From positions 4,216,001-4,280,000 of the forward strand of contig NZ_CP045119.1 in NCBI RefSeq assembly GCF_011492945.1: a stretch of 64,000 nt of DNA, written 5' to 3'. The notes under the pieces were generated by a model. It worked only from the letters and a program-made list of their open reading frames with translations, did no database searches and had not been told where the DNA came from. How positions within the stretch are numbered: the first letter of the stretch is position 1; every line of letters begins with the position of its first letter. This stretch comes from Rubrobacter tropicus (GTDB lineage Bacteria > Actinomycetota > Rubrobacteria > Rubrobacterales > Rubrobacteraceae). This document shows positions 1-64,000 of the stretch, piece after piece. A program made the position numbers and the translations under genes.

Positions 1-164
1 GCGGCGAGGACGACGCGATCTCCTCCCCCGGGGTGATGGGCGAGATGGCCGGCAAGATCCGCGGCTCGCGCCACGTAACCCTCACCAACGTCGGCCACCT
101 CTCGAACCTCGAAGACCCCGAGGGTTTCAACGGGGCCGTGAAGGAGTTCCTGGGAGGACTGTAG
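1..164 (+). CDS. Alpha/beta hydrolase, C-terminal fragment (5' end outside window)
   Basis: The reading frame is open from base 3 to the TAG at 162-164 and gives the last 53 residues of a protein. The pattern is ISSPGVMGEMAGKI, then a VGHLSNLEDPEGF block and a terminal VKEFL helix. This is the usual end of the alpha/beta-hydrolase fold, where the GH of GHLSNLE carries the catalytic histidine, as in 3-oxoadipate enol-lactonase-like enzymes. The nucleophile and acid residues lie outside the window, so the substrate cannot be inferred. The gene ends 45 bases before the metallophosphoesterase on the same strand. Confidence 0.75.
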   Translation, partial: GEDDAISSPGVMGEMAGKIRGSRHVTLTNVGHLSNLEDPEGFNGAVKEFLGGL

Positions 165-209
165 GCGGCGGGTTTCTAGAGCCGCGCCGTTCCGGTAGAA
201 TCCTGCCCC

Positions 210-1076
210 GTGACTACCCTGGTTCATGTGTCGGACCTCCACTTCGGGCGGCCAGCCGTCGCGGAGCGGCTCGACGCGCTGCGAGAGTTTATAGAAGGCA
301 TCGAGCCAGACGGCATCGCCGTATCGGGAGATCTGACGCAGCGGTGTACCAACAGGGAGTTCGCGCAGGCGAGCGCGTACCTGGGTTCGCTGCGCGAGAT
401 AGCGCCCTACGTCGTCATCCCCGGTAACCACGACATCCGCTGGCTCGGCGCGGTGGCCCGGAACCTCGGCTTCGCGGGGCTCCTCCGCAAGGGGGCGCAC
501 AACTTCAAGTACTCCCGGTACCGCAGGCACATCTCCGACGACCTCAGCCCCTCACTCGAGGTGCCGGGGGCGGTTATCGCGGGCCTGAACACGGCGCACG
601 GCATCTCGCGCGGGTCGCTCACGAAGAGGTTTCGGGACCTCGGCGTGATCGGGCACGTCAAGCACGCGGACATCCAACGGGTAAAGGCCGCCTTCGAGGC
701 CGCCGACCCCGGGGCGGCCAGGATCGTCATGATCCACCACAACCCGATCCGGGGCGAACTCTCGGGCCGCCACGGCCTCGCCAACACCGAGCAGGCCCTC
801 CACTCGTTCTCGGACCTCGGCACCGAACTCGTCCTCTGCGGCCACGACCACCAGGACGCCGTCCACACGATAGAGAAGGGCGCCCACGGCCTCGTCATCT
901 CGACGGCCGGCACCATCTCGAACCGCATCAAACCCGGCAGGGCCTCCTCCTTCAACCTCGTCGAGACCGACGAAGACAACCTCCGCATCATCGCCCACTC
1001 CTGGAAAAAGGGCGTAGGCTTCGTCCCCTCAGAGGACCGATCCTTCCCCAGGCGTACCCTCTCCCGCCCCACCTGA
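210..1076 (+). CDS. Metallophosphoesterase (calcineurin-like, CpdA-type)
   Basis: A 288-residue cytosolic protein with the ordered motifs of dinuclear-metal phosphoesterases: DLH at residues 9-11, GDLTQ around 40, GNHD at 72-75, a HH pair in the MIHHNPI segment and a final GHDH. Motif spacing resembles the cAMP phosphodiesterase (CpdA/Icc) group, but cyclic-nucleotide specificity cannot be read from sequence. There is no signal peptide or membrane segment. The start is GTG, directly before the first beta strand that leads into the DLH motif, so little N-terminal sequence can be missing. A second, membrane-anchored phosphoesterase lies at 46.1-47.0 kb. Confidence 0.88.
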   Translation: MTTLVHVSDLHFGRPAVAERLDALREFIEGIEPDGIAVSGDLTQRCTNREFAQASAYLGSLREIAPYVVIPGNHDIRWLGAVARNLGFAGLLRKGAHNFKYSRYRRHISDDLSPSLEVPGAVIAGLNTAHGISRGSLTKRFRDLGVIGHVKHADIQRVKAAFEAADPGAARIVMIHHNPIRGELSGRHGLANTEQALHSFSDLGTELVLCGHDHQDAVHTIEKGAHGLVISTAGTISNRIKPGRASSFNLVETDEDNLRIIAHSWKKGVGFVPSEDRSFPRRTLSRPT

Positions 1077-1133
1077 TACCGGAACCGACTGTATAATCCG
1101 GCGCTAATGTGACCCGTCACGGAAGGGACCACC

Positions 1134-1346
1134 ATGTGGAGCAGACTCACCCGCGGCGGCGACGGGCTGCCCCGCGAAAAAGTGGACGCCATCGTGCGCC
1201 TGATCGATCAGTACCTCTCCGAGGAGGCGAGCCTGCGCAACCTCCAGTCGGACAAACAGACGATCCACCCCCGTGATCTTCCACCAGACAAACGCGAAGC
1301 CCTCATAGAAGAGATCTTCGAGATCCTCAAAGACGCCCAGAGGTAG
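1134..1346 (+). CDS. Small hypothetical protein, 70 aa
   Basis: I do not recognise the family. The ORF starts at ATG with GGAAGGGA about 12 bases upstream and encodes a charged, predicted-helical, soluble protein with no signal peptide, cysteines or membrane segment. Two amphipathic stretches (residues about 15-35 and 50-68) flank a polar linker. Downstream come a repeat pair and a perfect hairpin before the convergent LLM oxidoreductase gene. Confidence 0.6.
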   Translation: MWSRLTRGGDGLPREKVDAIVRLIDQYLSEEASLRNLQSDKQTIHPRDLPPDKREALIEEIFEILKDAQR

Positions 1347-1424
1347 GTTTCAGCCCGGCGCTTCGCGCCTCTTAGCACGTCCCCTTCGGGGACTCTCAGC
1401 CCGCTTCGGCTTCGCCTCCGCTTT

Positions 1425-1477
1425 TAGCCATCAGCTTTCAGCCAAGAACAAAAAGCTGACCGCTGATGGCCGACAGC
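1425..1477. repeat. Intergenic TCAGC-type inverted repeat
   Basis: CCATCAGC with TTCAGC on the left is mirrored by GCTGA and GCTGATGG on the right, around an A-rich spacer. It belongs to the dispersed family built from TCAGC(N)n units seen at more than ten places in this window. Confidence 0.75.
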
Positions 1478-1478
1478 G

Positions 1479-1504
1479 TTTGCAGGGGACATCCCCTGCA
1501 AACA
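1479..1504. terminator. Perfect hairpin between convergent genes
   Basis: A 12-bp perfect stem (GTTTGCAGGGGA at 1479-1490 and its complement at 1493-1504) with a two-base centre lies between the small plus-strand ORF and the stop of the LLM oxidoreductase. There is no long T tract, so terminator function is inferred from position and stability. Confidence 0.6.
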
Positions 1505-1507
1505 TCT

Positions 1508-2341
1508 CTAGTCGGCCCGCGGCGGTCCCTGTTTTATGCGGCGGCTGAGGTCTTCGGGGGAGTTGGGCGGGGTCCAGGGCGCCTCTATCCACCACGTCGC
1601 CCCAGCCTCCGCGTAGGGACGAACCATCGAGGCGGCCGCCGCGGGATCTTCACCCGGCGTCTCGCCCTCCCGCACGATGTCGAAGGCACCCTCTTTGCCG
1701 CTCTTTTCTACGTAGCTTTTTATCTCCCGGATCGTCTCCGGCGTGACGCCCGGCTCTTCTAACGTTCCACCCACCCTGGCCGCCAGGACGCCGTCGTAGC
1801 GCAGCGCGCGGCCCATGGACTTCTCGCTCGGCCAGGCGCCGACAACCCAGATCGGGATTCGAGGTCTCTGAACCGGCCTCGGCAAAAACGTCATCTCCTC
1901 CAACCGGTAGTGCCTCCCCTCGTAGGAGAACGGCTCCCCGCTCCACAACCCGGTCAGGATTTCCAGGCTCTCGTCCAATTTTTGCGCCCTGGTCTTCCGG
2001 TCCACCGGCTCCCCGACCTTCGAAAAGCCGCCGTCGTCCACCGCTCCGAGGCCAACGGGCATCACGAGCCTCCCGCCTGAAAGATGGTCCAGGGTCGCCG
2101 CCTCGCGGGCGAGCTTCCACGGCCTTCGCCGGGCCGGCGGCGTGAGCATCGCGCCGATACGGACCCCCTCCGTGCGCATCGCCATCGCGGCCATCACAAC
2201 CCACGGGTCGTAGGTATCGAAGGCCCCGATCGCCATGCCGTCCCAGTAGAAAGCGCCGTCCCAGCCCGACTCCTCGACCTCGCGCGCCAGCCCCGCGACC
2301 TCGCGCGGGCCTCCTGCCGTGATCACGAACCCGTAACGCAA
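1508..2341 (-). CDS. LLM-class flavin- or F420-dependent oxidoreductase
   Basis: A 277-residue TIM-barrel enzyme of the luciferase-like monooxygenase family. Typical signatures are the N-terminal YGFVITAGG strand, the VRIGAMLTP strand, the AREAATLDHLSGGRL segment (the most conserved family block), the ILTGLWSGEPFSYEG(R)HY segment and PRIPIWVVGAW. The cofactor (FMN or F420) and substrate cannot be decided. The start is TTG, supported by AGGAGG five bases upstream. The gene stands alone on the minus strand, convergent with the preceding gene. Confidence 0.9.
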   Translation of the reverse strand: MRYGFVITAGGPREVAGLAREVEESGWDGAFYWDGMAIGAFDTYDPWVVMAAMAMRTEGVRIGAMLTPPARRRPWKLAREAATLDHLSGGRLVMPVGLGAVDDGGFSKVGEPVDRKTRAQKLDESLEILTGLWSGEPFSYEGRHYRLEEMTFLPRPVQRPRIPIWVVGAWPSEKSMGRALRYDGVLAARVGGTLEEPGVTPETIREIKSYVEKSGKEGAFDIVREGETPGEDPAAAASMVRPYAEAGATWWIEAPWTPPNSPEDLSRRIKQGPPRAD

Positions 2342-2458
2342 CCTCGCCTCCTCTCACCGCCGGAAGACGATTCCAGCAAAGACGTCTTCAGTCTACGACG
2401 CCCCTGTACGCCCTCCAACAGCAAAATACACCCGACGGCCCGCAAAACCAATCTTCTC

Positions 2459-2486
2459 TTGTATAGGGGTAGGGGGTATGTTAGAA
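2459..2486 (+). promoter_or_regulatory. CsoR-like copper operator/promoter, degenerate
   Basis: TATAGGGGTAGGGGGTATG lies 13 bases upstream of the first gene of the copper island. Its right half, GGGGGTATG, matches known CsoR operators and resembles the clear site at 6203. The left half is not the expected complement, so this is a weaker candidate. TTGTAT at 2459 could act as a -35. Confidence 0.4.
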
Positions 2487-2493
2487 AGAATCG

Positions 2494-2868
2494 ATGTCGA
2501 ACGCGTGGGGTTCCGGGTCGGGCAGGTTCACCGTCGTCGCGATCGCGGTGGCGTTGTTGTTCTGCCACGGGGCGTTCGGCTACGCGCACCAGTCGCCCCC
2601 GGCCGACGCCCACGGGGCGCACGTCGCGCACGCGCCGGGAGGCCACGATTCCGTGCCGGACCGGGGCGTCGACGGGATGCATCAGGGGGGCGCGTACTTC
2701 GCCACCCTGCTCGCGTTGTTCTTCGTGACGCTCCTGCTTTTTGGCGGAAGAGCGCTGGCGCTCGGGAGGCTTCCGGCTCCGAACGCGGGGGAGCGGGCGC
2801 GCCGGACTGAGGTCAGCTTTCGACCCCGCGGACCGACTCTTACTTCCCTGCAGGTGTTCCGGCTCTGA
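2494..2868 (+). CDS. Small membrane/exported His-containing protein
   Basis: A 124-residue protein with two hydrophobic segments: residues about 10-30 (signal peptide or TM) and about 70-90 (TM, with LLALFFVTLLLFGG). The loop between them carries scattered histidines (HQ, HGAH, AHAPGGHD, MHQGG), suggesting periplasmic or extracellular metal contact. I do not recognise a named family. The ATG follows an AGAAAGAA stretch and lies just after a G-rich CsoR-like element. The gene leads into the DUF305 lipoprotein 51 bases downstream, so both are probably one copper-responsive unit. An overlapping ORF in another frame from 2478 lacks the membrane pattern and was rejected. Confidence 0.6.
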   Translation: MSNAWGSGSGRFTVVAIAVALLFCHGAFGYAHQSPPADAHGAHVAHAPGGHDSVPDRGVDGMHQGGAYFATLLALFFVTLLLFGGRALALGRLPAPNAGERARRTEVSFRPRGPTLTSLQVFRL

Positions 2869-2919
2869 GCCATCCGTCTGGCAAAGACGGGCAGAGAACA
2901 CGAGCACAGAGAGGAAGAA

Positions 2920-3585
2920 GTGCAGATAAAGCTACACACCAGGCTCGCGGTAGTCGGGCTGTTGTCGGTGTTGGTCCTGGCGGCTGCGTCTTGCGGAGGA
3001 GCGGGCGGGAGCGCGAAGGACGACGCCGGCGGTTCCGGCGCCCAGGAAAGCGCGAAAACCAACGAGGTGCGGAATATGGGTCAGGGCCCTGACGGTGACG
3101 CATCCGGGATGCTGATGCAAAACGGCAGGTACTCCGACGAGCGGTTCATCGATGCCATGGTCCCGCACCACCAGGGGGCCGTGGAGATGGCGGAGGTCGG
3201 GCTCGAAAACGCCGAGCACGAAGAGATAAAGCAGCTCTCGGAGAACATCGTCTCCACCCAGAAGGCCGAGATAAAAGATCTCAAGGAGATAAAGCAGGAG
3301 GAGTTCGGCACCTCCCGCATCCCTACGGGCATGAACTCGGGCCAGATGGAGAACATGGGCATGATGACGGATTCCGGGAACCTGGCGAACGAGAAGCCCT
3401 TCGACAAAGCTTTTATCGACAACATGATCCCGCACCACCAGTCAGCCATAGAGATGGCCGAGGTCGCCAGGGACAAGAGCCAGAACCCCAGGATAGAGGA
3501 GCTGGCAACCAACATCGTCGAGGCTCAAGAGCGTGAGATCTCGCAGATGAAGCAGTGGCGCGAACAGTGGTACCCGGGGGGTTAG
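2920..3585 (+). CDS. DUF305 family lipoprotein, probable copper-binding
   Basis: A 221-residue secreted lipoprotein. The N-terminus has a basic start, a hydrophobic core and a lipobox (AAASC) with Cys near residue 25. Two DUF305 repeats follow, each opening with the family hallmark: DAMVPHHQGAVEMAEV and DNMIPHHQSAIEMAEV, followed by long helices and a basic/glutamate tail. The methionine-rich linker (GMNSGQMENMGMM) also fits Cu(I) binding. DUF305 proteins are ferritin-like helical proteins often found near copper ATPases, as here. The GTG start has AGGAAG just upstream. A 12-bp hairpin ends the unit before the ATPase. Confidence 0.88.
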   Translation: MQIKLHTRLAVVGLLSVLVLAAASCGGAGGSAKDDAGGSGAQESAKTNEVRNMGQGPDGDASGMLMQNGRYSDERFIDAMVPHHQGAVEMAEVGLENAEHEEIKQLSENIVSTQKAEIKDLKEIKQEEFGTSRIPTGMNSGQMENMGMMTDSGNLANEKPFDKAFIDNMIPHHQSAIEMAEVARDKSQNPRIEELATNIVEAQEREISQMKQWREQWYPGG

Positions 3586-3612
3586 TGGAGCTTCCGGAGC
3601 TCTGACGTCAGT

Positions 3613-3645
3613 GGTGAGGGTCGGTGTTCTATTCCGACCCTCACC
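3613..3645. terminator. 12-bp perfect hairpin between DUF305 gene and P-type ATPase
   Basis: GGTGAGGGTCGG at 3613-3624 pairs perfectly with 3634-3645 across a 9-base loop. It lies 28 bases after the DUF305 stop and 57 bases before the chosen ATPase start. No T tract follows, so it may be a partial terminator or mRNA-processing/stabilising element setting the ratio of lipoprotein to ATPase. Confidence 0.55.
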
Positions 3646-3701
3646 AAGAACGACCAGGAAGAACCGCATCCGCTCTCCTCGAAAACCAGAAAGGTCGCAA
3701 G

Positions 3702-5999
3702 ATGCACGAACACGACCAAACTCCCGCCGTCCACTCTACGTACACGCCCCGGGTGCTCGAAGTAGCGCTAAAGAACTGCTACTGCGGCGGCGAGTACGCG
3801 GATCTCGAGAAGGATCTGGGGTCTCGGCCGGGGATCCTGGCCGTGAACCTGGACCGCACCCGCGGCGTAACCAGTCTCGAATACGACCCGAACCTCGTGG
3901 ACAGCGGTCGCATCCGGTCAGAACTGGAGAACAGCGGCTACCGCTGCGACTGCCGCGAACGCCCGTCCGAACACGACGTAGGGCCGCGAGAAGAGCATGC
4001 CGCGCACGAGGACGCGCACGCGGGTCACGGCGCGGCGATGGTCAGGGACATGCTGCGCCGGGCGGTAGTGTCGGCACTACTCACCATTCCGATAGTACTG
4101 TACTCACCCGTCGGGGAGAGCCTGGGCTTCACCGCGGAACCCCCCTTCGGGCTCTCGATGGAGCTGTTTGGCTTGATCCTGGCTACGCCTGTCGTGTTCT
4201 GGGGTGGATGGGTCTTCATTTCCAGCGCCTGGCGCGCCCTGCTACGCGGCGAAGCGAACATGATGACCCTGATCGCCCTGGGCATACTGGTCAGTTACCT
4301 GTATTCGGTGGCTGCCACCTTCGCTTTCGAAGGCGAGGTCTTCTACGAGGCCGCCGCGATGCTCACGACCTTCTCGCTGGTCGGACACTGGCTGGAGATG
4401 CGCAGCCGCTTCGCCACGGGACGCGCGGTCGAAGCGCTCCTGCGGCTCGCACCGGATACCGCCCTCGTCAGGCGTGACGGCCTGGAAGTAGAGATACCCC
4501 TGGATGAGGTCGCGGTTGGCGACGTGATAGTGGTGAGGCCGGGCGGCAGGGTGCCGGTGGACGGGGTCGTCATCTCGGGCTCAAGCTACGTGGACGAGTC
4601 AATGATCACCGGCGAGCCCGTCCCGGTGGCGAAGGAGAAGGGCACGCGCGTAACCGGGGGCACCGTGAACCAGACAGGCGCCTTCGACTTCCGCGCCACC
4701 GCCATCGGGGCCGACACGGCCCTCTCCAGGATCGTGCAGCTCGTCCAGGATGCCCAGGCGTCCAAAGCACCCGCGCAGCGTCTCGCCGACGTGGCAGGCA
4801 AGTACCTCGTGTTCGTGGCGTTGAGCGCGGGCCTGATCGCCTTCCTCGTCTGGTTCCTCCTCGGCTCCGAGGGCCTACTGTTCGCCGTAACGGCGGCCGT
4901 CTCGACGATCGTGATCGCCTGTCCCGACGCCCTGGCGCTCGCGACTCCGACAGCCATCACCGTGGGAGTCGGGAAGAGCGCCCGAGGAGGCGTGCTGTTC
5001 AAAAACGCGACCGAGCTGGAAGCGACGGCGGGCGTGGATACCGCCGTCTTCGACAAGACCGGCACGCTCACCGAAGGCCGTCCAGCCCTCACCGACGTGA
5101 TCCCCAGGGACGGCACATCCGAGGACGAGCTCTTACGCCTCGCCGCCTCGGCGGATTCTAGCAGCGAACACCCGATGGCCCGCGCGATCGTCGAGGGGGC
5201 GACCGCCCGCGGTCTCACGCTGGACTCCTCGGACGAATTCCAGGCCATTCCCGGACATGGCATCAGGGCGATCGTGGGCGGCAAACGACTTCTGATCGGC
5301 AACAAGGCCCTTATGGACCGCGAGCGGATCCCGGCCGATGACCTGGATGACCGCGCCGGAACACTCGCCGGTGACGCCAAGACCCCCATGTACGTCGCCG
5401 TGGACGGCGAGGCCGGCGGCCTCGTTGCGGTCGCCGACACCATCCGCGAGAGCGCAAGGAGGGCGGTCACCGAACTTCACCACCTCGGCGTCGAGACGGT
5501 CATGCTCAGCGGAGATAACCGCCACACGGCGGAAGCGGTGGCCCGTCAGCTCGGTATGGATACCGTCCTCGCCGAAGTCCTCCCCGGCGACAAGGCTTCG
5601 GAGATCAAAGACCTCCAGGACTCGGGAAAACGGGTCGCGATGGTCGGCGACGGCGTCAACGACGCGCCAGCCCTGGCCCAGGCGGACGTCGGCATGGCCA
5701 TCGGCGCCGGGACCGATGTGGCGGTAGAGACCGCCGGCGTCGTGCTCATGAAAGACGATCCGGCAGCCGTGGCGGTCGCCGTCGACATGGCCCGCAAGGT
5801 CCGCACCAAGATCAAACAGAACCTGTTCTGGGCAGCCATCTACAACGTCCTCGCGATCCCTATCGCCGCAGGCGCCCTCTACCCGAGCCTCGGCATCCTG
5901 CTCCAACCAGAGTGGGCAGCCCTCGCGATGAGCGCCTCGACCGTCACGGTCACGCTCAACGCGCTCGCCCTGAACCGCGAGAAGCTCTCGATCTCCTGA
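3702..5999 (+). CDS. P1B-type heavy-metal (probably copper) transporting ATPase
   Basis: About 765 residues. Order: a short His-rich start; an HMA-like domain (about residues 15-90) with CYC at 26-28 in place of CxxC and a terminal RCDCRE; a His-rich linker ([14 protein letters not shown]); eight expected TM helices; the TGEPVPV actuator loop; the channel motif [12 protein letters not shown] with Cys near 407; DKTGTLT with phosphorylated Asp near 451; the [10 protein letters not shown] motif (His near 490); and [19 protein letters not shown] differs from the usual CPC (CopA) or CPH (CopB), so metal preference is uncertain. An in-frame GTG at 3624 was rejected because it lies inside the hairpin at 3613-3645; ATG at 3702 follows AAAGGT. 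Confidence 0.9.
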
Positions 6000-6029
6000 G
6001 GTCGAAAGGCGAAAAGCCTACTTCTAAAG

Positions 6030-6061
6030 CGGAATGCAGTGGCTCATGCCACTGCATTCCG
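6030..6061 (+). terminator. Perfect 14-bp hairpin after the metal ATPase
   Basis: The 14-bp arms at 6030-6043 and 6048-6061 are exact complements around a TCAT loop, 31 bases after the ATPase stop. No T tract follows. Confidence 0.65.
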
Positions 6062-6099
6062 TGCCGTCAGCCTGTCGGCCCGCTCCGGCTTCGCCTCCG

Positions 6100-6148
6100 C
6101 TCTCAGCCATCAGCTTTTTGCTCTAGGCTGACAGCTGATGGCTGAGAG
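6100..6148. repeat. TCAGC-type inverted repeat with 15-bp perfect arms
   Basis: CTCTCAGCCATCAGC (6100-6114) pairs with GCTGATGGCTGAGAG (6134-6148). It is a member of the dispersed intergenic family and sits between the ATPase terminator and the next promoter. Confidence 0.8.
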
Positions 6149-6196
6149 CCGACAGCTTCTAGAGCGGTTCGACCTCTTTGCAGACAGCTTTGGATT

Positions 6197-6225
6197 TTGA
6201 CATATACCCCTGGGGGGTATACTAT
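6197..6225 (+). promoter_or_regulatory. Promoter with embedded CsoR-type operator
   Basis: A consensus -35 (TTGACA, 6197-6202) is spaced 17 bp from TACTAT (6220-6225). The spacer is filled by a perfect inverted repeat, TATACCCC / GGGGTATA (6203-6210 and 6214-6221), separated by TGG. This is the form of CsoR operators, where Cu(I) binding to CsoR releases repression. No csoR gene lies in the window. Confidence 0.75.
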
Positions 6226-6261
6226 GAGACTATTGATGGTTTTGGAGAGGAGTACGACAAG

Positions 6262-6705
6262 ATGGGTAGTTCCTCGCTCAACAGGACGGCTTTCTCGGCG
6301 ACGTTGCACTGTCTGACAGGCTGTGCCATCGGGGAGGTGCTTGGGATGGTGATCGGGACGGCGCTCGGCTGGGGCAACTTCGCCACGATAGTTTTGGCGG
6401 TCGTCCTCGCCTTCTTCTTCGGCTACTCTCTGACGATGCTGCCGCTGTTGCGCTCCGGGATGGCGCTTGCGACGGTCTTGCCGCTAGCCTTCGCCTCCGA
6501 CACCCTCTCCATCACCGTCATGGAGATCGTGGACAACGCCATCATGCTCGTCATCCCCGGCGCGATGGAGGCGAGCCTCGCGAGCCTCGTGTTTTGGGGC
6601 AGCCTCGCCTTCGCGCTCGCGGTCGCCTTCGTCGCGGCTTTCCCGGTCAACCGTTACCTCATCGCCCGCGGCAAGGGCCACGCCGTCGTCCACCAGCATC
6701 ATTAG
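6262..6705 (+). CDS. DUF4396 domain membrane protein, copper-island member
   Basis: A 147-residue integral membrane protein with about four TM helices. It opens with the DUF4396-like LHCLTGCAIGEVLGMVIG segment and ends in a histidine tail (HAVVHQHH). The His and Cys residues within the first helix could be metal ligands. The ATG at 6262 is preceded by GGAGAGG. A longer in-frame ORF from 6178 would place the promoter and operator at 6197-6225 inside the coding region and was rejected. The CsoR-like operator implies copper-induced expression; the molecular role of DUF4396 proteins is not established. Confidence 0.78.
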   Translation: MGSSSLNRTAFSATLHCLTGCAIGEVLGMVIGTALGWGNFATIVLAVVLAFFFGYSLTMLPLLRSGMALATVLPLAFASDTLSITVMEIVDNAIMLVIPGAMEASLASLVFWGSLAFALAVAFVAAFPVNRYLIARGKGHAVVHQHH

Positions 6706-6707
6706 AG

Positions 6708-6876
6708 CTTTCAGCGGTCAGCTCTTAAGAGACAGAGCGTCGACCGTCCACGGGGCGGGTTCGGAAGAGTTCCGAACCCGCCCCGAAAGGTTCCACAAGG
6801 GCAAGACAACCCCGCAGATTACGCGGTCGGCACCCGATTTCCGACAGGCCCTTTGCTGACAGCCGATGGCTGAAAG
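6708..6876. repeat. TCAGC-type repeat pair flanking a terminator hairpin
   Basis: AGCTTTCAGCGGTCAGCTC near 6708-6726 is the approximate inverse of GCTGACAGCCGATGGCTGAAAGCT near 6852-6876. The pair brackets the long hairpin at 6751-6785 in the gap between convergent genes. Confidence 0.7.
6751..6785. terminator. Perfect 16-bp bidirectional hairpin
   Basis: Arms at 6751-6766 and 6770-6785 are exact complements with a three-base GAG loop. It lies between the convergent DUF4396 gene (+) and coxG (-), so it could terminate both. Confidence 0.75.
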
Positions 6877-6878
6877 CT

Positions 6879-7715
6879 CTACCGCTTTCTGCGGAAGAGC
6901 CAGATCAGGACGAACAGCACGCCCGCGCCGGCTAGCACGGGTCCGAGACGCTTGAGGATCGCGCCCTGGCTCGCCGCACCGAGGTCGAAGGCCTCCGGCT
7001 CTTCGGCGGGGCCTCGACGGGGCGCGCCCTGGGTGGTCGGCTGCTGGGCGCCGGTGGTCGGGGCGCTTGCGGCTGCCTCCGAGGAACCGGCCACGACGGC
7101 GCCTTCGACGGTGCCGCCGGCCGCGACGGCGGGGTCTTCGCTGCTTATGATCCTGCCGGCCGTGCCCCCGGCCCCCGCGGCGGGCGGCGCCTGGCCATCG
7201 GGGGCGGCAGCCTGCGAGCCGTTGCCGGAGGCCGGTTCTACGGGGGCTGCGGCTTCCGCGGCGGCCCCGCCGCCCGAGATCTCCTGCTCCAGGCAGGCGG
7301 CGAACTGGTCGAGCATCTTCGTCGCGACGTCCTGGGCTATGCCCCTGCCGAACTGGGCCGCCCGGCCCGTGAGCTTCATGTCCGTCTCGACGTTGACCTT
7401 TGTGTTGGCCCCCTCTTCCTGGAGCTTGGAGACTATGGTCGCGGAGGCCGTGCCCTGGCCGCGGGCGTCGCGGCCCGTTGCCTGGAGGACGGCGCGGTGG
7501 TTCGCCTCGTCGGTCTCTTCGAACTTCACGGTGCCCTTGTAGCTGGCGGTGATCGGGCCGATCTTGACCTTCATCGTGCCGTTGTACTCGCCGTCGCCCT
7601 TCTCCTCCTGGATCGCTGCCCCAGGCAGGCAGGGGGCTATCTTCTCCAGGTCCAGCATCGTCTTCCACGCCTCTTCTATCGGGGCGCTCACCGTGAACTC
7701 GTTGTTGATCTTCAT
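6879..7715 (-). CDS. coxG: CoxG-like SRPBCC protein, membrane-anchored
   Basis: A 278-residue protein. Residues 1-150 form the CoxG/SRPBCC fold (start MKINNEFTVSAP, then PCLPGA, GTMKVKIGPI, ANTKVNVETDMKLTGRAAQFGRGI). A long Ala/Pro/Gly-rich linker follows, then one C-terminal TM helix (about 255-272) and a RRKR end. In Oligotropha carboxidovorans CoxG is reported to help tether CO dehydrogenase to the membrane; the C-terminal anchor fits such a role. Last gene of the cox operon, 19 bases after the mocA-like gene. ATG with a GGAGGAG Shine-Dalgarno. Confidence 0.88.
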   Translation of the reverse strand: MKINNEFTVSAPIEEAWKTMLDLEKIAPCLPGAAIQEEKGDGEYNGTMKVKIGPITASYKGTVKFEETDEANHRAVLQATGRDARGQGTASATIVSKLQEEGANTKVNVETDMKLTGRAAQFGRGIAQDVATKMLDQFAACLEQEISGGGAAAEAAAPVEPASGNGSQAAAPDGQAPPAAGAGGTAGRIISSEDPAVAAGGTVEGAVVAGSSEAAASAPTTGAQQPTTQGAPRRGPAEEPEAFDLGAASQGAILKRLGPVLAGAGVLFVLIWLFRRKR

Positions 7716-7734
7716 GGGATCTCCTCCTCTTGGA

Positions 7735-8367
7735 TCACCGCTCTATCTTATAGGCACCCCGGAGCCCGCGCACCTCTTCCGAACGCCGCAGGTCTCCTTT
7801 GGTATCGACATCGGACGGGTCAGCAACCCCGTCACAAGGCACCTCGACCACCAATTCCGGGCGCCGCCGCAACAGACCCCTCGCCCCCTCGTCCCCCGAA
7901 AGCTCTTCTTCGAGGGTGGGCCAGACGGTCCGCGCGAAGAGCACGGGGTTGCGCCGCTTCCCGCCGTAGGTCGCCACGGCCACCTCCGCCCCACCCTCGA
8001 ACGCCGCGACGAGCCGCCCCACCGCCTCGGCCCCGACGAAAGGCTGGTCAGCCAGCAGGATGACCGCGGCCCGCGCCTCCGGCCGCACCGCCCGCAGCCC
8101 CGCCAGCACGGAGGTGGCCTGTCCCAGGTGCCAGTCCGGGTTCTCGACCACCCTGACGTTGTGGGGTTCGCAGATCCGGCGCAGCCCTTCCGCGTCGGCG
8201 CCGAGAACGGCGATGGTCTCGTCCACGGGCGCGCCTTCCAGGTTCTCGAGGGTCGCTTCTATCAGAGGTCTTCCACCGAAGTCGGCGAGCAGCTTGCCGC
8301 CCCCGAACCGGCTGCCCGAGCCGGCCGCGAGCAAGACCGCCGATACGCCGCTGGGAATGTCCGTCAC
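7735..8367 (-). CDS. MobA/MocA-like nucleotidyltransferase for molybdopterin cofactor
   Basis: A 210-residue NTP transferase. The N-terminal LLAAGSGSRFGGGKLL loop binds nucleotide and LLADQPF carries the conserved metal-site Asp. Proteins of this type beside xanthine dehydrogenase or CO dehydrogenase genes attach CMP to molybdopterin (molybdopterin cytosine dinucleotide), the cofactor that CoxL-type enzymes use. The GTG start at 8367 overlaps the stop of the xdhC C-terminal gene as GTGA. A much longer open frame runs upstream antisense-like through xdhC but is a composition artefact. Confidence 0.88.
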   Translation of the reverse strand: MTDIPSGVSAVLLAAGSGSRFGGGKLLADFGGRPLIEATLENLEGAPVDETIAVLGADAEGLRRICEPHNVRVVENPDWHLGQATSVLAGLRAVRPEARAAVILLADQPFVGAEAVGRLVAAFEGGAEVAVATYGGKRRNPVLFARTVWPTLEEELSGDEGARGLLRRRPELVVEVPCDGVADPSDVDTKGDLRRSEEVRGLRGAYKIER

Positions 8368-9209
8368 CGGGCGCGTTCCCCGGCAGCCTGTCTCGCGTCG
8401 CGTTCGTCGGGGGAGATTGGCATGTCCGGGTCGGGGGCGTGGATCGGGCCGGAGCGCTCCGCGAGTCGGCCGCCGGAATGGCCGGTCCTCTGGGCTATGA
8501 TCTCCGCCGCTATGGCGATGGCCGTCTCCTCGGGCGTCCGCGCCCCGACGTCGAGGCCGATGGGGCTGCTGATGCGAGCTAGCTGCTCCTCCCCGACGCC
8601 CTCCTCTTTGAGGCGGGCCGTGCGGTTGTCGTGGGTGCGGCGGCTGCCCATCGCCCCGATGTAGCCTGCGGGCGTGTCGAGGGCGGCTTTCAGTACGGGC
8701 ACGTCGAACTTGGGGTCGTGGGTGAGGACGCAGATCACGCTTCGGCCGTCCACCTCGGCGGTCTTCAGGAACTCGTCGGGCCAGGCGACGATTACCTCGT
8801 CGGCGCTCGGGAAGCGCTCGCGGGTGGCGAAGACGGCCCTGGCGTCGCAGACGATGACACGGTATCCCATGAACTTGCCGGCCCTCGCGACCGCGCTGGC
8901 GAAGTCGATGGCCCCGAAGACGTACATCTTCGGCGGCGGGGCGAAGGACTGGACGAAGACCGCCACGTCCTCCATCCTGCGCTGGCCGCGCGGGCCGTAG
9001 TGGACGGTGCCCGTCTTGCCGCCTTCCAGCATGCCACGGGCGGTCTCGATGACGGCCTTGTCGAGATCGTCGTTGCCGGCGCTGCCGACGTGATCCTCTG
9101 GCGAGACGAGCAGCTTGCTCCCAATCCCCGGGCCGTCGATGATCGTGGCTATCGCGACCGGCGACTGCTCGGCCAGGGCGGCGTGCCAGCGGGAGAGCAA
9201 ATTGCCCAT
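8364..9209 (-). CDS. XdhC/CoxI family protein, C-terminal Rossmann half
   Basis: 281 residues from an ATG overlapping the previous stop by one base (TAATG). A leading segment with HAALAEQSPVAIATII is followed by a Rossmann-like domain (MYVFGAIDFASAVAR, VIVCDARAVFATRERFP, VICVLTHDPKFDVPVL, GYIGAMGSRRTHDNR) and SPIGLDVGARTPEETAIAIAAEI. XdhC/CoxI proteins bind the matured Mo cofactor, promote its sulfuration and insert it into the apoenzyme. Here the N-terminal XdhC_CoxI domain is a separate ORF just upstream. A longer in-frame extension to 9494 was rejected because it reads antisense-like through that ORF. Confidence 0.9.
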   Translation of the reverse strand: MGNLLSRWHAALAEQSPVAIATIIDGPGIGSKLLVSPEDHVGSAGNDDLDKAVIETARGMLEGGKTGTVHYGPRGQRRMEDVAVFVQSFAPPPKMYVFGAIDFASAVARAGKFMGYRVIVCDARAVFATRERFPSADEVIVAWPDEFLKTAEVDGRSVICVLTHDPKFDVPVLKAALDTPAGYIGAMGSRRTHDNRTARLKEEGVGEEQLARISSPIGLDVGARTPEETAIAIAAEIIAQRTGHSGGRLAERSGPIHAPDPDMPISPDERDARQAAGERAR

Positions 9210-9523
9210 TAGTAATCCACCCGCTCGACGAAGATGTGGATGATCCCGCCGCACGTGAGGCCAACCCCGAACGCCTCGTCGTCCGAGATGCCGTAGGAGA
9301 GCAGCTTCGGCTCCCCCGTCTCCATCGCAAGCATAGCCTCCTCGTACACCGCAGGCTCCACGCACCCCCCGCTCACAGACCCGACCACCTGCCCGTCCTC
9401 CGAGACGGCCATCGAAGTCCCCGGCCCGAGAGGCCCGGACCGCTCGACCTTCACGACCGTGGCGAGGGCCGACCTCTTGCCCTCCTCGCTCCACCGGGCC
9501 ACTTTGTCTATAACGGGGTTCAT
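9209..9523 (-). CDS. XdhC/CoxI N-terminal domain protein
   Basis: A 104-residue protein matching the N-terminal XdhC_CoxI domain: ALATVVKVERSGPLGPG, GQVVGSVSGGCVEPAVYEEA, and GLTCGGIIHIFVE with the conserved Cys of TCGG. Coupled by a one-base stop/start overlap to the Rossmann-half ORF, so both halves are probably made together as partners in Mo-cofactor sulfuration and insertion. The 186-base upstream gap holds repeats only. ATG start. Confidence 0.9.
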   Translation of the reverse strand: MNPVIDKVARWSEEGKRSALATVVKVERSGPLGPGTSMAVSEDGQVVGSVSGGCVEPAVYEEAMLAMETGEPKLLSYGISDDEAFGVGLTCGGIIHIFVERVDY

Positions 9524-9544
9524 GCGGTGCCTCCCTTTGGTCGC

Positions 9545-9712
9545 TTAGCTCTTAGCTATCAGCGATCAGCTTTCAGCTAGTCGTCTCGATACGTAAGCCT
9601 TCGCGCCTTCGTCTCTCCGGGTGAGCGTAACCGGCCTCCGGTTGCCTCAGCTGCGGTACTCTCGAACGGGAGAAGCTGACGGCTGAATGCTGATAGCTGA
9701 CGGCTCATTCTA
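9545..9712. repeat. TCAGC-type repeat pair between coxE and xdhC
   Basis: A run reading CTTAGCTATCAGCGATCAGC on the left faces AGCTGACGGCTGAATGCTGA on the right, with a pyrimidine-rich middle. No ORF or promoter is evident. The repeat separates coxSLMDE from the xdhC/mocA/coxG part of the cluster. Confidence 0.75.
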
Positions 9713-10858
9713 TCCTTCGCGTTCCGCCGCGGCGGCCACGGCGCGGGCTAGCTCTTCGAGGCTCTCGAAGTTGTGGCCGGAGAGGAAGACGTCCACGTGC
9801 GGCAGCGCCGCGGCCATTCCCGCGGCGAGCGGCTTGTAGCCTGGGGCGCTCTTCAACGGGTTCACCCAGATGGTCTTGTAGGCGAGCCGGTTCAGGCGCC
9901 TCATGCTCTCGGCGAGCACCGCCACGTCGCCCCTGTCCCAGCCGTCGGAGAGGACGACGACGACTGCGCCCCGGGCCATCCCGCGCTGGCCCCAGCGGTC
10001 CACGAACTCCTTTACGGCGTCCCCGAGCCTGGTGCCGCCGGAGATGTCTTCTATGGCGCCGGAGGCTTGCCTGAGCGCCTGGTCGGGGTCGCGGGTGGTC
10101 AGCTCTTTGGTGATCCTGGTGAGCCGCGTCCCGAGCGTGAACGCCTCGAGCTTCGCCCCGCTCGCGACACCGGCGTGCAGGAACCGCAGGAGCGCCCGGC
10201 TGTAGGGCGCCATCGAACCGGACACGTCGCAAAGGAGCACCACCCGCCTGGGCTGCACGCGCGTCTTCCTGAAGCGGTGCCTGACGGCCTCCCCGCCGGT
10301 GCGCATCGCGGCCTGCATGGTCCGTCGCGGGTCGTACCTGCCGCGCGCGGAGGGCTCGAGCCTCCGGCTGCGCCGCAGTGCTCCCGAGAGCCTGAGGTCG
10401 GCGAGCAGGCGGTTCAGCTCGGCGAACTCGTCGGGCGAATAGAGGGCGAAGTCCTTGCTGCGGAGCACCTCGATGGGGCTGTAGCGGAGCTTGACGGCCT
10501 CCTCGCCGCCCTCGTTCTTCTCCACGGTCTTTTTGGGGGGAAAGACGGACTGGTCGGGTTGGGGAACCGAGAACCGCACCTTCGGCCTCGGACGCGGCCT
10601 GGCGCCGCCCCCCGAGTCCCAGAAGAGCTCGAAGGCCCTGTCGTAGATGGTTACGTCCTCGGGGCGGGAGGTGAGCGTGACCCTGCCCGCCCAGTAGACG
10701 TCTTCCCGACTCCCGGCGTCCAGCTCCTCCATCGCCCGGGCGAACCCGACCACCCGGTCCGTCCCGACGCGCAGGCCCGCGCCCCGCAAGACGCGCCCGA
10801 AGGCTACCGCCGCGTCGAGCATCGGCGGGGCTTTCGCCGGTGCGGCCTCTTCAGGCAT
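9710..10858 (-). CDS. coxE: CoxE-like VWA domain protein
   Basis: 382 residues. The N-terminal half (about 15-190) is the CoxE family region (GLRVGTDRVVGFARAM, REDVYWAGRVTL). The C-terminal half is a VWA fold with MIDAS motif DVSGS starting near residue 211 and the later SDGWDRGD metal-site segment. CoxD and CoxE act as an AAA+ ATPase/VWA pair needed to mature the Mo-Cu site in carboxidotrophs. The ATG overlaps coxD by 8 bases. A paralogous pair follows the methanol dehydrogenase gene at 22-24.5 kb. Confidence 0.9.
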   Translation of the reverse strand: MPEEAAPAKAPPMLDAAVAFGRVLRGAGLRVGTDRVVGFARAMEELDAGSREDVYWAGRVTLTSRPEDVTIYDRAFELFWDSGGGARPRPRPKVRFSVPQPDQSVFPPKKTVEKNEGGEEAVKLRYSPIEVLRSKDFALYSPDEFAELNRLLADLRLSGALRRSRRLEPSARGRYDPRRTMQAAMRTGGEAVRHRFRKTRVQPRRVVLLCDVSGSMAPYSRALLRFLHAGVASGAKLEAFTLGTRLTRITKELTTRDPDQALRQASGAIEDISGGTRLGDAVKEFVDRWGQRGMARGAVVVVLSDGWDRGDVAVLAESMRRLNRLAYKTIWVNPLKSAPGYKPLAAGMAAALPHVDVFLSGHNFESLEELARAVAAAAEREG

Positions 10859-11795
10859 CGCCCCCCGCCGAACGGACCCCGCCGACGAGGGCGGAGAGGC
10901 CGGCGGCCTTTGCCCGCTGCTGGTCCTCGCGGTACTTGAGCACGGAGCCCAAAGTGGCCTCCACGAGCTTCTCGTCGAGCTCGCGGGCGCCGAGTGCCAC
11001 CAAAGCCTCGGTCCAGTCGAGGGTCTCGGCGACGCCGGGGGGTTTGTACAGGTCCATCGAGCGCATGTTCTCGGTCGCGGCTGCGACCTGGCGGGCGAGC
11101 TCTTCTTCGGCCTCTGGGACCCTGAGCTTGACGATCTCAACCTCCCGCTCGAAGCCGGGGTGCTCTATGTAGTGGTAGAGGCAACGGCGCTTGAGGGCAT
11201 CGTGGACCTCGCGCGTCCGGTTGGAGGTAAGCACGGCGACGGGCGGCCTCTCGGCGGCGATGGTGCCGAGCTCGGGGATCGTGACGGCGAAGTCCGAGAG
11301 TATCTCCAGCAGGTACGCCTCGAACTCGTCGTCCGAGCGGTCTACCTCGTCTATGAGGAGGACCGGCGGCATCGGGCCGCGGTGTTCGAGTGCCTGCAGG
11401 AGCGGGCGGCTTACGAGGAACTCGCGGTCGTAGAGGTCGCGCTCGACGTGGGCGCGGTCTTCTTCGCCGAAGGCTTCGGCGGCCCGGATGTGGAGGAGTT
11501 GGCGGGCGTAGTCCCACTCGTAGACGGCCTGGAAGACGTCTATCCCCTCGTAGCACTGGAGCCGGATCAGGGGCGTATCAAGGATGCGAGACAAGACCTT
11601 CGCAACCTCGGTCTTGCCGACGCCGGCCTCGCCTTCCAGGAAGAGCGGCCGTCCGAGCTTGAGGGCGAGGAAGATCGCCGTGACGAGCCCCTCGTCGGCG
11701 AGGTAGCTCTCCCCCCTGAGCAGCTCGCCCAACTCCCCGGAACGCGAAACGCCGGGGGGCATGGCCCCCCGGCGTCCGTTAGAGGCGTCCGTCAA
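10851..11795 (-). CDS. coxD: CoxD-like MoxR AAA+ ATPase
   Basis: 314 residues with Walker A GEAGVGKTE near 54-62, the family motif LIRLQCYEG, Walker B LLIDEVDRSD and sensor SNRTREVHDALKRRC. CoxD in O. carboxidovorans is a membrane-associated AAA+ ATPase involved in building the active site of CO dehydrogenase. It overlaps coxM by 4 bases (TTGA, TTG start) and coxE by 8. The same IRLQCYEG and YEW(D/E)Y residues recur in the MoxR at 22 kb, showing the two ATPases are close paralogues. Confidence 0.92.
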   Translation of the reverse strand: MTDASNGRRGAMPPGVSRSGELGELLRGESYLADEGLVTAIFLALKLGRPLFLEGEAGVGKTEVAKVLSRILDTPLIRLQCYEGIDVFQAVYEWDYARQLLHIRAAEAFGEEDRAHVERDLYDREFLVSRPLLQALEHRGPMPPVLLIDEVDRSDDEFEAYLLEILSDFAVTIPELGTIAAERPPVAVLTSNRTREVHDALKRRCLYHYIEHPGFEREVEIVKLRVPEAEEELARQVAAATENMRSMDLYKPPGVAETLDWTEALVALGARELDEKLVEATLGSVLKYREDQQRAKAAGLSALVGGVRSAGGDA

Positions 11796-12640
11796 CGGCC
11801 CAGGGCCTCCTCCACGGCCCTCTTGCTCAAGACCCGCGCCAGGTGCCGCCGGTACTCGGCCGATGCCGCTATGTCCGACGAGGGGCTGGTGCCCTCGTCG
11901 GCGCTGCTGGTCGCCTCGGCCACCGAGTCCGGGCTGGCCCCCGAGAGGGCGCTCTCGGCGGCGGTTGCCCTGATGGGCGTCGATCCCATGTTGGTGAGGC
12001 CTATGCGGGCCGAGCCGATGGTCCCGTTGGAGCGCTCGACGACGGCCGCCGCCCCGACCACGGCCCAGTCCTGGGCGCGGCGGTTGAACTTCTTGTAAGA
12101 CCAGCCTGCGCCGTTCAGCTTGGGGACCCGGATCTCCGTGACCACCTCGTCCGGCGCCAGGTCCGTCTCCAGGTAGTCCTTGAAGAAATCCCCGGCGGCC
12201 ACCGTACGCTCACCGTTCCGGCCCCTGACCACGAAATTCGCGTCGAGGGCGAGGAGGGTGCTCGGCAGGTCGCTCGCGGCGTCGCCGTGGCTTATGGAGC
12301 CGCCGATGGTGCCGCGGTGCCTTACCTGCGGGTCGCCGACGAGCGAGGCCGTGTAGGAGACGAGGCCGCAGTGCTCCTGAAGTAGCGGGTCGCGCTCCAC
12401 GTCGCAGTGGCGGGTCATCGCGCCGATGGCCAGAGTGTCGCCCTCGTCGCGGACGTAGTTCAGGCCGTCGATGCGTCCGAGGTCTATAAGGACCGTCGGC
12501 GCGGCGAGGCGCAGCTTCATTATGGGGAGCAGGCTGTGGCCGCCGGCGAGCAGCTTTGCCTCGTCGCCGTGCTGGTTCAGAAGCTCGACGGCGTGGTCCA
12601 CAGATTCTGCGACCTCGTAGTCGAAAGCGAGGGGGATCAA
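11792..12640 (-). CDS. coxM: FAD-binding medium subunit of a CoxLMS-type molybdenum hydroxylase
   Basis: 282 residues of the CO dehydrogenase flavoprotein family. FAD contacts are AGGHSLLP near 32-39 and TIGGSISHGDAASDLP near 111-126; the C-terminal domain carries the GLTNMGSTPIR segment. It passes electrons from the 2Fe-2S subunit to an acceptor such as quinone. The TTG start overlaps the coxL stop by 4 bases, and the stop overlaps coxD by 4, so L-M-D are translationally coupled. Length is usual for the family. Confidence 0.92.
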   Translation of the reverse strand: MIPLAFDYEVAESVDHAVELLNQHGDEAKLLAGGHSLLPIMKLRLAAPTVLIDLGRIDGLNYVRDEGDTLAIGAMTRHCDVERDPLLQEHCGLVSYTASLVGDPQVRHRGTIGGSISHGDAASDLPSTLLALDANFVVRGRNGERTVAAGDFFKDYLETDLAPDEVVTEIRVPKLNGAGWSYKKFNRRAQDWAVVGAAAVVERSNGTIGSARIGLTNMGSTPIRATAAESALSGASPDSVAEATSSADEGTSPSSDIAASAEYRRHLARVLSKRAVEEALGR

Positions 12641-15240
12641 GCGCGGTCACCTCCGTTCATCTGGTCGTCGTGCGGGCTGCCGAGCCCGGGCTCCATCGCG
12701 CTCTGGCCGCCCGTGCCCTGGGCCGGCCTGCCCGAGCGGTCTGCGTCGCGCGTGCCCGGATCGCGGCCCTGTGAGTCCTGGATCGCCTGCCACACCTTCC
12801 ACGGCGAGGCCGGCATGTCCACGTGCGTGATGCCGTAGGGCGAGAGCGCGTCAACCACAGAGTTTATGACCGCCGGCGGGGCGCCGATGGTCCCGGCCTC
12901 GCCCACACCCTTCACGCCGAGCGCGTTCGAGGGCGACGGCGTTACCGTGCGCTCCAGCGTGTAGTTGGGCAGCTCAGGGGCGCCGGGGATCAGGTAATCG
13001 ACCATCGAGCCCGTCGTGAGGTTGCCCTCGTCGTCGTAGACGGCCTCCTCGTAGAGGGCCTGGGCAACGCCCTGGGCTATGCCGCCGTGGAGCTGCCCGT
13101 CGACGATGGTCGGGTTGATGATCGGGCCGCAGTCGTCCACCCCGAAGTAGTCCCGGATCTTGACGAACCCCGTCTCCGTGTCCACCTCGGTGACGCAGAT
13201 GTGCGCCCCGAACGGGAACGTGAAGTTCGGCGGGTCGAAGAAGAACTCCTCCGAAAGGACCGGCTCCATGCCCTCGGGCAGATTGTCGGCGAGGTACGCC
13301 GCGCCGGCCACCTTCGCCATCGTAACGTTCTGGTCCGGCGACCCCGCGACGCTGAACCGGCCGCCCTCGAACTCGATGTCGCCCTCGGCGGCCTCCAGCA
13401 TGTGGGCCGCTATCTTCTTCGCCTTGTCTACTACCTTCTGGGCCGCCAGATGTACCGCGACGCCGCCGACGGGAAGGCTACGCGAGCCATAGGTATCGCG
13501 TCCGTAAGGCGCCACGGCGGTGTCGCCGTGCAGCACCTCCACGTCTTCCGGCGTAACGCCGAGGGCGTCGGCGGCGATCTGGGACCACGAGGTTACGTGG
13601 CCCTGGCCGTGGGGCGTGGTGCCCGTGACGACCTCGACCTTGCCGGAGGCGAGCATCTGGACCTTCGCCATCTCCCAGCCCGCGCCGCCCGCGCCAAGGG
13701 CGGAGAGCACCTGAGAGGGGGCGAGGCCACAGATCTCGGTGTACGTCGAGAACCCGATGCCGAGCTGTACGGGGTCGCCCGCCTCGCGCCGCCGCTGCTG
13801 CTCGGCGCGCAGGTCGTCGTACTTCGCCAGGTCTATTACCTTCTCGAGCACATCCTGGTAATTGCCCGAGTCGTACTGGATGCCGGCCGGCGTATCGACC
13901 GGCTCGTCGAACGGCTCGTAAAAGTTGCGGCGCCTGACTTCCGCGGGGTCCAACCCCATCTCGCGCGCCAGGCCGTCCATTATGCGCTCGACGGCGTAGG
14001 CGGCCTCCGGACGCCCGGCCCCGCGGTACGCGTCCGTCGGTGTCTTGTTGGTGAAGACGCCCGTGCACTCGAAGGAGTACGCGGGGAAGGTGTAGACGCC
14101 GGGGTACATGAACGCGCCGAGCAGCGGTATGCCCGGGGTGTTCAGGTGCAGGTAGGCGCCAAGGTCGGCGAGGAGCTTCACCCTCATGCCCTGGATGCGA
14201 CCCTCCGCGTCGGCGGCGACCTCGATGTCCTGAACCTGACCGCGGCCGTGGATGGTCGCGAGGTAGTTCTCGCTCCTGTCCTCGATCCACTTGATCGGCA
14301 CGCCCAGTTTGCGGGCGATCACCAGCCCGAGGACTTCCTCGGAGTAGGCGTTCAGCTTGGAGCCGAAGCCGCCGCCCACGTCGGGCGCCACGATGCGGAG
14401 CCGCTGCTCGGGGATGCCGCAGTACGCCGAGAGGACGGCCTTGAGGATGTGGGGGACCTGGGTGGAGGTGTAGAGGGTGAAACCGCCGTTCATCGGGTCG
14501 GGGTTCGCGACTATGCCCCGGGTCTCGATGGCGTTCGGGATCAGGCGCTGCTGGATGTAGCGCTCCTTGACGGTGTGCGCCGCGTTCGCGAAGGCCTCGT
14601 CGATGTCGCCGGTGTCGAGGTTCCAGGTGTAGGCCTCGTTCGTCCCGAACTCCTCGTGGACCAGCGCGGAGCCGTCGGCGACGGCCGCCTCGAGGTCCGT
14701 CACGACGTCCATCGGCTCGTACTCGACGTCTATGAACTCGAGCGCGTCCTGGGCCGTGTAGCGGTCGGTTGCGACCACGACGGCCACGATGTCGCCGGCG
14801 AAGTTCACCTCGTCGCGGGCCACGGGCCAGTGGTTCGGGATCTTGAGGTCCTCGGAGACGATCCAGGCCACGAACGAGCGGGTCTTCTCGTCCACGGCGT
14901 CGCCGTTGGAGGACTCGGTCGCGGTCTCGCCGGACTTGGCCCGATCCTCGAAGGAGACGTTGTAGCCGGTCACGGCCGCGGGGTTGGCCAGCGGGTTAGC
15001 GTCATACTCGGGGGCAAGGTCGTCGCCCGTGTAGACGGCCACGACGCCCGGCTGCTCCTTGGCGGCCGAGGTGTCTATGCTCGTTATCCTGGCGTGGGCG
15101 TAGGGGCTGCGCAGGAGCGTGGCGTGCAGCATCCCCGGCAGCTTGATGTTGTCGGTCCAGTTGGCCCTGCCGGTTACGAGGGCCGGGTCCTCCTTGCGGG
15201 GTACGCCGCCCCCGACGTACTTCTGCGGTGCTTCGGTCAC
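12637..15240 (-). CDS. coxL: Form II CoxL-like molybdopterin large subunit
   Basis: 867 residues of the xanthine oxidase/CO dehydrogenase large-subunit family: N-terminal VPRKEDPALVTGRANW, the DVGGGFGSKL loop, and AYRGAGR at about 404-410. AYRGAGR marks form II (BMS-type) enzymes, while bona fide aerobic CO dehydrogenases (form I) have AYRCSFR with the Cu-binding Cys. The real substrate may therefore be another carbonyl or aldehyde, or CO at low efficiency. The gene order S-L-M also matches form II. GTG start with AAGGAGC upstream; 13 bases after coxS. Confidence 0.93.
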   Translation of the reverse strand: MTEAPQKYVGGGVPRKEDPALVTGRANWTDNIKLPGMLHATLLRSPYAHARITSIDTSAAKEQPGVVAVYTGDDLAPEYDANPLANPAAVTGYNVSFEDRAKSGETATESSNGDAVDEKTRSFVAWIVSEDLKIPNHWPVARDEVNFAGDIVAVVVATDRYTAQDALEFIDVEYEPMDVVTDLEAAVADGSALVHEEFGTNEAYTWNLDTGDIDEAFANAAHTVKERYIQQRLIPNAIETRGIVANPDPMNGGFTLYTSTQVPHILKAVLSAYCGIPEQRLRIVAPDVGGGFGSKLNAYSEEVLGLVIARKLGVPIKWIEDRSENYLATIHGRGQVQDIEVAADAEGRIQGMRVKLLADLGAYLHLNTPGIPLLGAFMYPGVYTFPAYSFECTGVFTNKTPTDAYRGAGRPEAAYAVERIMDGLAREMGLDPAEVRRRNFYEPFDEPVDTPAGIQYDSGNYQDVLEKVIDLAKYDDLRAEQQRRREAGDPVQLGIGFSTYTEICGLAPSQVLSALGAGGAGWEMAKVQMLASGKVEVVTGTTPHGQGHVTSWSQIAADALGVTPEDVEVLHGDTAVAPYGRDTYGSRSLPVGGVAVHLAAQKVVDKAKKIAAHMLEAAEGDIEFEGGRFSVAGSPDQNVTMAKVAGAAYLADNLPEGMEPVLSEEFFFDPPNFTFPFGAHICVTEVDTETGFVKIRDYFGVDDCGPIINPTIVDGQLHGGIAQGVAQALYEEAVYDDEGNLTTGSMVDYLIPGAPELPNYTLERTVTPSPSNALGVKGVGEAGTIGAPPAVINSVVDALSPYGITHVDMPASPWKVWQAIQDSQGRDPGTRDADRSGRPAQGTGGQSAMEPGLGSPHDDQMNGGDRA

Positions 15241-15253
15241 GAATGCTCCTTCT

Positions 15254-15736
15254 CTAGGACGCCGCGGGAGTGGCGGCCGAGTGCTTCTGGACTAGCTGGA
15301 CGGCCTTTACGATGTTCTCGTAGCCCGTGCAGCGGCAGAGGTTCCCCTCGAGTCCTTCCCGGATCTCCGCCTCGTTCGCGTCCGGCTTCTCCTCGAGCAG
15401 GCTTATGGAGGCCATGATCATGCCGGGCGTGCAGTACCCGCACTGCAACCCGTGCGCCTCGTGGAAGGCCTGCTGCATCGGGTGCCAGAGCCCGTTGTCG
15501 CGGATGCCCTGTACCGTCGTGACGTTGGCCCCGTCGGCCTGAACCGCGAGCACCGTGCAGGACTTGACCGACTCGCCGTCTATGTGGATGGTGCAGGCCC
15601 CGCAACTCGTGGTGTTGCACCCCGTGTGGACGCCCCCGATCCCGAGGTTCTCCCTCAGGTGGTGGAGCAAGAGCAACCTCGGCTCGACCTCCGCCACGTG
15701 GGCCTTGCCGTCGACCGTCATCTGGATCCTACGCAA
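15254..15736 (-). CDS. coxS: 2Fe-2S small subunit of a CoxLMS-type molybdenum hydroxylase
   Basis: 160 residues. The first cluster motif is the CNTTSCGACTIHIDG segment plus a later SC; the second, all-helical cluster is CGYCTPGM and CRCTGY. It carries electrons from the Mo site to the FAD subunit. I place the start at TTG 15736 (MRRIQMTVDG...), eight bases after AAAGGAG and in the family's usual position; the in-frame ATG at 15775 would add an unsupported 13-residue leader. First gene of the minus-strand operon. Confidence 0.92.
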   Translation of the reverse strand: MRRIQMTVDGKAHVAEVEPRLLLLHHLRENLGIGGVHTGCNTTSCGACTIHIDGESVKSCTVLAVQADGANVTTVQGIRDNGLWHPMQQAFHEAHGLQCGYCTPGMIMASISLLEEKPDANEAEIREGLEGNLCRCTGYENIVKAVQLVQKHSAATPAAS

Positions 15737-16094
15737 CCCCCGACTCCTTTCCCTCGTATCCCCTGAACCGAGCATCCGACCCCTCGGAACCCGCCCGAAA
15801 TGCAGTCTCCCCTACCGCAACCGGACCGCCGTCAACGGGATCACATACAGCACACTTTTCCTGCCGTACAAGGCGATTCTATGCCCTTTTCCCCTTTCTT
15901 CCCGAAGTGCGGGCAGTTTAGCACAGGCCACTTTCCCCGCGCTCGAACCCGCGCCTCCCGGCCAACCGACCACGCCTTTGCCCCGAACCGTAACATTGTA
16001 GTAACAATTCCGCAACGGCGGGGTCGCTTTTGGTCGGGTTGTAGAATCGTCGCGTGGTCGGTCGAGTCCAGAGCCGTCTGGATGGAGGGAGAGT
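15737..16094. other. Divergent promoter region between coxS and the PucR-type regulator
   Basis: About 358 bases without a gene. It is AT-richer than its surroundings and contains the 19-base element at 15995-16013 that recurs upstream of the methanol dehydrogenase. GTAACA occurs twice here with an 11-bp period (15990-16006). No hairpin with a T tract and no further ORF with a ribosome site were seen. Confidence 0.6.
15995..16013 (+). promoter_or_regulatory. 19-base element shared with the methanol dehydrogenase promoter region
   Basis: ATTGTAGTAACAATTCCGC matches 20312-20330 at 18 of 19 positions. It lies 82 bases before the PucR-type ORF and about 260 before coxS, and suggests one regulator acts on both clusters. 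Confidence 0.5.
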
Positions 16095-16424
16095 TTGGAT
16101 CCGCAACCCATGCTCGAAGCGTTGGCCCGGTCGGGAGAGTTGCGGCCTTTTCGGGAGTTGATCGGACGCGTCGAGGCCTACGACCGGGAGCACAACAGCG
16201 ACCTGATCCGAACCCTGAAGGTCTTCTTCGCCGCCAACGCGAACACGAGCGAGGCGGCGGACAGGCTCTACCTGCACCGCAACAGCCTCCCCTACCGCCT
16301 GGCGCGCGTCGGGGACCTCACTGGTCTAGACTTGAAGGACCACCGGGCGCGGCTCGCGCTGCAACTCGGCCTGCTGGCGGCATCCACCGAGAGGAGCAAC
16401 GACCATGAAGTTGAGCACCCGTAA
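16095..16424 (+). CDS. Stand-alone PucR C-terminal HTH protein
   Basis: 109 residues from TTG (GGAGG six bases upstream). The segment REHNSDLIRTLKVFF, then AADRLYLHRNSLPYRLARV and LTGLDLKD is the C-terminal helix-turn-helix of PucR/CdaR regulators, which normally follows about 300 residues of sensor domains. Those domains are absent: the region upstream is the AT-rich intergenic stretch. It may be a minimal DNA-binding regulator or a decayed PucR. Its position divergent from coxS fits a role in cox control. It overlaps the molbindin gene by 20 bases. Confidence 0.75.
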   Translation: MDPQPMLEALARSGELRPFRELIGRVEAYDREHNSDLIRTLKVFFAANANTSEAADRLYLHRNSLPYRLARVGDLTGLDLKDHRARLALQLGLLAASTERSNDHEVEHP

Positions 16425-16623
16425 CCGGCTCCCGGGCACGATCACGGAGATAGTCAAAGGCGAGGCCGCCACGAAAGTCTCCCTGCAGGTCGGCGACAAC
16501 CACATGGTCGCCCTCATAACAACCGAAAGCGCCGACGAACTCGGCCTGGAAGTAGGCAGCCAGGTCACCGCGCTGGTAAAGGCGACGGACGTGATGGTGC
16601 TTACCGACGAAGGCCTCGCATAA
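16405..16623 (+). CDS. Molbindin-like molybdopterin/molybdate-binding protein (Mop/TOBE)
   Basis: 72 residues forming one TOBE/Mop domain: STRNRLPGTITEIVKGEA, VSLQVGDN, VALITTESADELGLEVGS and VTALVKATDVMV are the standard blocks. Molbindins store or buffer molybdate in the cytosol. It starts at ATG inside the end of the PucR-type ORF, so translation is coupled, and it stands between the molybdenum enzyme operon and modBA. Confidence 0.9.
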   Translation: MKLSTRNRLPGTITEIVKGEAATKVSLQVGDNHMVALITTESADELGLEVGSQVTALVKATDVMVLTDEGLA

Positions 16624-16772
16624 GGCTTCAGGTTGTAGGTTTCAGGCTTCAGGGCTGCGCGTGCGGTCCCCGGTGTTGGGAGAGCGGCTCCCTGGTCTCA
16701 GGCCACCCGGCCCATCCTCCAGGCTCCGCCGGCCACCCCCGAAACCTAATACCTGAAGCCTGAAACCTTCCT
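16624..16772. repeat. TTCAGGC-type inverted repeat pair
   Basis: GGCTTCAGG and GGTTTCAGGCTTCAG on the left are mirrored by CTGAAGCCTGAAACC on the right (about 16755-16770, reaching the modB stop). This second repeat family also occurs at 21.9 kb and 41.65 kb. Confidence 0.7.
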
Positions 16773-17606
16773 CGTCAGGTATCTGACGGCCAGGATCACC
16801 ACGAAGGCGAAACCGAGGACGAGGACGGAGAGTGCGACGGCGGCGTCGATGTTGCTCTGGAACTCGGCGAAGATGGCGAGGGGGACGGTCTGGGTGACGC
16901 CGCGGAAGCTGCCGGCGAAGACTATGGTGGCCCCGAACTCCCCGAGCGCCCGCGCCCAGGCCATCATCGCGCCGGCGATCAGGGCCGGGAAAGTCAGCGG
17001 CACCGTCACCTTCGTGAAGGCCGAGAACCGTCCCGCCCCGTCGACCAGGGCCGCCTCTTCCACGTCGCGCCGCACCCCGGCGAAGCCCACGGCGGCCTGG
17101 CGCACGTAGAAGTGGCCAGCGACGAAGACCTCGGCGATGATCACCGCCACCGTGGTGAAGCTAATCGTCACCCCGAACACGTTCAGGTACTGGCCGACCA
17201 CGCCGAACCGCCCGAAGGTCAGCAGCAGGGCGATACCCGCCGCCGACGGCGGCAGCACCGCGGGTACGTCCACCAGGGTATCCAGGATCCTCTTGCCCGG
17301 AAACTCCGCCCGGGCCAGCACGTAGGCCGCGGGCGTCCCGACGGTGACGATGATCGCCATCGAGATCGAGGTGGTCTTGATGCTGAGAAACAACGCGTCC
17401 AGCGCCACCGGCGAGGCCATCGCCCGCCACGAGTTCTCGCTAACCGTCCACAGCAAGAGGCTGATGAAAGGCAGGCTTATGAACCCCGCGAGCAGTCCCA
17501 GCGCGGCCACCGCCAGCCCGGAGGCGAACGCGTCACCCCCGGCGGAACGCCGGAGAACCCGGCCGTCTTTGCCCCCCTTTCTCACGAGGCGGGCTCGAAA
17601 CCCCAC
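16746..17606 (-). CDS. modB: Molybdate ABC transporter permease
   Basis: 286 residues with about six TM helices. The ABC-permease EAA loop is present (EEAALVDGAGRFSAF, then PLTFPALIAGAMMAWARALGEFGAT), which docks the ATPase. FGRFGVVGQYL is typical of molybdate/tungstate permeases. It overlaps modA by 25 bases. No modC ATPase gene follows, so the ATPase must be encoded elsewhere or shared. Confidence 0.9.
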   Translation of the reverse strand: MGFRARLVRKGGKDGRVLRRSAGGDAFASGLAVAALGLLAGFISLPFISLLLWTVSENSWRAMASPVALDALFLSIKTTSISMAIIVTVGTPAAYVLARAEFPGKRILDTLVDVPAVLPPSAAGIALLLTFGRFGVVGQYLNVFGVTISFTTVAVIIAEVFVAGHFYVRQAAVGFAGVRRDVEEAALVDGAGRFSAFTKVTVPLTFPALIAGAMMAWARALGEFGATIVFAGSFRGVTQTVPLAIFAEFQSNIDAAVALSVLVLGFAFVVILAVRYLTRKVSGFRY

Positions 17607-18400
17607 TTGTCCAGCACGCGCTGGCCCTCCTCACCCGTTACGAGGTCCACCCACTCCCGCGCGAGATCCGGCTCCTCCGCGTCCTCTAGCGCGGCTATGG
17701 GGTAAGTCGCGATTATGTTCAGGTCCGGCGGGATGGGAACTACCTCGACCCGGTCCCTGATGTCGGGCGTGTAGTCGCTGGCGTAGCCGAACGTCGCGTC
17801 CGCGTCCCCCACGACCACCCGGTTCACGGAGGCCCGCACGTCTGCCTCCCGCGAGACGACGTTGGAGAGCACGTCTTGCTTGAAGTCGCCCCCGTACTCG
17901 TTGTTGGCCTTGCCCAGGATCTCCACGGCGTAGTCGGCCGCCGGCACATCCTCCTGCGCCAGAACGAGCCTCACACCGGGTTTGGCAACGTCCCGGAAGT
18001 CCTGGATGTTCGCCGGGTTGTCCTTCGGCACCATGACGATCTCGCGGTTCTTGACGAAGACCCGGGTCTCACCTTCGACCAGGCCCTCCTTTGTGGCGGT
18101 CTCCATCTCCTCTTCGGAGGCGGAGGCGAAGACGTCGGCGGGTGCGCCCTGTTGGATCTGGGCGAGCAAGGTCGAACTCGACTCGAAGCTTTGCCGCACC
18201 TCTACGCCCGGGTTCCTCTCCTCGAACCTCTTCTCCAGCTCCCCGAAGGCGTCCGTTAGCGAGGAAGCGGCGAGCACGGTCAACGTGCCGCCCCGTCCGC
18301 CCTCGGTACCGCTTGCGCTTCCGCCGCCGCAAGATACCGGGCCGAGCAGCACCAGGAGGACGCACGCGAGCGTCGCGGCCCTCGACCGAATCGAACCCAC
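17582..18400 (-). CDS. modA: Molybdate-binding lipoprotein of an ABC transporter
   Basis: 272 residues. A lipoprotein signal peptide (LACVLLVLLGPVSC) is followed by LTVLAASSLTDAF, the family's oxyanion-binding opening, then FESSSTLLAQIQQGAPADVFASAS and GDADATFGYASDY. The GTG at 18400 has AAGGTGG just upstream; the longer open frame to 18613 would place the signal peptide far inside the protein. It supplies molybdate to the permease beside it. A 15-bp palindrome lies 92 bases upstream. Confidence 0.9.
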   Translation of the reverse strand: MGSIRSRAATLACVLLVLLGPVSCGGGSASGTEGGRGGTLTVLAASSLTDAFGELEKRFEERNPGVEVRQSFESSSTLLAQIQQGAPADVFASASEEEMETATKEGLVEGETRVFVKNREIVMVPKDNPANIQDFRDVAKPGVRLVLAQEDVPAADYAVEILGKANNEYGGDFKQDVLSNVVSREADVRASVNRVVVGDADATFGYASDYTPDIRDRVEVVPIPPDLNIIATYPIAALEDAEEPDLAREWVDLVTGEEGQRVLDKWGFEPAS

Positions 18401-18491
18401 CCTCGACCACCTTATCCTCGAAACATTGCACGACGCCCCCGGCCTTCGAAGCGCGGATCTCCATACTAGGGAACGGCGGCCCCCCGGTCTT

Positions 18492-18506
18492 TGTGCAACA
18501 TGCACA
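18492..18506. promoter_or_regulatory. 15-bp palindrome upstream of modA
   Basis: TGTGCA (18492-18497) and TGCACA (18501-18506) are exact complements around ACA. Placed between modA and the GAF gene it could be an operator for either; it does not resemble the ModE consensus. Confidence 0.4.
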
Positions 18507-18676
18507 GACTTCCGACCCAATGCCCGCAGGCCCGTCGGGCGGGCGAGTCCCTGGTTGCCTGCTTTACCGGCACGTATGCATCCAGGATGCCGGACCGAAC
18601 GTGGGCCGGGCACCTGAACTACCGCGGGCCGCCGGTTATTATCTGGTTACATGACCATCGTAGAGTGGAGCGGCAA

Positions 18677-19153
18677 ATGAGCGAGAAAACGGGGCTATCG
18701 CAGGACCTCAAGGCGGAGGTGGAGGGGCTCGTGGCCTCGGACGCGCCAGACGAGGAGGTCTTGAACGAGGCCGTCCGACGGGTACACGACGCGCACCCGC
18801 TCTGGGACTGGAGCGGCATCTACCTCATGAAAGGCGGCGTGCTGGTGCTCGGGCCCCGGACGGCGCCGGCCGACCACGACCGGATCGAGGTCGGGGACGG
18901 CGTCTGCGGGACCGCTGTCTCGGAGGACAAAAACCAGGTGGTCGAGGACGTGCGCGAGGTCGAGAACTATCTGGCGTGTTCCATACACACCCGGTCCGAG
19001 ATAGTCGTCCTGATCCGGCACGAAGGAGAGATAGTCGGCGAGTTCGACATAGACTCCGACACGGTCGGCGCCTTCTCCTCGGCAGACGAAGCGCTGCTCG
19101 AAGAACTCGGCGAGGTCATAGCCCCCCGCGTCGCCTCACTCGCCGGCGCCTAG
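18677..19153 (+). CDS. GAF domain protein resembling free methionine-R-sulfoxide reductase
   Basis: 158 residues, one GAF domain. GDGVCGTAV and NYLACSIHTRSEIVVLI correspond to the conserved blocks of fRMsr enzymes, including two of the usual cysteines (in VCG and ACS). The third Cys expected between them is absent, so catalysis is likely but not assured. LWDWSGIYLM is the typical entry strand. ATG at 18677 follows GTGGAG; upstream in-frame codons lack a ribosome site. Confidence 0.75.
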   Translation: MSEKTGLSQDLKAEVEGLVASDAPDEEVLNEAVRRVHDAHPLWDWSGIYLMKGGVLVLGPRTAPADHDRIEVGDGVCGTAVSEDKNQVVEDVREVENYLACSIHTRSEIVVLIRHEGEIVGEFDIDSDTVGAFSSADEALLEELGEVIAPRVASLAGA

Positions 19154-19264
19154 CTGGCGAGGGAGCTCCCTTACGCTTATGAGCGCGACAAGGGATCTCG
19201 ATACTGGCCCGTTTGGAGTATAGAAAAGGCCCAGACTCGCAACTAATATTGTGAACGATTCGCA

Positions 19265-19307
19265 GATGCCGGGCGGCTCCCCCCTCCAAAGTTCGCCGCC
19301 CGGCATC
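19265..19307. terminator. Bidirectional hairpin between the GAF and gntR genes
   Basis: 13-bp perfect arms (19265-19277 and 19295-19307) with a 17-base loop, between convergent genes. No other feature was seen in this 263-base gap. Confidence 0.6.
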
Positions 19308-19416
19308 ACCCTTATCAGGCCCCGCCTCAGACGCGGCTCCGCTCTGCGGGCTCTCTGGAGCCTGCGTTCACGAAAGTTCTTTTCCTGCGGAGAACCGGAG
19401 CCTGGTCTCCGCCCCT

Positions 19417-20169
19417 TCAGCCCGGTATCTCTGCGGGCTGGGTTGAGAGCTCGTTGTAGTGTTGATAGCGCTCCGGGTGGAAGTAGGCCTCGACGGCCTC
19501 GGCCGGTTCTTCGCCGGTGACGCAGGTGATGCGTGTGATCTTGAGGACCGGAACGCCGGCCTTTATCTCCAGCAAATCCGCGATGTCCTTGGCAGCGGTC
19601 GCCGCCCCGATCCACTGCCGCGCGTGCTCTATCCGGCGCCCGGTCCTCTCCTCCAACAGCCTGCTCAGGGAGACGGTCCCGTAGTCCGCGTCCTTCAGGG
19701 CGGGGAATCGGGCGACGGGCAGGTACGAGTCGCACACGAAGATCGGGCGCTCGTCGGCAAGCCTGAGCCGCCGCACGAACAACACCTTCTCGCCAACCTC
19801 GACCCCGATCCGGCCCGCCACCTCCTCGTCAGCGGCCCGCTCCTCCCGAAGGACGAGCCGAACCCCCGGCGTGTACCCCCAGCGTTCGATCTCCTCGGAG
19901 AAACTGTGTAGATACGCCAGGTTGGACCGCAACCTCGGGCTCGCAAGGAAAGTTCCCCTCCCCGGCTCCCGCCGCACGAGGCCCTGGCGCCTGAGCTCGT
20001 CCAGCGCCCGCCGCGCCGTCGTCCGGCTCACCCCGAAGTCCGCCACGAGGTCGGCCTCGCTCGGCAACCGGTCCCCGATCCCGATCTCACCCGACTCGAT
20101 CCGCTCCGTCAGACCGAGCAGGATCTGATGGTACAACGTCCCTGCACTCGATCGCGACAACGGCCTCAT
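19417..20169 (-). CDS. GntR/HutC-family transcriptional regulator (UTRA domain)
   Basis: 250 residues. The winged HTH (about residues 8-75) shows LYHQILLGLTERIESGEIGIGDRLPSE as separate blocks and VSRTTARRALDEL, GLVRREPGRGTF; the UTRA ligand domain follows (VLFVRRLRLADERPIFVCDSYLP). It is divergent from the methanol dehydrogenase gene and probably controls it, with the effector a small metabolite. The ATG at 20169 gives the usual N-terminal length; the 26-codon extension would include the likely promoter TTGACA. Confidence 0.88.
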   Translation of the reverse strand: MRPLSRSSAGTLYHQILLGLTERIESGEIGIGDRLPSEADLVADFGVSRTTARRALDELRRQGLVRREPGRGTFLASPRLRSNLAYLHSFSEEIERWGYTPGVRLVLREERAADEEVAGRIGVEVGEKVLFVRRLRLADERPIFVCDSYLPVARFPALKDADYGTVSLSRLLEERTGRRIEHARQWIGAATAAKDIADLLEIKAGVPVLKITRITCVTGEEPAEAVEAYFHPERYQHYNELSTQPAEIPG

Positions 20170-20311
20170 ATAACCATCTGTAACATCAAAGTATTGTTGT
20201 GTCAATCTCTCCGGCCGTCCCGCGCGACCGGTAGCGCGGGGCCACACCCGGTGCTATAAAGCACGCCCCGGGCTTCGGGGAAAGCTAGACCCGGCACAAA
20301 CAGGCTGTTAT

Positions 20312-20330
20312 ATTGTAGTAACAGTTCCGC
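20312..20330 (+). promoter_or_regulatory. 19-base element shared with the cox divergent promoter
   Basis: ATTGTAGTAACAGTTCCGC repeats 15995-16013 with one mismatch. Here TGTTA (20307-20311) and TAACA (20319-20323) also form an inverted repeat. It lies 129 bases before the methanol dehydrogenase start. Confidence 0.5.
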
Positions 20331-20458
20331 TGGGGAGGGAGGTCGAGACCGGAGATAGTCGCTAGGGCAGGTGCGGCCGACGGGGAAAAGGCCGTAAAGG
20401 GGTGTCTTGGGAGGCTGCGGGCCTCGCAAGCGTTGGAGCGGAGAGAGGAGTTCGGTTA

Positions 20459-21841
20459 GTGGATACCTCCAAGATGTTCGAGTTTCCGATAAAGGAGTTC
20501 TTCAAGCAACCGCGGTCTTTGTGCGGGGCAGGGGCGTACGAGAACGCGGGTCCCGAGGCGGCTGCGATGGGGCTCAGGCACGTGCTCTTCGTGACCACGG
20601 GGCTGAGGGGCACGGGCATCATCGACGAGTGCAAGACCAACTTCGAGAACGCGGGCGTCTCGGTCTCGGTCTACGACAAGGTCGAGTCGAACCCCAAGGA
20701 CTACAACGTCATGGACGCCTACAAGGCGTTCGCCGACTCAGAGTGCGACGGCTTCGTCTCGATCGGTGGTGGGTCCGCGCACGACACGACCAAGGGCGCC
20801 AGGGTCGTTGCGGCCCACGACGGCAGGAACGTCAACGAGTTCCAGGCCGTCAACGCATCGGAGACGCTCGATAACCCGGCGCACATCGCGATCAACACGA
20901 CCGTAGGGACGGGTTCGGAGACGACGCCGGCGTACGTGATCACGGACCTCTCCTCGCCGGATGCCCCGCACAAGTGGGTAGGGTTCGACCGGGCGGCGAT
21001 CACGACGCTCGCCATCAACGACCCCGTGCTGTGCATGACGCAGCCGCCGGAATACGTGGCCTACACGGGCTTCGACACGATGGCCCACGCCTCCGAGTGC
21101 TACGTCGGCCGGGTCCAGCACCCGTCTACGACGCCGGTGGCCCTCGCCGCCGTCAGGCTGGTTCAGGAGAACCTGCGCGAGGCGACCTACAACCCGAAGA
21201 ACTTCAAGGCGATGGAGGGGATGGTCTGGGCGCAGTACATGGCCGCGCAGGCTTTCTCGACGGGTTTGCTCGGCATCCTGCACTCGCTCTCGCACGCGGT
21301 CTGCGCGTACTACGACATCCACCACGGCCTGAACAACGGCATCGGGCTGCCGCGGGTGTGGACGTACAACCAGCCGGCCGCCCCCGACAAGTACGCGGAC
21401 ATAGCGGGTGCCATGGGCGTCGACACGCGCAACATGAATACCCCCCAGGCGGCGGACGCGGCCATCGAGGAGGTCATCCGGCTCGTCAAGGACTGCGGCT
21501 GCCCGGAGAACTGGGGCCAGGTCGCCGAGTACCCGAAGACGAGGATGGGCAAGGGCTGGTACGAGGGCAAGACTACCGGCGCCATCGCATCCGAGGACGG
21601 CGAGCTGCAGAAGATGGCCGAGCACATGATGGGCGACCTCTGCACGCCAGGTAACCCGCGCGACCTCACCGTCGAGGGCGCCAAGGAGGTCCTGCGCGAC
21701 TGCATGTACGACGGGATGGGCGTCAAGACGAGCAACGGCTACAGGCAGAGCATCTGGGGCACCGCTCCCGAGATGGGCCGCCGCACCCACGGCTACGAGG
21801 CCCGGGGCGAGAGCCCGGGCGTCGGACGCCAGCCGGCGTAG
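20459..21841 (+). CDS. NDMA-dependent methanol dehydrogenase-like Fe-ADH family enzyme
   Basis: 460 residues, group III (iron-type) alcohol dehydrogenase fold. FEFPIKEFF, VTTGLRGTGIIDE, VESNPKDYNVMDAY, SIGGGSAHDTTKGARVV and HKWVGFD closely resemble the actinobacterial methanol:NDMA oxidoreductase (Mno/Mdo). Metal ligands lie in GFDTMAHASE and LHSLSHAVCAYYDIHHGLNN. In mycobacteria such enzymes keep a bound NAD(P) and need the redox carrier mycofactocin; no mycofactocin genes are in this window. GTG 20459 has GAGAGGAG eight bases upstream. A MoxR/VWA pair follows. Confidence 0.9.
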   Translation: MDTSKMFEFPIKEFFKQPRSLCGAGAYENAGPEAAAMGLRHVLFVTTGLRGTGIIDECKTNFENAGVSVSVYDKVESNPKDYNVMDAYKAFADSECDGFVSIGGGSAHDTTKGARVVAAHDGRNVNEFQAVNASETLDNPAHIAINTTVGTGSETTPAYVITDLSSPDAPHKWVGFDRAAITTLAINDPVLCMTQPPEYVAYTGFDTMAHASECYVGRVQHPSTTPVALAAVRLVQENLREATYNPKNFKAMEGMVWAQYMAAQAFSTGLLGILHSLSHAVCAYYDIHHGLNNGIGLPRVWTYNQPAAPDKYADIAGAMGVDTRNMNTPQAADAAIEEVIRLVKDCGCPENWGQVAEYPKTRMGKGWYEGKTTGAIASEDGELQKMAEHMMGDLCTPGNPRDLTVEGAKEVLRDCMYDGMGVKTSNGYRQSIWGTAPEMGRRTHGYEARGESPGVGRQPA

Positions 21842-21848
21842 CACACGG

Positions 21849-21880
21849 GATGGCGGGGATGGTGCACCATCCCCGCCATC
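21849..21880 (+). terminator. Perfect 16-bp palindromic hairpin after the dehydrogenase
   Basis: 21849-21864 and 21865-21880 are exact complements, giving a stable hairpin with a TGCA turn 8 bases after the stop. It may terminate or insulate the highly expressed dehydrogenase from the moxR-vwa genes. Confidence 0.7.
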
Positions 21881-21881
21881 A

Positions 21882-21966
21882 GGCATCAGGTTTCAGGTCT
21901 TACGGAGCAGCGTTGTCGCGTAAAACGAAGCCACCGCGAGCACCTGATGCCTGAAACCTGAAGCCT
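21882..21966. repeat. TTCAGGC-type inverted repeat pair
   Basis: GGCATCAGGTTTCAGG on the left matches CCTGATGCCTGAAACCTG on the right around a short GC-rich middle. Second member of the repeat family also seen at 16.6 and 41.65 kb. Confidence 0.75.
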
Positions 21967-21982
21967 CTACAAAAGGAGCATT

Positions 21983-22978
21983 TTGTTCGAGAGCATCGAA
22001 GAGGTCAGGGAGAAGCTCGCGGGGCAGGAGTACGTCTGCGACAGGCGGCTGGCGACGGTGGTCTACCTGGCGGTCAAGCTGGACAAGCCGGTGCTCATAG
22101 AAGGCCCGGCGGGCGTGGGCAAGACCGAGCTCGCAAAGGCGCTCGCCGCCGCCACGGGCCGCTCGCTCATCCGTTTGCAGTGCTACGAGGGGTTGGACGA
22201 GGCAAAAGCGCTCTACGAGTGGGAGTACGGCAAGCAGCTCTTGTACACGCAGGTGTTGCGGGAGAAGATCGGGGAGTTCATAGGCCCCACCAAGGGCCTG
22301 CGCGAGGCGGCTGCGGCGTTGCGCGACCAGGAGGACGTCTTCTTCTCCGAGAACTTCCTCGTCGAGCGCCCGATCCTGCAGGCCATAACCTCAGAGACGC
22401 CGCCGGTTCTGCTCCTGGACGAGATCGACCGCGCGGACGAGGAGTTCGAGGCGTTCCTGCTCGAGTTTTTGAGCGACTACCAGGTCTCGATCCCGGAGAT
22501 AGGCACCGTCAAGGCCGAGCATCCCCCCGTCGTCATCCTGACCTCGAACCGCACCAGGGAGCTCTCCGAGGCCCTCAAGCGCCGCTGCCTGCACCTGCAG
22601 ATCGACTACCCGAGCCCCGAGGTGGAGCTCGAAATAGTGCGCCTCAAGGCCCCCGGCGTCGGCGAGGTGCTCGCGGACGAGCTCGTCGGCACCATCCAGT
22701 CCATAAGGTCCCTCGACCTCCGCAAGTCGCCCAGCATCGGCGAGACCCTCGACTGGGCCCGTTCGCTCGTCGTCCTCGGCGCCCCGTCGCTGAACAAGGA
22801 CCTCATAGAAGAGACCCTCAGCGTCATCGTCAAGTACGACCGCGACGCCGCCAAGGTGCTCGCGCACGTCAGGGGCGCGGCCGAGAGCAAGGACCTCGGC
22901 CAGAAGGAGCCAACGGGCGAGAAGCAGAACGAGGGGATGTACGAGATGCACCGCTCCACCCACAAGCACGCCCATTAG
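21983..22978 (+). CDS. MoxR-family AAA+ ATPase, CoxD paralogue
   Basis: 331 residues. Walker A GPAGVGKTE (about 40-48), LIRLQCYEGLDEAKALYEW, Walker B LLLDEIDRADEEFEAFLLE and SNRTRELSEALKRRC. It shares the LIRLQCYEG block with CoxD at 10.9-11.8 kb. It has an insertion around residues 88-115 and a tail with His (THKHAH). TTG start with AAGGAGC upstream. It lies 12 bases before the VWA gene and after the methanol dehydrogenase, suggesting an ATP-driven maturation role for that enzyme. Confidence 0.9.
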   Translation: MFESIEEVREKLAGQEYVCDRRLATVVYLAVKLDKPVLIEGPAGVGKTELAKALAAATGRSLIRLQCYEGLDEAKALYEWEYGKQLLYTQVLREKIGEFIGPTKGLREAAAALRDQEDVFFSENFLVERPILQAITSETPPVLLLDEIDRADEEFEAFLLEFLSDYQVSIPEIGTVKAEHPPVVILTSNRTRELSEALKRRCLHLQIDYPSPEVELEIVRLKAPGVGEVLADELVGTIQSIRSLDLRKSPSIGETLDWARSLVVLGAPSLNKDLIEETLSVIVKYDRDAAKVLAHVRGAAESKDLGQKEPTGEKQNEGMYEMHRSTHKHAH

Positions 22979-22990
22979 GGGAACTCCTCT

Positions 22991-24514
22991 ATGGACACCG
23001 TAATCAACGATTTCGTGCAGGTCTTGAGGCGGCACGGGCTCAGGGTCTCTCCCGCGGAGAGCCTGGACGCGCTGCACGCGCTCGGGCAGGTCGGGCTTGG
23101 GGAGCACGGGGTGGCGCGGGATACGTTGCGGACCACCCTAGTCAAGAACCTGGAAGACATCGAGACTTTCGATCGGCTCTTCGACGTGTATTTCAGCTTG
23201 CGTCCGCAGCAAGAGAGGCCGCGGGCGAAGCTTGACGTTCACGACCACGACCACGATCACGGGCAGCCGACGAGCATGGAGTTCGGGGAGGACGCGGGGG
23301 GCGAGGCTCCCGACTCGGAGGAGCACAGCCACGAGGACAAGGAGAACACGGACTTCCGCAAGTACTTCGACGAGGATCGGATGCGGCCTTCGGAGGACAT
23401 TCATGGGGAGGCGGACAAGATGCGCCTCTCGATGTTTTCGCAGGAGTTGATCCTGAACCGCAATCCTGGAGCCTTGAACCAGGCCCTGCAGCGCATAACG
23501 CACCAGCTCAGGCTCAGGCGGGCCCGAAACATGTTCAACCCGGGCGACCTCGTCACCCACGGGCAGGGCCAGGAGTTGCCGCTCGACGTCTCGGCGGCCG
23601 ACCTTCAGGGGCTCCTGGACCACCTCCACGACATGGACGTGGACGAGGCGCTCATCCGCCAGCTGGAGGAGCAGAGCGAGGAGATTTTGCGCGGCCTGCC
23701 CCAGCTTATAGAGCAGATGGTCGAGCGCCAGAAGAAGCTGGAGAAAAAGAAGGACGACTCGGCGCTGATGCGTCGATCTTTACGCAAGGTCTTCGAGTTC
23801 TCCCCGGCAGAGCAGCGGGAGACCGAGGCGGCCATCCGGCGGATGGCGCGCCAGATCCACGGCGCCAAGACCCGCCGCCTGAAACAGGACCGCACAGGGC
23901 ACATCAGCGTCCCCCACACCCTGCGCCGCAACGTGCGCTACGACGGCATACCCTTCGACCCCGTCCTGCGCCGCCACCACGAAAAGCGCCCCAGGATAGC
24001 GATGCTGTGCGACGTGTCGTTGAGCACCAGGAACCTGAGCCGGTTCTGGCTTCACATGGTCTACCAGATGCAGAACCTGTTCTCGAAGGTGCGGACTTTC
24101 GTCTTCGTGGCCGAGATGGCCGAGGTTACGCAGGTCTTCGAGGAGAGCAGCATGGACCGGGCCGTGGAGCAGGTCTTCTCCGGGCGCGTCATAGACGCCG
24201 ACGTGAACAGCGACTTCGGGAGCGCCGCCGAGCAGTTCAAGAACCGCTACCTGCCGACCATAAACCACAGGACCACGCTGGTGGTGCTCGGCGACGGGCG
24301 CAACAACGGCAAGGACCCGAACGTCGCGGCGTTCGAGGAGATCTCGCAGCACGTGCGGCAGGTGATCTGGATAACCCCCGAACCCAGGTGGGGCTGGTCT
24401 CTCGGTTCCTGCGACATGCCCCTCTACGAACCGCTCTGCGACCGCGTCGAGGTCGTGAGGACCGTGGACCAACTCGCCGGCGTCGCCGAGGACCTCGTCA
24501 GGACGCGGGCGTGA
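22991..24514 (+). CDS. CoxE-like VWA domain protein with His-rich insert
   Basis: 507 residues. N-terminal CoxE-like helical region (FVQVLRRHGLRVSPAESLDALHAL); an acidic, histidine-rich insert (about 80-120, with VHDHDHDHG and EEHSHEDKE); a helical middle; a C-terminal VWA domain with MIDAS DVSLS near 341 and GDGRNNGKDPN. Partner of the MoxR just upstream. The His insert could carry metal ions, as expected for a metallo-enzyme maturase; the NiCoT-type transporter two genes on has a similar insert. The end overlaps the Nudix gene by 4 bases. Confidence 0.88.
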   Translation: MDTVINDFVQVLRRHGLRVSPAESLDALHALGQVGLGEHGVARDTLRTTLVKNLEDIETFDRLFDVYFSLRPQQERPRAKLDVHDHDHDHGQPTSMEFGEDAGGEAPDSEEHSHEDKENTDFRKYFDEDRMRPSEDIHGEADKMRLSMFSQELILNRNPGALNQALQRITHQLRLRRARNMFNPGDLVTHGQGQELPLDVSAADLQGLLDHLHDMDVDEALIRQLEEQSEEILRGLPQLIEQMVERQKKLEKKKDDSALMRRSLRKVFEFSPAEQRETEAAIRRMARQIHGAKTRRLKQDRTGHISVPHTLRRNVRYDGIPFDPVLRRHHEKRPRIAMLCDVSLSTRNLSRFWLHMVYQMQNLFSKVRTFVFVAEMAEVTQVFEESSMDRAVEQVFSGRVIDADVNSDFGSAAEQFKNRYLPTINHRTTLVVLGDGRNNGKDPNVAAFEEISQHVRQVIWITPEPRWGWSLGSCDMPLYEPLCDRVEVVRTVDQLAGVAEDLVRTRA

Positions 24515-25050
24515 GCGGGACCGCCCGGAAGGTCCCCTTCTCCCCCACCGAACCCTTCCGCTACTGCCCGGCCGACGGCACGAAGCTCACGGACCCGCGC
24601 CCGAGCGGCGGCGTTACCTGTCCCCTCTGCGGCCGGTCGTGGTACCGCAACCCGGTGCCGGCGGTTGGGGCCGCGATCGTGGGCGGCGACAAGGCGCTCG
24701 TCACCGTGCGGGCGCGCGAGCCGCACAGGGGCAAGGTGGACGTGCCGGGCGGTTTCCTGGAGGTCGGGGAGCATCCGGTCGACGGCCTCAGGCGGGAGGC
24801 CAGGGAGGAGCTGGGGGTGGAACTGGAAGTGGACCCGACACCCGTGCTCCTCGCCCCCCACACATACGGCCCCGAAGGGGTGTGGGTCCTCGCCATCGGG
24901 TTCCGGGCGCGCATTCTGAGAGGCACGCCGGACCCGGCCGACGACGTGGCCGAGGCGCTCTGGATCGGCGCGGAGGAAGTCGAAGGCGTAGACTTCGCCT
25001 GGGAACACGACCGCGGGTTCGTGCGGGCGGCCCTGGCACAGAGAGGTTAG
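24511..25050 (+). CDS. Nudix hydrolase with N-terminal zinc ribbon
   Basis: 179 residues. YCPADGTKL with CPLCG forms a zinc-ribbon-like N-terminus; the Nudix box GFLEVGEHP...REAREELGV is complete, with the catalytic REAREE core. Related NudC-like and ADP-ribose/NADH pyrophosphatases have this layout. The GTG start overlaps the VWA stop (GTGA), so translation is coupled. NAD(P) housekeeping for the upstream dehydrogenase is a possible but unproven link. Confidence 0.9.
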   Translation: MSGTARKVPFSPTEPFRYCPADGTKLTDPRPSGGVTCPLCGRSWYRNPVPAVGAAIVGGDKALVTVRAREPHRGKVDVPGGFLEVGEHPVDGLRREAREELGVELEVDPTPVLLAPHTYGPEGVWVLAIGFRARILRGTPDPADDVAEALWIGAEEVEGVDFAWEHDRGFVRAALAQRG

Positions 25051-25059
25051 GAGGAGCGG

Positions 25060-25809
25060 GTGGCGGCACTGGACGGCTGGCTCGAAGGCTCGATGCATGG
25101 TTCGGCGAGCCTGGGCGTGATCCTGCTAATCAGCGCCCTGCTCGGGCTGCGCCACGCCTCTGACCCCGACCACCTCGCGGCGGTGACCACCCTCATAGCC
25201 TCGGATGAGGACCACGATAAGGTCCGCAAGGCCGGGTACATGGGTCTCTTCTGGGGCGCGGGGCACGGCACGACCCTCGTGCTTTTGGGGCTGCCGCTGG
25301 TGCTCTTCAACCGTTATTTGCCCGCGGTCGTTCAGCAGGTTGCGGAGACCCTGATCGGGGCCATAATAATCGTTCTCGCCGTGAGGCTGCTCCTGCGCTG
25401 GCGGCGCGGCCTGTTCCACGCCCACGCCCACACCCACGACGGGGATACCCACCGCCACGTCCACTCCCACGCGCGGGACGAAGCCCACGAGCACGCCCAC
25501 AAGAGGCGCACGCCGCTGGGGGCCTACGGGGTCGGGCTCGTGCACGGCATCGGCGGCTCGGGCGGGCTCACCCTGCTCCTGCTCTCGACCATCTCGGACA
25601 AGGCGCAGGCCGCGGGCGCCTTGCTGCTCTTCGCCACCGGGACGGCGGTCTCGATGGCGATCCTCTCGACCGCCTTCGGCCTCGTAATAGCGGGCGGGCC
25701 CATAGGCCGCAACTTCGAGAAGGTCGCGCCGGCGTTGGGCCTGTTCGGCGTGGCGTTCGGGGCGTGGTACGCGCTGGGCGCACTGGGGATGGTTGTGTAT
25801 CCGTTTTAG
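25060..25809 (+). CDS. NiCoT-type nickel/cobalt transporter-like membrane protein
   Basis: 249 residues, about six TM helices. LRHASDPDHLAA contains the HX4DH signature of HoxN/NixA (NiCoT) permeases in the first helix. A cytoplasmic loop (about 120-155) is strongly His-rich (HAHAHTHDGD, HRHVHSH), and HGIGGSGGLTLLL follows. Ni2+ or Co2+ uptake is likely, efflux is possible. GTG start, AGGAG upstream, 9 bases after the Nudix gene. Confidence 0.85.
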   Translation: MAALDGWLEGSMHGSASLGVILLISALLGLRHASDPDHLAAVTTLIASDEDHDKVRKAGYMGLFWGAGHGTTLVLLGLPLVLFNRYLPAVVQQVAETLIGAIIIVLAVRLLLRWRRGLFHAHAHTHDGDTHRHVHSHARDEAHEHAHKRRTPLGAYGVGLVHGIGGSGGLTLLLLSTISDKAQAAGALLLFATGTAVSMAILSTAFGLVIAGGPIGRNFEKVAPALGLFGVAFGAWYALGALGMVVYPF

Positions 25810-25860
25810 CCGTCAGCTTTCAGCCGTCGGCTTTCAGCCATCAGCTTTCGGCTTTTCGTC
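25810..25860. repeat. TCAGC-type direct repeat array
   Basis: GTCAGCTTTCAGCC, GTCGGCTTTCAGCC and ATCAGCTTTCGGC follow in tandem (about 14-bp period) after the transporter stop. Confidence 0.75.
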
Positions 25861-25914
25861 TTGAGACAGAGGATGGCAGAGATAGGGACCAGAGGTCCAG
25901 AGAGGGAGGACGCA

Positions 25915-26190
25915 ATGCCCAAGTACGTGATCGAACGCGAGGTTCCCGGGGCGGGGAGCATGTCGGCCGAGGACCTGCGGGATCTCTCGCAGACGTCGTG
26001 CAACGTGCTCAACGACATGGGACCGAGCATCCAGTGGGTCGAGAGTCAGGTGACGGACGACAAGATCTACTGCACCTACATCGCCCCCGACGAGCAGGCG
26101 ATCCGGGACCACGCCGAGCAGGGCGGGTTCCCCGCCAACCGCGTCTCTATGGTCCGCTCCACCATAGACCCGACCACGGCAGAGGCGTAG
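25915..26190 (+). CDS. DUF4242 family small protein
   Basis: 91 residues, a compact ferredoxin-like alpha/beta protein with no membrane segment: YVIEREVPGAG, IQWVESQVTDDKIYCTYIAP and AEQGGFPANRVS are typical of DUF4242. Related proteins in databases are sometimes labelled nickel-responsive; the role is unknown. ATG at 25915 is preceded by AGAGAGGAGG; the 18-codon extension lacks support. It closes the dehydrogenase/nickel-transporter stretch. Confidence 0.8.
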   Translation: MPKYVIEREVPGAGSMSAEDLRDLSQTSCNVLNDMGPSIQWVESQVTDDKIYCTYIAPDEQAIRDHAEQGGFPANRVSMVRSTIDPTTAEA

Positions 26191-26210
26191 CGGCCGGATT
26201 GCCGGCCGCG

Positions 26211-26350
26211 CCGTCAGCTATCAGCCTTCGGCGGTCAGCTTTTTGCATCGTGAAGAGTACGGGCGAGCGGGTTTCAAAACTCGTTCTTACTGAGTGATGC
26301 AGGACGATGGACCCAAGAAGGGCTGAAAGCTGATCGCCGAAGGCCGACAA
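26211..26350. repeat. TCAGC-type inverted repeat pair
   Basis: GTCAGCTATCAGCCTTCGGC near 26213-26232 is mirrored by GCTGAAAGCTGATCGCCGAA near 26323-26342 across about 90 bases. No gene lies in the gap. Confidence 0.7.
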
Positions 26351-27814
26351 CTATCCCCTCAGCGGCAGGCGTATCTGCGCGTAGGTGCCTTCGCCGGGCT
26401 CGCTCTCGATGCCGAAACGTCCGCCGTGTTGCTCCACCACGGCCCTGGTCAGGGTGAGGCCGGTGCGGGGCCGGCCACCGTCGTCGTAGGCGCCGGGCTC
26501 GAAGGCGCGGTCTATGAGCGACTGCTCGGCGCCGGCGCCGTCGTCTGCTACCTCGATCAGAAGCTCCGTGCCGTCTTCGGAGAGACGCGAACGTAGCCCG
26601 AGATGCCCGCCGTTTTCGGGCAGGGCTTCGAGCGCGTTGCGCAGGAGCTCGGCGACGGCCTCGCGCAGCTTGAGCTTGTCGACGACGGCGTGGCCGACCT
26701 CGGGGGCTATCTCGAGGTCCAGGCTGACGGCCCGCTCGGCGAACTCGTCCTGGAAGCGCATGAAGACCCTGTAGAGGAGCGCCCGGACGTCCGTGCGCGA
26801 CAGGTCGAGGTCGAGCGGGAAGCCGAACTCCGTTACCCGCGCCACCGCCTGGGAGAGTCCGTCGAGCTGGGAGATGAGCTCGCGTTGCTCTTTGGCGGCG
26901 TACGGGGTCTCGTCCTGGCTCAACTGGGCGACCCTGGAGCGCAGCTGGGAAACCAGACGGTGCAGCGTCACCCGCGAGGGCGCGTCCCGCCACGCCGCGC
27001 CGTTCTCCTCTCCGGCCCCCTCCGCAAGACCCGAGGCAAGGCCGCCCATCCGCTCCCGCCTGGAGAGGCTCTCGACCATGCCGTTGAAGGCCCGGCTCAC
27101 CGCGCCCAGCTCGTCGCTCCTCTCGGCGTCGAGGCGCCGGTTCAGGTCTCCCCTGCCCACGTCGTCGAGGGCGTCCTCTACTTCCCTCAAGGGGCGGAAC
27201 AGGTCAGAGACCAGGTAGGCCGCGAGAAGGAACAGCATTGAGACCGTGCCGAAGGCGGCGATGATCAGGACGAGCTGCGCCGTCCGCCGGACGTCCCTGT
27301 CTTTTGCCTGGACCACGTCGCGCTTCTCGCGGTCCGAGGCTATGGCCGCCTCCGTGGTCCGCTTGAAAGCGTCGAAGTTCTCCTCCTCGATCACCGCGTC
27401 GGAGAGCCTCGCGGCCTCCTCGCGCCGCCCGCTCTCCAGCAGGTCGAAGAACTCCCGCGAGTTCCCGACGATCGTCTCGTAGGCGCCCCTGACCTCCCTG
27501 ACCTGCCGCATCTCGCCCTCGGTCTCGGCCAGGTCGGACCACAGCTCGAACTCCTTGTCCACGCCCCGCAGGGCGTCCTCGAACTCCTGCCTGGCGTCCG
27601 GGTCTTCGTCGCCCAGCGCGTCCGAGACCTCGCGGGTCGCCTCCAGGGTGGCGGCCCGGATGCGCTGCACCTCCAGGCTGCGCAGGTAGTGGCCGTTGAG
27701 GTCTTCCGAGCTGCTCTGCCACTGCAGGATCACCCAGAACGTCACGCCGACGATGGTGAGCCCGAGCAGGGCCAAGACCCCGAAGGTCGTAAGCAGCTTT
27801 CTCCGCAGGTTCAT
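26351..27814 (-). CDS. Membrane histidine-kinase-like sensor, H-box not visible
   Basis: 487 residues: TM1 (about 8-30), a helical extracellular domain of four-helix type (30-180), TM2 (about 185-210), a HAMP domain (FRPLREVEDALDDVGRGDL), a helical linker and a HATPase domain (N box ELLRNALEAL, G1 VADDGAGA, G2 RTGLTLTRAVVEQHGGRFG). The region where HELRTP-type phospho-acceptor sequence should be reads LHRLVSQLRSRVAQL, with only a lone His. No response regulator is adjacent. It may use an atypical acceptor His or act as an ATP-binding scaffold. Confidence 0.8.
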   Translation of the reverse strand: MNLRRKLLTTFGVLALLGLTIVGVTFWVILQWQSSSEDLNGHYLRSLEVQRIRAATLEATREVSDALGDEDPDARQEFEDALRGVDKEFELWSDLAETEGEMRQVREVRGAYETIVGNSREFFDLLESGRREEAARLSDAVIEEENFDAFKRTTEAAIASDREKRDVVQAKDRDVRRTAQLVLIIAAFGTVSMLFLLAAYLVSDLFRPLREVEDALDDVGRGDLNRRLDAERSDELGAVSRAFNGMVESLSRRERMGGLASGLAEGAGEENGAAWRDAPSRVTLHRLVSQLRSRVAQLSQDETPYAAKEQRELISQLDGLSQAVARVTEFGFPLDLDLSRTDVRALLYRVFMRFQDEFAERAVSLDLEIAPEVGHAVVDKLKLREAVAELLRNALEALPENGGHLGLRSRLSEDGTELLIEVADDGAGAEQSLIDRAFEPGAYDDGGRPRTGLTLTRAVVEQHGGRFGIESEPGEGTYAQIRLPLRG

Positions 27815-27839
27815 CCGTCTCCCCTAACTGGTCCCCCGG

Positions 27840-29327
27840 TCACAGCGACAACCCCACCCACTGCCAGTAGCCGAAATAGAAGACCACTATAAGGACCACA
27901 TGAACCGGCAACAGGACGGCGCTCAGGCGCAAGAGGTCCGCCGGCTCGAAGGTCTCCGTGCCGCCCTCCTGGAACATCAGGAGGGCCTTGGAGCTTACCG
28001 GGAAGGTCTGGCAGTAGTCCATCCCGGCCGTGCTGATAAACAGGACCGCCATCGGGTCCAGGTTCAGGCTGTTCGCCAGGTACAAGACGGGCGGCACCAG
28101 GGCGACGGCGCGGGCGGCGTGGCTTGTCATGTAGACGTGGCTCGTTAGGGAGACGAAGGCTATGATGAGCAGGATCAGGAGCACGGAGTCGGCGTCGCGC
28201 ACGCCGCTCGCGGCAAAGAGGTTCTGGATGATCCACTCCGCGGCCCCCGAGTCTATGAGCGCCCGCCCGAGAGCTAACGCCGCCCCGACGAAGATTATGA
28301 GGTTCCACGAGACGCTCCCCAGCCCGTCCTTCCACTTCATCACCCCGATACCGGGCAGCGTCAACACGAGCGCGCCTATCATGGTTACGATAGCGATCTC
28401 GAACCCGTGCAGGCCCTCCGTGAGCCAGAGCGCCACCATCGCCACGAGCACGAGCATGGTCCTCAGCTCCGCCTTCGAGAAGGAGCCGCGGTCTTCTCCG
28501 CTCCTCATGTCGAGGCGTATCTTCCGACGTTCCTTGTTCAGGAACATGCGCGTGATGACCCAGCACGCCGCGGCGGAGGCCGCGACCCCGAAGGGCACGC
28601 CCCAGAGCGCCCACTGGGCGAAGGAGATGCGCCTGTCGGAGATCTGGGCCAGAAGATCGTTTGCTATGAGGTGCGAGCCGGCGCCTATGAGCGTGGTGAT
28701 GGTCGAGACGAGGATAACGGTCGGTATGAGCAGTGCTAAGGCGCGCGAGACCTTTCGGTCCTCCACCGCCTCGCTCACCCCCCGGAAGACGGGCATCATC
28801 ACCGCCGCCCGTCCCGACGTCGAGGGGATGACGAACGAGAGCGGCACGAGCACGGCGGTCATCAGCCAGAAGACGCCGCCCACGGAGCGGGCGCGGTTCA
28901 CGACCAGGCCCGTCAGGCGCCCGGCAAGACCTGTCCGGCGCATGGCCCCCCCGAGGACGAAGGCCCCGATCATGAGCCAGATCACGTCCGAGGCCAACGC
29001 GTCGTAGAGCTGCTCCTGCGGGCTTCCCCCGCCGATTATCGTCAGCATCACCGCCCCGAGCGCCACGTAGGCCGCGTTGAGCCTGGTCGTGGACCACAGG
29101 ATGGTCGCCAGCGCGAACCCGAAGAGGGCGACCCGCGCCTCACCCGGCAACGTCGCCGGCAACAGCACGGCCACCCCGGCGACCACCGTGAGCGCCAGCG
29201 GGAGCATGGCGTCGACCACCCACCGGAACCGCCGGCGGCCCGCCGGGGGACCCTCCTTGACGACGGCGGGGTCGCCCCTGCGGGCGTCGACCCGCTCCCA
29301 GAGGCCGGTGCCGGGCGTGCTAGCCAA
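27840..29327 (-). CDS. SLC13/DASS-family anion transporter
   Basis: 495 residues with roughly 11-12 hydrophobic segments. Repeated substrate-site blocks are VIPSTSGRAAVMMPV and SLTSHVYMTSHAARAVALVPPV, the two SNT-like signatures of divalent-anion:Na+ symporters. Substrates in this family include di- and tricarboxylates and sulfate. It starts at TTG 29327, overlapping the glycerate kinase stop by 8 bases; coupling to a glycerate kinase suggests import of a small organic acid. Confidence 0.88.
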   Translation of the reverse strand: MASTPGTGLWERVDARRGDPAVVKEGPPAGRRRFRWVVDAMLPLALTVVAGVAVLLPATLPGEARVALFGFALATILWSTTRLNAAYVALGAVMLTIIGGGSPQEQLYDALASDVIWLMIGAFVLGGAMRRTGLAGRLTGLVVNRARSVGGVFWLMTAVLVPLSFVIPSTSGRAAVMMPVFRGVSEAVEDRKVSRALALLIPTVILVSTITTLIGAGSHLIANDLLAQISDRRISFAQWALWGVPFGVAASAAACWVITRMFLNKERRKIRLDMRSGEDRGSFSKAELRTMLVLVAMVALWLTEGLHGFEIAIVTMIGALVLTLPGIGVMKWKDGLGSVSWNLIIFVGAALALGRALIDSGAAEWIIQNLFAASGVRDADSVLLILLIIAFVSLTSHVYMTSHAARAVALVPPVLYLANSLNLDPMAVLFISTAGMDYCQTFPVSSKALLMFQEGGTETFEPADLLRLSAVLLPVHVVLIVVFYFGYWQWVGLSL

Positions 29328-30486
29328 GGGCGACGTTCTCGGTCAGGCCCCGCCCGACCATCACGAGCCGCGTCACGTCTTCGGCGCAGACCGTCACCAG
29401 TTCTCCGGCGTTCTCGATTGCCTCGTCCAGGGTGCAGGGCTGCTGGAGGATGCTCAGGTACGCGTCTATGCCGTGTTCGTGGTTGATCTGGGCCCCCTTG
29501 CCGACGGTGCCGACGATGGCGACAACGGGCACCCCGTACTTCTTGGCGCGGGTGGCGATCTCGGCCGGGATCTTGCCGCGCGGGGTCTGGAAGTCTATGC
29601 CGCCCTCGGCCGTGAAGACGAGGTCCGAGCCCTCTATGAGGCTCTCGACCTCCAGGTAACGCGAGACGATCTCGTAGCGCGGATGCAACCTGGCGCCGAG
29701 CAGGGCCGAAAGCCCCGCCCCGAGCCCGCCCGAGGCCCCGTTCCCCGGCGTCTCGCGCACGTCCACGCCGAGCTCGCGCCCGATCACGTCCGCGTAGTTG
29801 TCAAGCGCCCCCGCGAGCCGCTCGACCTGCTCGGGCGTGGCACCCTTCTGCGGCCCGAAGACGCGCGCAACGCCCCGGGTCCCGCACAACACGTTGTGCC
29901 AGTTGCAGGCGACGTCTATCTCGACCTCGTCCAGACGAGGGTCGCGCCCCGAGAGGTCTATGCTCGCGAGGCGCTCAAGCTCTATACCGCCACGCCCGAT
30001 CTCTTTGCCATCTTTGTCGAGAAGCCTGACGCCGAGGGCCTGGGCCATGCCGGCGCCGCCGTCGGTGGTGCCAGAGTCCCCGCAGCCGACGAGCAGTTGT
30101 TCCGCCCCGTCGTCCAGCGCCTCCCGGATGAGCTCCCCGACGCCATAGGTCGTCGTGCCGGAAGGGTCCCTGACCTCGCGCGGCACGAGCACGAGGCCGG
30201 CCGCGGCGGCCATCTCAAGCACGGCGGTTCTCGGTCCGTCCCCGCCCAGAAAGCCGTAGTGGCCCTCGACGGGCTCGCCCACGGGGCCCGTAACCTCGAC
30301 CTGGCGCACCTCGCCGTCCGTGGCGGTCACGAGGGCCTTCGTGAAGCCCTCCCCGCCGTCCACCATCGGGGCCTTCAGGACCTCCGCATCGGGAAGGACC
30401 CGCAAGACGCCGGCCTCGATGCAATCGGCCACCTCTTCCGCCCCGAGGCTCTCCTTGAAACCCGATGGGGCCACCACGATGCGCAA
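29320..30486 (-). CDS. Glycerate 2-kinase (GlxK/GarK family)
   Basis: 388 residues. RIVVAPSGFKESL at the N-terminus, MVDGGEGFTKAL, GCGDSGTTDGGAGMAQALG and FTAEGGIDFQT are the hallmark blocks of glycerate kinases, which make 2-phosphoglycerate from D-glycerate with ATP. I start at TTG 30486, placed 8 bases after GGAAGGAAG and giving the usual MRIVVAP beginning; GTG 30495 is too close to that site. Followed by an overlapping SLC13 transporter. Confidence 0.92.
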   Translation of the reverse strand: MRIVVAPSGFKESLGAEEVADCIEAGVLRVLPDAEVLKAPMVDGGEGFTKALVTATDGEVRQVEVTGPVGEPVEGHYGFLGGDGPRTAVLEMAAAAGLVLVPREVRDPSGTTTYGVGELIREALDDGAEQLLVGCGDSGTTDGGAGMAQALGVRLLDKDGKEIGRGGIELERLASIDLSGRDPRLDEVEIDVACNWHNVLCGTRGVARVFGPQKGATPEQVERLAGALDNYADVIGRELGVDVRETPGNGASGGLGAGLSALLGARLHPRYEIVSRYLEVESLIEGSDLVFTAEGGIDFQTPRGKIPAEIATRAKKYGVPVVAIVGTVGKGAQINHEHGIDAYLSILQQPCTLDEAIENAGELVTVCAEDVTRLVMVGRGLTENVALG

Positions 30487-30538
30487 GAAAACCACTTCCT
30501 TCCGGGGGTTCTGGATCTTCTACGGAACGGGAATCGAC

Positions 30539-30751
30539 TCAGGCGGACAACGCCGCGCCGGAGGCTAAACCGGCGAGACGTCCGGCCCTCTCGTCGGCCT
30601 CCTCGCTAACCTGCCGCTCGAAGAGCGCGAGGTCCTCGTCAAAGGAACGCCCGGCCACGGACGCGTCGCGGTCCCGGAGGAGCCAGCCACGCTCGGATTT
30701 CCAGCGGCTGATATTGGTGACCTGCGCCTTCTCCTGACCCTGATGCAACAT
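30539..30751 (-). CDS. Small hypothetical protein, 70 aa
   Basis: I do not recognise it. A soluble, highly charged, probably helical protein (start MLHQGQEKAQVTN, later SFDEDLALFERQVSEEADE). The ATG at 30751 follows GGAGAG. GTTAAACGA lies 43 bases upstream, a nine-base string also found upstream of the secreted beta-repeat gene and the anti-sigma-like gene. Confidence 0.5.
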   Translation of the reverse strand: MLHQGQEKAQVTNISRWKSERGWLLRDRDASVAGRSFDEDLALFERQVSEEADERAGRLAGLASGAALSA

Positions 30752-30925
30752 ACCGTCTCTCCGATCTTCGCCGTCCTGCACTGTTTCATAGCTGTTAAAC
30801 GAGGGGTGCGGTCAGGTGGGGGGGAAAATACACGGGCAGAAGACCTGCGACCTTAAATCGTCGTTTGGTTCCGGGCGGTCGTCCGGCTCAGTCGTCCGAG
30901 GCGCCCGGACGGTTGTGGACAGCGC

Positions 30926-32065
30926 TCACCACGGGTAGCTCCGCTCGAGCCAGGCCACCGATTCGCGGAGGAAGCTATCCCCGCGCGCCCGGCGGCATTC
31001 GGCGGGTGTGGCGCGGAGATCCAGGGTCCTGTTGACGGCGGCCACCCGCTGCATCGCGTCGAAGGCACCGAGGCGGCGCTCGTGGTTGGCGGGAAGCTCC
31101 CGGACTTCTTCGTATCCCTCGAAGAGCGCCTCCCGGGCCCGCCCTTCCGCAAGTCCGGGACGCTCGCCGTGGCGCCAAAGGGGACGGAGGGCGCGTAGCA
31201 CCACGGACAGATCTAAGAGATAGTATCCGAGGCCGCACTGGTCGAAGTCCGTCACCCCAGCCCCCTCATGGCGAGCGCCGAACAGGAGGTTCTTGAGGTT
31301 GAGGTCGCGGTGTATGGGGCCGAAGACCTCGCTCCCGTGCCCCAGGTCCCCGCAGTCCCCGCGGACGCGCCGCGCCACCTCCTCGAAGACGGACATCTCA
31401 GCCGTCGAGTAGAACGTTTCACCCCTATCCCACAGCGGGGCCGAAGCCCCGAAAGGCCAGCTCCAGTCCCAGCGGGGGAGCGCGGAAGCGTCGAGGGAGC
31501 GGTAGCGCTCGGCGTGATCGTGCAGCCCGGCAGCCAGGCGGCCGACCCGCGAGAGGTCGGCGGCGGACGGCTCTCTCCTGGTCTCGCCCGGCAAGTAGCG
31601 CAACAGCGCGAAGCGCCGCGGCGGGTGGTCAGGGCGGTAGAACTCCCCATGCCGGGCCGAAACCCGCCGCAGCAAAGCCCGGGAAGGCGGCAGGCCGGCG
31701 AAGGAGACCTCGCCGACCAGCGAGCCGTCCGGCAGCGGCACCGGCTGGGGCACAGCAAGGTCCGTCTCGCGGCGCAGGGCCGAGAGCCACGAAAGCTGCG
31801 CGCGCAGCGTCTCCAGGGAGCGCAGCCCGGGCCCCGTGCGGTACCTGGGTTCCGAGCGCTCCTCTTCCCCGACCTTCGGCGGCATCCCGTACATCCTGAG
31901 GACAAAGCACCCGTGGGAGCGGGATTCGACCAGAAAGACCTGCTTGAAGCCGTGGCTCACAGGATAAAGCCGGGCGCCGCGCAAGCCGTAACGCCCGAGC
32001 GCCAGCCCCGCCAGCGCCGCCGCGCGCTCCAGACGCACCCCCTCTCCCGACCCGTTGACTAACAT
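30926..32065 (-). CDS. Aminoglycoside-phosphotransferase-fold kinase
   Basis: 379 residues. The catalytic loop GPIHRDLNLKNLLF (HxDxxxxN) and the metal-binding VTDFDQCG identify the APH/choline-kinase/homoserine-kinase fold; ALLRYLPGE is the hinge segment. The substrate cannot be assigned: relatives phosphorylate small alcohols or protein serines (SrkA type). The start is at 32065; the octamer CTCTAATG occurs 55 bases upstream, shared with the subtilase and beta-repeat genes. Confidence 0.85.
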   Translation of the reverse strand: MLVNGSGEGVRLERAAALAGLALGRYGLRGARLYPVSHGFKQVFLVESRSHGCFVLRMYGMPPKVGEEERSEPRYRTGPGLRSLETLRAQLSWLSALRRETDLAVPQPVPLPDGSLVGEVSFAGLPPSRALLRRVSARHGEFYRPDHPPRRFALLRYLPGETRREPSAADLSRVGRLAAGLHDHAERYRSLDASALPRWDWSWPFGASAPLWDRGETFYSTAEMSVFEEVARRVRGDCGDLGHGSEVFGPIHRDLNLKNLLFGARHEGAGVTDFDQCGLGYYLLDLSVVLRALRPLWRHGERPGLAEGRAREALFEGYEEVRELPANHERRLGAFDAMQRVAAVNRTLDLRATPAECRRARGDSFLRESVAWLERSYPW

Positions 32066-32119
32066 GTAGGCAACGGTAGAGGTCGCGTGTTACAGGAGAG
32101 TTAGACGCGGATTGGAAAC

Positions 32120-32127
32120 CTCTAATG
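32120..32127 (-). promoter_or_regulatory. CTCTAATG octamer, copy 1
   Basis: Reads CATTAGAG on the minus strand, 55 bases before the phosphotransferase start. Identical copies precede the two neighbouring secreted-protein genes. Confidence 0.35.
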
Positions 32128-32160
32128 TTCGCGCCGGCCACGGGCCCAGGGGACCAGAAA

Positions 32161-32186
32161 AGGGCCGCCCCGTTCGGGACGGCCCT
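32161..32186 (-). terminator. Hairpin after the secreted beta-repeat gene
   Basis: AGGGCCG(C)CCC and its near-complement form an 11-bp stem with one mismatch and a five-base loop, 29 bases beyond the stop. Confidence 0.6.
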
Positions 32187-32214
32187 CGCGCTGAGTTCGG
32201 AGGTTCGGGTAGGG

Positions 32215-32802
32215 CTAGACCCTCGTGCACTGTCCTTCCTTGTCGCCGGCGGTGTTGCCGGAACCGACCGGGGCCGGGTTGTTCGACTGGCACTGGAGAT
32301 TCTGGGAGATCCTGTTGTTCTGGATCACGAGCCCGCCGTCGTTCTGGTTGGCCTGGAAGTTGGCGAGGATGGTGTTGCCCCGCGCCACCATCCTGGCGCT
32401 ATTGGAGAAGAACTGCAGGTCGCCGTTGATCCTGGAGTTCAAGACCTGCCCGTTGCCACCCCGAAGCCCGTTCTCGAGCTGCACGCTGCCGACCACGACG
32501 GAGCCCTGCCTGAGGTAGATCGCCTGGAAGCCCTCGCTCTGGACGTTGCCCTTGACCCTGATGCCGTTGGCGAAGAGCCTCGCGCTCCGCTCGACCTTGA
32601 CCGTCCCCTCGACCTTCGTCCCGTTCAGCGTACACGTCGCGCCCTGCGGCACCCGCAAGTTGTCCACCGTGGCCCCGCCGATGGTCCCCCGGCAGACCCG
32701 CTCCTCGGCCTGCGCCGCAGACGCCGCCATCAGCAGCGCCGCCACACCCACGACCAGCGCCATTATCCCCGTCAACGATACCGAAATTATCCTGCTAGAC
32801 AT
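32215..32802 (-). CDS. Secreted beta-repeat protein, unknown function
   Basis: 195 residues. A signal peptide (about 1-32, ending AASAAQAEE) is followed by short hydrophobic/Asn-Gly strands (GTIGGATVDNLRVP, GTKVEGTVKVE, IRVKGNVQSEG, RINGDLQFF, NTILANFQANQNDG). The regular spacing suggests a right-handed beta-helix or bactofilin-like solenoid. Two cysteine pairs may be disulfides. It is last in line behind the sigma/CHAT/subtilase genes and carries GTTAAACGA and CTCTAATG upstream, as do members of that locus. Confidence 0.7.
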   Translation of the reverse strand: MSSRIISVSLTGIMALVVGVAALLMAASAAQAEERVCRGTIGGATVDNLRVPQGATCTLNGTKVEGTVKVERSARLFANGIRVKGNVQSEGFQAIYLRQGSVVVGSVQLENGLRGGNGQVLNSRINGDLQFFSNSARMVARGNTILANFQANQNDGGLVIQNNRISQNLQCQSNNPAPVGSGNTAGDKEGQCTRV

Positions 32803-32900
32803 ACCCTCGCTCCTTTTTTCCAGGCTCCGAACGACCCCGCCGGCCTCCGATAGCTCTTTGCCTTACACCCCACAAGTGCAGGTCTCGAAGTGAAAAGATA

Positions 32901-32932
32901 GTTAAACGAAGAAGTATGAGAAGACTCTAATG
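32901..32932 (-). promoter_or_regulatory. GTTAAACGA and CTCTAATG elements upstream of the beta-repeat gene
   Basis: GTTAAACGA (32901-32909) and CTCTAATG (32925-32932) occur together, separated by 15 bases, about 100-130 bases before the start at 32802. Each string recurs upstream of other minus-strand genes nearby. Confidence 0.4.
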
Positions 32933-32945
32933 AGCCCGACAAGAG

Positions 32946-32977
32946 GAGAGGCCCCGCCAGTGATGGCGGGGCCTCTC
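32946..32977 (-). terminator. 13-bp hairpin after the subtilase gene
   Basis: Perfect arms at 32946-32958 and 32965-32977 around a six-base loop, 22 bases past the subtilase stop. Confidence 0.7.
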
Positions 32978-32998
32978 GTCGGTGGGGTTGTCCCCGGG

Positions 32999-34345
32999 TC
33001 AATCGTCGTTGCTCGTACACTGGACGGTGGCGTTGGAGGCCTGATCGACGCTCTCCACGAAGTCCGCGTAACCGCCGAGCATGGCGCCATGCGTCGGGTC
33101 CGAGGTCGTCAACGGGTCCCTGGTCTGCTCGACGAATCCCTTGACGCAGGCCGCGTCGGCGCCAGGCCTGGCGGATTTGATCAGGGCCGCCTGACCCGCC
33201 ACGAACGGCGTCGCCATCGAGGTTCCGCTCCACATCGCGTAGCGACTCGTCGGGAAGGGGGCATAGATGTCGGTACCGGGGGCGGCCACCGTCACCCAGC
33301 CACCGAAGTTGGAAAAATCGGACTTCTTCTTCTGGTCGTCCACGGAGGCCACGGCAATGGCGCCATCCTCGGCGGCGGGGAACTGCAGCACCTGGTTGGC
33401 GTCGTTGCCGGCGGCGGCCACGAAGACCGTGGGGCCCGCGTCGTCATCGTCGTCCCCGATCAGGTCCCCGAGCAGCTCCGTGTTCCGCGAGGAGCCCAGG
33501 CTGAGGTTCACCACGTCGGCGCCGCGGCGGGTGGCGAACTTTATGGCCTTCGCGATCCCGAACGTCGTGCCCCGGCCCTCCGTATCGAGCGCCCGGATCG
33601 GCATGATCTTCGCCTCGGGCGCCGCCAGCGCCACTATTCCGGCTACGTGCGTGCCGTGGCCGACCATCTCGTCCTTCACGCCGTCAAAGTCGTTGTCCCT
33701 GCCATCGCCGACATCGTAGGGACCGCTGTCGTTGCCGACGAAGTCGTAGCCCGCAACCATCTTGCCGGCAAACTCCCGGTGCCCGAGCTGCACGCCCGTG
33801 TCGATCACCGCCACCACCGCGCCCGCGCCCCGGCTGGTCTGGTGCGCTTCGGCCAGGTTCAGGTTGCTGACAGCGTATTGGTTCCGGTATTGCGTGGCTT
33901 CGGGAGAAGGTGTGGGGGTGCCGCCGGGACGGGCATTGTGCCGCCTGCTGCCTTCCGGTGATCCGGCCCTGAAGTTCGGCTCGGCATAGAGCACGCGTGC
34001 ATCATTCCGCATCTGCGATGCCAGCCTGGCCGGGTTTACTCCCGCCCGCGCACCGACAAGATAAATCTTCTCGACGCCCGGTAGTACCTGGAGCGTCCTG
34101 GTCCTGAACTTCTTGTTGAACGCCACCACACTGGCGTTGGTGGTTCCCGGTTTGAACTTCACCACGACCTGCCGGGGGACGAACTCACCCCCGTCGTCAT
34201 CATCGTCGTCCGCGACCGCAGGACCGGCAAGAGACAGGCACAGCAGCGCCGCTGCCACCGCCGCCAGCAGCGCAAAAAGAACGGGGTACCGGGACGAAGT
34301 GTCCGTGTATGTGAAGTCGGTTTGCCGGATCGTGAGACGTTCCAT
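32999..34345 (-). CDS. Secreted S8 subtilisin-like serine protease
   Basis: 448 residues. A signal/TM segment (about 20-45), an Asp run, an inhibitor-I9-like propeptide (about 55-126, VVVKFKPGTTN, VLYAEPNFRAG), a Pro/Thr linker and the catalytic domain. The triad is visible: D182 (AVIDTGV), H230 (GHGTHVAG), S376 (SGTSMATP), plus oxyanion N314 (AAGND). It should be active outside the membrane after propeptide removal. It follows the CHAT protease gene on the same strand with a 174-base gap containing an ATTAGAG/CTCTAAT palindrome. Confidence 0.93.
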   Translation of the reverse strand: MERLTIRQTDFTYTDTSSRYPVLFALLAAVAAALLCLSLAGPAVADDDDDDGGEFVPRQVVVKFKPGTTNASVVAFNKKFRTRTLQVLPGVEKIYLVGARAGVNPARLASQMRNDARVLYAEPNFRAGSPEGSRRHNARPGGTPTPSPEATQYRNQYAVSNLNLAEAHQTSRGAGAVVAVIDTGVQLGHREFAGKMVAGYDFVGNDSGPYDVGDGRDNDFDGVKDEMVGHGTHVAGIVALAAPEAKIMPIRALDTEGRGTTFGIAKAIKFATRRGADVVNLSLGSSRNTELLGDLIGDDDDDAGPTVFVAAAGNDANQVLQFPAAEDGAIAVASVDDQKKKSDFSNFGGWVTVAAPGTDIYAPFPTSRYAMWSGTSMATPFVAGQAALIKSARPGADAACVKGFVEQTRDPLTTSDPTHGAMLGGYADFVESVDQASNATVQCTSNDD

Positions 34346-34436
34346 GGTTCCCTCCCAAAGAGCAGCACGCCGTCGGCGACGGCGTTTCTACAGTCCTAAG
34401 GGTAGGAGTGCGTCATTGGACTCCGATGATACGGAG

Positions 34437-34453
34437 ATTAGAGAACTCTAATG
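34437..34453 (-). promoter_or_regulatory. ATTAGAG-AA-CTCTAAT palindrome with CTCTAATG octamer
   Basis: Perfect 7-bp arms (34437-34443, 34446-34452) around AA, 92 bases before the subtilase start. The right arm is the third copy of CTCTAATG. Confidence 0.5.
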
Positions 34454-34519
34454 CTGGGGACGTACGCCCTTTCCGCAAGTATTGCGGTGGCATCGTTTCG
34501 TACAAACAAGAACGAGCCG

Positions 34520-37420
34520 CTAACGCTTTCCGATCAAGACGAACGGCGCCCAGTAGTAAGGATGGGCGTACCGTTCCTTAAGTTCCAACTGCGCGTCGCG
34601 TAAGGCTTGCGCCGGCCCCGCGCCGTCGCGCAGCCGTGCGTAAAACTCGCCCATCAGTTCTGCCGTCGCCTCGTCCTGCGCCAGCCACAGACTGACCACG
34701 AGCGTCGCGGCGCCTGCCCCGAGGAAGGCCCGGGTCAGACCGAGGATCTCGTCGCCGCCGATCACCTCGCCACGTCCCGACTCGCACGCGCTCAGCGTGA
34801 CGAGGGCGTCCGGCAAGTTCAGGCTCATGGCGTCGGCGGCCGTCAACCAGCCGTCGTGCAGCTTGAGAGCCGAGAACATCGGGTTGTCGGAGCGAAACAG
34901 GCCGTGGCAAGCCAGGTGCAGGGCACCGCTCTCTGACGCATCGCCCCGCAGAGATCCGATCGTCGCGTCCCCGCCCACGCGCACCTTCGCCCCGGGCAGG
35001 TGCCCCGCGACGGTCCGGGCCTCAGCCGCCGCCGATGGAATCGAAGGGTCCTCCACGCCGAACACCGCCGCCCCCTCCCGGTCCCACGATGACCGTTTCT
35101 GGCACAACGAGTAAACCGTGGCGCTGGGGGCGGAAGAGATCTCGAAGCTCTCGATCAGGTAACGTTCACCATCGAACAGCGCGTGGAACGGAACCCGATG
35201 CAAGGGACCGTGTGGCACGATGGCAAGCTGCGAAATCCGGTCGCTGCCGTCAGAGACTCGGGACGCCGCTCCACCCAGGAGCGATTCGAGGGGGGCGATC
35301 AACCCATCGTACAACGCGGCCAACACCTGGCGCGTCGACCGCTCCATCTTCGCCATGTGACGTTCGGCGAACGCCTGGCCCGCGCGGAAGCGATCCAGTT
35401 GAACGTCCAGCCTGCGCAAGAGTTGGTTGACCCCGGTCACCGTACTGAGACCGCGCACGACCCGGATGCGTCCTTCGACGCTGACGAAGGCCAGGATCTC
35501 ATCGCCAAGGGCATGATAGGCCACCAACGTCGTATCGGACGGAAGCAGGTCCTGGACGTCGTCCGGCAACGCCGACGCCGCGAACGGATCGCGTGTAGGG
35601 TCGGCGGCGGCGATCTGCAGGCGCAGCCTACTGATCTCCTGCTCCAACTCTACGGCCCGCGCGTGCAGGTCGGGGAGAGGCGAGGGACGCTCTTCGACAC
35701 CCGGGCCTCCCAACAGTTCGCCGTAGACCGCGTTGAGATCGGCCTGCAGGGCCCGGATGCGGCTCCCCATCTCGGGGTCTGCGGACCTTACCGGCTCTTT
35801 CTCGCCAAACCCGGTGATCAGGTCGACCAGCGAGCGGGACTTGGCCCGCTCGGCGACGGCGAAGGCGCCTCGGACGTTCTCCTCGTCGTCCCGGGCGAGG
35901 TGTAGCAGCAGGAGGTCTTCGTAGGCGGCGGTCTTGTCGCGCATGAAAGAGGCTCGTATCGCGTCGTGGGAGACGACGCCGCGCAGGCGCTCGATCTCGT
36001 CCACCGCCGCCTCCAGCAGTGCTCGCGCCTCCTCCTCGCGGCCTTGCAGGCGCCGCAGGTGGCCGAGGCGTTCGTTCAGCCGGTAGCGCAGTTGTGGTAG
36101 CGCCAGCCGGTCGGCCAGACGTCGTGCCGCGAGCAGGTGCGGCTCGGCCTCGCCAACGTCGGGCAGCAACAGGTCGGCAAGACGCAAGCGGGCGTAGAGT
36201 TGCTGCACCGGCCAGTCGTCTTTGGAGACGAGATCCAGCGCCCGGTGCGCCGTTGTCAAGGCGGCTTCGTGTTCATTCTGGGCCTCTAGCAAAGCTGCCT
36301 GCTCAAGCATCACACCGGAGAGCATGGGCACGTTGTAAGCCGTGGAGAACAACCTTGTGGCTTCGTCCAGCGCCCCTTCTGCCTCCTTCAGCTCTGACAG
36401 GGCGATCAACGCAGAACCCTTGCCCCAAAGCGTCTGGGCACGGTCCTGCGTCATGCCAGTGCACTCCAGCAGGCTGTCGACTTCTTGGTACGACACTAGC
36501 GCCTCGGAATACAGGTTGAGTGCGAGGTAGGTATCGGCCGTTTTGTGCAAGATAAAGTATTGTTCGGCACGCGCTTCGGAGGGGCTCAACAACCGCTGCG
36601 CCCGTTCGAATGCGCGGAGGCTACTCGTGTAGTTGCCTAGCCACAAGTGAGTTTCTCCGACATTGCTGAGGGACATGGCGTGCGACAGGGTGAGACCCGC
36701 TTTATCGAAGATGGCAGCGGCAGTCTCATGGGAAGCCAGCGCCTCGTTGCCCCGGCCGAGATAAGAAAGTATGGTGCCTCGGTTGTCGAAGATCTCACCG
36801 AGACGTTCTTTCATACCGAGTCTCCGGTAGTGTTTTTCCGCAGCCGCGTAGACGTCGAGCGTCTCCCTGTAACGCCCCATCTGTTCAAAGCAGCGACCGC
36901 GATTTTGATGTACCAGGGCGGTCAGCAGATCGAATTCTCGCGATGTTGGGCTCACGTCGGGGTCGCCCCCACCGTTCAGAGCGTCAAGGACGGTCTGACC
37001 GGCATCGAGGGCCTCCTGATAACGTCCGAGCTCAAGAAGCGCGGCCATCTTTCCGACGTTGGTGCGGAGGGCTTCCAGGTTCATCCCGAGCGCAATATAT
37101 CCATCGTGGGCAGATTCGGTTAGTCGAAGATCCCTCTCGAACTCACCGTTCAGGTTGTGCGCGCCGGCACGGATGTAGTCGGCGCGTGGCACGGCGGCGG
37201 CGGCCTTCGCCTCATCCGCCAGCCCGCCGCAGAGTTCCGCCAATCTTTGCGCTTTGCCTGGATCTTCGTTGAGCAACCTGTCGGCCGCATCGAGCAGTCG
37301 GTCTAATCCACCGGCGTCAAGCAATCCCGCTCTGCGCAAGAACTCGACCCGCTGCTCTCGCGTCTGGAGGGCGAGGAGGTCTTCTACTAAACCTGGTTCG
37401 ATTCCATCTTCGGCTGACAT
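34520..37420 (-). CDS. TPR-CHAT protein, caspase-like cysteine protease
   Basis: 966 residues, cytosolic. A short helical N-terminus (about 1-60), TPR-like helical repeats (about 75-480, e.g. NRGRCFEQMGRYRETLDVY, FDNRGTILSYLGRGNEALA), a helical linker and a C-terminal CHAT domain (about 660-966). The dyad is present: H839 in HLACHG and C879 in LSACESG, so it should be proteolytic. CHAT proteases cut specific partners in caspase-like bacterial signalling. It follows the anti-sigma-like gene by 9 bases and precedes the subtilase. ATG start. Confidence 0.92.
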   Translation of the reverse strand: MSAEDGIEPGLVEDLLALQTREQRVEFLRRAGLLDAGGLDRLLDAADRLLNEDPGKAQRLAELCGGLADEAKAAAAVPRADYIRAGAHNLNGEFERDLRLTESAHDGYIALGMNLEALRTNVGKMAALLELGRYQEALDAGQTVLDALNGGGDPDVSPTSREFDLLTALVHQNRGRCFEQMGRYRETLDVYAAAEKHYRRLGMKERLGEIFDNRGTILSYLGRGNEALASHETAAAIFDKAGLTLSHAMSLSNVGETHLWLGNYTSSLRAFERAQRLLSPSEARAEQYFILHKTADTYLALNLYSEALVSYQEVDSLLECTGMTQDRAQTLWGKGSALIALSELKEAEGALDEATRLFSTAYNVPMLSGVMLEQAALLEAQNEHEAALTTAHRALDLVSKDDWPVQQLYARLRLADLLLPDVGEAEPHLLAARRLADRLALPQLRYRLNERLGHLRRLQGREEEARALLEAAVDEIERLRGVVSHDAIRASFMRDKTAAYEDLLLLHLARDDEENVRGAFAVAERAKSRSLVDLITGFGEKEPVRSADPEMGSRIRALQADLNAVYGELLGGPGVEERPSPLPDLHARAVELEQEISRLRLQIAAADPTRDPFAASALPDDVQDLLPSDTTLVAYHALGDEILAFVSVEGRIRVVRGLSTVTGVNQLLRRLDVQLDRFRAGQAFAERHMAKMERSTRQVLAALYDGLIAPLESLLGGAASRVSDGSDRISQLAIVPHGPLHRVPFHALFDGERYLIESFEISSAPSATVYSLCQKRSSWDREGAAVFGVEDPSIPSAAAEARTVAGHLPGAKVRVGGDATIGSLRGDASESGALHLACHGLFRSDNPMFSALKLHDGWLTAADAMSLNLPDALVTLSACESGRGEVIGGDEILGLTRAFLGAGAATLVVSLWLAQDEATAELMGEFYARLRDGAGPAQALRDAQLELKERYAHPYYWAPFVLIGKR

Positions 37421-37429
37421 ATCCCCATT

Positions 37430-38053
37430 TTACGCACCCAGCTCTACGGGGGAGATGAGGATCTCGACCTCGTCGCTGCTTAGCAGGATCTGGTACTCCC
37501 CGGGCTCCACACCCTCGAAGGCGAACTCGCCGAGCTCGTCCGTTGCGGTGGTGGCGACTTCTTCTGTTCCGAGGAGGATCTGGACCCCGAACGCCTCGGG
37601 CTCCTCGTCGTCGTTCGGGAAGACCTGCCCGTCGAGGTCGAGCCTCCCATCACCTGGACGCCGCCTGAAGTTGAGCGCGATGTCGGCCGCCTCTGTTGTG
37701 TAGACGAGCTGGCCCTGCGATTCCTGGGACGCGGCCGAACGCACCCCGGCCAGCGGCTGCAGACCGCCGCCGAAGGAGAGGGTGGCGACGAGGCGCTTCA
37801 GGGGTCCGGGTTGGCGATGACCTTCCGCGTACGATTCGAAGATGCGCCCGAGCTCCGCGCGCTGTTCGGCGGGTGGGTCGTCTAGCACGACCTCTTTGCT
37901 GGCGCGGGAGAACGACCTGAGCCACTCGGCGTCGGCGCGGGTGGCGTCGTCGGCGTCGGCAATCCGCCCTTCAACGGCGCGGGCCTCTGCTTCGGGGAGG
38001 CGCCCCTCGGCCCAGTCGGCGAGTGTTTCGAAGTCTATCTTCTCCTGGCTCAC
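37430..38053 (-). CDS. Anti-sigma-like protein with carboxypeptidase-regulatory-like C-terminus
   Basis: 207 residues. The N-terminal helices (FETLADWAEGRLPEAEARA, DAEWLRSFSRA) resemble the sigma-binding region of zinc-less anti-sigma factors. There is no convincing TM helix and no CxxC. The C-terminal 60 residues (FGVQILLGTEE, TDELGEFAFEGVEPGEYQILL) form a beta-sandwich of the carboxypeptidase-regulatory type. GTG 38053 has GGGAGG nine bases upstream; TTG 38074 is less likely. It lies between the sigma gene and the CHAT gene, so it may be the regulator that the CHAT protease cleaves. Confidence 0.65.
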   Translation of the reverse strand: MSQEKIDFETLADWAEGRLPEAEARAVEGRIADADDATRADAEWLRSFSRASKEVVLDDPPAEQRAELGRIFESYAEGHRQPGPLKRLVATLSFGGGLQPLAGVRSAASQESQGQLVYTTEAADIALNFRRRPGDGRLDLDGQVFPNDDEEPEAFGVQILLGTEEVATTATDELGEFAFEGVEPGEYQILLSSDEVEILISPVELGA

Positions 38054-38107
38054 TGTTTCGTGCCTCCCGTACAAGACTCTCCCGTTCTAAGTATCTTTCC
38101 CCCCGTC

Positions 38108-38116
38108 GTTAAACGA
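38108..38116 (-). promoter_or_regulatory. GTTAAACGA element upstream of the anti-sigma-like gene
   Basis: Reads TCGTTTAAC on the minus strand, 55 bases before the GTG start in the 118-base gap after the sigma gene. Copies lie at 30794-30802 and 32901-32909; possibly part of a promoter read by the adjacent sigma factor. Confidence 0.35.
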
Positions 38117-38171
38117 ATGCGACACGGGGCACGGAAAAATACACCGGGGGCGGATATCTTTGGGAAATGGG

Positions 38172-38723
38172 TCAACGTTCACCCAGGGCCGTTCGGAGGC
38201 GTTGCAGGCAGCGGGCGCGGGTGGGGCCGATGCTGCCGACGGGCATGTCGAGGCGTTCGGAGATCTCGGCGTAGGACGGCTCCGTCTCGTCCAGGTAGAG
38301 CGCCTTCAGGAGCCTCCGGCAGGGCTCGCTGACCTCCGAGAGGCCCTGATCCAGCCAGTCGATAAGCTCCCACTTCTCCGACGGCTTCTCGTTGCCGAGC
38401 AGCCAGGGGGTTTCGGCGAGGTCGTCCTCGCGGCCCGGGCGCTCGCGGCGGCCCTTCTCCATGGCGCGCCAGGTGTGGCGGCGGGCGACGGTTGCGAGCC
38501 AGGCCTTGAGGTTGCTCTCCTCGGTGAGGGAATCTAGCGATTGGATCAGGATGGTGAACGTGAGCTGGGAGACGTCGGCCGCGTCCTCCCGCGAGAGCCC
38601 GTAGCTGCGGGGTATGGAGAAGACGAGCCGCTGGTACTTGTCCATCACGCGCTCCCAGGCCCGGGCCTCGCCCTTCTTGCAGCCGCGTATAAGGTCTTTG
38701 TCCGTCCCCCTCACGACGCCCAT
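38172..38723 (-). CDS. ECF-type RNA polymerase sigma factor
   Basis: 183 residues. Region 2 (about 10-80) has YQRLVFSIPRSYGLSREDAADVSQLTFTILI in separate helices and ends in WLATVARRHTWR. Region 4 (about 125-180) has YAEISERLDMPVGSIGPTRARCLQRL, a form common in ECF sigma factors tied to repeat-protein clusters. I place the start at ATG 38723; 12 more codons exist upstream without a ribosome site. Three 11-bp direct repeats (TCTAAC type) precede it. The downstream order is sigma, anti-sigma-like, CHAT, subtilase. Confidence 0.9.
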   Translation of the reverse strand: MGVVRGTDKDLIRGCKKGEARAWERVMDKYQRLVFSIPRSYGLSREDAADVSQLTFTILIQSLDSLTEESNLKAWLATVARRHTWRAMEKGRRERPGREDDLAETPWLLGNEKPSEKWELIDWLDQGLSEVSEPCRRLLKALYLDETEPSYAEISERLDMPVGSIGPTRARCLQRLRTALGER

Positions 38724-38768
38724 GATAATGCACGAAAGCCCCGGCCACCAAAGGCCCACATTACAACC

Positions 38769-38801
38769 TTCTAACGGGCTTCTAACCGGCCTCTAACGAT
38801 C
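38769..38801. promoter_or_regulatory. Three 11-bp tandem repeats, OmpR-box-like
   Basis: CTAAC recurs at 38771, 38782 and 38793, each preceded by TT or CT, an exact 11-bp period. This is the spacing used by OmpR/PhoB-type response regulators. It lies between the sigma gene (-) and the secreted-protein gene (+), and an OmpR-type regulator gene is 700 bases away. Confidence 0.6.
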
Positions 38802-38887
38802 CCGATTTAACCTGCGTGGCAGAGAAGATCATCCGTCCGACCCGATGAACACCGTACGGAAGGACCCGAACGAAGGAGAGGAGAGAG

Positions 38888-39457
38888 TTGCGCCCGTTCC
38901 GTCTGACGGCAGGCGTCCCGGCGGCCGTGCTCGTCCTGGCGTTTGTCCCCCTCTTCTTCGATTGTGGCCTCCAGGCCCGGGCGACGGACGGGGAGACGGC
39001 CTCCCGTACGGGGAACCAGCGCCTCGTGGGGACTACCTCGCGGGAAGAAAGGACTGAGAAAGACCCTGAAGGCGAGACGCTCTCGGCCTCCGTACCTCGG
39101 GAAGACGCGCGTGGCGAGCCGGTCCCAGGTCTTCCCCGGCACCCGGGCTCGGTAAGGGTCGGTTACTCGGAGAGGCGGGCGGACGGGCTGGCGCTGGTAA
39201 GCGCCACGTACCTGGCCGAAGGGAGGCCCGACGCGGTGCGCGGGTTCTACCGCGGGGTGTTCCGCTCCGGGGGATGGCAGGTCGCGAACGTGGAGTACTC
39301 GGGCGGGGCCTGGCACTTTCTCGTCCTGCGCGGGGGCACGGAGGCGGCCGTGGAAGTCCTGCCCCGCGAGGGGGGTTCGGAAGTCAGGATCGAGTCGAGC
39401 GGTCCGGCGGCCGGCGCTCAGGAAGGAATAGCATCGGCGGGCGGTTCGAAGCGGTAA
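38888..39457 (+). CDS. Secreted hypothetical protein, 189 aa
   Basis: I do not recognise the family. The N-terminus is a signal peptide (AAVLVLAFVPLFFDCG, possibly a lipobox with Cys near residue 26). A disordered charged stretch (30-85) is followed by a small alpha/beta domain (YSERRADGLALVSATYLAEG, FYRGVFRSGGWQVANVEYSGGAWHFLVL). TTG start after GGAGAGGAGAG. The 3' end overlaps the convergent response regulator gene by 40 bases. Confidence 0.7.
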   Translation: MRPFRLTAGVPAAVLVLAFVPLFFDCGLQARATDGETASRTGNQRLVGTTSREERTEKDPEGETLSASVPREDARGEPVPGLPRHPGSVRVGYSERRADGLALVSATYLAEGRPDAVRGFYRGVFRSGGWQVANVEYSGGAWHFLVLRGGTEAAVEVLPREGGSEVRIESSGPAAGAQEGIASAGGSKR

Positions 39458-40107
39458 CCGGCGCCCCTCACGGTCTGGATCACGGACGGCTCGCCCCGCC
39501 TGTCGAGCTTGCTCCTCAGGTAGCGGACGTAGACGTCCACGACGTTGGAGCCGGGGTCGAAGGAGTAGTCCCAGACCGAAGAGAGTATCTGCTGGCGGCT
39601 CAACACCTGCCCCGGGTGGCGCATGAAGTACTCCAGCAGGGCGAACTCGCGGCTGGAGAGCTCCACCTGCTTCTCCCCGCGCCTGATGCGGCGGGAGCGG
39701 AGGTCCACGTTGAGGTCCCCGAACTCCATCCTGGAGGATTGGGGCTGATCCGAGCGGCGGGTGAGGGCGCGCATCCGGGCCAGCAGCTCCTCGAGGTCGA
39801 ACGGCTTTGTCAGGTAGTCGTCGGCCCCGCCGTCGAGGGCGTCGACCTTGTGGCGCACCTCGTCGCGGGCGGTGAGCATCAAGACCGGGAGGTCCGGACG
39901 CCTGAGGCGGATGCGCTGCAGCGCCTGCTGGCCGTCGAGGCGGGGCAACATGATGTCCAGAAGGACCATCTCGACGTTCTCCTCCGCGGCCAGGCGCACG
40001 CCCTCCTCGCCGTCGGCGGCCGACAGGGTGCTGTGCCCGTGGGCGGCCAGGCCGCGCTCCAAGAACCGCACGATGGCGGGGTCGTCCTCCACGATCAAGA
40101 CCAGCAT
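39418..40107 (-). CDS. OmpR/PhoB-family response regulator
   Basis: 229 residues. Receiver domain: acidic pair E7-D8, phosphorylation site D51 in LLDIMLP, conserved T/K in LMLTARD and LTKPFD. The C-terminal winged helix (ELSSREFALLEYFMRHPGQ, VDVYVRYLRSKLD, VRGAGYRFE) is a classic trans_reg_C domain. Divergent from its presumed histidine kinase with only 29 bases between starts. Confidence 0.95.
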   Translation of the reverse strand: MLVLIVEDDPAIVRFLERGLAAHGHSTLSAADGEEGVRLAAEENVEMVLLDIMLPRLDGQQALQRIRLRRPDLPVLMLTARDEVRHKVDALDGGADDYLTKPFDLEELLARMRALTRRSDQPQSSRMEFGDLNVDLRSRRIRRGEKQVELSSREFALLEYFMRHPGQVLSRQQILSSVWDYSFDPGSNVVDVYVRYLRSKLDRRGEPSVIQTVRGAGYRFEPPADAIPS

Positions 40108-40119
40108 ATAGCCCGCAAG

Positions 40120-40125
40120 TATAAT
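40120..40125 (+). promoter_or_regulatory. Consensus -10 element before the histidine kinase
   Basis: TATAAT is followed by AGGAGC and GTG at 40137, predicting a very short 5' leader. No good -35 is present at the expected spacing, so it may be an activated promoter. Confidence 0.5.
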
Positions 40126-40136
40126 GCAGGAGCGCC

Positions 40137-41630
40137 GTGAGCCGCACAGGGGCGTCCGGGAGGCGCCGGAAGGCAGGGGTTGTTTTGGGTTGGATCAGGG
40201 GCGTACGCGCCGAGCCGTGGCGGGTGACGATGGGGGCCGTCGGCGGCCTGCTGGTCGCGATCATCGTCGCCGGCCTCATAGGCTTCTGGCAGACCCAGAG
40301 CATCGAGCGCGTGGCCGACGAGGCGTTCGGCTACGTGGAATTGGAAGACGAAGGCGACGACATCCGCGCCGCGATCCTGGACGTCCGCCACTACCACCGC
40401 AACCTCTACTTCCCGGCCATCGACACAGGCCGCCTGACCCGCGAAGGCATGGACGACTTCGGGGCGGCCCGGGAGCAATTCTACGAGGAGATAGACGAAC
40501 TAGGCGGCGTCCGCCCCTACGACCCGAACGCCCCGCAACCGGAGGATTTCCGCCGCTGGGCGGACGAGTACTACGAGGATTTCGGGCCCTTCGCGCAAGA
40601 GGCGACGGTTACGGACGAGGAGGCTTTCGACCGGGCCAGCGACCTCGGCCTCAAGCGGCTCGCGCAGATGGAGCTGGCGGCGGAGGAGTTGGACGGGCTG
40701 GGAGAGGACCTGACGGACGACTCGCTCCAGAAGGTGGACCGGGCGGCGACGACCTCGGCCGTCGTGCTGCTCGGGGCCATCGTGGGCCTGCTGGTGGCCG
40801 GCGTGGCGCTCGCCTACGCGGCGGTGCGCGTCGTGAACGAGCTGAGGCGTCTCTACGCCGAACAGCACGAGACAGCCGATAAACTTGCCGAAGCCTCCCG
40901 GCAGAAGACCGACTTTCTCGCGGACGTCTCCCACGAGCTGCGCACGCCGCTCACGGTGTTGCGCGGCAACGCCCAGGTCGGCCTGGCCCTCGGGGCCGAA
41001 GGGGAGCAGAAGCAGCTCCTCGAAGAGGTGGTCGAGGAGTCAAAGCGCATGTCGCGCATGGTGGAGGAACTCCTCTTCCTCGCCCGCTCGGACTCCTCGC
41101 CGCCCTCCCTGGAGCCCGAGACCATCTCCATCCCGCCCGTGATGTCCGAGCTGGCCGGGCGGGCCGCGGTGCTCGCCAGGGAGCGCGGCGCCGTGCTCGA
41201 GGCTGACCTGCGGGCGGAGGGGACGCTGCGCGCGGACCCGGGCCGCCTGGAGCAGGCGGTCCTGATCCTGATCGACAACGCCATAAAGTACGGCCCGCCG
41301 GGCGGCACCGTGACGCTCCGCTCCGAAGTAACCCACTCTGGAGAACTGCGGATCACGGTCGAGGATCGGGGCCCCGGCATCCCGAAAGAGGACCTGCCCC
41401 GCATCTTCGAGCGCTTCTACCGGGTGGACAAGGCCCGCTCCCGAAGGATGGGCGGCACCGGCCTCGGCCTCCCCATAGCCAAGACCATAGTCGAGGCCCA
41501 CGGCGGCCACGTGACCGCCGAGAGCCGCCCGGGCAAGGGTACCCGCATGTCCGTACACCTCCCCATGCTAGAAGACCCGGCCAAAACCGCGCAGCCAACC
41601 CCCGCCCAACGCGAGGCCCAGAAAAGCTGA
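40137..41630 (+). CDS. Membrane sensor histidine kinase
   Basis: 497 residues: TM1 (about 30-52), an extracellular helical domain (55-205), TM2 (about 207-230), a coiled linker, then HisKA with H266 in SHELRTPL and HATPase_c (N box LILIDNAIKYG, G1 EDRGPGIP, F box IFERFYRVDKARSR, G2 GGTGLGL). Divergent partner of the OmpR-type regulator. GTG start with AGGAGC. The extracellular part contains DVRHYHRNLYFPAID, a four-helix sensor of unknown signal. Confidence 0.95.
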   Translation: MSRTGASGRRRKAGVVLGWIRGVRAEPWRVTMGAVGGLLVAIIVAGLIGFWQTQSIERVADEAFGYVELEDEGDDIRAAILDVRHYHRNLYFPAIDTGRLTREGMDDFGAAREQFYEEIDELGGVRPYDPNAPQPEDFRRWADEYYEDFGPFAQEATVTDEEAFDRASDLGLKRLAQMELAAEELDGLGEDLTDDSLQKVDRAATTSAVVLLGAIVGLLVAGVALAYAAVRVVNELRRLYAEQHETADKLAEASRQKTDFLADVSHELRTPLTVLRGNAQVGLALGAEGEQKQLLEEVVEESKRMSRMVEELLFLARSDSSPPSLEPETISIPPVMSELAGRAAVLARERGAVLEADLRAEGTLRADPGRLEQAVLILIDNAIKYGPPGGTVTLRSEVTHSGELRITVEDRGPGIPKEDLPRIFERFYRVDKARSRRMGGTGLGLPIAKTIVEAHGGHVTAESRPGKGTRMSVHLPMLEDPAKTAQPTPAQREAQKS

Positions 41631-41647
41631 TCCGAGCCGAGCTTCGG

Positions 41648-41729
41648 GCAACAGGCTTCAGGAACTCGTAGTTGGGACCCAGCCACGCCAACCACCCCTG
41701 ATGCCTGTAGCCTTAAACCTGAAGCCTAA
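41648..41729. repeat. TTCAGGC-type repeat pair
   Basis: CAACAGGCTTCAGGAACTC on the left, CCTGATGCCTGTAGCC and AAACCTGAAGCCT on the right. Third copy of this family. Confidence 0.65.
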
Positions 41730-41760
41730 ATTAGAGCCCTCTCAGATTAGACCCCTCTCA
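41730..41760. promoter_or_regulatory. 16-bp direct repeat ATTAGA(G/C)CCCTCTCA
   Basis: Copies begin at 41730 and 41746; a degenerate third (TCCTAATGGCCCCCTCA) follows at about 41767. It lies upstream of the poly-arginine small protein and resembles the ATTAGAG elements at 32-34 kb. Confidence 0.5.
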
Positions 41761-41860
41761 TCCCGTCCTAATGGCCCCCTCATTTTCGGGACGCACAATA
41801 CTCCCCGTAATCCCGAAACGGTGGGAAGCGCGAAGAAGCAACTACGGAGGAGGTGAACGA

Positions 41861-41983
41861 ATGGCTAAGTTCTCCAAGATGTCCCCGGCCCAGGTAAGCT
41901 CGCGGGACGGCAGCAACAGCGGTGGCGGCAGCAGGAGGCGCCGTCGGCGCCGGAGGCGCAGGCGTCGTCGTCGCAACACCTAG
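41861..41983 (+). CDS. 40-residue protein ending in 14 consecutive arginines
   Basis: The ORF reads MAKFSKMSPAQVSSRDG, a Ser/Gly linker, then R14-N-T and a stop. Translation signals are strong: GGAGGAGGTGA sits five bases before the ATG. The 14 Arg codons use five synonyms (AGG, CGC, CGT, CGG in mixed order), so this is not a simple nucleotide repeat, which argues for selection on the arginine run. A strong terminator begins 27 bases after the stop. An RNA- or DNA-binding, ribosome-associated or protamine-like role is inference only. A longer in-frame start at 41771 lacks a ribosome site. Confidence 0.8.
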   Translation: MAKFSKMSPAQVSSRDGSNSGGGSRRRRRRRRRRRRRRNT

Positions 41984-42009
41984 CAACGGGGAGTTTCGAA
42001 CTGGATAGG

Positions 42010-42040
42010 GCGGCCCCGCTTTGAGAGCGGGGCCGCTTTT
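42010..42040 (+). terminator. Intrinsic terminator with T tract
   Basis: An 11-bp perfect GC-rich stem (42010-42020, 42026-42036) with a TTGAG loop followed by TTTT. The clearest rho-independent terminator in the window, ending the poly-arginine gene. Confidence 0.9.
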
Positions 42041-42061
42041 CCGTGTTAGATTGAGGGACGG

Positions 42062-43909
42062 ATGAGGTTAGTAAAAGGATTGCGCGAGGCCTTTCGCAGG
42101 CTCGTGGCGGGCGCGGGTGAGGGCGAGAGCGTCGTCGCGGCGGCGCCGGTGGTGCCGGTGGGCGAGGTCTTCCGCAGGTTCTGGCCCCACGCGCGGCCCT
42201 ACCGGCGCTGGCTGCCCCTGGTCCTCTTCTTCGTCGCTCTAGGTCCCGCGATAGAGGCGGCGACCATCTGGATGTACAAGATCCTCGTGGACGAGGTCCT
42301 CGTCCCGCGGGACTTCGGGCTCCTGATCTGGGTGCTCCTGGCCTACGCCGGGCTGCAACTCGCCGAGGGCATCGTGACGTTCTGCGACGAGTACCTCTCG
42401 GACTGGGTCGGCGGCCGGTTCATAGTCTCCCTGCGCACGGAGTTCTTCGCCCACCTGCACAAGCTCTCGCTCGCCTTCTTCGACCGGGAGCGCCTCGGGG
42501 ACGTGATGAGCCGCGTCACCGACGACGTCGAGGAGATAGAGGACCTGATGTTGAGCGGGATGGCGTCGGCCATCTCCTACGTCTTCCAGCTCCTGTTCTT
42601 CACGGCGGCGCTCTTCTACCTGAACTGGCAGCTCGCGCTCGTCTCGCTCTTCGTCGTGCCGCTCTTCTGGCTTACGGCGAGGCATTTCTCGCGCAAGATC
42701 AAGACCGCCGCCCGCGAGGAGCGCCGCCGCAGCGGCTCTATAGGAGCGGTCGCGGAGGAGAGCCTCTCGAACGCGGCCCTGGTCCAGGCGTACAACCGCC
42801 AGGAAGAGGAGGTGGCCCGTTTTCACCGGGAGAACGAGGGCAGCTTCCGGGCCCAGATGGCGGCGACGCGCCTCGGCTCCCTGTTCGCGCCGCTCATCAA
42901 CATGATCGAGCTCGCCGGCGTGATCGTGGTGATCGCCTTCGGAGCCTACCAGCTCTCCCAGGGGCGCCTCACCATCGGCGGCCTGCTGGTCTTCATGGTC
43001 TTTCTCGGCCAGCTCTACAGCCCCATCCGGGGCATCAGCAGCCTCCTGACGTCTTTCTATTCGGCCTCCGCCGGCGCGGAGAGGATCATCGAGTTTCTGG
43101 ACGAGGAGCCCTCCGTGACGGAGCGCGAAGACGCCGTGGAACTGAGAGCAAAAGAGGGCCGCGTCGAGTTCGACGCCGTCTCCTTCCGCTACCCGGACGC
43201 GCGGAAGCCCGCGTTGGAAGATGTCTCTTTCAGCGTGGGACCGGGGGAGACGCTCGCGCTGGTGGGTCCCTCGGGGGCCGGGAAGTCCACCGTGGCGAAG
43301 ATGATGCTTCGCTTCTACGACCCGGACTCGGGATCGGTCAGGCTCGACGGCCACGACCTGAGAACCCTGACGCTCCGCTCGCTGCGCGAGAACGTCGCCC
43401 TGCTGTTGCAGGAGACCCTGGTCTTCGACGGGACCGTGCGCGAGAACATCGCCTACGGGAAGCCTGGCGCCACGGACGATGAGGTGGAGGCCGCCGCGAA
43501 AGCCGCCGACGCCAACGACTTCATCCGGGCGCTGCCGGAGGGGTACGACACGTCCGTCGGGCAGAAGGGGCGGCTGCTCTCGGGCGGACAGCGCCAGAGA
43601 ATAGCCATCGCGCGGGCCATGATCCGGGACGCCGGCGTCCTGGTCCTCGACGAGCCGACGACGGGGCTGGACGCCGAGTCGAGCGAGAAGGTGATGCGCC
43701 CGTTGCGGAGGCTGATGAGCGGCCGGGCGACCGTCGTGATCTCGCACAACCTGATGACGGTCCGCGAGGCGACGGAGATAGTGGTCCTCGAAGACGGCCG
43801 CGCGACGGAACGCGGCTCCCACGCGGACCTCCTGGAGAGAGAAGGCTCCTACGCCCGGCTCTACAAACTCCACCACCCGGACGCCACCGAACGGCTGGTC
43901 GGCCCGTGA
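42062..43909 (+). CDS. ABC exporter, fused membrane and ATPase domains
   Basis: 615 residues: a six-helix exporter TMD (about 45-345) then an NBD with Walker A GPSGAGKST, Q-loop LLLQETLVF, signature LSGGQRQR, Walker B VLVLDEPTTGLD and H-loop SHNL. A half-transporter of the lipid/multidrug (MsbA-like) type that should dimerise. It overlaps the next gene, a protein kinase, by GTGA, so the two are co-translated. The Q-loop region and helices look intact. Confidence 0.93.
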   Translation: MRLVKGLREAFRRLVAGAGEGESVVAAAPVVPVGEVFRRFWPHARPYRRWLPLVLFFVALGPAIEAATIWMYKILVDEVLVPRDFGLLIWVLLAYAGLQLAEGIVTFCDEYLSDWVGGRFIVSLRTEFFAHLHKLSLAFFDRERLGDVMSRVTDDVEEIEDLMLSGMASAISYVFQLLFFTAALFYLNWQLALVSLFVVPLFWLTARHFSRKIKTAAREERRRSGSIGAVAEESLSNAALVQAYNRQEEEVARFHRENEGSFRAQMAATRLGSLFAPLINMIELAGVIVVIAFGAYQLSQGRLTIGGLLVFMVFLGQLYSPIRGISSLLTSFYSASAGAERIIEFLDEEPSVTEREDAVELRAKEGRVEFDAVSFRYPDARKPALEDVSFSVGPGETLALVGPSGAGKSTVAKMMLRFYDPDSGSVRLDGHDLRTLTLRSLRENVALLLQETLVFDGTVRENIAYGKPGATDDEVEAAAKAADANDFIRALPEGYDTSVGQKGRLLSGGQRQRIAIARAMIRDAGVLVLDEPTTGLDAESSEKVMRPLRRLMSGRATVVISHNLMTVREATEIVVLEDGRATERGSHADLLEREGSYARLYKLHHPDATERLVGP

Positions 43910-44796
43910 AGGAAGGTTTCTTCGAGGGGGACGTGGAGCATCCCCCGCTGCCGGTCGGCGAGGTTCTGGCTCCTGGCTACACGATCGCCGGGCACCTGCA
44001 CCAGAGCAACAACTACGACGTCTACGACGTGTTCAGCGAGGAGCGGGCCTGCAGTTGCATCGCCAAGGCGCGGCGGCGCGACCTCACGGACAAGGAGGCG
44101 GCTCGGCTGGCGCTGCTGCGCGAGGGGGACCTCCTCGAGGGCCTCACGCACCCGCACATCGCGCGTCACTACGAGACGATCAGGGAACCCGAGCCGGTCC
44201 TGATCCTCGAGACCCTCACGGGCGAGACCCTGGCGTACCTGATCGACGAGGGCTACCGTCGCCTGCCGCTGGCCGAGGTGGCGCACCTCGGCCTGCATCT
44301 GTGCTCCGCCATCCACTACCTCCACGGCCAGGGCATCCTGCACCTGGACCTCAAGCCCTCCAACATCGTCTCCGAGAGGGGGATGGCGAAGATCCTGGAC
44401 CTCAGCATCGCCCAGGCCCCCGGCCCCTGCAGGAAGGGCGCTGGCACCGTCCAGTACATGGCCCCGGAACAGGTAAGGGGGGACCACGTGGACGCCTCCA
44501 CGGACGTCTGGGGCATCGGCGCCGTGCTCTTCGAGGCGGCCACCGCCGAGCCGCCCTTCAACGCGGAGTACGAGGACGAGACCGCCTCCGAGTACACCAC
44601 GGGCTCTTCAACCGGCACCTGGACGGACGCCAAGATCGAAGACTACGACCAGATCTCACGCCGCGCCGACCCCGTCCGCGCCCACCGCCGCGTCCCGGCG
44701 ATCTTCAACACCCTCATAGCCCGCTGCCTCGACCCCGACCCCGCCAAACGCCCGTCCCTCCCCGAACTCACGAACGGCCTCCGCTCCCTCGTTTAG
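43906..44796 (+). CDS. Ser/Thr protein-kinase-fold protein with variant catalytic motifs
   Basis: 296 residues, soluble. The fold is clear (LTHPHIARHYE, LHLDLKPSNIV, YMAPEQVRG, TDVWGIGAVLFEA, RCLDPDPAKRPS). HRD is HLD, retaining the catalytic Asp. DFG is replaced by DLS (ILDLSIAQA), keeping the metal-binding Asp. The glycine-rich loop is poor, reading HLHQSNNYDVYDV, so ATP binding may be altered. GTG start overlapping the ABC exporter stop. The tight coupling implies it acts on, or is exported-signal-linked to, the transporter. Confidence 0.85.
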   Translation: MKEGFFEGDVEHPPLPVGEVLAPGYTIAGHLHQSNNYDVYDVFSEERACSCIAKARRRDLTDKEAARLALLREGDLLEGLTHPHIARHYETIREPEPVLILETLTGETLAYLIDEGYRRLPLAEVAHLGLHLCSAIHYLHGQGILHLDLKPSNIVSERGMAKILDLSIAQAPGPCRKGAGTVQYMAPEQVRGDHVDASTDVWGIGAVLFEAATAEPPFNAEYEDETASEYTTGSSTGTWTDAKIEDYDQISRRADPVRAHRRVPAIFNTLIARCLDPDPAKRPSLPELTNGLRSLV

Positions 44797-44798
44797 GG

Positions 44799-44897
44799 CT
44801 GTCAGCTATCAGCGCGCTTCGGCCTTACGGCCTGCGCTATCAGCCGTCAGCCTTTTGTCTTTGGCCGAAAGCTGATGGCTGACCGCTGACAGCTTTG
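44799..44897. repeat. TCAGC-type repeat pair with internal short hairpins
   Basis: GGCTGTCAGCTATCAGC on the left and GCTGATGGCTGACCGCTGA on the right, with CGCGCTTCGG-type mini-hairpins between. Confidence 0.75.
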
Positions 44898-44940
44898 GGC
44901 CGTTCGGCCCCGTGGCAGCGATTAGAACAAACTCACCTTC

Positions 44941-44965
44941 CTCTAACCCCTGGCTAACCTCTCCG
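44941..44965. promoter_or_regulatory. Two 11-bp tandem repeats, OmpR-box-like
   Basis: CTAAC begins at 44943 and 44954, the same 11-bp period as at 38771-38797, about 50-70 bases before the Asp-rich lipoprotein start. Confidence 0.45.
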
Positions 44966-45013
44966 GGCGAAGATCAAGACACAGATCCCGAACTTCAAAG
45001 GGGAGCCGCGAAG

Positions 45014-45565
45014 ATGGAGAAGACAGGAAAGCTCTGGATATTGGCAGTAATGACCGTAGTCGGTATGAGCCTGTCGGCCTGCGGCCAGACGACCGCGGGC
45101 TCGCCGGGCGACGCCCAGCAAGGCGACCCGCCTTCCGGCTCGCAGAGCCGGGACGACGGCAACGACGACGCGAACGACGAACAGGACGACCGCGCTGGTG
45201 CCGACGATCGCGCGGGCGATTCGGACGACGACAACGGTGACCGGGACGACAACGACGGTCAAGATGATGGTAGTCGAGACGACGACGGGGATGACGGCCG
45301 GGATCTTGACGACGACAACGGCCCGGACGACCGCGACGATGACAGAGAAGACGGCAACGACGACGATGGTCGGGACGACGATTCAGACGACCTCAACGAA
45401 AGCGACGCGGACGACGGCAACGACGATATAGATGACCGGGACGACCGCGATGACGCGGACGACCGGGACGACGGTCAGGACGATGACGACGCGGCATCCG
45501 CGACGGCATCAGCCACGGCGTCCGCGGCCTCTGATGACGACGCGGACGACGGCTTCGACGATTAG
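45014..45565 (+). CDS. Extremely Asp-rich lipoprotein
   Basis: 183 residues. A signal peptide with lipobox LSAC is followed by a low-complexity tail of Asp with Asn, Gly and Arg (units such as DDGNDD, DRDDRDD) and a short Ala/Ser/Thr segment before the end. This is unlike any enzyme and suggests Ca2+ or other cation binding at the cell surface, or a polyelectrolyte coat. The ATG at 45014 is used because the 34-codon upstream extension would bury the signal peptide. OmpR-like repeats lie upstream. Confidence 0.8.
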   Translation: MEKTGKLWILAVMTVVGMSLSACGQTTAGSPGDAQQGDPPSGSQSRDDGNDDANDEQDDRAGADDRAGDSDDDNGDRDDNDGQDDGSRDDDGDDGRDLDDDNGPDDRDDDREDGNDDDGRDDDSDDLNESDADDGNDDIDDRDDRDDADDRDDGQDDDDAASATASATASAASDDDADDGFDD

Positions 45566-45669
45566 TTTCGTGAGGAGACCGCCCCTCCGCGGAGAGCTCG
45601 GTCTCCCCGCGGAAGGGCGATCGACTCTTGGACGCTCCGCAACGCGCTGCCAGGCCCGGCCTGGCAGGG

Positions 45670-45776
45670 TAAGAAGCTGACAGGCTGAAAGCGAGGCCCG
45701 CGAAGCGGGCCGAAGCGTGCTGAGAGGCGCGAAGCGCCGGGCTGACAAGCGCGACCGAAGGGAGCAGCGTGCTGAC
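45670..45776. repeat. TCAGC-type repeat with GCGAAGCGC mini-hairpins
   Basis: GACAGGCTGAAAGCG then CCCGCGAAGCGGG, a GGCGCGAAGCGCC-type hairpin and GGCTGACAAGCG. Bases 45566-45669 just upstream hold no recognised feature. Confidence 0.65.
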
Positions 45777-46055
45777 TCAGTACCGGCTCGTGAACCACCT
45801 CTGCCACTTCCACCAGGGCAGGCGGACCGTCACCTTGCCGGCGGGCCAGGGCATGGAGACGGCGGGGCGGCCCTCCCTCCTGGCGTCTCGGTACTCTTCT
45901 TCGGTCGCGACCCAGACCACGACGCCGCCCCGTTCGTAGGAGAGGGGGACGGAGACGGCCCTGAAGCCGTGCAGGGTCTCGCCATTCTCGGCGAGTAGCT
46001 CTACGGGCTGGCCCGGGTCCGGCACGAGGGGAGGTCTGCTCTTTCCAAACGTCAT
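45777..46055 (-). CDS. Hypothetical protein, 92 aa
   Basis: I do not recognise the family. The chosen ATG (46055) gives MTFGKSRPPLVPD..., a small protein rich in beta-forming residues (ERGGVVVWVATEEEY) ending in a Trp-rich tail (PWWKWQRWFTSRY). No signal peptide. A longer frame to 46181 overlaps the phosphoesterase gene and was rejected. Confidence 0.5.
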   Translation of the reverse strand: MTFGKSRPPLVPDPGQPVELLAENGETLHGFRAVSVPLSYERGGVVVWVATEEEYRDARREGRPAVSMPWPAGKVTVRLPWWKWQRWFTSRY

Positions 46056-46096
46056 CTGCACCGGCCGCGTTCGAGGGCTTGCAAGTCCCCAGAATT

Positions 46097-46969
46097 CTAC
46101 CCGCGCGGGGCCTCCGTGAAGCGTCGGGCGGGGGACGTCTCCCGCGCGCGGAGGGTCAGGGTCGTGATCTCGGGCCTGCACCCGAACCGCAGCCGCGCGT
46201 TGACGGTCCCGAGCCCCCTGTTGGTGTAAAGGAGCATATCCCCTACCCGGTGCAGCCCGCGGGTGTAGCGCTGCGAGAACGGCGGCAGGACCGCCCGCCC
46301 CAACAACGGAACGCGCGCCTGGCCGCCGTGCGAGTGCCCCGAGAGCTGCAGGTCGAAGCGCCCGGTCGCGGCGGCAACGTCGGCGAAGTCCGGCTCGTGG
46401 GCGAGCAGGACCGCGGCGCCTCCCTCCGGTATCTCTTGCAAGACCAGGTCGAGGCGGCTGCGGCCCTCCATCACGTCGTCCATACCCGCGACGTGAAGCT
46501 CCGCGTCGCCGCGCTTTAGCGTTACCACCTCGTTGAGTAACACCGTAAGGCCCGCCCGGCGGACGCAGGTCAGGATCAGGTCAACGTCCGTCAGGTAGTC
46601 GTGGTTGCCCAGGATGGCGATCACGCCGTCCGGCGCCGAGAGCCGCCGCAAGGCCCCGACGAGCATCTCCCCGTCGAGGCGCTTGGCCGAGTAGCTGGCG
46701 AAGTCCCCGGTGACGACGATGAGGTCGGGGCGCTCCGCGTTGACCATCTCGGCCACGCGTTTGAGGCGTGCCGGCCTCGACCAATCGTCCAGGTGGATGT
46801 CCCCGATCTGGACTACCCGGTACCCGTCGAAGGCCCCCGCCAGCCGGGGCAACGTCAGCCCAAGGCGCACCACCTCGATCAGGCGCGGCTCCACCTCCCG
46901 CGCGTACAGGAGACCGCCCGCTCCCAAAAGGGCCGAAGCGCCGACGAGCCGCCTGACGCGAAACGGCAC
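46097..46969 (-). CDS. Membrane-anchored metallophosphoesterase (YaeI/YkuE-like)
   Basis: 290 residues. An N-terminal hydrophobic segment (about 8-22) tethers the enzyme; the catalytic motifs follow: GDIHLDDW, VTGDFASY, LGNHDYLTD, LLAHEPDF and SGHSHGGQ. Related enzymes act on UDP-2,3-diacylglucosamine-like lipids or nucleotides; the substrate here is unknown. It starts next to the SDR-like gene (46970) with no gap. Confidence 0.9.
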   Translation of the reverse strand: MPFRVRRLVGASALLGAGGLLYAREVEPRLIEVVRLGLTLPRLAGAFDGYRVVQIGDIHLDDWSRPARLKRVAEMVNAERPDLIVVTGDFASYSAKRLDGEMLVGALRRLSAPDGVIAILGNHDYLTDVDLILTCVRRAGLTVLLNEVVTLKRGDAELHVAGMDDVMEGRSRLDLVLQEIPEGGAAVLLAHEPDFADVAAATGRFDLQLSGHSHGGQARVPLLGRAVLPPFSQRYTRGLHRVGDMLLYTNRGLGTVNARLRFGCRPEITTLTLRARETSPARRFTEAPRG

Positions 46970-47644
46970 TTACAGTCCTTCCAGCGCCTCCCGGACGGGC
47001 GTCTCCCCGGACAGGATCTCGAACGTCTTGCCGACGGTGTTGGGGGATTCGAGAGCCACGGCGAAGGCGGCGGCGACGTCTTCGCGGGGGATCTCACCGT
47101 ACCGCCCGAGGGACTCCGCCGCGTCGATCCGGCCCGCCCCCTCCCCGTCCGTGAGCCTGCCGGGACGGATGATCGTCCATTCGAGACCGCTCTCGCGCAG
47201 CTTTTCGTCGGCCCGCCCCTTGGCCCGCAGGTAGGGCCGCATCGCCTCGTCGCGCCCCTCGGGGTCATCGGCCCCCATCGAGGAGAGCATCAGGTAACGC
47301 CCCACGCCCTTCTTCTCGGCCGCCTCCACGAGCTTCGCGGCCCCGCCGTAATCCATGGTCTCCTTGCGGGCGGCCCCGCTCCCCGCCCCGGCCCCGGCGG
47401 CGAAGACGACGGCGTCGCACCCGGCGACCGCCTCGCCCACGGCCCCGTCGACCTCTTCCGCCTCCAGGTCGACCAGCACGGCCTCGGCACCGTCGGCCTC
47501 CACGTCGGGCAACTGCCCCTCTTTCCGAACGAGGCCACGGACCTCGTGCCCGTTTTTGACCAGCGCCCGAACCAGCCGCCGCGCCGTGTTGCCGTGCGCC
47601 CCCGCCACGAGTACCTTCAAGGTCGACCTCCCGTTCTCGGCCAT
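46970..47644 (-). CDS. NAD(P)-binding atypical SDR (NmrA/YwnB-like)
   Basis: 224 residues. VLVAGAHGNTARRLVRAL is the Rossmann nucleotide loop; VVFAAGAGAGSG, YLMLSSMGADDPEG, YLRAKGRADEKLRESGLEWTIIRPG (in parts) and DVAAAFAVAL follow. The YxxxK catalytic pair appears as YLRAK. Possible roles are redox sensing or small ketone/flavin reduction. Directly abuts the phosphoesterase. Confidence 0.88.
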   Translation of the reverse strand: MAENGRSTLKVLVAGAHGNTARRLVRALVKNGHEVRGLVRKEGQLPDVEADGAEAVLVDLEAEEVDGAVGEAVAGCDAVVFAAGAGAGSGAARKETMDYGGAAKLVEAAEKKGVGRYLMLSSMGADDPEGRDEAMRPYLRAKGRADEKLRESGLEWTIIRPGRLTDGEGAGRIDAAESLGRYGEIPREDVAAAFAVALESPNTVGKTFEILSGETPVREALEGL

Positions 47645-47699
47645 TGGCTTGCCCTGGAAACAAGTGTACCCACGAAGCTCGCGAGGAGTCGGGGTGTGT

Positions 47700-48419
47700 T
47701 CAGGGAGTACGCGTCAGGGAGACGTTGAAAGCGGCCCCTGGGGGCATCGGAGCCCGGTCCTCGTTGAAGACCTCCCACCTGTCGCGGTCGTCGTCGTACC
47801 GGACGCCGACGGGATGGTCGTTGTAAGTGTTGCCGACCCCGCCGGGATTCCAGTTCTGCGTCACGGCAAGCTCGACTCCGGGCTTCTCGTTCGTGAGGGG
47901 GTCATCCAGGAAGGTGCCGTTTTCCACGATGTTGCCTGGCTTCGCCCGGTGGACGATCCCGTTCTTCCCCTCCGACACGACCACCCTAAAAGCCGTGCCC
48001 TCGGGCATCGGAGAGCGGTCCTGGTTGAAGACGGCCCACCTGCCGCGAGAGCCGTCGTACCACACCCCGATCTCACGTTCGTAGTCCGAAGGCCCCTCGG
48101 CGATCACGAAGGCGCCGGGCTTACCGGTGGTCATCGGGTGGTCGAAGTAGGTGCTGTTGGCAACGGTGTTGCCCGCCGTGGCCCTGTGGAGAAACGCTGC
48201 CTCTTTGTTCGGATCGGACTCTTTGGCCCGGATCTCTGTTGGCTCCGCGGATCTCGGAGCGGTGTTTTCGGGTTCCGCGATGGTGGTGGCGCGCGGCACG
48301 TCGAGGCCGCCTTCGGCGGTCTTGATGTTACCGTAGAACCGAAACGCCAGGAACACGTCGACGGCCAGTATGGCGATCACCAGTACCAGCGCCGCCCTCT
48401 TCGCGTAAGCACCCACCAA
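47700..48419 (-). CDS. Anchored surface protein with two DUF7452-like repeats
   Basis: 239 residues: a TM anchor (about 8-28), a linker, then two similar domains (about 77-150 and 155-235). Each contains HRA(T/K)xGN, a D(D/H)P-T segment, a GVWYD or GVRYD strand, and (F/E)VFN(Q/E)DR(S/A)PMP. I recall this pattern from DUF7452; no function is known to me. A conserved NWNPGG occurs only in the second copy. Confidence 0.72.
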   Translation of the reverse strand: MVGAYAKRAALVLVIAILAVDVFLAFRFYGNIKTAEGGLDVPRATTIAEPENTAPRSAEPTEIRAKESDPNKEAAFLHRATAGNTVANSTYFDHPMTTGKPGAFVIAEGPSDYEREIGVWYDGSRGRWAVFNQDRSPMPEGTAFRVVVSEGKNGIVHRAKPGNIVENGTFLDDPLTNEKPGVELAVTQNWNPGGVGNTYNDHPVGVRYDDDRDRWEVFNEDRAPMPPGAAFNVSLTRTP

Positions 48420-48477
48420 CAGTCTTCCCCCGACCTCACCGACGCCCGGAAGGAGTCTCTACCCCGTTAGGTGGACC

Positions 48478-49509
48478 ATGATACTCCAACAAGCGGGGCC
48501 GGTCCACGGACGTCCCAGGCGGCGGCCCGGGGTGAAGCGGAAGCGGCAAGCGAGGGCGGGTTTCCGGGCACCCGCCAGAGCCAGAGGCCTACTACCCCTC
48601 TGCGCCACCTTTCTCAGGCTGCCGGTGGATTGGCTCTATAAGCGCTGGTCCCCCGAGTGGCGGGGCTTGTGGATCATCGTCCTAAAGTCCAGCGGCGATC
48701 ACGCCTGGCCCTGGAGCAACGCTGGCGAAGATGCCGAAGATTTCTTCCGTCAAGAGTATCCATCGCTTCACAACCACATGAAGCCGCTAGAAACAAAGCT
48801 ACGGAAGCGTCAAGACAAAGGCCGTTTCTGGTGGGAATTGCGTTCTTGCGCCTACTACGATTCATTTGAGAAGCCAAAGATCATGTACCAGGAAATCCAA
48901 TTCCACTCCCAATATGGCTTCGACACAAGCGGCTTGCTCACAAACAACAAGGGCTTCTTCCTAGCCTCGTCAGACCCGTGGCTCATAACCGTACTCAATT
49001 CGCCGCTCATGTGGTGGCATAACTGGCGCCATCTTCCTCACATGAAAGACGAAGCGTTGAGCCCAGTCGGCGTGCTCATGGAGAAACTACCCATCGCCAC
49101 GCCCACGGACGAGACGCGGGAGGAGGCGGAGGGGTCCGTGCGGCGTCTGATCTCGCTGACCGCCACCGAGCGCGAGGCGCGGCGGGACACGCTCGACTGG
49201 CTGCGGGTCGAGTTCGGCGTCCAGAAGCCGGGCCAGAAGCTCGAAGCCTTCGCCGCCCTCGACGCCGACGCCTTCGTGGAAGAAGTCCGAAAGCGCCGCC
49301 CGAAGGGGGAAGCGCGTCTCACCCCCGGCTCCCTGCGCGCCCTCCGTGCCGGCTACGGAGAAGGCGCGGCCCCGATCCGGGACGCCCGCGCCGGGGCCGC
49401 CGCCCTGGAGCGACGCCTCTCCGACCTTGTGAACAAAGCCTACGGCCTCACGGACGAAGAGATCAACCTCCTCTGGGATACGGCACCGCCCCGGATGCCG
49501 CGTTTCTGA
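48478..49509 (+). pseudogene. 5'-truncated type IIG restriction-modification (Eco57I/TaqI-like) remnant
   Basis: Homology begins near residue 55 (RWSPEWRGLWIIVLKSSG) and continues through EDFFRQEYPSLHNHMKPLE, CAYYDSFEKPKIMYQEIQF, LNSPLMWWHNWRHLPHMK and LSPVGVLMEKLPIA to a C-terminal helical region ending NLLWDTAPPRMP. These are the target-recognition and C-terminal parts of large type IIG enzymes. The methyltransferase motifs (NPPY) and endonuclease part, several hundred residues, are missing. Bases about 48690-49060 are AT-richer than the surroundings, as expected for acquired DNA. Confidence 0.8.
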
Positions 49510-49690
49510 GGCGCCGGATCTCCGGTTCGGGGCCCGGCGTTAGCGCGTGGGGCATCCCCCAAAAGGGCCATCTTTCCGGCTTTTGCAGGATATACGCATT
49601 TTGCATGATGTGGCTGGCAGCCCGTGATTCAACAATACGCCGGCAAACCGAGCCCGGGCCGATAGGCGGTCCGGCAGAGAGGAGAAGTAG

Positions 49691-49993
49691 ATGAAGAAGC
49701 TAATTGCCACCGGCGCGGTCGCGGCACTGTTGCTGGCGACGGCCTCGCCGGCTTTCGCCCAGGATGCGATAGCCGTAGACGATGGCGTCGCCTCGGGCGG
49801 CGACGTGCATTTCTTCGACGCCTCGCAGTCCCAGACCCTGTCCGTGACGCAGCAGAACACGGGCGACGCCATCGCCGCGGCCGACGACGACAGCGTGGCC
49901 GTTGCCTGGATAGACCAGAGCCTGATGGTAGACCAGACCCAGGTCAACGGCGGCTTCCACCACCACTTCGGCGGGTTTTTCTTCGTTAACTGA
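49691..49993 (+). CDS. Small secreted protein, 100 aa
   Basis: A clean signal peptide (MKKLIATGAVAALLLATASPAFA, cleaved near residue 23) leads to a Gln/Asp/Ala-rich chain with HHHFGGFFFVN at the end. I do not recognise a family. GGAGAAG lies just upstream of the ATG, and a T-tract hairpin follows. Confidence 0.75.
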   Translation: MKKLIATGAVAALLLATASPAFAQDAIAVDDGVASGGDVHFFDASQSQTLSVTQQNTGDAIAAADDDSVAVAWIDQSLMVDQTQVNGGFHHHFGGFFFVN

Positions 49994-50025
49994 TGCGTCG
50001 CGAGGGGCGAATAGCCTTCCGGACC

Positions 50026-50060
50026 GGCCGGGACCCTTAGGGGTTCCGGCCTTCGCTTTT
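50026..50060 (+). terminator. Intrinsic terminator
   Basis: An 11-bp stem with one G-T pair (50026-50036, 50041-50051), a TTAG loop, then TTCGCTTTT. Confidence 0.8.
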
Positions 50061-50135
50061 GGCCCGGGTGTATCGGATCGGGTTCCGGCTTCGTCCAAAA
50101 GGGCAAGAAAAGGACAGCAACGGAGAGGAGCCGGC

Positions 50136-50318
50136 ATGCCGGGCAAGAGCAGCAGGGAAGACAGGAACGAGGGGTCGATGGACAGGGCCAAGGGCCGGAT
50201 GAAGGAGGCGGGCGGAGCCCTCACCGGCGACAAGGACAAGAAGGCCGAGGGCCGCTCCGACCAGAGGAAAGGCAAGGCCAAAGACAAGAAGGCCGCCGCC
50301 AAAGACCTTCTCAAGTAA
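50136..50318 (+). CDS. CsbD-family stress protein
   Basis: 60 residues, very charged and natively unfolded in character: MDRAKGRMKEAGGALTGD, KAEGRSDQRKGKAKDKK. The GRxKEAxGxLTGD pattern is the CsbD hallmark. These proteins are general-stress induced with no known enzyme activity. GGAGAGGAG sits upstream of the ATG. It clusters with DUF2795, another stress-type small protein. Confidence 0.85.
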   Translation: MPGKSSREDRNEGSMDRAKGRMKEAGGALTGDKDKKAEGRSDQRKGKAKDKKAAAKDLLK

Positions 50319-50402
50319 ACGTCACCACCGGATGTTTCCGGGCCGGCCCCGCCGGGTAGGCCCGGAGACAGGCACCGCACACCGATTCTTGGGAGGAAAC
50401 AC

Positions 50403-50606
50403 ATGGACCTGCCGAACCTCGGCAACCTCGACCTCGGCCAGCTGCAGCAGTACCTGCAGGGGGTGAACTTCCCGGCCCAGAAAGAAGAGGTGGCCTCCAA
50501 CGCCGAGAGCAACGGCGCGCCGCAGAACATAGTGGACGCCATCCGCAACGCGGCCCAGGACAAGTTCAACAGCCAGGACGAAGTCCTTCAGGCCGTCAAG
50601 GGGTAG
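50403..50606 (+). CDS. DUF2795 family protein
   Basis: 67 residues. LQQYLQGVNFPAQKEEVAS, NGAPQNIVDAI and FNSQDEVLQAV are the three helices of DUF2795. Found near stress genes; function unknown. GGAGG nine bases upstream of the ATG. Confidence 0.85.
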   Translation: MDLPNLGNLDLGQLQQYLQGVNFPAQKEEVASNAESNGAPQNIVDAIRNAAQDKFNSQDEVLQAVKG

Positions 50607-50609
50607 AGA

Positions 50610-50690
50610 GCTATCAGCCTTCAGCAAAAATTCGAAAAGCTGAAGGCAGAGGCCGGAGGCCGCAGCGGACTGACCGCTGACAGCTATCTG
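50610..50690. repeat. TCAGC-type inverted repeat
   Basis: GCTATCAGCCTTCAGC is mirrored by GCTGAAGGC and by GACCGCTGACAGCTATC at the right end. Confidence 0.7.
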
Positions 50691-50704
50691 GGCGAGGAGG
50701 CGGT

Positions 50705-51250
50705 TTGAGCATCCGGGAGCAGGAGCGGCGGCAGAAACAGGCCGAGAAGAGGATCAACCAGCAGATGTACCGGGCGGACAGGGAGGTCCGCGGGGCCATG
50801 GACGAGCGGAGCAGGCAGGCGGACCTCCGGGCCAAGGAGGTGGTACGCAGGATCGAGAAGGGCGACGCCGACCCCCGTCCGCTGCCGGGCCTGAGGGAGG
50901 ACTCGCTGGAGTCCATGAAGTCCATGGAATCCATGGAATCGTCCGAGTCCATGAAGTCCATGGAGTCCGCCGACCCGGTGATGGAGGTGAGCGTAGACGC
51001 CGAAGCCCACGATATAGGCAAGGGCATGCCCCTCGAAGAGCACGTGCCGTTCAACGCGGCCGAGATGGAAGAGGACCTGGCCCAGCGCATCACCGAGGAC
51101 ACCGGCGGCCACGGCGACCCGCACGCCCACAACGAGCAGAAGGCCGAGGAACTGGCCGAGCAGATGACCGAAGACACGGGCGCCGGCGGAGACATGAACG
51201 AACACGCCGAGCGCAAAGTCGGGCAGCACGCGGAGGAGATGTTCGAGTGA
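50705..51250 (+). CDS. Hypothetical coiled protein with Ser-Met-Glu repeats
   Basis: 181 residues, soluble and highly charged. The N-terminal 60 residues are basic helices (REQERRQKQAEKRINQQ). Residues about 68-88 repeat SMESMES/SMKSME in three-residue units. A pair of similar C-terminal blocks follows (QRITEDTGGHGDPHAHNEQKAEEL, EQMTEDTGAGGDMNEHAERK), an internal duplication. The start is TTG with GGAGG just upstream. I recognise no family. Confidence 0.7.
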   Translation: MSIREQERRQKQAEKRINQQMYRADREVRGAMDERSRQADLRAKEVVRRIEKGDADPRPLPGLREDSLESMKSMESMESSESMKSMESADPVMEVSVDAEAHDIGKGMPLEEHVPFNAAEMEEDLAQRITEDTGGHGDPHAHNEQKAEELAEQMTEDTGAGGDMNEHAERKVGQHAEEMFE

Positions 51251-51617
51251 TGAGCTTTCAGCTTTAAGCCTTCAGCTTTCAGCAAGGCTAAGGAGCTGGT
51301 CACCGTAGGCTTTCGGTCGTGTACCGTTTCGGGCGGAGCGGTACACGCTCTTTGTGTATCGGGTAGCTTGGTTCCCTTTCGTTCCACTGGCGAATGTAAT
51401 CTCCGCCGCCGTGTTGCTCGTCATGATGGTCCTCATCTTCCGCCGCCAGGCCCGCGGCGTTTTGCCTGATCCCCCAAAGCCGACGGCTGAAAGCTGAAAG
51501 CTTATGGCTCTGCAGGGTGGAACGGCCCATCCCCCTGGTGCAAAATAACCCTGGCCGCCGCGGGCGGCCCGCGTGGGGACGCGGACGGAGCCGAGAGCAC
51601 AAAAGGGGAGGTAGCGG
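51251..51617. other. Gap with two TCAGC-type repeats, a hairpin and a doubtful small ORF
   Basis: TCAGC-type runs near 51255-51290 and, inverted, near 51480-51510 flank the gap. CGTGTACCG (about 51319) and CGGTACACG (about 51339) form a 9-bp stem. A 47-codon ORF lies inside (separate entry). Confidence 0.65.
51354..51497 (+). CDS. Doubtful 47-residue single-TM ORF
   Basis: A GTG start reads through FVPLANVISAAVLLVMMVLIF, then FRRQARGVLPDPP, with the last residues supplied by the flanking repeat. The TM pattern with a basic cytoplasmic edge looks protein-like, but GGAG lies 14 bases from the GTG and the frame stays open upstream. It may be a decayed gene end. Confidence 0.25.
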   Translation: MYRVAWFPFVPLANVISAAVLLVMMVLIFRRQARGVLPDPPKPTAES

Positions 51618-52844
51618 TTGAGACAGAGGACGCGCCGCGCGCATGGGACCGTGACGCTGATCCTCCTATCCCTGGCCTTGCTGGTCTTACCCACCCCAGA
51701 CGGGGCGACCGCCCAGGACAAGAACCCCCCGGGAGCCCCGAAGATCGACGCCGAATCCTGGGCCGTGGTCGACACCGAGACCGGCCTATACCTCGCCGGT
51801 AAGGACCCGGACAAACGGCTCCCGATAGCCTCGACCACCAAGGTAATGGTTGCCCTCGTCGCGCTCGAAGAGGGGGCGAAGCTCGACAGGGAGGTGACCG
51901 TCTCTGAAGACGCCGCCTCCTACGCGGGGGGCGTCTACAGCGCCGCCGGCCTCTTCCCCTACGACTCCGTGAGCGTCAGGGAGCTTCTGGAGGCGACACT
52001 CGTCCCGTCGGGCACGGACGCGGTCTACGCGCTCGCCGAAGAGTTGGGCGGCGGCAGCGTCGAAGAGTTCGTCGGTAGGATGAACGAGAAGGCAAAAGAG
52101 ATGGGGCTGAAGAACACCCACTTCGAGAACCCCGCCGGCCTCGACGACCGGGGGCACTACTCGAGCGCCAAAGACCTGGCAAAGATCACGCGCGAGGCGC
52201 TGGAGTACCCGGAGTTCCGCGAGATAGTGGGCAAGGCGGGCGTAACCATCACCACCCAGGACAGGGAGATACCGCTCGACACGACCAACCTCCTCGTCGC
52301 CCCGAACTCGGGCTACGACTACGACGCGGCCATGGGCGTCAAGACCGGCACCTCGCCGGCCGCCGGTCCGTCCCTGATCTCCGCCGCCGAGACGGACGAC
52401 GAGTCCTACGTCGCCGTCGTGCTCGGCGCCGCCGACGACCTCTACCGCTTCGAAGCCTCCCGGACCGCCCTCGAATACGGCTTCGGGGACTTCGGGGAGA
52501 AGACTTTCGTCAAAAAAGACGATCCTTTCGAAAGGCTGGATCTCCCCTACCGCCGCGAGGAGTCCGTCCGGCTCGTCGCCGCCAAGGGGGTCTCGGGCCT
52601 CGGCGGGCCGGGCCTGAAGGTCGAGAGGCGGGTAGAGGCAAGGAAAGAGGCCCCGCCTTCGGCCGAGGCCGGCGACAGGCTCGGGACCGTCGAGGTGTTC
52701 GTGGACGGCCGGAGCGCCGGGACCGCCCCGCTCGTCGCGGCGAAGGGCTACGAGGAGGCGGGCCTCTGGCAGAAGACCCGGTACTGGACGAGCGGGGCTT
52801 TGAGGGGGATCTCGGGCTGGATCTCCGAAACGGCGGCGGGCTGA
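51618..52844 (+). CDS. D-alanyl-D-alanine carboxypeptidase (DacF/PBP5-like)
   Basis: 408 residues. Signal peptide (about 10-32), then the penicillin-binding core with SxxK motif ASTTK (Ser nucleophile) and KTG in GVKTGTSPAAG. The middle motif, usually SxN (SGNDA), reads SGTDAVYALAEE, so Asn is Thr. It trims pentapeptide stems in peptidoglycan. A C-terminal beta domain and a final amphipathic segment (WISETAAG) fit membrane association. TTG start. Confidence 0.9.
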   Translation: MRQRTRRAHGTVTLILLSLALLVLPTPDGATAQDKNPPGAPKIDAESWAVVDTETGLYLAGKDPDKRLPIASTTKVMVALVALEEGAKLDREVTVSEDAASYAGGVYSAAGLFPYDSVSVRELLEATLVPSGTDAVYALAEELGGGSVEEFVGRMNEKAKEMGLKNTHFENPAGLDDRGHYSSAKDLAKITREALEYPEFREIVGKAGVTITTQDREIPLDTTNLLVAPNSGYDYDAAMGVKTGTSPAAGPSLISAAETDDESYVAVVLGAADDLYRFEASRTALEYGFGDFGEKTFVKKDDPFERLDLPYRREESVRLVAAKGVSGLGGPGLKVERRVEARKEAPPSAEAGDRLGTVEVFVDGRSAGTAPLVAAKGYEEAGLWQKTRYWTSGALRGISGWISETAAG

Positions 52845-52886
52845 ACGCCCTTCCGAAAAGCATCGCGAACGCTGCGGACGGGTAGA

Positions 52887-54146
52887 ATGCGTAGCGTGAA
52901 CCAGACCACCATAGACGACCGTTACGTCCTCTCCCGCTCCATAGGCGGCGGTGGCATGGCCGAGGTCTTCCTGGCCCACGACGGGGTGCTCGATAGGGAC
53001 GTCGCCCTCAAGATCCTGCGCAGCCAGTACGCGAACGACGAGGAGTTCGTCGAGCGCTTCAGGCGCGAGGCGAGGAGTGCCGCGAGCCTCTCGCACCCGA
53101 ACATCGTCCCCGTCTACGACCGCGGGGAGACGGAGGACGGTTCCTCTTACATAGCCATGGAGTACGTCTCGGGCGGTACGCTCAAGGAGCGGCTGGACGA
53201 GAGGGGCCCGATCGAGCCCGACAGGGCGCTCGCCGCGACGGCCCAGGTCGCCGAGGCGCTGTGGGCGGCCCACGAGCGGGGTGTGATCCACCGCGACATA
53301 AAACCCCAGAACATCCTCCTCACGGAGACGGGCCACCTGAAGGTTACGGACTTCGGCATCGCCCGCGCAGCGTCCGCGGTGACGATCTCCGCGACGAACG
53401 CGGTCTTCGGCACGGCCGGCTACCTCTCGCCGGAGCAGGCCCTGGGAGAACCCGCCACCCCCCGCAGCGACCTCTACTCGCTTGGCATCGTCCTCTACGA
53501 GATGCTGACAGGCACCGTTCCCTACAGGGCGGACAACCCGGTCGCCGTCTGCATGAAGCACGTCACCGAACCCCTGCGCCCGCCCCGCAAGGTCGACCCG
53601 GCGATACCCGCGGCCGTCGACGCCCTCGTGGTCAAGATGCTGGCAAAGGACCCGGCCGACCGCCCCGCCAGCGCCTCGGAGCTCCTCGACGACATCGAGC
53701 GCGTGAGGGACGGAGCCCCCCCACCCCTACCAACGCCGAGGACCGGAACGCCGCGCCTCGGTGTTCCGGCCAGAACCGCGGCCACCCGGAGCCCTGCCGG
53801 CGCGGCCGGTACTACGGAGCGGCAACCAGTGAAGCCCGTGCGCCGGTCCCGGCGCCGGAGGGTGCTCGCGGTGATCGGGGCCTGCCTGCTCTTCGGGCTC
53901 GTCCTGCTCGGCGCCTCGCTTGGCCTCCCGGGCGACCCGGGGGGGGACGTCCCCCTCGACCGCCTGCAAGACGTGGCCCGCGGGGACCTCGCGGCCCCGG
54001 AGCCGGTGGACACGGGAGGCGGAGGCGCGGTTACCGGCGATGCCCCGCCGGCGGCCCCCGACCCGCCGCCCCCGGCGTCCGTGCCGCCCGCGTCCGCGCC
54101 GCCCGACGATGGGCCGAGCCAGTCCCAGTACGCCGGCGATGGGTAG
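52887..54146 (+). CDS. Transmembrane Ser/Thr protein kinase (PknB-like, no PASTA)
   Basis: 419 residues. Kinase domain about 10-270: SIGGGGMAEVFLA (G loop), VALKIL (Lys), VIHRDIKPQN, TDFGIARA, GTAGYLSPEQ, ADRPASASELL. A Pro/Thr linker leads to one TM helix (about 332-350) and a short Pro/Ala-rich external tail. PASTA or other sensor domains are absent. All catalytic residues are present, so it should be active. It follows the carboxypeptidase gene by 42 bases, suggesting cell-wall signalling. Confidence 0.93.
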   Translation: MRSVNQTTIDDRYVLSRSIGGGGMAEVFLAHDGVLDRDVALKILRSQYANDEEFVERFRREARSAASLSHPNIVPVYDRGETEDGSSYIAMEYVSGGTLKERLDERGPIEPDRALAATAQVAEALWAAHERGVIHRDIKPQNILLTETGHLKVTDFGIARAASAVTISATNAVFGTAGYLSPEQALGEPATPRSDLYSLGIVLYEMLTGTVPYRADNPVAVCMKHVTEPLRPPRKVDPAIPAAVDALVVKMLAKDPADRPASASELLDDIERVRDGAPPPLPTPRTGTPRLGVPARTAATRSPAGAAGTTERQPVKPVRRSRRRRVLAVIGACLLFGLVLLGASLGLPGDPGGDVPLDRLQDVARGDLAAPEPVDTGGGGAVTGDAPPAAPDPPPPASVPPASAPPDDGPSQSQYAGDG

Positions 54147-54195
54147 CGGACCGGCCTGCGGCCGTGCCCCGGAAAAACCAACGGAGGAGTCTTAG

Positions 54196-54948
54196 ATGGC
54201 TGAACTTGGCGTGGGGAGTACCGTCCCGTCCTTCGAACTGCCCGACCAGCAGGACTACCCCTGGAGCCTCTCCGGGCAGTTGGAGGCCGGTCCCGTGGTC
54301 CTCGTCTTCTACCGCGGCGACTGGTGCCCGTACTGCAACGGCCAGTTGGCTTCCTACGCGAGAAAGTACGACGAGTTCGAGAGGCGCGGGGCGCAGGTGG
54401 CCGGCATAAGCGTGGACCCGCCGCACGACAACGCGAAGATGGTCGGCAAGCTCCGTGCCCCTTTCCCCCTCCTCAGCGACGCCACGGGCGAGGTCTCCCG
54501 GGCCTACGGGCTCTGGGACGAGCGGGAGAACGTCGCCACCCCGGCCGTCGTGGTGGTGGGCCGCTCGGGCGAGGTCAGCTACCTCTACGCCGGCTCGGAC
54601 TTCGCGGACCGCCCGAGGGACGAGGAGCTCTTCGCCGCGCTCGACGCCCTCGGCGAGCGCGGGGTTCCCGGCTCCCGCATCGAGCGCCGCACCGGCGGCC
54701 CGGAGCTCAGGACGACGGCCGCAGAAGCCCGCAACGGCAGCGTCCGCCCCGACCGCCCGGCCCTCTCCCTCGACGAGCTACACTCCTACTACCGCGGCGC
54801 CTTCTCGACCACCGAGGCCCTCGGGGGCCGGCTCACGGGCCGTCTGCTCCGCAGGGCTTCCAGGGAGGTTACCCGCCACCAGGACCTCGTCCGTGTCTAC
54901 GCCAGGGCCACCCAGGAGACGGCAGACCTGGCGCGGGAGCAATCCTGA
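54196..54948 (+). CDS. Peroxiredoxin-like AhpC/TSA protein with C-terminal extension
   Basis: 250 residues. The thioredoxin fold (about 5-155) has VVLVFYRGDWCPYCNGQLASY; the CPYC pair and GDW context are of the Prx-like/AhpC-TSA type. Residues 160-250 form an extra helical region (SLDELHSYYRGAFSTTEALGG) not part of ordinary peroxiredoxins. It should reduce peroxides or disulfides. The next gene begins inside its stop codon. Confidence 0.88.
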   Translation: MAELGVGSTVPSFELPDQQDYPWSLSGQLEAGPVVLVFYRGDWCPYCNGQLASYARKYDEFERRGAQVAGISVDPPHDNAKMVGKLRAPFPLLSDATGEVSRAYGLWDERENVATPAVVVVGRSGEVSYLYAGSDFADRPRDEELFAALDALGERGVPGSRIERRTGGPELRTTAAEARNGSVRPDRPALSLDELHSYYRGAFSTTEALGGRLTGRLLRRASREVTRHQDLVRVYARATQETADLAREQS

Positions 54949-55295
54949 CCCCCGACCCCGCGTCCTACCGCGGCAAGAACCGCCTGTTCCTGATCTTCAC
55001 CCCGTCCGGCACGGACGAGGAATACGTCCGCCAGCGCGACCTCCTGCAAGACCGCCAGGCCGAATTCGAAGACAGGGACTTGATCACCCAGACCTTCTTC
55101 GACGATACGACAGGCGCAGACGCCGCAAGAGCGCAGTTCGGCATCGAGGGCGGCTCTTTCGCCGTCGTCCTCGTCGGAAAAGACGGCGGCGAGAAGTTCC
55201 GCGCCTCGGAGCCCGTCGGACCGCGGGACCTCTTCGACCGTATAGACGCCATGCCCATGCGCCGGCGCGAGATGCGGCAGGGAAAGATCCGCTGA
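54945..55295 (+). CDS. DUF4174 family protein, probable CTG start
   Basis: About 116 residues with a thioredoxin-like core: KNRLFLIFTPSGTDEEYVRQR, LITQTFFDDTTG, FAVVLVGKDGGEKFR and PVGPRDLFDRIDAMPMRRREM, the usual end of DUF4174. No ATG, GTG or TTG occurs near the N-terminus in frame. CTG at 54945 overlaps the previous stop as CTGA, with GGGAGC just upstream, giving MTPDPASYRGKN. ATC at 54942 is the only other choice. Confidence 0.78.
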   Translation: MTPDPASYRGKNRLFLIFTPSGTDEEYVRQRDLLQDRQAEFEDRDLITQTFFDDTTGADAARAQFGIEGGSFAVVLVGKDGGEKFRASEPVGPRDLFDRIDAMPMRRREMRQGKIR

Positions 55296-55340
55296 AGCGA
55301 CCAGCCCTGACGTCTTTCGTCATCCCAGGGCGGGGGTAGG

Positions 55341-56315
55341 GTGCGGCGGCTGTTCGTCAACGGGGAGAACCGGCCGCGGGCCGGTTGGCGGCTGCTCTTC
55401 CAGTTCCTGCTCAACAACGCCGGCGGCTTGCTTCTCGGGTCCCTGGTCCTAGTCGCCTTCGGGGGTCTCTCCGCCGGTGGAACGGGACCGCTTTCGTCTT
55501 TGTACCTCAACGTCCTGCTCTACGCCGCCACCGCGCTCGCCGCGGTGGCTAGCGTGTGGATAGCCGGACGTTTCCTGGACAGGCGTCCTTTCTCCGGGTT
55601 CGGGTTGCGCCTGAACCGCGCCTGGTGGTCCGACCTTGGCTTCGGGCTAATCCTTGGAGCCTCTCTCATGGCTGCCATCTTCGCCGTCGAGTTCGCGGCG
55701 GGGTGGGTGACCGTTACGGGCTCTTTCGAGCCGGTGGACGGCGGGACGTTTTTCCCCGCGATCCTGGCGCCCGTGGCGCTGTTTGTGTGCGTGGGTTTCT
55801 ACGAGGAGCTCGTCAGCCGGGGCTACCAGCTCACGAACCTCGCCGAAGGGCTCGACACACCGGGCATCGGTCCGCGGGGCGCGATCCTGCTCGCCTGGGT
55901 CCTCTCTTCGTCTTTCTTCGGCATCCTGCACGCTTTCAACCCGAACACGACGCCACTCAGCACGATCAACATCGCCCTGGCAGGCCTGATGCTCGGCCTC
56001 GGCTTCGTCCTGACGGGCGAGCTCGCCATCCCGATCGGCCTCCACATCACCTGGAACTTCTTCCAGGGCAACGTCTTCGGCTTCCCCGTCAGCGGCCTCG
56101 ACCCCGTGGGCGCCACCTTCCTGACCACGGATCAGACCGGCCCAGACCTCCTCACCGGCGGCCCCTTCGGCCCAGAAGGCGGCCTCCTCGCCCCGGCCGC
56201 CATGCTCGCCGGATGCCTCCTCATAGCCCTCCGCGTCCGACGCCGCTCCGGCAACCTCACCCCCCACACCCCCATCGCCGAAAACCCAACCCGCGACCGA
56301 CAGACCAACCGCTAA
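55341..56315 (+). CDS. CPBP-family intramembrane protease
   Basis: 324 residues, about eight TM helices. The catalytic motifs are YEELVSRGYQ (EExxxR), FFGILHAFN (His) and GLHITWNF (HxxxN) in order, as in Rce1/CPBP glutamic endopeptidases. GTG start at 55341 following GGGG; 45 bases after the DUF4174 stop. The substrate is unknown. Confidence 0.9.
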   Translation: MRRLFVNGENRPRAGWRLLFQFLLNNAGGLLLGSLVLVAFGGLSAGGTGPLSSLYLNVLLYAATALAAVASVWIAGRFLDRRPFSGFGLRLNRAWWSDLGFGLILGASLMAAIFAVEFAAGWVTVTGSFEPVDGGTFFPAILAPVALFVCVGFYEELVSRGYQLTNLAEGLDTPGIGPRGAILLAWVLSSSFFGILHAFNPNTTPLSTINIALAGLMLGLGFVLTGELAIPIGLHITWNFFQGNVFGFPVSGLDPVGATFLTTDQTGPDLLTGGPFGPEGGLLAPAAMLAGCLLIALRVRRRSGNLTPHTPIAENPTRDRQTNR

Positions 56316-56446
56316 AGCACCGCCGCGAGTTGCAAGTCCTTGTGCGCCGTGTGATACTGCATGTAGTGTTTTGTTACAAATACGCTACTTTGCAACATAT
56401 ACGGGTAGCAAGCGCGTCGACGGTTGTTACGAGGAGGCGGTAGGCG

Positions 56447-57796
56447 GTGGCGGCGACGGGGTTGGAGGGCAGGCTGGACGCCGGGGAGGTTGGGCGGGGT
56501 CACTGGCGGGTGACGTTGCTTTCGGGGTTCGGGTGGATGTTCGACGCGATGGACGTTGGGTTGCTGTCGTTCGTGATGGTGGCGTTGGCGCGGGAGTGGG
56601 GGTTATCGCAGGGGCAGGTCGGGATCGCGATCAGCGCGGGGCTCTTCGGGATGTTTGTGGGGGCGGCGGCCTCGGGGACGCTGGCGGACCGTTACGGGCG
56701 GAGGGCGGTACTCATGGGGACGTTGCTCCTGTACTCGGTGGCGACGGGGCTCACGGCGCTCGCGTGGGGGTACGGGGCGCTGCTCGTCTTGAGGTTCGTG
56801 ACGGGGCTGGGGCTCGGCGGGGAGTTGCCGGTGGCGAGCACGCTCGTATCGGAGGTGGCGCCGGCAAAGCACAGGGGACGGATGGTCGTGCTGTTAGAAA
56901 GCTTCTGGGCTTACGGTTGGATACTCGCGGCCCTCATAGGCTTTCTCGTCATCCCCCAGTACGGGTGGAGGGTGGCGTTCCTCATCGGGGCCCTGCCGGC
57001 CCTCTACGTCCTCGTCCTGCGCCGCGGCCTGCCCGAATCTCCCCGGTACCTGATCCAAAAGGGCCGCCACGAAGAGGCCCGAAGGGCCGCCGCCCGGCTC
57101 GGCGTGGACCCCGGGGAGCCAGGGCCGGACGAGGGCGCGGAGGCCGCCGGGGGAGGAGGTTTGAAGACGCTGTGGTCGGCGGGCTACGCCCGGCGCACGT
57201 TCATGCTCTGGGTCTTATGGTTCGGGATGGTCTTCTCGTACTACGGCATCTTCACCTGGCTCCCCCAGATACTCGCCGGTTCGGGCCGGGACCTCGCGAC
57301 CTCCTTCGGGTTCGTTCTCCTCATAACCCTCGCCCAGGTGCCTGGCTACTTCTCCGCCGCGTACCTCGTCGAGAGGTGGGGCCGCAAGGGGACGCTCGTG
57401 GTCTACCTGCTCGGCTGCGCCGTCGCCGCCCTCTTCTTCGGGCTGCGCGGCCTCTCCGCCGACGCCTCCGGGGCGGAGCTGGTCTTCTGGGGGTCGTTGG
57501 TCTCGTTCTTCAACCTCGGCGCGTGGGGCGTAGTCTACGGCTACACCCCCGAGCTCTACCCGACCGGGTCGCGCGGCTCTGGCGCGGGTTGGGCCGCCGG
57601 CGTGGGGCGCACGGGGGGCATCGCCGGCCCTTACCTCGTCGGCGTCATGATCGGTGTCCCCGGCCTCGGCGCCGTCGCCGTCTTCTCCATGTTCGCGGCC
57701 GTCCTTGTCGTCATAGCCGCGAACGTGTGGCTGCTCGGCGAAGAGACCCGCGGCCGACCGCTGGACGAGATCTCCGGCAAACAGCTAGTCAGCTAG
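56447..57796 (+). CDS. MFS transporter (AAHS/niacin-porter-like)
   Basis: 449 residues, 12 TM helices. The A-motif is ADRYGRRAVL; RFVTGLGLGGELPVA and PESPRYLIQKGRHEEA are typical of the sugar-porter/AAHS subgroup; MDVGLLSF lies in TM1, where MD residues recognise aromatic acids in AAHS proteins. Aromatic-acid or nicotinate uptake is plausible, not shown. GTG start. The AT-richer region upstream (56340-56440) probably holds the promoter and a TGTTACA element. Confidence 0.88.
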   Translation: MAATGLEGRLDAGEVGRGHWRVTLLSGFGWMFDAMDVGLLSFVMVALAREWGLSQGQVGIAISAGLFGMFVGAAASGTLADRYGRRAVLMGTLLLYSVATGLTALAWGYGALLVLRFVTGLGLGGELPVASTLVSEVAPAKHRGRMVVLLESFWAYGWILAALIGFLVIPQYGWRVAFLIGALPALYVLVLRRGLPESPRYLIQKGRHEEARRAAARLGVDPGEPGPDEGAEAAGGGGLKTLWSAGYARRTFMLWVLWFGMVFSYYGIFTWLPQILAGSGRDLATSFGFVLLITLAQVPGYFSAAYLVERWGRKGTLVVYLLGCAVAALFFGLRGLSADASGAELVFWGSLVSFFNLGAWGVVYGYTPELYPTGSRGSGAGWAAGVGRTGGIAGPYLVGVMIGVPGLGAVAVFSMFAAVLVVIAANVWLLGEETRGRPLDEISGKQLVS

Positions 57797-57880
57797 TCAG
57801 CACGGCGCTGCGCGCCTCTCAGCCCGTCAGCAGAATCGTTCAGCTGACAAGCTGAAATGCTGACAAGCTGAAACGCTAAA
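57796..57880. repeat. TCAGC-type repeat pair
   Basis: GCTAGTCAGC and TCAGCCCGTCAGCAG on the left are mirrored by CAGCTGACAAGCTGAAATGCTGA and a second similar run. It sits between the MFS gene and the convergent DUF1360 gene. Confidence 0.7.
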
Positions 57881-57881
57881 T

Positions 57882-58385
57882 TCACGCGCGGTTCATCAGG
57901 GCCTTGTACGTCTGATGCAGATGGTCGGAGATGGTGACCACCGCGAATATCGCGGCCACGAGGCGGGTGACGCGCGGCACGAGTACGAGGCCGTAGGTGA
58001 AGAAGGAGGCCAACCACACGCTGAGGCAGAATTTGCACGTCAGGAGTTCGCCCAAGGACCTTCGCAGGCCTTCACCCCGGGGTTTCTCGTCCACCTTTTT
58101 GGGGCTCTCCTTCTCTCTGAGCTCGGTGAACGGGGCGCGCAGGGGGCTCATGATCGCGTCCTGCGCCGCCACCAGGCTCAGCTTGTGGGTCGCCATCCCG
58201 AGCAGGGCGATGTCCTTCGCGTCGACCCGCTCCGGCAGGGGTCTTCCCAGGCCCCTGGATACGAGCAGGAAAGCGGCGAAGATCAGGTTAAAGACCCCCG
58301 CCAACAGGCCGTAAGAGGAGAGTTGTATGTCGTCACCCTTGCTGTAGCCCTCGAAGATGCCCTCGGGCTCCTTGCCGTCGCTCAT
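57882..58385 (-). CDS. DUF1360 family membrane protein
   Basis: 167 residues. About three TM helices: YGLLAGVFNLIFAAFLLV, a short membrane-near VDAKDIALLGMATHKLS, and LTCKFCLSVWLASFFTYGL. The CKFCLSVW motif is the DUF1360 mark. ATG at 58385 follows AAGGACGG; the much longer frame to 59192 is a composition artefact that reads antisense to the SDR. Related to YutD/YjcZ-like sporulation or stress neighbours only by annotation. Confidence 0.85.
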   Translation of the reverse strand: MSDGKEPEGIFEGYSKGDDIQLSSYGLLAGVFNLIFAAFLLVSRGLGRPLPERVDAKDIALLGMATHKLSLVAAQDAIMSPLRAPFTELREKESPKKVDEKPRGEGLRRSLGELLTCKFCLSVWLASFFTYGLVLVPRVTRLVAAIFAVVTISDHLHQTYKALMNRA

Positions 58386-58655
58386 TTGCCGTCCTTCGTG
58401 TTTTGGGTGTCGGGTGGATGATGCCCCCCGGATATCCCCCGCTCCACCGCGGGCGAAACATGGAGCCGCGTTTCGGGGGCGGGGGTTCGGCCGGGCGTCC
58501 GCGCCTCCCACCGGCAGGGGATCTTCCCTCATCACGAGGCGCGGCGGGCCAGGATGACCCGAAAGATGCAAAAGGACCGGCGGCGTCCCGAAGGCGGGTA
58601 GCGGGCGGCCTCTCCGGGTATAAGCGGGACAACCTCTAGACAGAAAGGCAGACCC

Positions 58656-59552
58656 ATGGCCGACCAGCGCGGACAGCAAGACCCGACTACCAAGTACCCG
58701 CAGCCCCAGTACCCCGAGCAGACCCAGATGGACCAGCATCCGGGCCTCGACTCTGAGATGCAGCCCAAACCCGACTACGGCTACGAGACCTACAAGGGCT
58801 CCGGCAGGCTTGAGGGCAAGAGGGCCGTCATCACGGGGGGCGACTCCGGCATCGGGCGGGCCGTGGCGCTCGCCTTCGCCCGCGAAGGGGCCGACGTCCT
58901 GATCTCCTACCTCGAAAACGAGGAGTCGGACGCGACCGAGACCGCCAGCGTGGTCGAGGAGTCGGGCAAGCGGTGCGTGAAGGCGCCGGGCGACATAAGC
59001 GAAGAGGCGACCTGCCAGGCCGTCATACAGAAGGCCGTCGACGAGTTCGGCGGCATAGACATCCTGGTGAACAACGCGGCCCACCAGAGGACCGTTAGCG
59101 GTGTGATGGACGTATCGAGCGAGCTGCTCGACCGGACTTTCAAGACCAACATCTACGCGATGTTCTGGCTCGTGAAGGCGGCGATCCCGCACATGCCAGC
59201 GGGCGGCTCCATCATCAACGTGGGCTCGGCCCAGGCGTACAAGCCCTCGCCCACCCTCCTCCCCTACTCGGCCACCAAGGGCGCCATCGTCACCTTCACC
59301 GAAGGTCTGGCCCAGGACGTGATCCAGTACGGCCTCCGCGCGAACGTCGTGGCACCGGGCCCCGTCTGGACCCCGATAATCCCGGCCTCCATGGAACCCG
59401 AAACGGTCTCCCAGTTCGGCGGCCAGTCCCCAACCGGACGCCCCGGCCAGCCCGTCGAGCTGGCCCCCGCCTTCGTCTTCCTCGCCTCCGACGAAGCGAG
59501 CTACGTAAACGGCTCGTCTATAGACATAACGGGCGGACAGCCGGTAGGTTAG
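58656..59552 (+). CDS. SDR oxidoreductase (YghA/glucose-1-dehydrogenase-like)
   Basis: 298 residues. A Pro/Gln-rich N-terminal extension (about 1-45, KYPQPQYPEQTQMDQ) precedes the Rossmann core with TGGDSGIGRA, NNAAH, the GSIINVGSA strand and catalytic YSATK, then PGPVWTPI. Extended SDRs of this type are stress-related aldehyde or sugar reductases. A 16-bp hairpin follows downstream. ATG start. Confidence 0.92.
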   Translation: MADQRGQQDPTTKYPQPQYPEQTQMDQHPGLDSEMQPKPDYGYETYKGSGRLEGKRAVITGGDSGIGRAVALAFAREGADVLISYLENEESDATETASVVEESGKRCVKAPGDISEEATCQAVIQKAVDEFGGIDILVNNAAHQRTVSGVMDVSSELLDRTFKTNIYAMFWLVKAAIPHMPAGGSIINVGSAQAYKPSPTLLPYSATKGAIVTFTEGLAQDVIQYGLRANVVAPGPVWTPIIPASMEPETVSQFGGQSPTGRPGQPVELAPAFVFLASDEASYVNGSSIDITGGQPVG

Positions 59553-59573
59553 GCTCCTCCCGTCCTAGCACGC

Positions 59574-59632
59574 CCGCTTCGCGGGCTTTCGGCACGCAGC
59601 CTTCGGCTGCTTTCAGTTTGTCAGCCGAGTAG
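59574..59632. repeat. TCAGC-type repeat with GGCTTCGGC-type hairpins
   Basis: CCCGCTTCGCGGG and GCAGCCTTCGGCTGC mini-hairpins are embedded before TTTCAGTTTGTCAGCC. Confidence 0.6.
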
Positions 59633-59646
59633 GGCTGTTGTCGTGG

Positions 59647-59683
59647 GAACGGCGCGGCGTCTTTAGTAGACGCCGCGCCGTTC
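59647..59683 (+). terminator. Perfect 16-bp hairpin after the SDR gene
   Basis: Arms at 59647-59662 and 59668-59683 are exact complements with a TTAGT loop. No long T tract follows. Confidence 0.8.
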
Positions 59684-59749
59684 GACTCTGTCAAGATCCT
59701 CGACTTCCCCCGCTGCCATGACACGAGGACCGGCGTGGTCTTGACTAAT

Positions 59750-59784
59750 GGAACATTTATGTTTCAATTTGAACTTATAAGTTC
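59750..59784. promoter_or_regulatory. Two AT-rich palindromes upstream of tetR
   Basis: GAACTTATAAGTTC (59771-59784) is a perfect 14-bp palindrome; GGAACATTTATGTTTC (59750-59765) is a close second. Centres are about 20 bp apart, two helical turns, as in many TetR operators. The site is 22 bases before the tetR start. Confidence 0.65.
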
Positions 59785-59805
59785 CGGTATAGAGATGGGG
59801 CGGTT

Positions 59806-60369
59806 TTGGGGCGCGGGGATGCGGAGCGGGGGATATTGGAGTCGGCGGCGCGGTTGCTGGTTGTGGACCGGGGGGCTTCGATGGAGAGGATCGCCGGTGC
59901 GGCTGGGGTTGGCAGGACCACGCTGCACAGGCACTTTCGGAACAGGGAGGCCTTGATCCGGGCGATAGCGCTGGATGCCATCGAGGAGTGCGAGGCTGCC
60001 ATAGAGAAGGCCGGCCTGGAAGAAGGATCTGTTCGGGAGGCGACGGGGCGGTTGTTCGAGGCCCTGATACCGGTCGGGGAGCGCTACCACTTCCTTCTCG
60101 CGGAGGCGCAGTTGGAGAAAGATCCCGAGATCGTGGCCGCGGAGGGGCGAATCGACGCGCCCATGCGCGGGCTCATCGAGCGCGGCAAAGCCGACGGGAC
60201 CTTCGCGGCCGGTGTGCCGGATGCCTGGGTCCTGAGCGCGATGGAGGCCCTGACGTTCGCGGCCTGGGAGGGCGTGAGGGACGGGTACCTCGCGCCGCGC
60301 GACACGCCCGGGCTGGTTACGGAGACTTTGCTCTGCGGGCTCGGGGGGCGGAAGGGTGGGCCGGGATGA
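59806..60369 (+). CDS. TetR-family transcriptional regulator
   Basis: 187 residues. The HTH is clear (ILESAARLLVVDRGASMERIAGAAGVGRTTLHRHFRNREAL in separate helices); the ligand-binding domain is helical (LIPVGERYHFLLAEAQLEKD). TTG start gives the usual N-terminal length. It overlaps the next gene by 4 bases (ATGA) and probably represses the pair through the palindromes upstream. Confidence 0.88.
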   Translation: MGRGDAERGILESAARLLVVDRGASMERIAGAAGVGRTTLHRHFRNREALIRAIALDAIEECEAAIEKAGLEEGSVREATGRLFEALIPVGERYHFLLAEAQLEKDPEIVAAEGRIDAPMRGLIERGKADGTFAAGVPDAWVLSAMEALTFAAWEGVRDGYLAPRDTPGLVTETLLCGLGGRKGGPG

Positions 60370-61043
60370 CGGCGGGGTTGCTCCTGTCGCTGCTCGCGCT
60401 GGCCCTGCTCGACAGCCTGAACCCCGTCACCATAGCCGGGGCCGTCGTCCTGCTGTTGACGCCACGGCCCGTCCCCCGGACCCTCTCCTTCGTGACGGGC
60501 GCGTGCCTGGCTTATTTCGCCGGGGGCGTGCTGCTGTACCTGGGCCTCGGGGCCGCGTTCGGGCGGGTTCTGGATTACCTGGGCGGCCCCTGGGTGCACG
60601 CGCTCCTCGTCGTCCTCGGGGCCGTCATGGTCGCCGCCGGGGTGTGGATAGAGCGGTCGCCGCCGCGGAAGGGCGTCAGGCGCAGCTTCAAGAACTTACA
60701 TCCCGCCGTGACCTTCGTGATCGGGGCAAACGTCACGGCCTCGGACCTGCCGACGGCCTTTCCCCTCATCGTCGCCGCCGAGCGCGTGGCGCAGGCCGGG
60801 CTCGGCTGGCCGGGCGCGTTGGCGTCGCTCGCGCTCTACGTGGCGGTCTACGCCCTGCCGTTGCTCCTGTTGCTCGGGGGTTACCTCCTGCTGCGCGGCG
60901 GGGCCGCCGGGTTCCTGCGGGACGCCGAGCGGCTCATCGACCGCTGGAGCCGTCCCGTCACCATCTGGTCGCTGTACGTGATCGGCGCGCTGCTCCTGCT
61001 CAACGGCGGATGGTCCCTCGTCCAGGGGTGGCCGCCGCTCTAG
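60366..61043 (+). CDS. GAP-like (Sap/LysE-type) small membrane transporter
   Basis: 225 residues, six TM helices. LALLDSLNPVTIAGAVVLLL at the N-terminus and HPAVTFVIGANVTASDLPTAFP are characteristic of the GAP/Sap family, linked in mycobacteria to surface lipid export. Co-translated with the TetR regulator, so likely an inducible exporter. Confidence 0.85.
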   Translation: MTAGLLLSLLALALLDSLNPVTIAGAVVLLLTPRPVPRTLSFVTGACLAYFAGGVLLYLGLGAAFGRVLDYLGGPWVHALLVVLGAVMVAAGVWIERSPPRKGVRRSFKNLHPAVTFVIGANVTASDLPTAFPLIVAAERVAQAGLGWPGALASLALYVAVYALPLLLLLGGYLLLRGGAAGFLRDAERLIDRWSRPVTIWSLYVIGALLLLNGGWSLVQGWPPL

Positions 61044-61133
61044 TCCGGGAACGGGCCGCCTCCGGATGGATAGAAGCCTTTCGATACGCTAGGCTAGGGA
61101 ACGAATTCGGGCGCAACTCGAGGAGGCGATCCT

Positions 61134-62363
61134 CTGGGCATCGTGGTCCAGAAATACGGCGGTAGTTCGGTGGCGACGTCGGAGCACATCAGGGCCGTCG
61201 CAGAGAAAATCGCCCGCGCCCGCGAGTCCGGCCTCGACCTCGTCGTCGCCGTCTCCGCCATGGGCAAGACCACCGACCGGCTCCTCAGGCTCGCCGGCGA
61301 GGTAAGCCGGGATCCCTCGCCGCGCGAGATCGACCAGCTACTCGCCACGGGCGAGGAGCAGTCCGTCGCCCTGCTCGCCATGGCGCTGCACGACCGCGGC
61401 ATACCGGCGGAGTCGCTGACGGGCCCTCAGGCGGGGATGACCGTCACGGGCAGGTACGGGTCCGGCGTGATCTCGGAGATAAGGCCCAAGAGGATCCACA
61501 CCCTGCTCGAACAGGGGCGGGTCGTCATCGTCGCCGGTTTCCAGGGGATGAACGCTCTGGGCGACGTCATGACCCTCGGGCGCGGGGGCTCGGACACCAC
61601 AGCCGTGGCGCTCGCCGCGGCGCTGGAGGCGGACCGGTGCGAGATCTTCACGGACGTCAGCGGCGTCTTTACGGCCGACCCCCGCATCGTCCCAGAGGCC
61701 AGGCGCGTACCCGTGATCTCCTTCGAAGAGATGGCCGAGATGGCCTGGCGCGGCGCGAAGGTCATGCACCCGCGGGCCGTAGAGCTCGGGGCCCTGTACG
61801 GGGTGGAGGTACACGTCAGGTCCTCCTTCGAAGAGGGACCGGGTACGATCATCACGGGAGGAGAAAAGTTGGAACGCCTCGAAACGCGCGAGACCCTGGC
61901 CGGCATCGTCCACGACCTCGACGTCTCGCGGGTGACCCTGAACGGCATCCGCACCGGCCCTGGCACCATGAGCCGGGTCTTCGCCCCGCTGGCCGAACGC
62001 GGCATCTCCGTGGACGTCATAGTAGAGAGCGGCGTCAAGGACGGGGCCGCCGACGTGGCCTTCACCGTCACCCGCGGCAACTTCGAGGAGGCCCGAAAAC
62101 TCGCTGCCGGGGTCGCCGACGCTTTGGGCGGCGCGGTCGAGGGGGAGCGGGACCTCGGCAAGGTCTCCGTCGTCGGCACGGGGATGCTGAACCGCCCGGG
62201 CTACGCCGCGCGCATGTTCGCCTCGCTCGGCGAGGCGGGCATTCCGATCAGGATGGTCTCGACCTCGGAGATACAGGTGACGTGCGTGTTGCCCGCAGAT
62301 CGGGTAGAAGAGGCCGTAAGGGTCTTGCACAGGGATTTCGAGCTGGAGGAGAGAGATGTTTAG
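61134..62363 (+). CDS. lysC: Aspartate kinase, probable CTG start
   Basis: About 409 residues. N-terminal kinase domain (about 1-245): VQKYGGSSVA, GRGGSDTTAVALA, FTDVSGVFTADPR, two C-terminal ACT domains (VTLNGIRTGPG, VSVVGTGMLNRPG). It catalyses the first step of lysine, methionine and threonine synthesis; the ACT pair gives lysine/threonine feedback. CTG 61134 yields MGIVVQKYGG, the usual family beginning, with AGGAGG seven bases upstream. GTG 61143 would be 16 bases from that site. Confidence 0.92.
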   Translation: MGIVVQKYGGSSVATSEHIRAVAEKIARARESGLDLVVAVSAMGKTTDRLLRLAGEVSRDPSPREIDQLLATGEEQSVALLAMALHDRGIPAESLTGPQAGMTVTGRYGSGVISEIRPKRIHTLLEQGRVVIVAGFQGMNALGDVMTLGRGGSDTTAVALAAALEADRCEIFTDVSGVFTADPRIVPEARRVPVISFEEMAEMAWRGAKVMHPRAVELGALYGVEVHVRSSFEEGPGTIITGGEKLERLETRETLAGIVHDLDVSRVTLNGIRTGPGTMSRVFAPLAERGISVDVIVESGVKDGAADVAFTVTRGNFEEARKLAAGVADALGGAVEGERDLGKVSVVGTGMLNRPGYAARMFASLGEAGIPIRMVSTSEIQVTCVLPADRVEEAVRVLHRDFELEERDV

Positions 62364-63249
62364 CGGAGCGTTCACGGTGCCCGTCACCCCGTTCAGGAAC
62401 GGCGGGGTCGATGTCGAGGCCATCGAGGGCATGGTCGAGTTTCAGTTGCAGAACGGTATCCACGGGCTCGTTCCTTGCGGGACCACCGGTGAGACGCCCG
62501 CCCTCAGCGAGAGTGAAGACCGGCTCGTCATAGAGACTGTGGTGAGGATGGCGGATGGGCGGGTGCCTGTTATAGCCGGGTCCGGCTCCAACAGCACGGA
62601 CATGGCGATCAAGTATACGAAGATGGCGGAAGAAGCCGGCGCTGACGGTTCCCTGCAGGTCGCCCCCTACTACAACAAGCCGACCCAGGAGGGCCTGTAC
62701 CGACACTTCGCGGCCATAGCGGAGAATACGGACCTACCCCTGATCCTCTACAACATCCCCGGAAGGACGGCGGTCACCATCTCCGCCGAGACCATTGCCC
62801 GCCTCGCCGAGATACCCAACATCGTCGGCGTCAAAGAATCCACCCTGTCGATGAACATGGTGAGCGACATCAAGAGGCTCTGCGGCGAGGAGTTCGCCAT
62901 CCTCTCTGGCGACGATCCAATGACACTTCCCCTGATCGCCCTCGGCGGCCACGGCGTACTCTCCGTCGCCTCCAACGTGGCCCCGGCGGCCGTCTCCGAC
63001 ATGGTCAACGCCCTGCTAGCCGGGGACTTCGAGCGGGGCCGCGAGCTCCACTACGAGCTCCTGCCGCTCTTCCGGGTCCTGTTTATCGAGACGAACCCGA
63101 TCCCGGTAAAGTCCGCGGCCTCCATCTTGGGTCTCTGCTCGGATGAGATGCGACTGCCCATGATCCCACTGGGCGGAGAGAACCTCGACCACCTGCGCCG
63201 CGTCATGGAGGAGACGAACCACCTCCTCCCCACCCCGGAAGAAGTTTGA
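62356..63249 (+). CDS. dapA: 4-hydroxy-tetrahydrodipicolinate synthase
   Basis: 297 residues, TIM barrel of the class I aldolase family. GTTGETPAL, YYNKPTQEGLYRHF, ILYNIPGRT (catalytic Tyr) and IVGVKEST (Schiff-base Lys) are all present. It condenses pyruvate with aspartate semialdehyde. The ATG overlaps lysC by 8 bases, and the stop overlaps dapB by 4, so the three genes form one translational unit. Confidence 0.95.
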   Translation: MFSGAFTVPVTPFRNGGVDVEAIEGMVEFQLQNGIHGLVPCGTTGETPALSESEDRLVIETVVRMADGRVPVIAGSGSNSTDMAIKYTKMAEEAGADGSLQVAPYYNKPTQEGLYRHFAAIAENTDLPLILYNIPGRTAVTISAETIARLAEIPNIVGVKESTLSMNMVSDIKRLCGEEFAILSGDDPMTLPLIALGGHGVLSVASNVAPAAVSDMVNALLAGDFERGRELHYELLPLFRVLFIETNPIPVKSAASILGLCSDEMRLPMIPLGGENLDHLRRVMEETNHLLPTPEEV

Positions 63250-64000
63250 ACGACCGGGATACCGTCCGCGTCACGATAGTCGGCGCCGCGGGCCGCATGG
63301 GCCGCGAGCTCTGCCGCGCCGCCCTAAAGACGGAGGGGATAACGCTCGCCGGCGGCACCGTCGAGCCCGGCTCTCCCGAGGTCGGCACCGACCTCGGCGA
63401 GCTCTGCGGCGCGGGCAAAGCCGACGTGGTCGCCACGGAGGAACCGACAGACGACGCCGGCGTCCTCATCGAGTTCACGACACCCGAGGCCACCGTCGGG
63501 CATCTTGCCCACGGCCTGCCGCACGTCGTAGGCACCACGGGCCTATCGGAAGAACAACTCGCGAACGTCGAGCAAGCAGCCGAAAGCGTTCCGATAGTGC
63601 TCGCCCCGAACATGAGCGTCGGGGTAAACCTGTTGCGCGAGGTAGTCCGGGACCTCTCCGCGAAGCTGGAGGGCTACGACATCGAGGTCGTCGAAACCCA
63701 CCACCGGAACAAGAAGGATGCCCCTTCCGGGACGGCGCTTTTCCTCGCGCGGGCCGCCGCGGAAGGCCGCGGCGAGAGACTGGAAGACGTGGCCGTCTAC
63801 GGCAGAGAAGGCCTGTCGCCGCGCGAGCCCGGTGAAATCGGCATCCACGCCCTGCGCGGCGGCGCCGTCGTCGGCGAGCACCGCCTCGTCTTCTACTCCG
63901 AGGGCGAAGAGGTCGAGGTCGTCCACCGCGCCCTCTCCCGCCGCACCTTCGCCGACGGAGCTTTGCGGGCCGCGAAGTTCGCCGCTAAAGCGAAGCCGGG
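63246..64000 (+). CDS. dapB: 4-hydroxy-tetrahydrodipicolinate reductase, 3' end beyond window
   Basis: 251 codons are visible. TTG 63246 overlaps the dapA stop as TTGA. VTIVGAAGRMGRELCRA is the NAD(P) loop; ETHHRNKKDAPSGTA is the catalytic segment with the HHxxxKxDxPSGT pattern. GEHRLVFYSEGEEVEVVH and SRRTFADGALRAAKF lie close to the normal C-terminus, so only a few residues are missing. Confidence 0.95.
   Translation, partial: MNDRDTVRVTIVGAAGRMGRELCRAALKTEGITLAGGTVEPGSPEVGTDLGELCGAGKADVVATEEPTDDAGVLIEFTTPEATVGHLAHGLPHVVGTTGLSEEQLANVEQAAESVPIVLAPNMSVGVNLLREVVRDLSAKLEGYDIEVVETHHRNKKDAPSGTALFLARAAAEGRGERLEDVAVYGREGLSPREPGEIGIHALRGGAVVGEHRLVFYSEGEEVEVVHRALSRRTFADGALRAAKFAAKAKP

Follow-up and report, generated by a model that had tools for sequence, protein, structure and literature searches.

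A conserved cassette of ECF sigma factor, candidate anti-sigma factor, TPR-CHAT protease, and secreted subtilase in Rubrobacter tropicus suggests a protease-gated sigma switch

Within a stretch of 64,000 nucleotides from Rubrobacter tropicus (hereafter the window), we identified a conserved cassette of four genes that encode an ECF sigma factor, a small protein of 207 aa, a TPR-CHAT protease, and a secreted S8 subtilase. The module is real and conserved, as the cassette is present in the bacterial family of the window and in genomes of three phyla (its own, and records of Chloroflexota and Acidobacteriota). Its best single explanation is a protease-gated cytoplasmic sigma switch, a full cascade to which we assign a probability of about 0.5 based on sequences, structural models, and analogy with known systems. 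The ECF sigma factor would be held inactive through binding by a class I anti-sigma domain at the N-terminus of the small protein, until an intracellular cue or partner on the TPR superhelix activates the CHAT protease, by analogy with Csx29. The CHAT protease would then cut the anti-sigma factor, most plausibly in a disordered loop around R105, and the sigma factor would be freed either by the cut itself or once the fragment has been degraded. The freed sigma factor would drive its own operon and probably the production of the S8 subtilase, which is expected to act outside the cell. For the release step, CHAT cleavage of a soluble anti-sigma factor is the likeliest route.

The first-pass annotation of this locus had described five consecutive minus-strand genes, and all five open reading frames of the cassette region are present as first described in the ORF listing of the window, with family searches in agreement. 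The features of the locus, in window coordinates, are:

38760..38796, minus strand: box TTAGAAGGTTGTAAT with 11-bp phased GTTAGA repeats, before the sigma gene; similar sequences before the sigma gene in loci L091, L092, and L129
38172..38723, minus strand: ECF sigma factor, 183 aa from ATG 38723; TIGR02937 and Sigma70_r2 over cut-off
37430..38053, minus strand: predicted soluble anti-sigma factor (the small protein), from GTG 38053; N-terminal profile and fold matches, zinc motif in homologues, R105
34520..37420, minus strand: TPR-CHAT protease, 966 aa, without signal peptide, dyad H839/C879; PF12770 and TPR_12
34437..34451, minus strand: box TTAGAGTTCTCTAAT before the S8 gene; box search
32999..34345, minus strand: S8 subtilase, predicted to be secreted, with Fervidolysin-type prodomain and triad D182/H230/S376; PF00082 and PF22148
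32916..32930, minus strand: box TTAGAGTCTTCTCAT before the solenoid gene; box search
32215..32802, minus strand: beta-repeat (solenoid-like) protein, predicted to be secreted, 195 aa; signal-peptide-like N-terminus, no family
32111-32125 and 41730-41761: further box copies in the window, part of five promoters in 10 kb

The gaps between the sigma, small-protein, CHAT, S8, and solenoid genes measure 118, 9, 174, and 196 bases, respectively. From these sizes, the small protein and the CHAT protease are probably co-transcribed (9 bases), and the S8 and solenoid genes can have their own promoters (174 and 196 bases). The identity of the ECF sigma factor was confirmed by matches to TIGR02937 (71 bits, cut-off 42.9) and Sigma70_r2 (37 bits, cut-off 24), and its solved relatives are RpoE and SigW.

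Several counts bear on the conservation of the cassette. The CHAT protein occurs in six of the nine genomes of the genus, and full-length CHAT relatives with 43–58% identity are found in Chloroflexota records and in one record labeled “uncultured actinobacterium”; all six of these distant full-length relatives have the same neighbors in the same order. A search with the small-protein profile (alignment A2) in the phylum of the window and in the phyla of one Chloroflexota and one Acidobacteriota genome recovered 75 rows, with the sigma, CHAT, and S8 genes all within 6 kb in 41 and the CHAT gene in 61. Of the 55 loci that were retrieved with the small protein as the only query, several of them on short contigs, CHAT was encoded within 6 kb in 42, sigma in 41, and S8 in 32. 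This co-occurrence is far above chance. All ten checked genomes with the small protein at a CHAT-less locus encode CHAT elsewhere, and the three checked genomes with only ordinary anti-sigma matches have no CHAT.

The usual gene order is sigma, anti-sigma, CHAT, S8. Departures from it include sigma-CHAT-anti-sigma-S8 in loci L018, L019, and L229, an upstream S8 gene in L096, and, in another actinobacterial family (L139-L141), the order CHAT-sigma-small protein with a divergent S8 gene on the other strand whose product has no signal peptide. The conserved sigma-CHAT-S8 order that had been predicted for other genomes was recovered, and the genes are not scattered, which was the first refutation test that the first-pass annotation had set itself. 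Its fifth member, the secreted beta-solenoid-like gene, is present with a signal-peptide-like N-terminus and without a match in family searches, and it falls outside the conserved set: it was seen only in L092, L097, and L129. As this gene is restricted to those loci and a neighboring APH gene to the genus, both are local additions. Pairs of small protein and CHAT with no sigma gene within 6 kb were observed in L036, L039, L084, L219, L220, L222, and L223, including Chloroploca. In a relative (L009, L097; G005:C214), a frame change splits the CHAT gene, and a shortened S8 gene runs into the solenoid gene; this cassette appears to be decaying, or to contain assembly errors.

The strongest part of the proposed cascade is the anti-sigma identity of the small protein. 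Its predicted architecture combines a class I anti-sigma domain (about residues 1–80) with an Ig/transthyretin-like sandwich (86–205) that carries a disordered loop (98–110), and in the AlphaFold model (mean pLDDT 79) four helices at the N-terminus are followed by a beta sandwich. Residues 1–57 of the model superpose on the ChrR anti-sigma domain (2z2s_F) with Z 8.7 and 2.0 A over 56 residues, and a profile of the N-termini matches the solved chains of DdvA (2e-7), RsiW (2e-5), and RslA (2e-4), as well as ChrR. Among homologous N-termini, Pfam zf-HC2 is found in 14 of 21 and NCBIfam RsrA in 11 of 21, and a zinc motif H-x(2-5)-C-x2-C is present at the expected place in 28 of 73 homologues, often as exactly Hx3Cx2C. 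The copy in the window has no zinc ligands at its N-terminus by the Hx3Cx2C test; the motif occurs in about half of the class I anti-sigma domains (ASDI), and zinc-free members are common (PMC7406223). The N-terminus of the window copy alone gave no significant match and single copies gave nothing above the Pfam cut-off, so that the domain was recognized only with the set of homologues, and the top Foldseek matches of the whole protein are sandwich folds.

Genomic context points in the same direction. The small protein is encoded directly downstream of the sigma gene in the window and likewise in most loci, and its A2 profile also finds ordinary anti-sigma proteins encoded directly after other ECF sigma genes (L142, L143, and L145), with an hhalign probability of 97.5% between the small protein and anti-sigma proteins beside other ECF sigma factors. 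No membrane segment is apparent in its sequence or model. Taken together, the N-terminal anti-sigma domain is well supported by profiles and predicted fold, and the anti-sigma-like N-terminus of the original description stands. For the carboxypeptidase-regulatory-like C-terminus proposed with it, the CarboxypepD_reg match is weak and below its cut-off, and the C-terminal half is modeled as an Ig-like sandwich. These results bear on an improbable alternative, the least probable of those weighed here, in which regulation is proteolytic and involves no anti-sigma factor, as stated for ECF54 (PMC8999054). Families such as L139-L141, in which the small protein has no recognizable anti-sigma domain though a GVR loop with the R is kept, would fit that view; against it, an anti-sigma domain is predicted beside the sigma factor in the window and most homologues, and the S8 subtilase is predicted to be exported and therefore could not reach the sigma factor.

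The putative protease of the switch, which is caspase-like, is encoded by the only CHAT gene of the 4.58-Mb genome. It matches PF12770 with 222 bits (cut-off 24) and also TPR_12, its H839/C879 dyad is intact with the numbering first given and is kept in 40 of 40 aligned relatives, and no hydrophobic helix is apparent at its start. The nearest solved folds to the model of the CHAT domain (pLDDT 89) are Csx29 of Craspase, followed by DdvA, separase, SAVED-CHAT, and gingipain. Cleavage of a sigma inhibitor by a TPR-CHAT protein has a real precedent in Csx29: it cuts Csx30, which inhibits CASP-sigma, an ECF factor, by binding to it, and so relieves CASP-sigma (PMC10028731). The S8 subtilase, described at first as secreted with an intact triad, matches PF00082 with 158 bits and has the residues D182/H230/S376. 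Because 38 of the 41 cassette S8 proteins have a signal-peptide-like stretch, the S8 subtilase should act outside the cell, and the CHAT protease, the anti-sigma factor, and the sigma factor inside. Assignment of the S8 protein as a type VII secretion mycosin was rejected (TIGR03921 169 bits vs a curated cut-off of 278.75), and PADLOC gave only generic subtilase matches and assigned no defense system.

Across the 41 complete cassettes, sequence distances correlate most strongly between sigma and anti-sigma (0.89), followed by sigma and CHAT (0.78) and anti-sigma and CHAT (0.71), and the S8 protein correlates with the other cassette proteins at 0.50–0.56; these values include common descent and measure something other than contact, and none of them was reached in 2000 permutations. 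Judged by this co-variation of sequences, the ranking of partners is as the model expects.

A candidate cut site is found in the loop that joins strands one and two of the sandwich, where the pLDDT is <50. All 73 homologues have R105 in this loop, as do all 56 that are left after thinning to <50% identity, a set with a median pairwise identity of 22% in which the other loop columns average 35%; Gly142 is the only other residue as constant. Such invariance within a predicted disordered loop is the pattern expected of a protease site. R105 could instead be a residue for folding or binding, since the sites at which Craspase cuts Csx30 (between A and S, L and D, and M and K) are not conserved in sequence. 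The position of the P1-Arg reader of separase, D2151, corresponds to Ala920 in the window CHAT via the equivalence with Csx29 K670 (PMC9729208), and the specificity of CHAT for Arg therefore lacks support from the S1 residue. A separase-like Arg pocket formed by D916, which is invariant, was considered and dropped because the numbering in PMC9729208 places the P1-Arg residue at A920.

The same data can be read in another way, in which the anti-sigma factor is freed otherwise, by a ligand on the Ig-like domain or by another protease, and the sigma factor has CHAT and S8 as its outputs, which might form a protease pair for, e.g., cell death or defense. We regard this as rather doubtful, although CHAT proteases act as effectors elsewhere (Craspase, gasdermin context; PMC9729208), the S8 protein, predicted to be secreted, shows weaker co-variation with sigma, and the gene order varies, as in the sigma-CHAT-anti-sigma arrangement of L018 and L019. 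A protease-substrate pair fits better with the small protein staying with CHAT in 11 rows that have no sigma gene within 6 kb, and with the invariance of R105 in its loop.

The cassette genes of the window also share a promoter element. The sigma operon, the S8 gene, the solenoid gene, and the APH gene are each preceded by a near-palindromic box of 15 bp, TTAGARNNNTCTMAT, and two copies stand before an Arg-rich ORF of 40 residues (41861-41983, plus strand; GGGSRRRRRR...), which has no family match. With at most one mismatch, about 13 separate genomic positions match the box, about half of them in the 10 kb of the cassette, a clustering count that is not independent as the pattern was derived from some of those sites. 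In total, the box has no more matches than a reversed control pattern does, and what sets it apart is their clustering. Independent support comes from its presence near sigma or S8 genes in other genera of the family (L129, L131, L132, and L135). In sequence, the box looks more like a dimer operator or transcription-factor site than an ECF promoter, and no sigma-70 promoter match was found around the cassette genes. An OmpR-type response regulator and a histidine kinase, encoded divergently, adjoin the cassette (39418-41630, with the regulator at 39418-40107), and the phased 11-bp GTTAG repeats before the sigma gene resemble the binding sites of the OmpR-type regulator class.

With a shared promoter box, another regulator may control the cassette genes. 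Taken further, there might be no cascade at all, with another transcription factor on the TTAGA box (e.g., the OmpR-type response regulator) co-regulating neighboring genes of a stress protease regulon. The placement of the box before all of these genes, its concentration in the 10 kb, and a copy before a distant zinc metallopeptidase gene (Zn_peptidase_2, C1:1383.2 kb; L246 ~2246-2260) would fit this reading. We consider it unlikely, since among the loci examined the box is seen almost only in the family of the window, whereas the cassette spans phyla, and co-regulation is in any case compatible with a cascade.

The substrates of CHAT proteases outside CRISPR are largely an open question, and the cassette names one specific candidate substrate, with a candidate site for the cut and sigma activity as an easy read-out. 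By analogy, it suggests that bacteria in general, and not just CRISPR systems, turn genes on by cutting an inhibitor. More tentatively, and with more doubt than we attach to the switch itself, a TPR-CHAT/anti-sigma/ECF-sigma switch that is cut at an invariant Arg loop may be widespread and independent of CRISPR, with Craspase/CASP-sigma and DdvA as specialized offshoots or parallels.

Among known systems, the proposed switch resembles the proteolysis of RseA by DegS and that of the RsiW type, where an anti-sigma factor is destroyed by a protease and an ECF sigma factor is freed, but those anti-sigma factors sit in the membrane and are cut by PDZ and site-2 proteases, which the window cassette does not encode. 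The DdvS-DdvA system of Myxococcus xanthus likewise combines an ECF sigma factor, a zinc class I anti-sigma domain, and a CHAT domain. DdvA, with an incomplete active site, is one transmembrane polypeptide, whereas the anti-sigma factor and CHAT of the window are separate and apparently soluble proteins, with the dyad intact and an S8 subtilase added. The window locus encodes no single chain of the DdvA type (anti-sigma, membrane helix, TPR-CHAT): the ORFs are separate, and no hydrophobic helix is apparent in the small protein or at the start of the CHAT protein. DdvA is the cognate anti-sigma factor of DdvS (PMC4374960), and structures are available as 8rlz, 8rot, and 8rw5.

The type III-E Craspase shares with the cassette a TPR-CHAT protease, an ECF sigma factor, and a sigma inhibitor, which in Craspase has an N-terminal sigma-binding part and a CHAT-cut loop; the S8 subtilase is an addition of the window cassette. 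Membership in Craspase was rejected, as the genome (97.7% complete) has no Cas7-11/RAMP (PF03787) match and the window lacks a CRISPR-like repeat array. The small protein gave no match to Csx30 among solved chains, though it may be a distant relative. Closest in gene content is ECF54, whose sigma genes have neighbors annotated as carboxypeptidase, subtilase, and CHAT, as at the window locus, and for which proteolytic regulation was proposed in a description without an anti-sigma factor (PMC8999054). The likeness is one of gene neighbors, and the window locus differs in that its “carboxypeptidase” gene is predicted to encode an anti-sigma domain and an Ig-like domain. The gene neighborhood is thus already in the literature as ECF54. 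What this analysis adds is the identification of an anti-sigma domain in the small protein, which revises the published view of ECF54-type loci as lacking an anti-sigma factor, together with the occurrence of the ordered cassette in three phyla and the invariance of the loop Arg.
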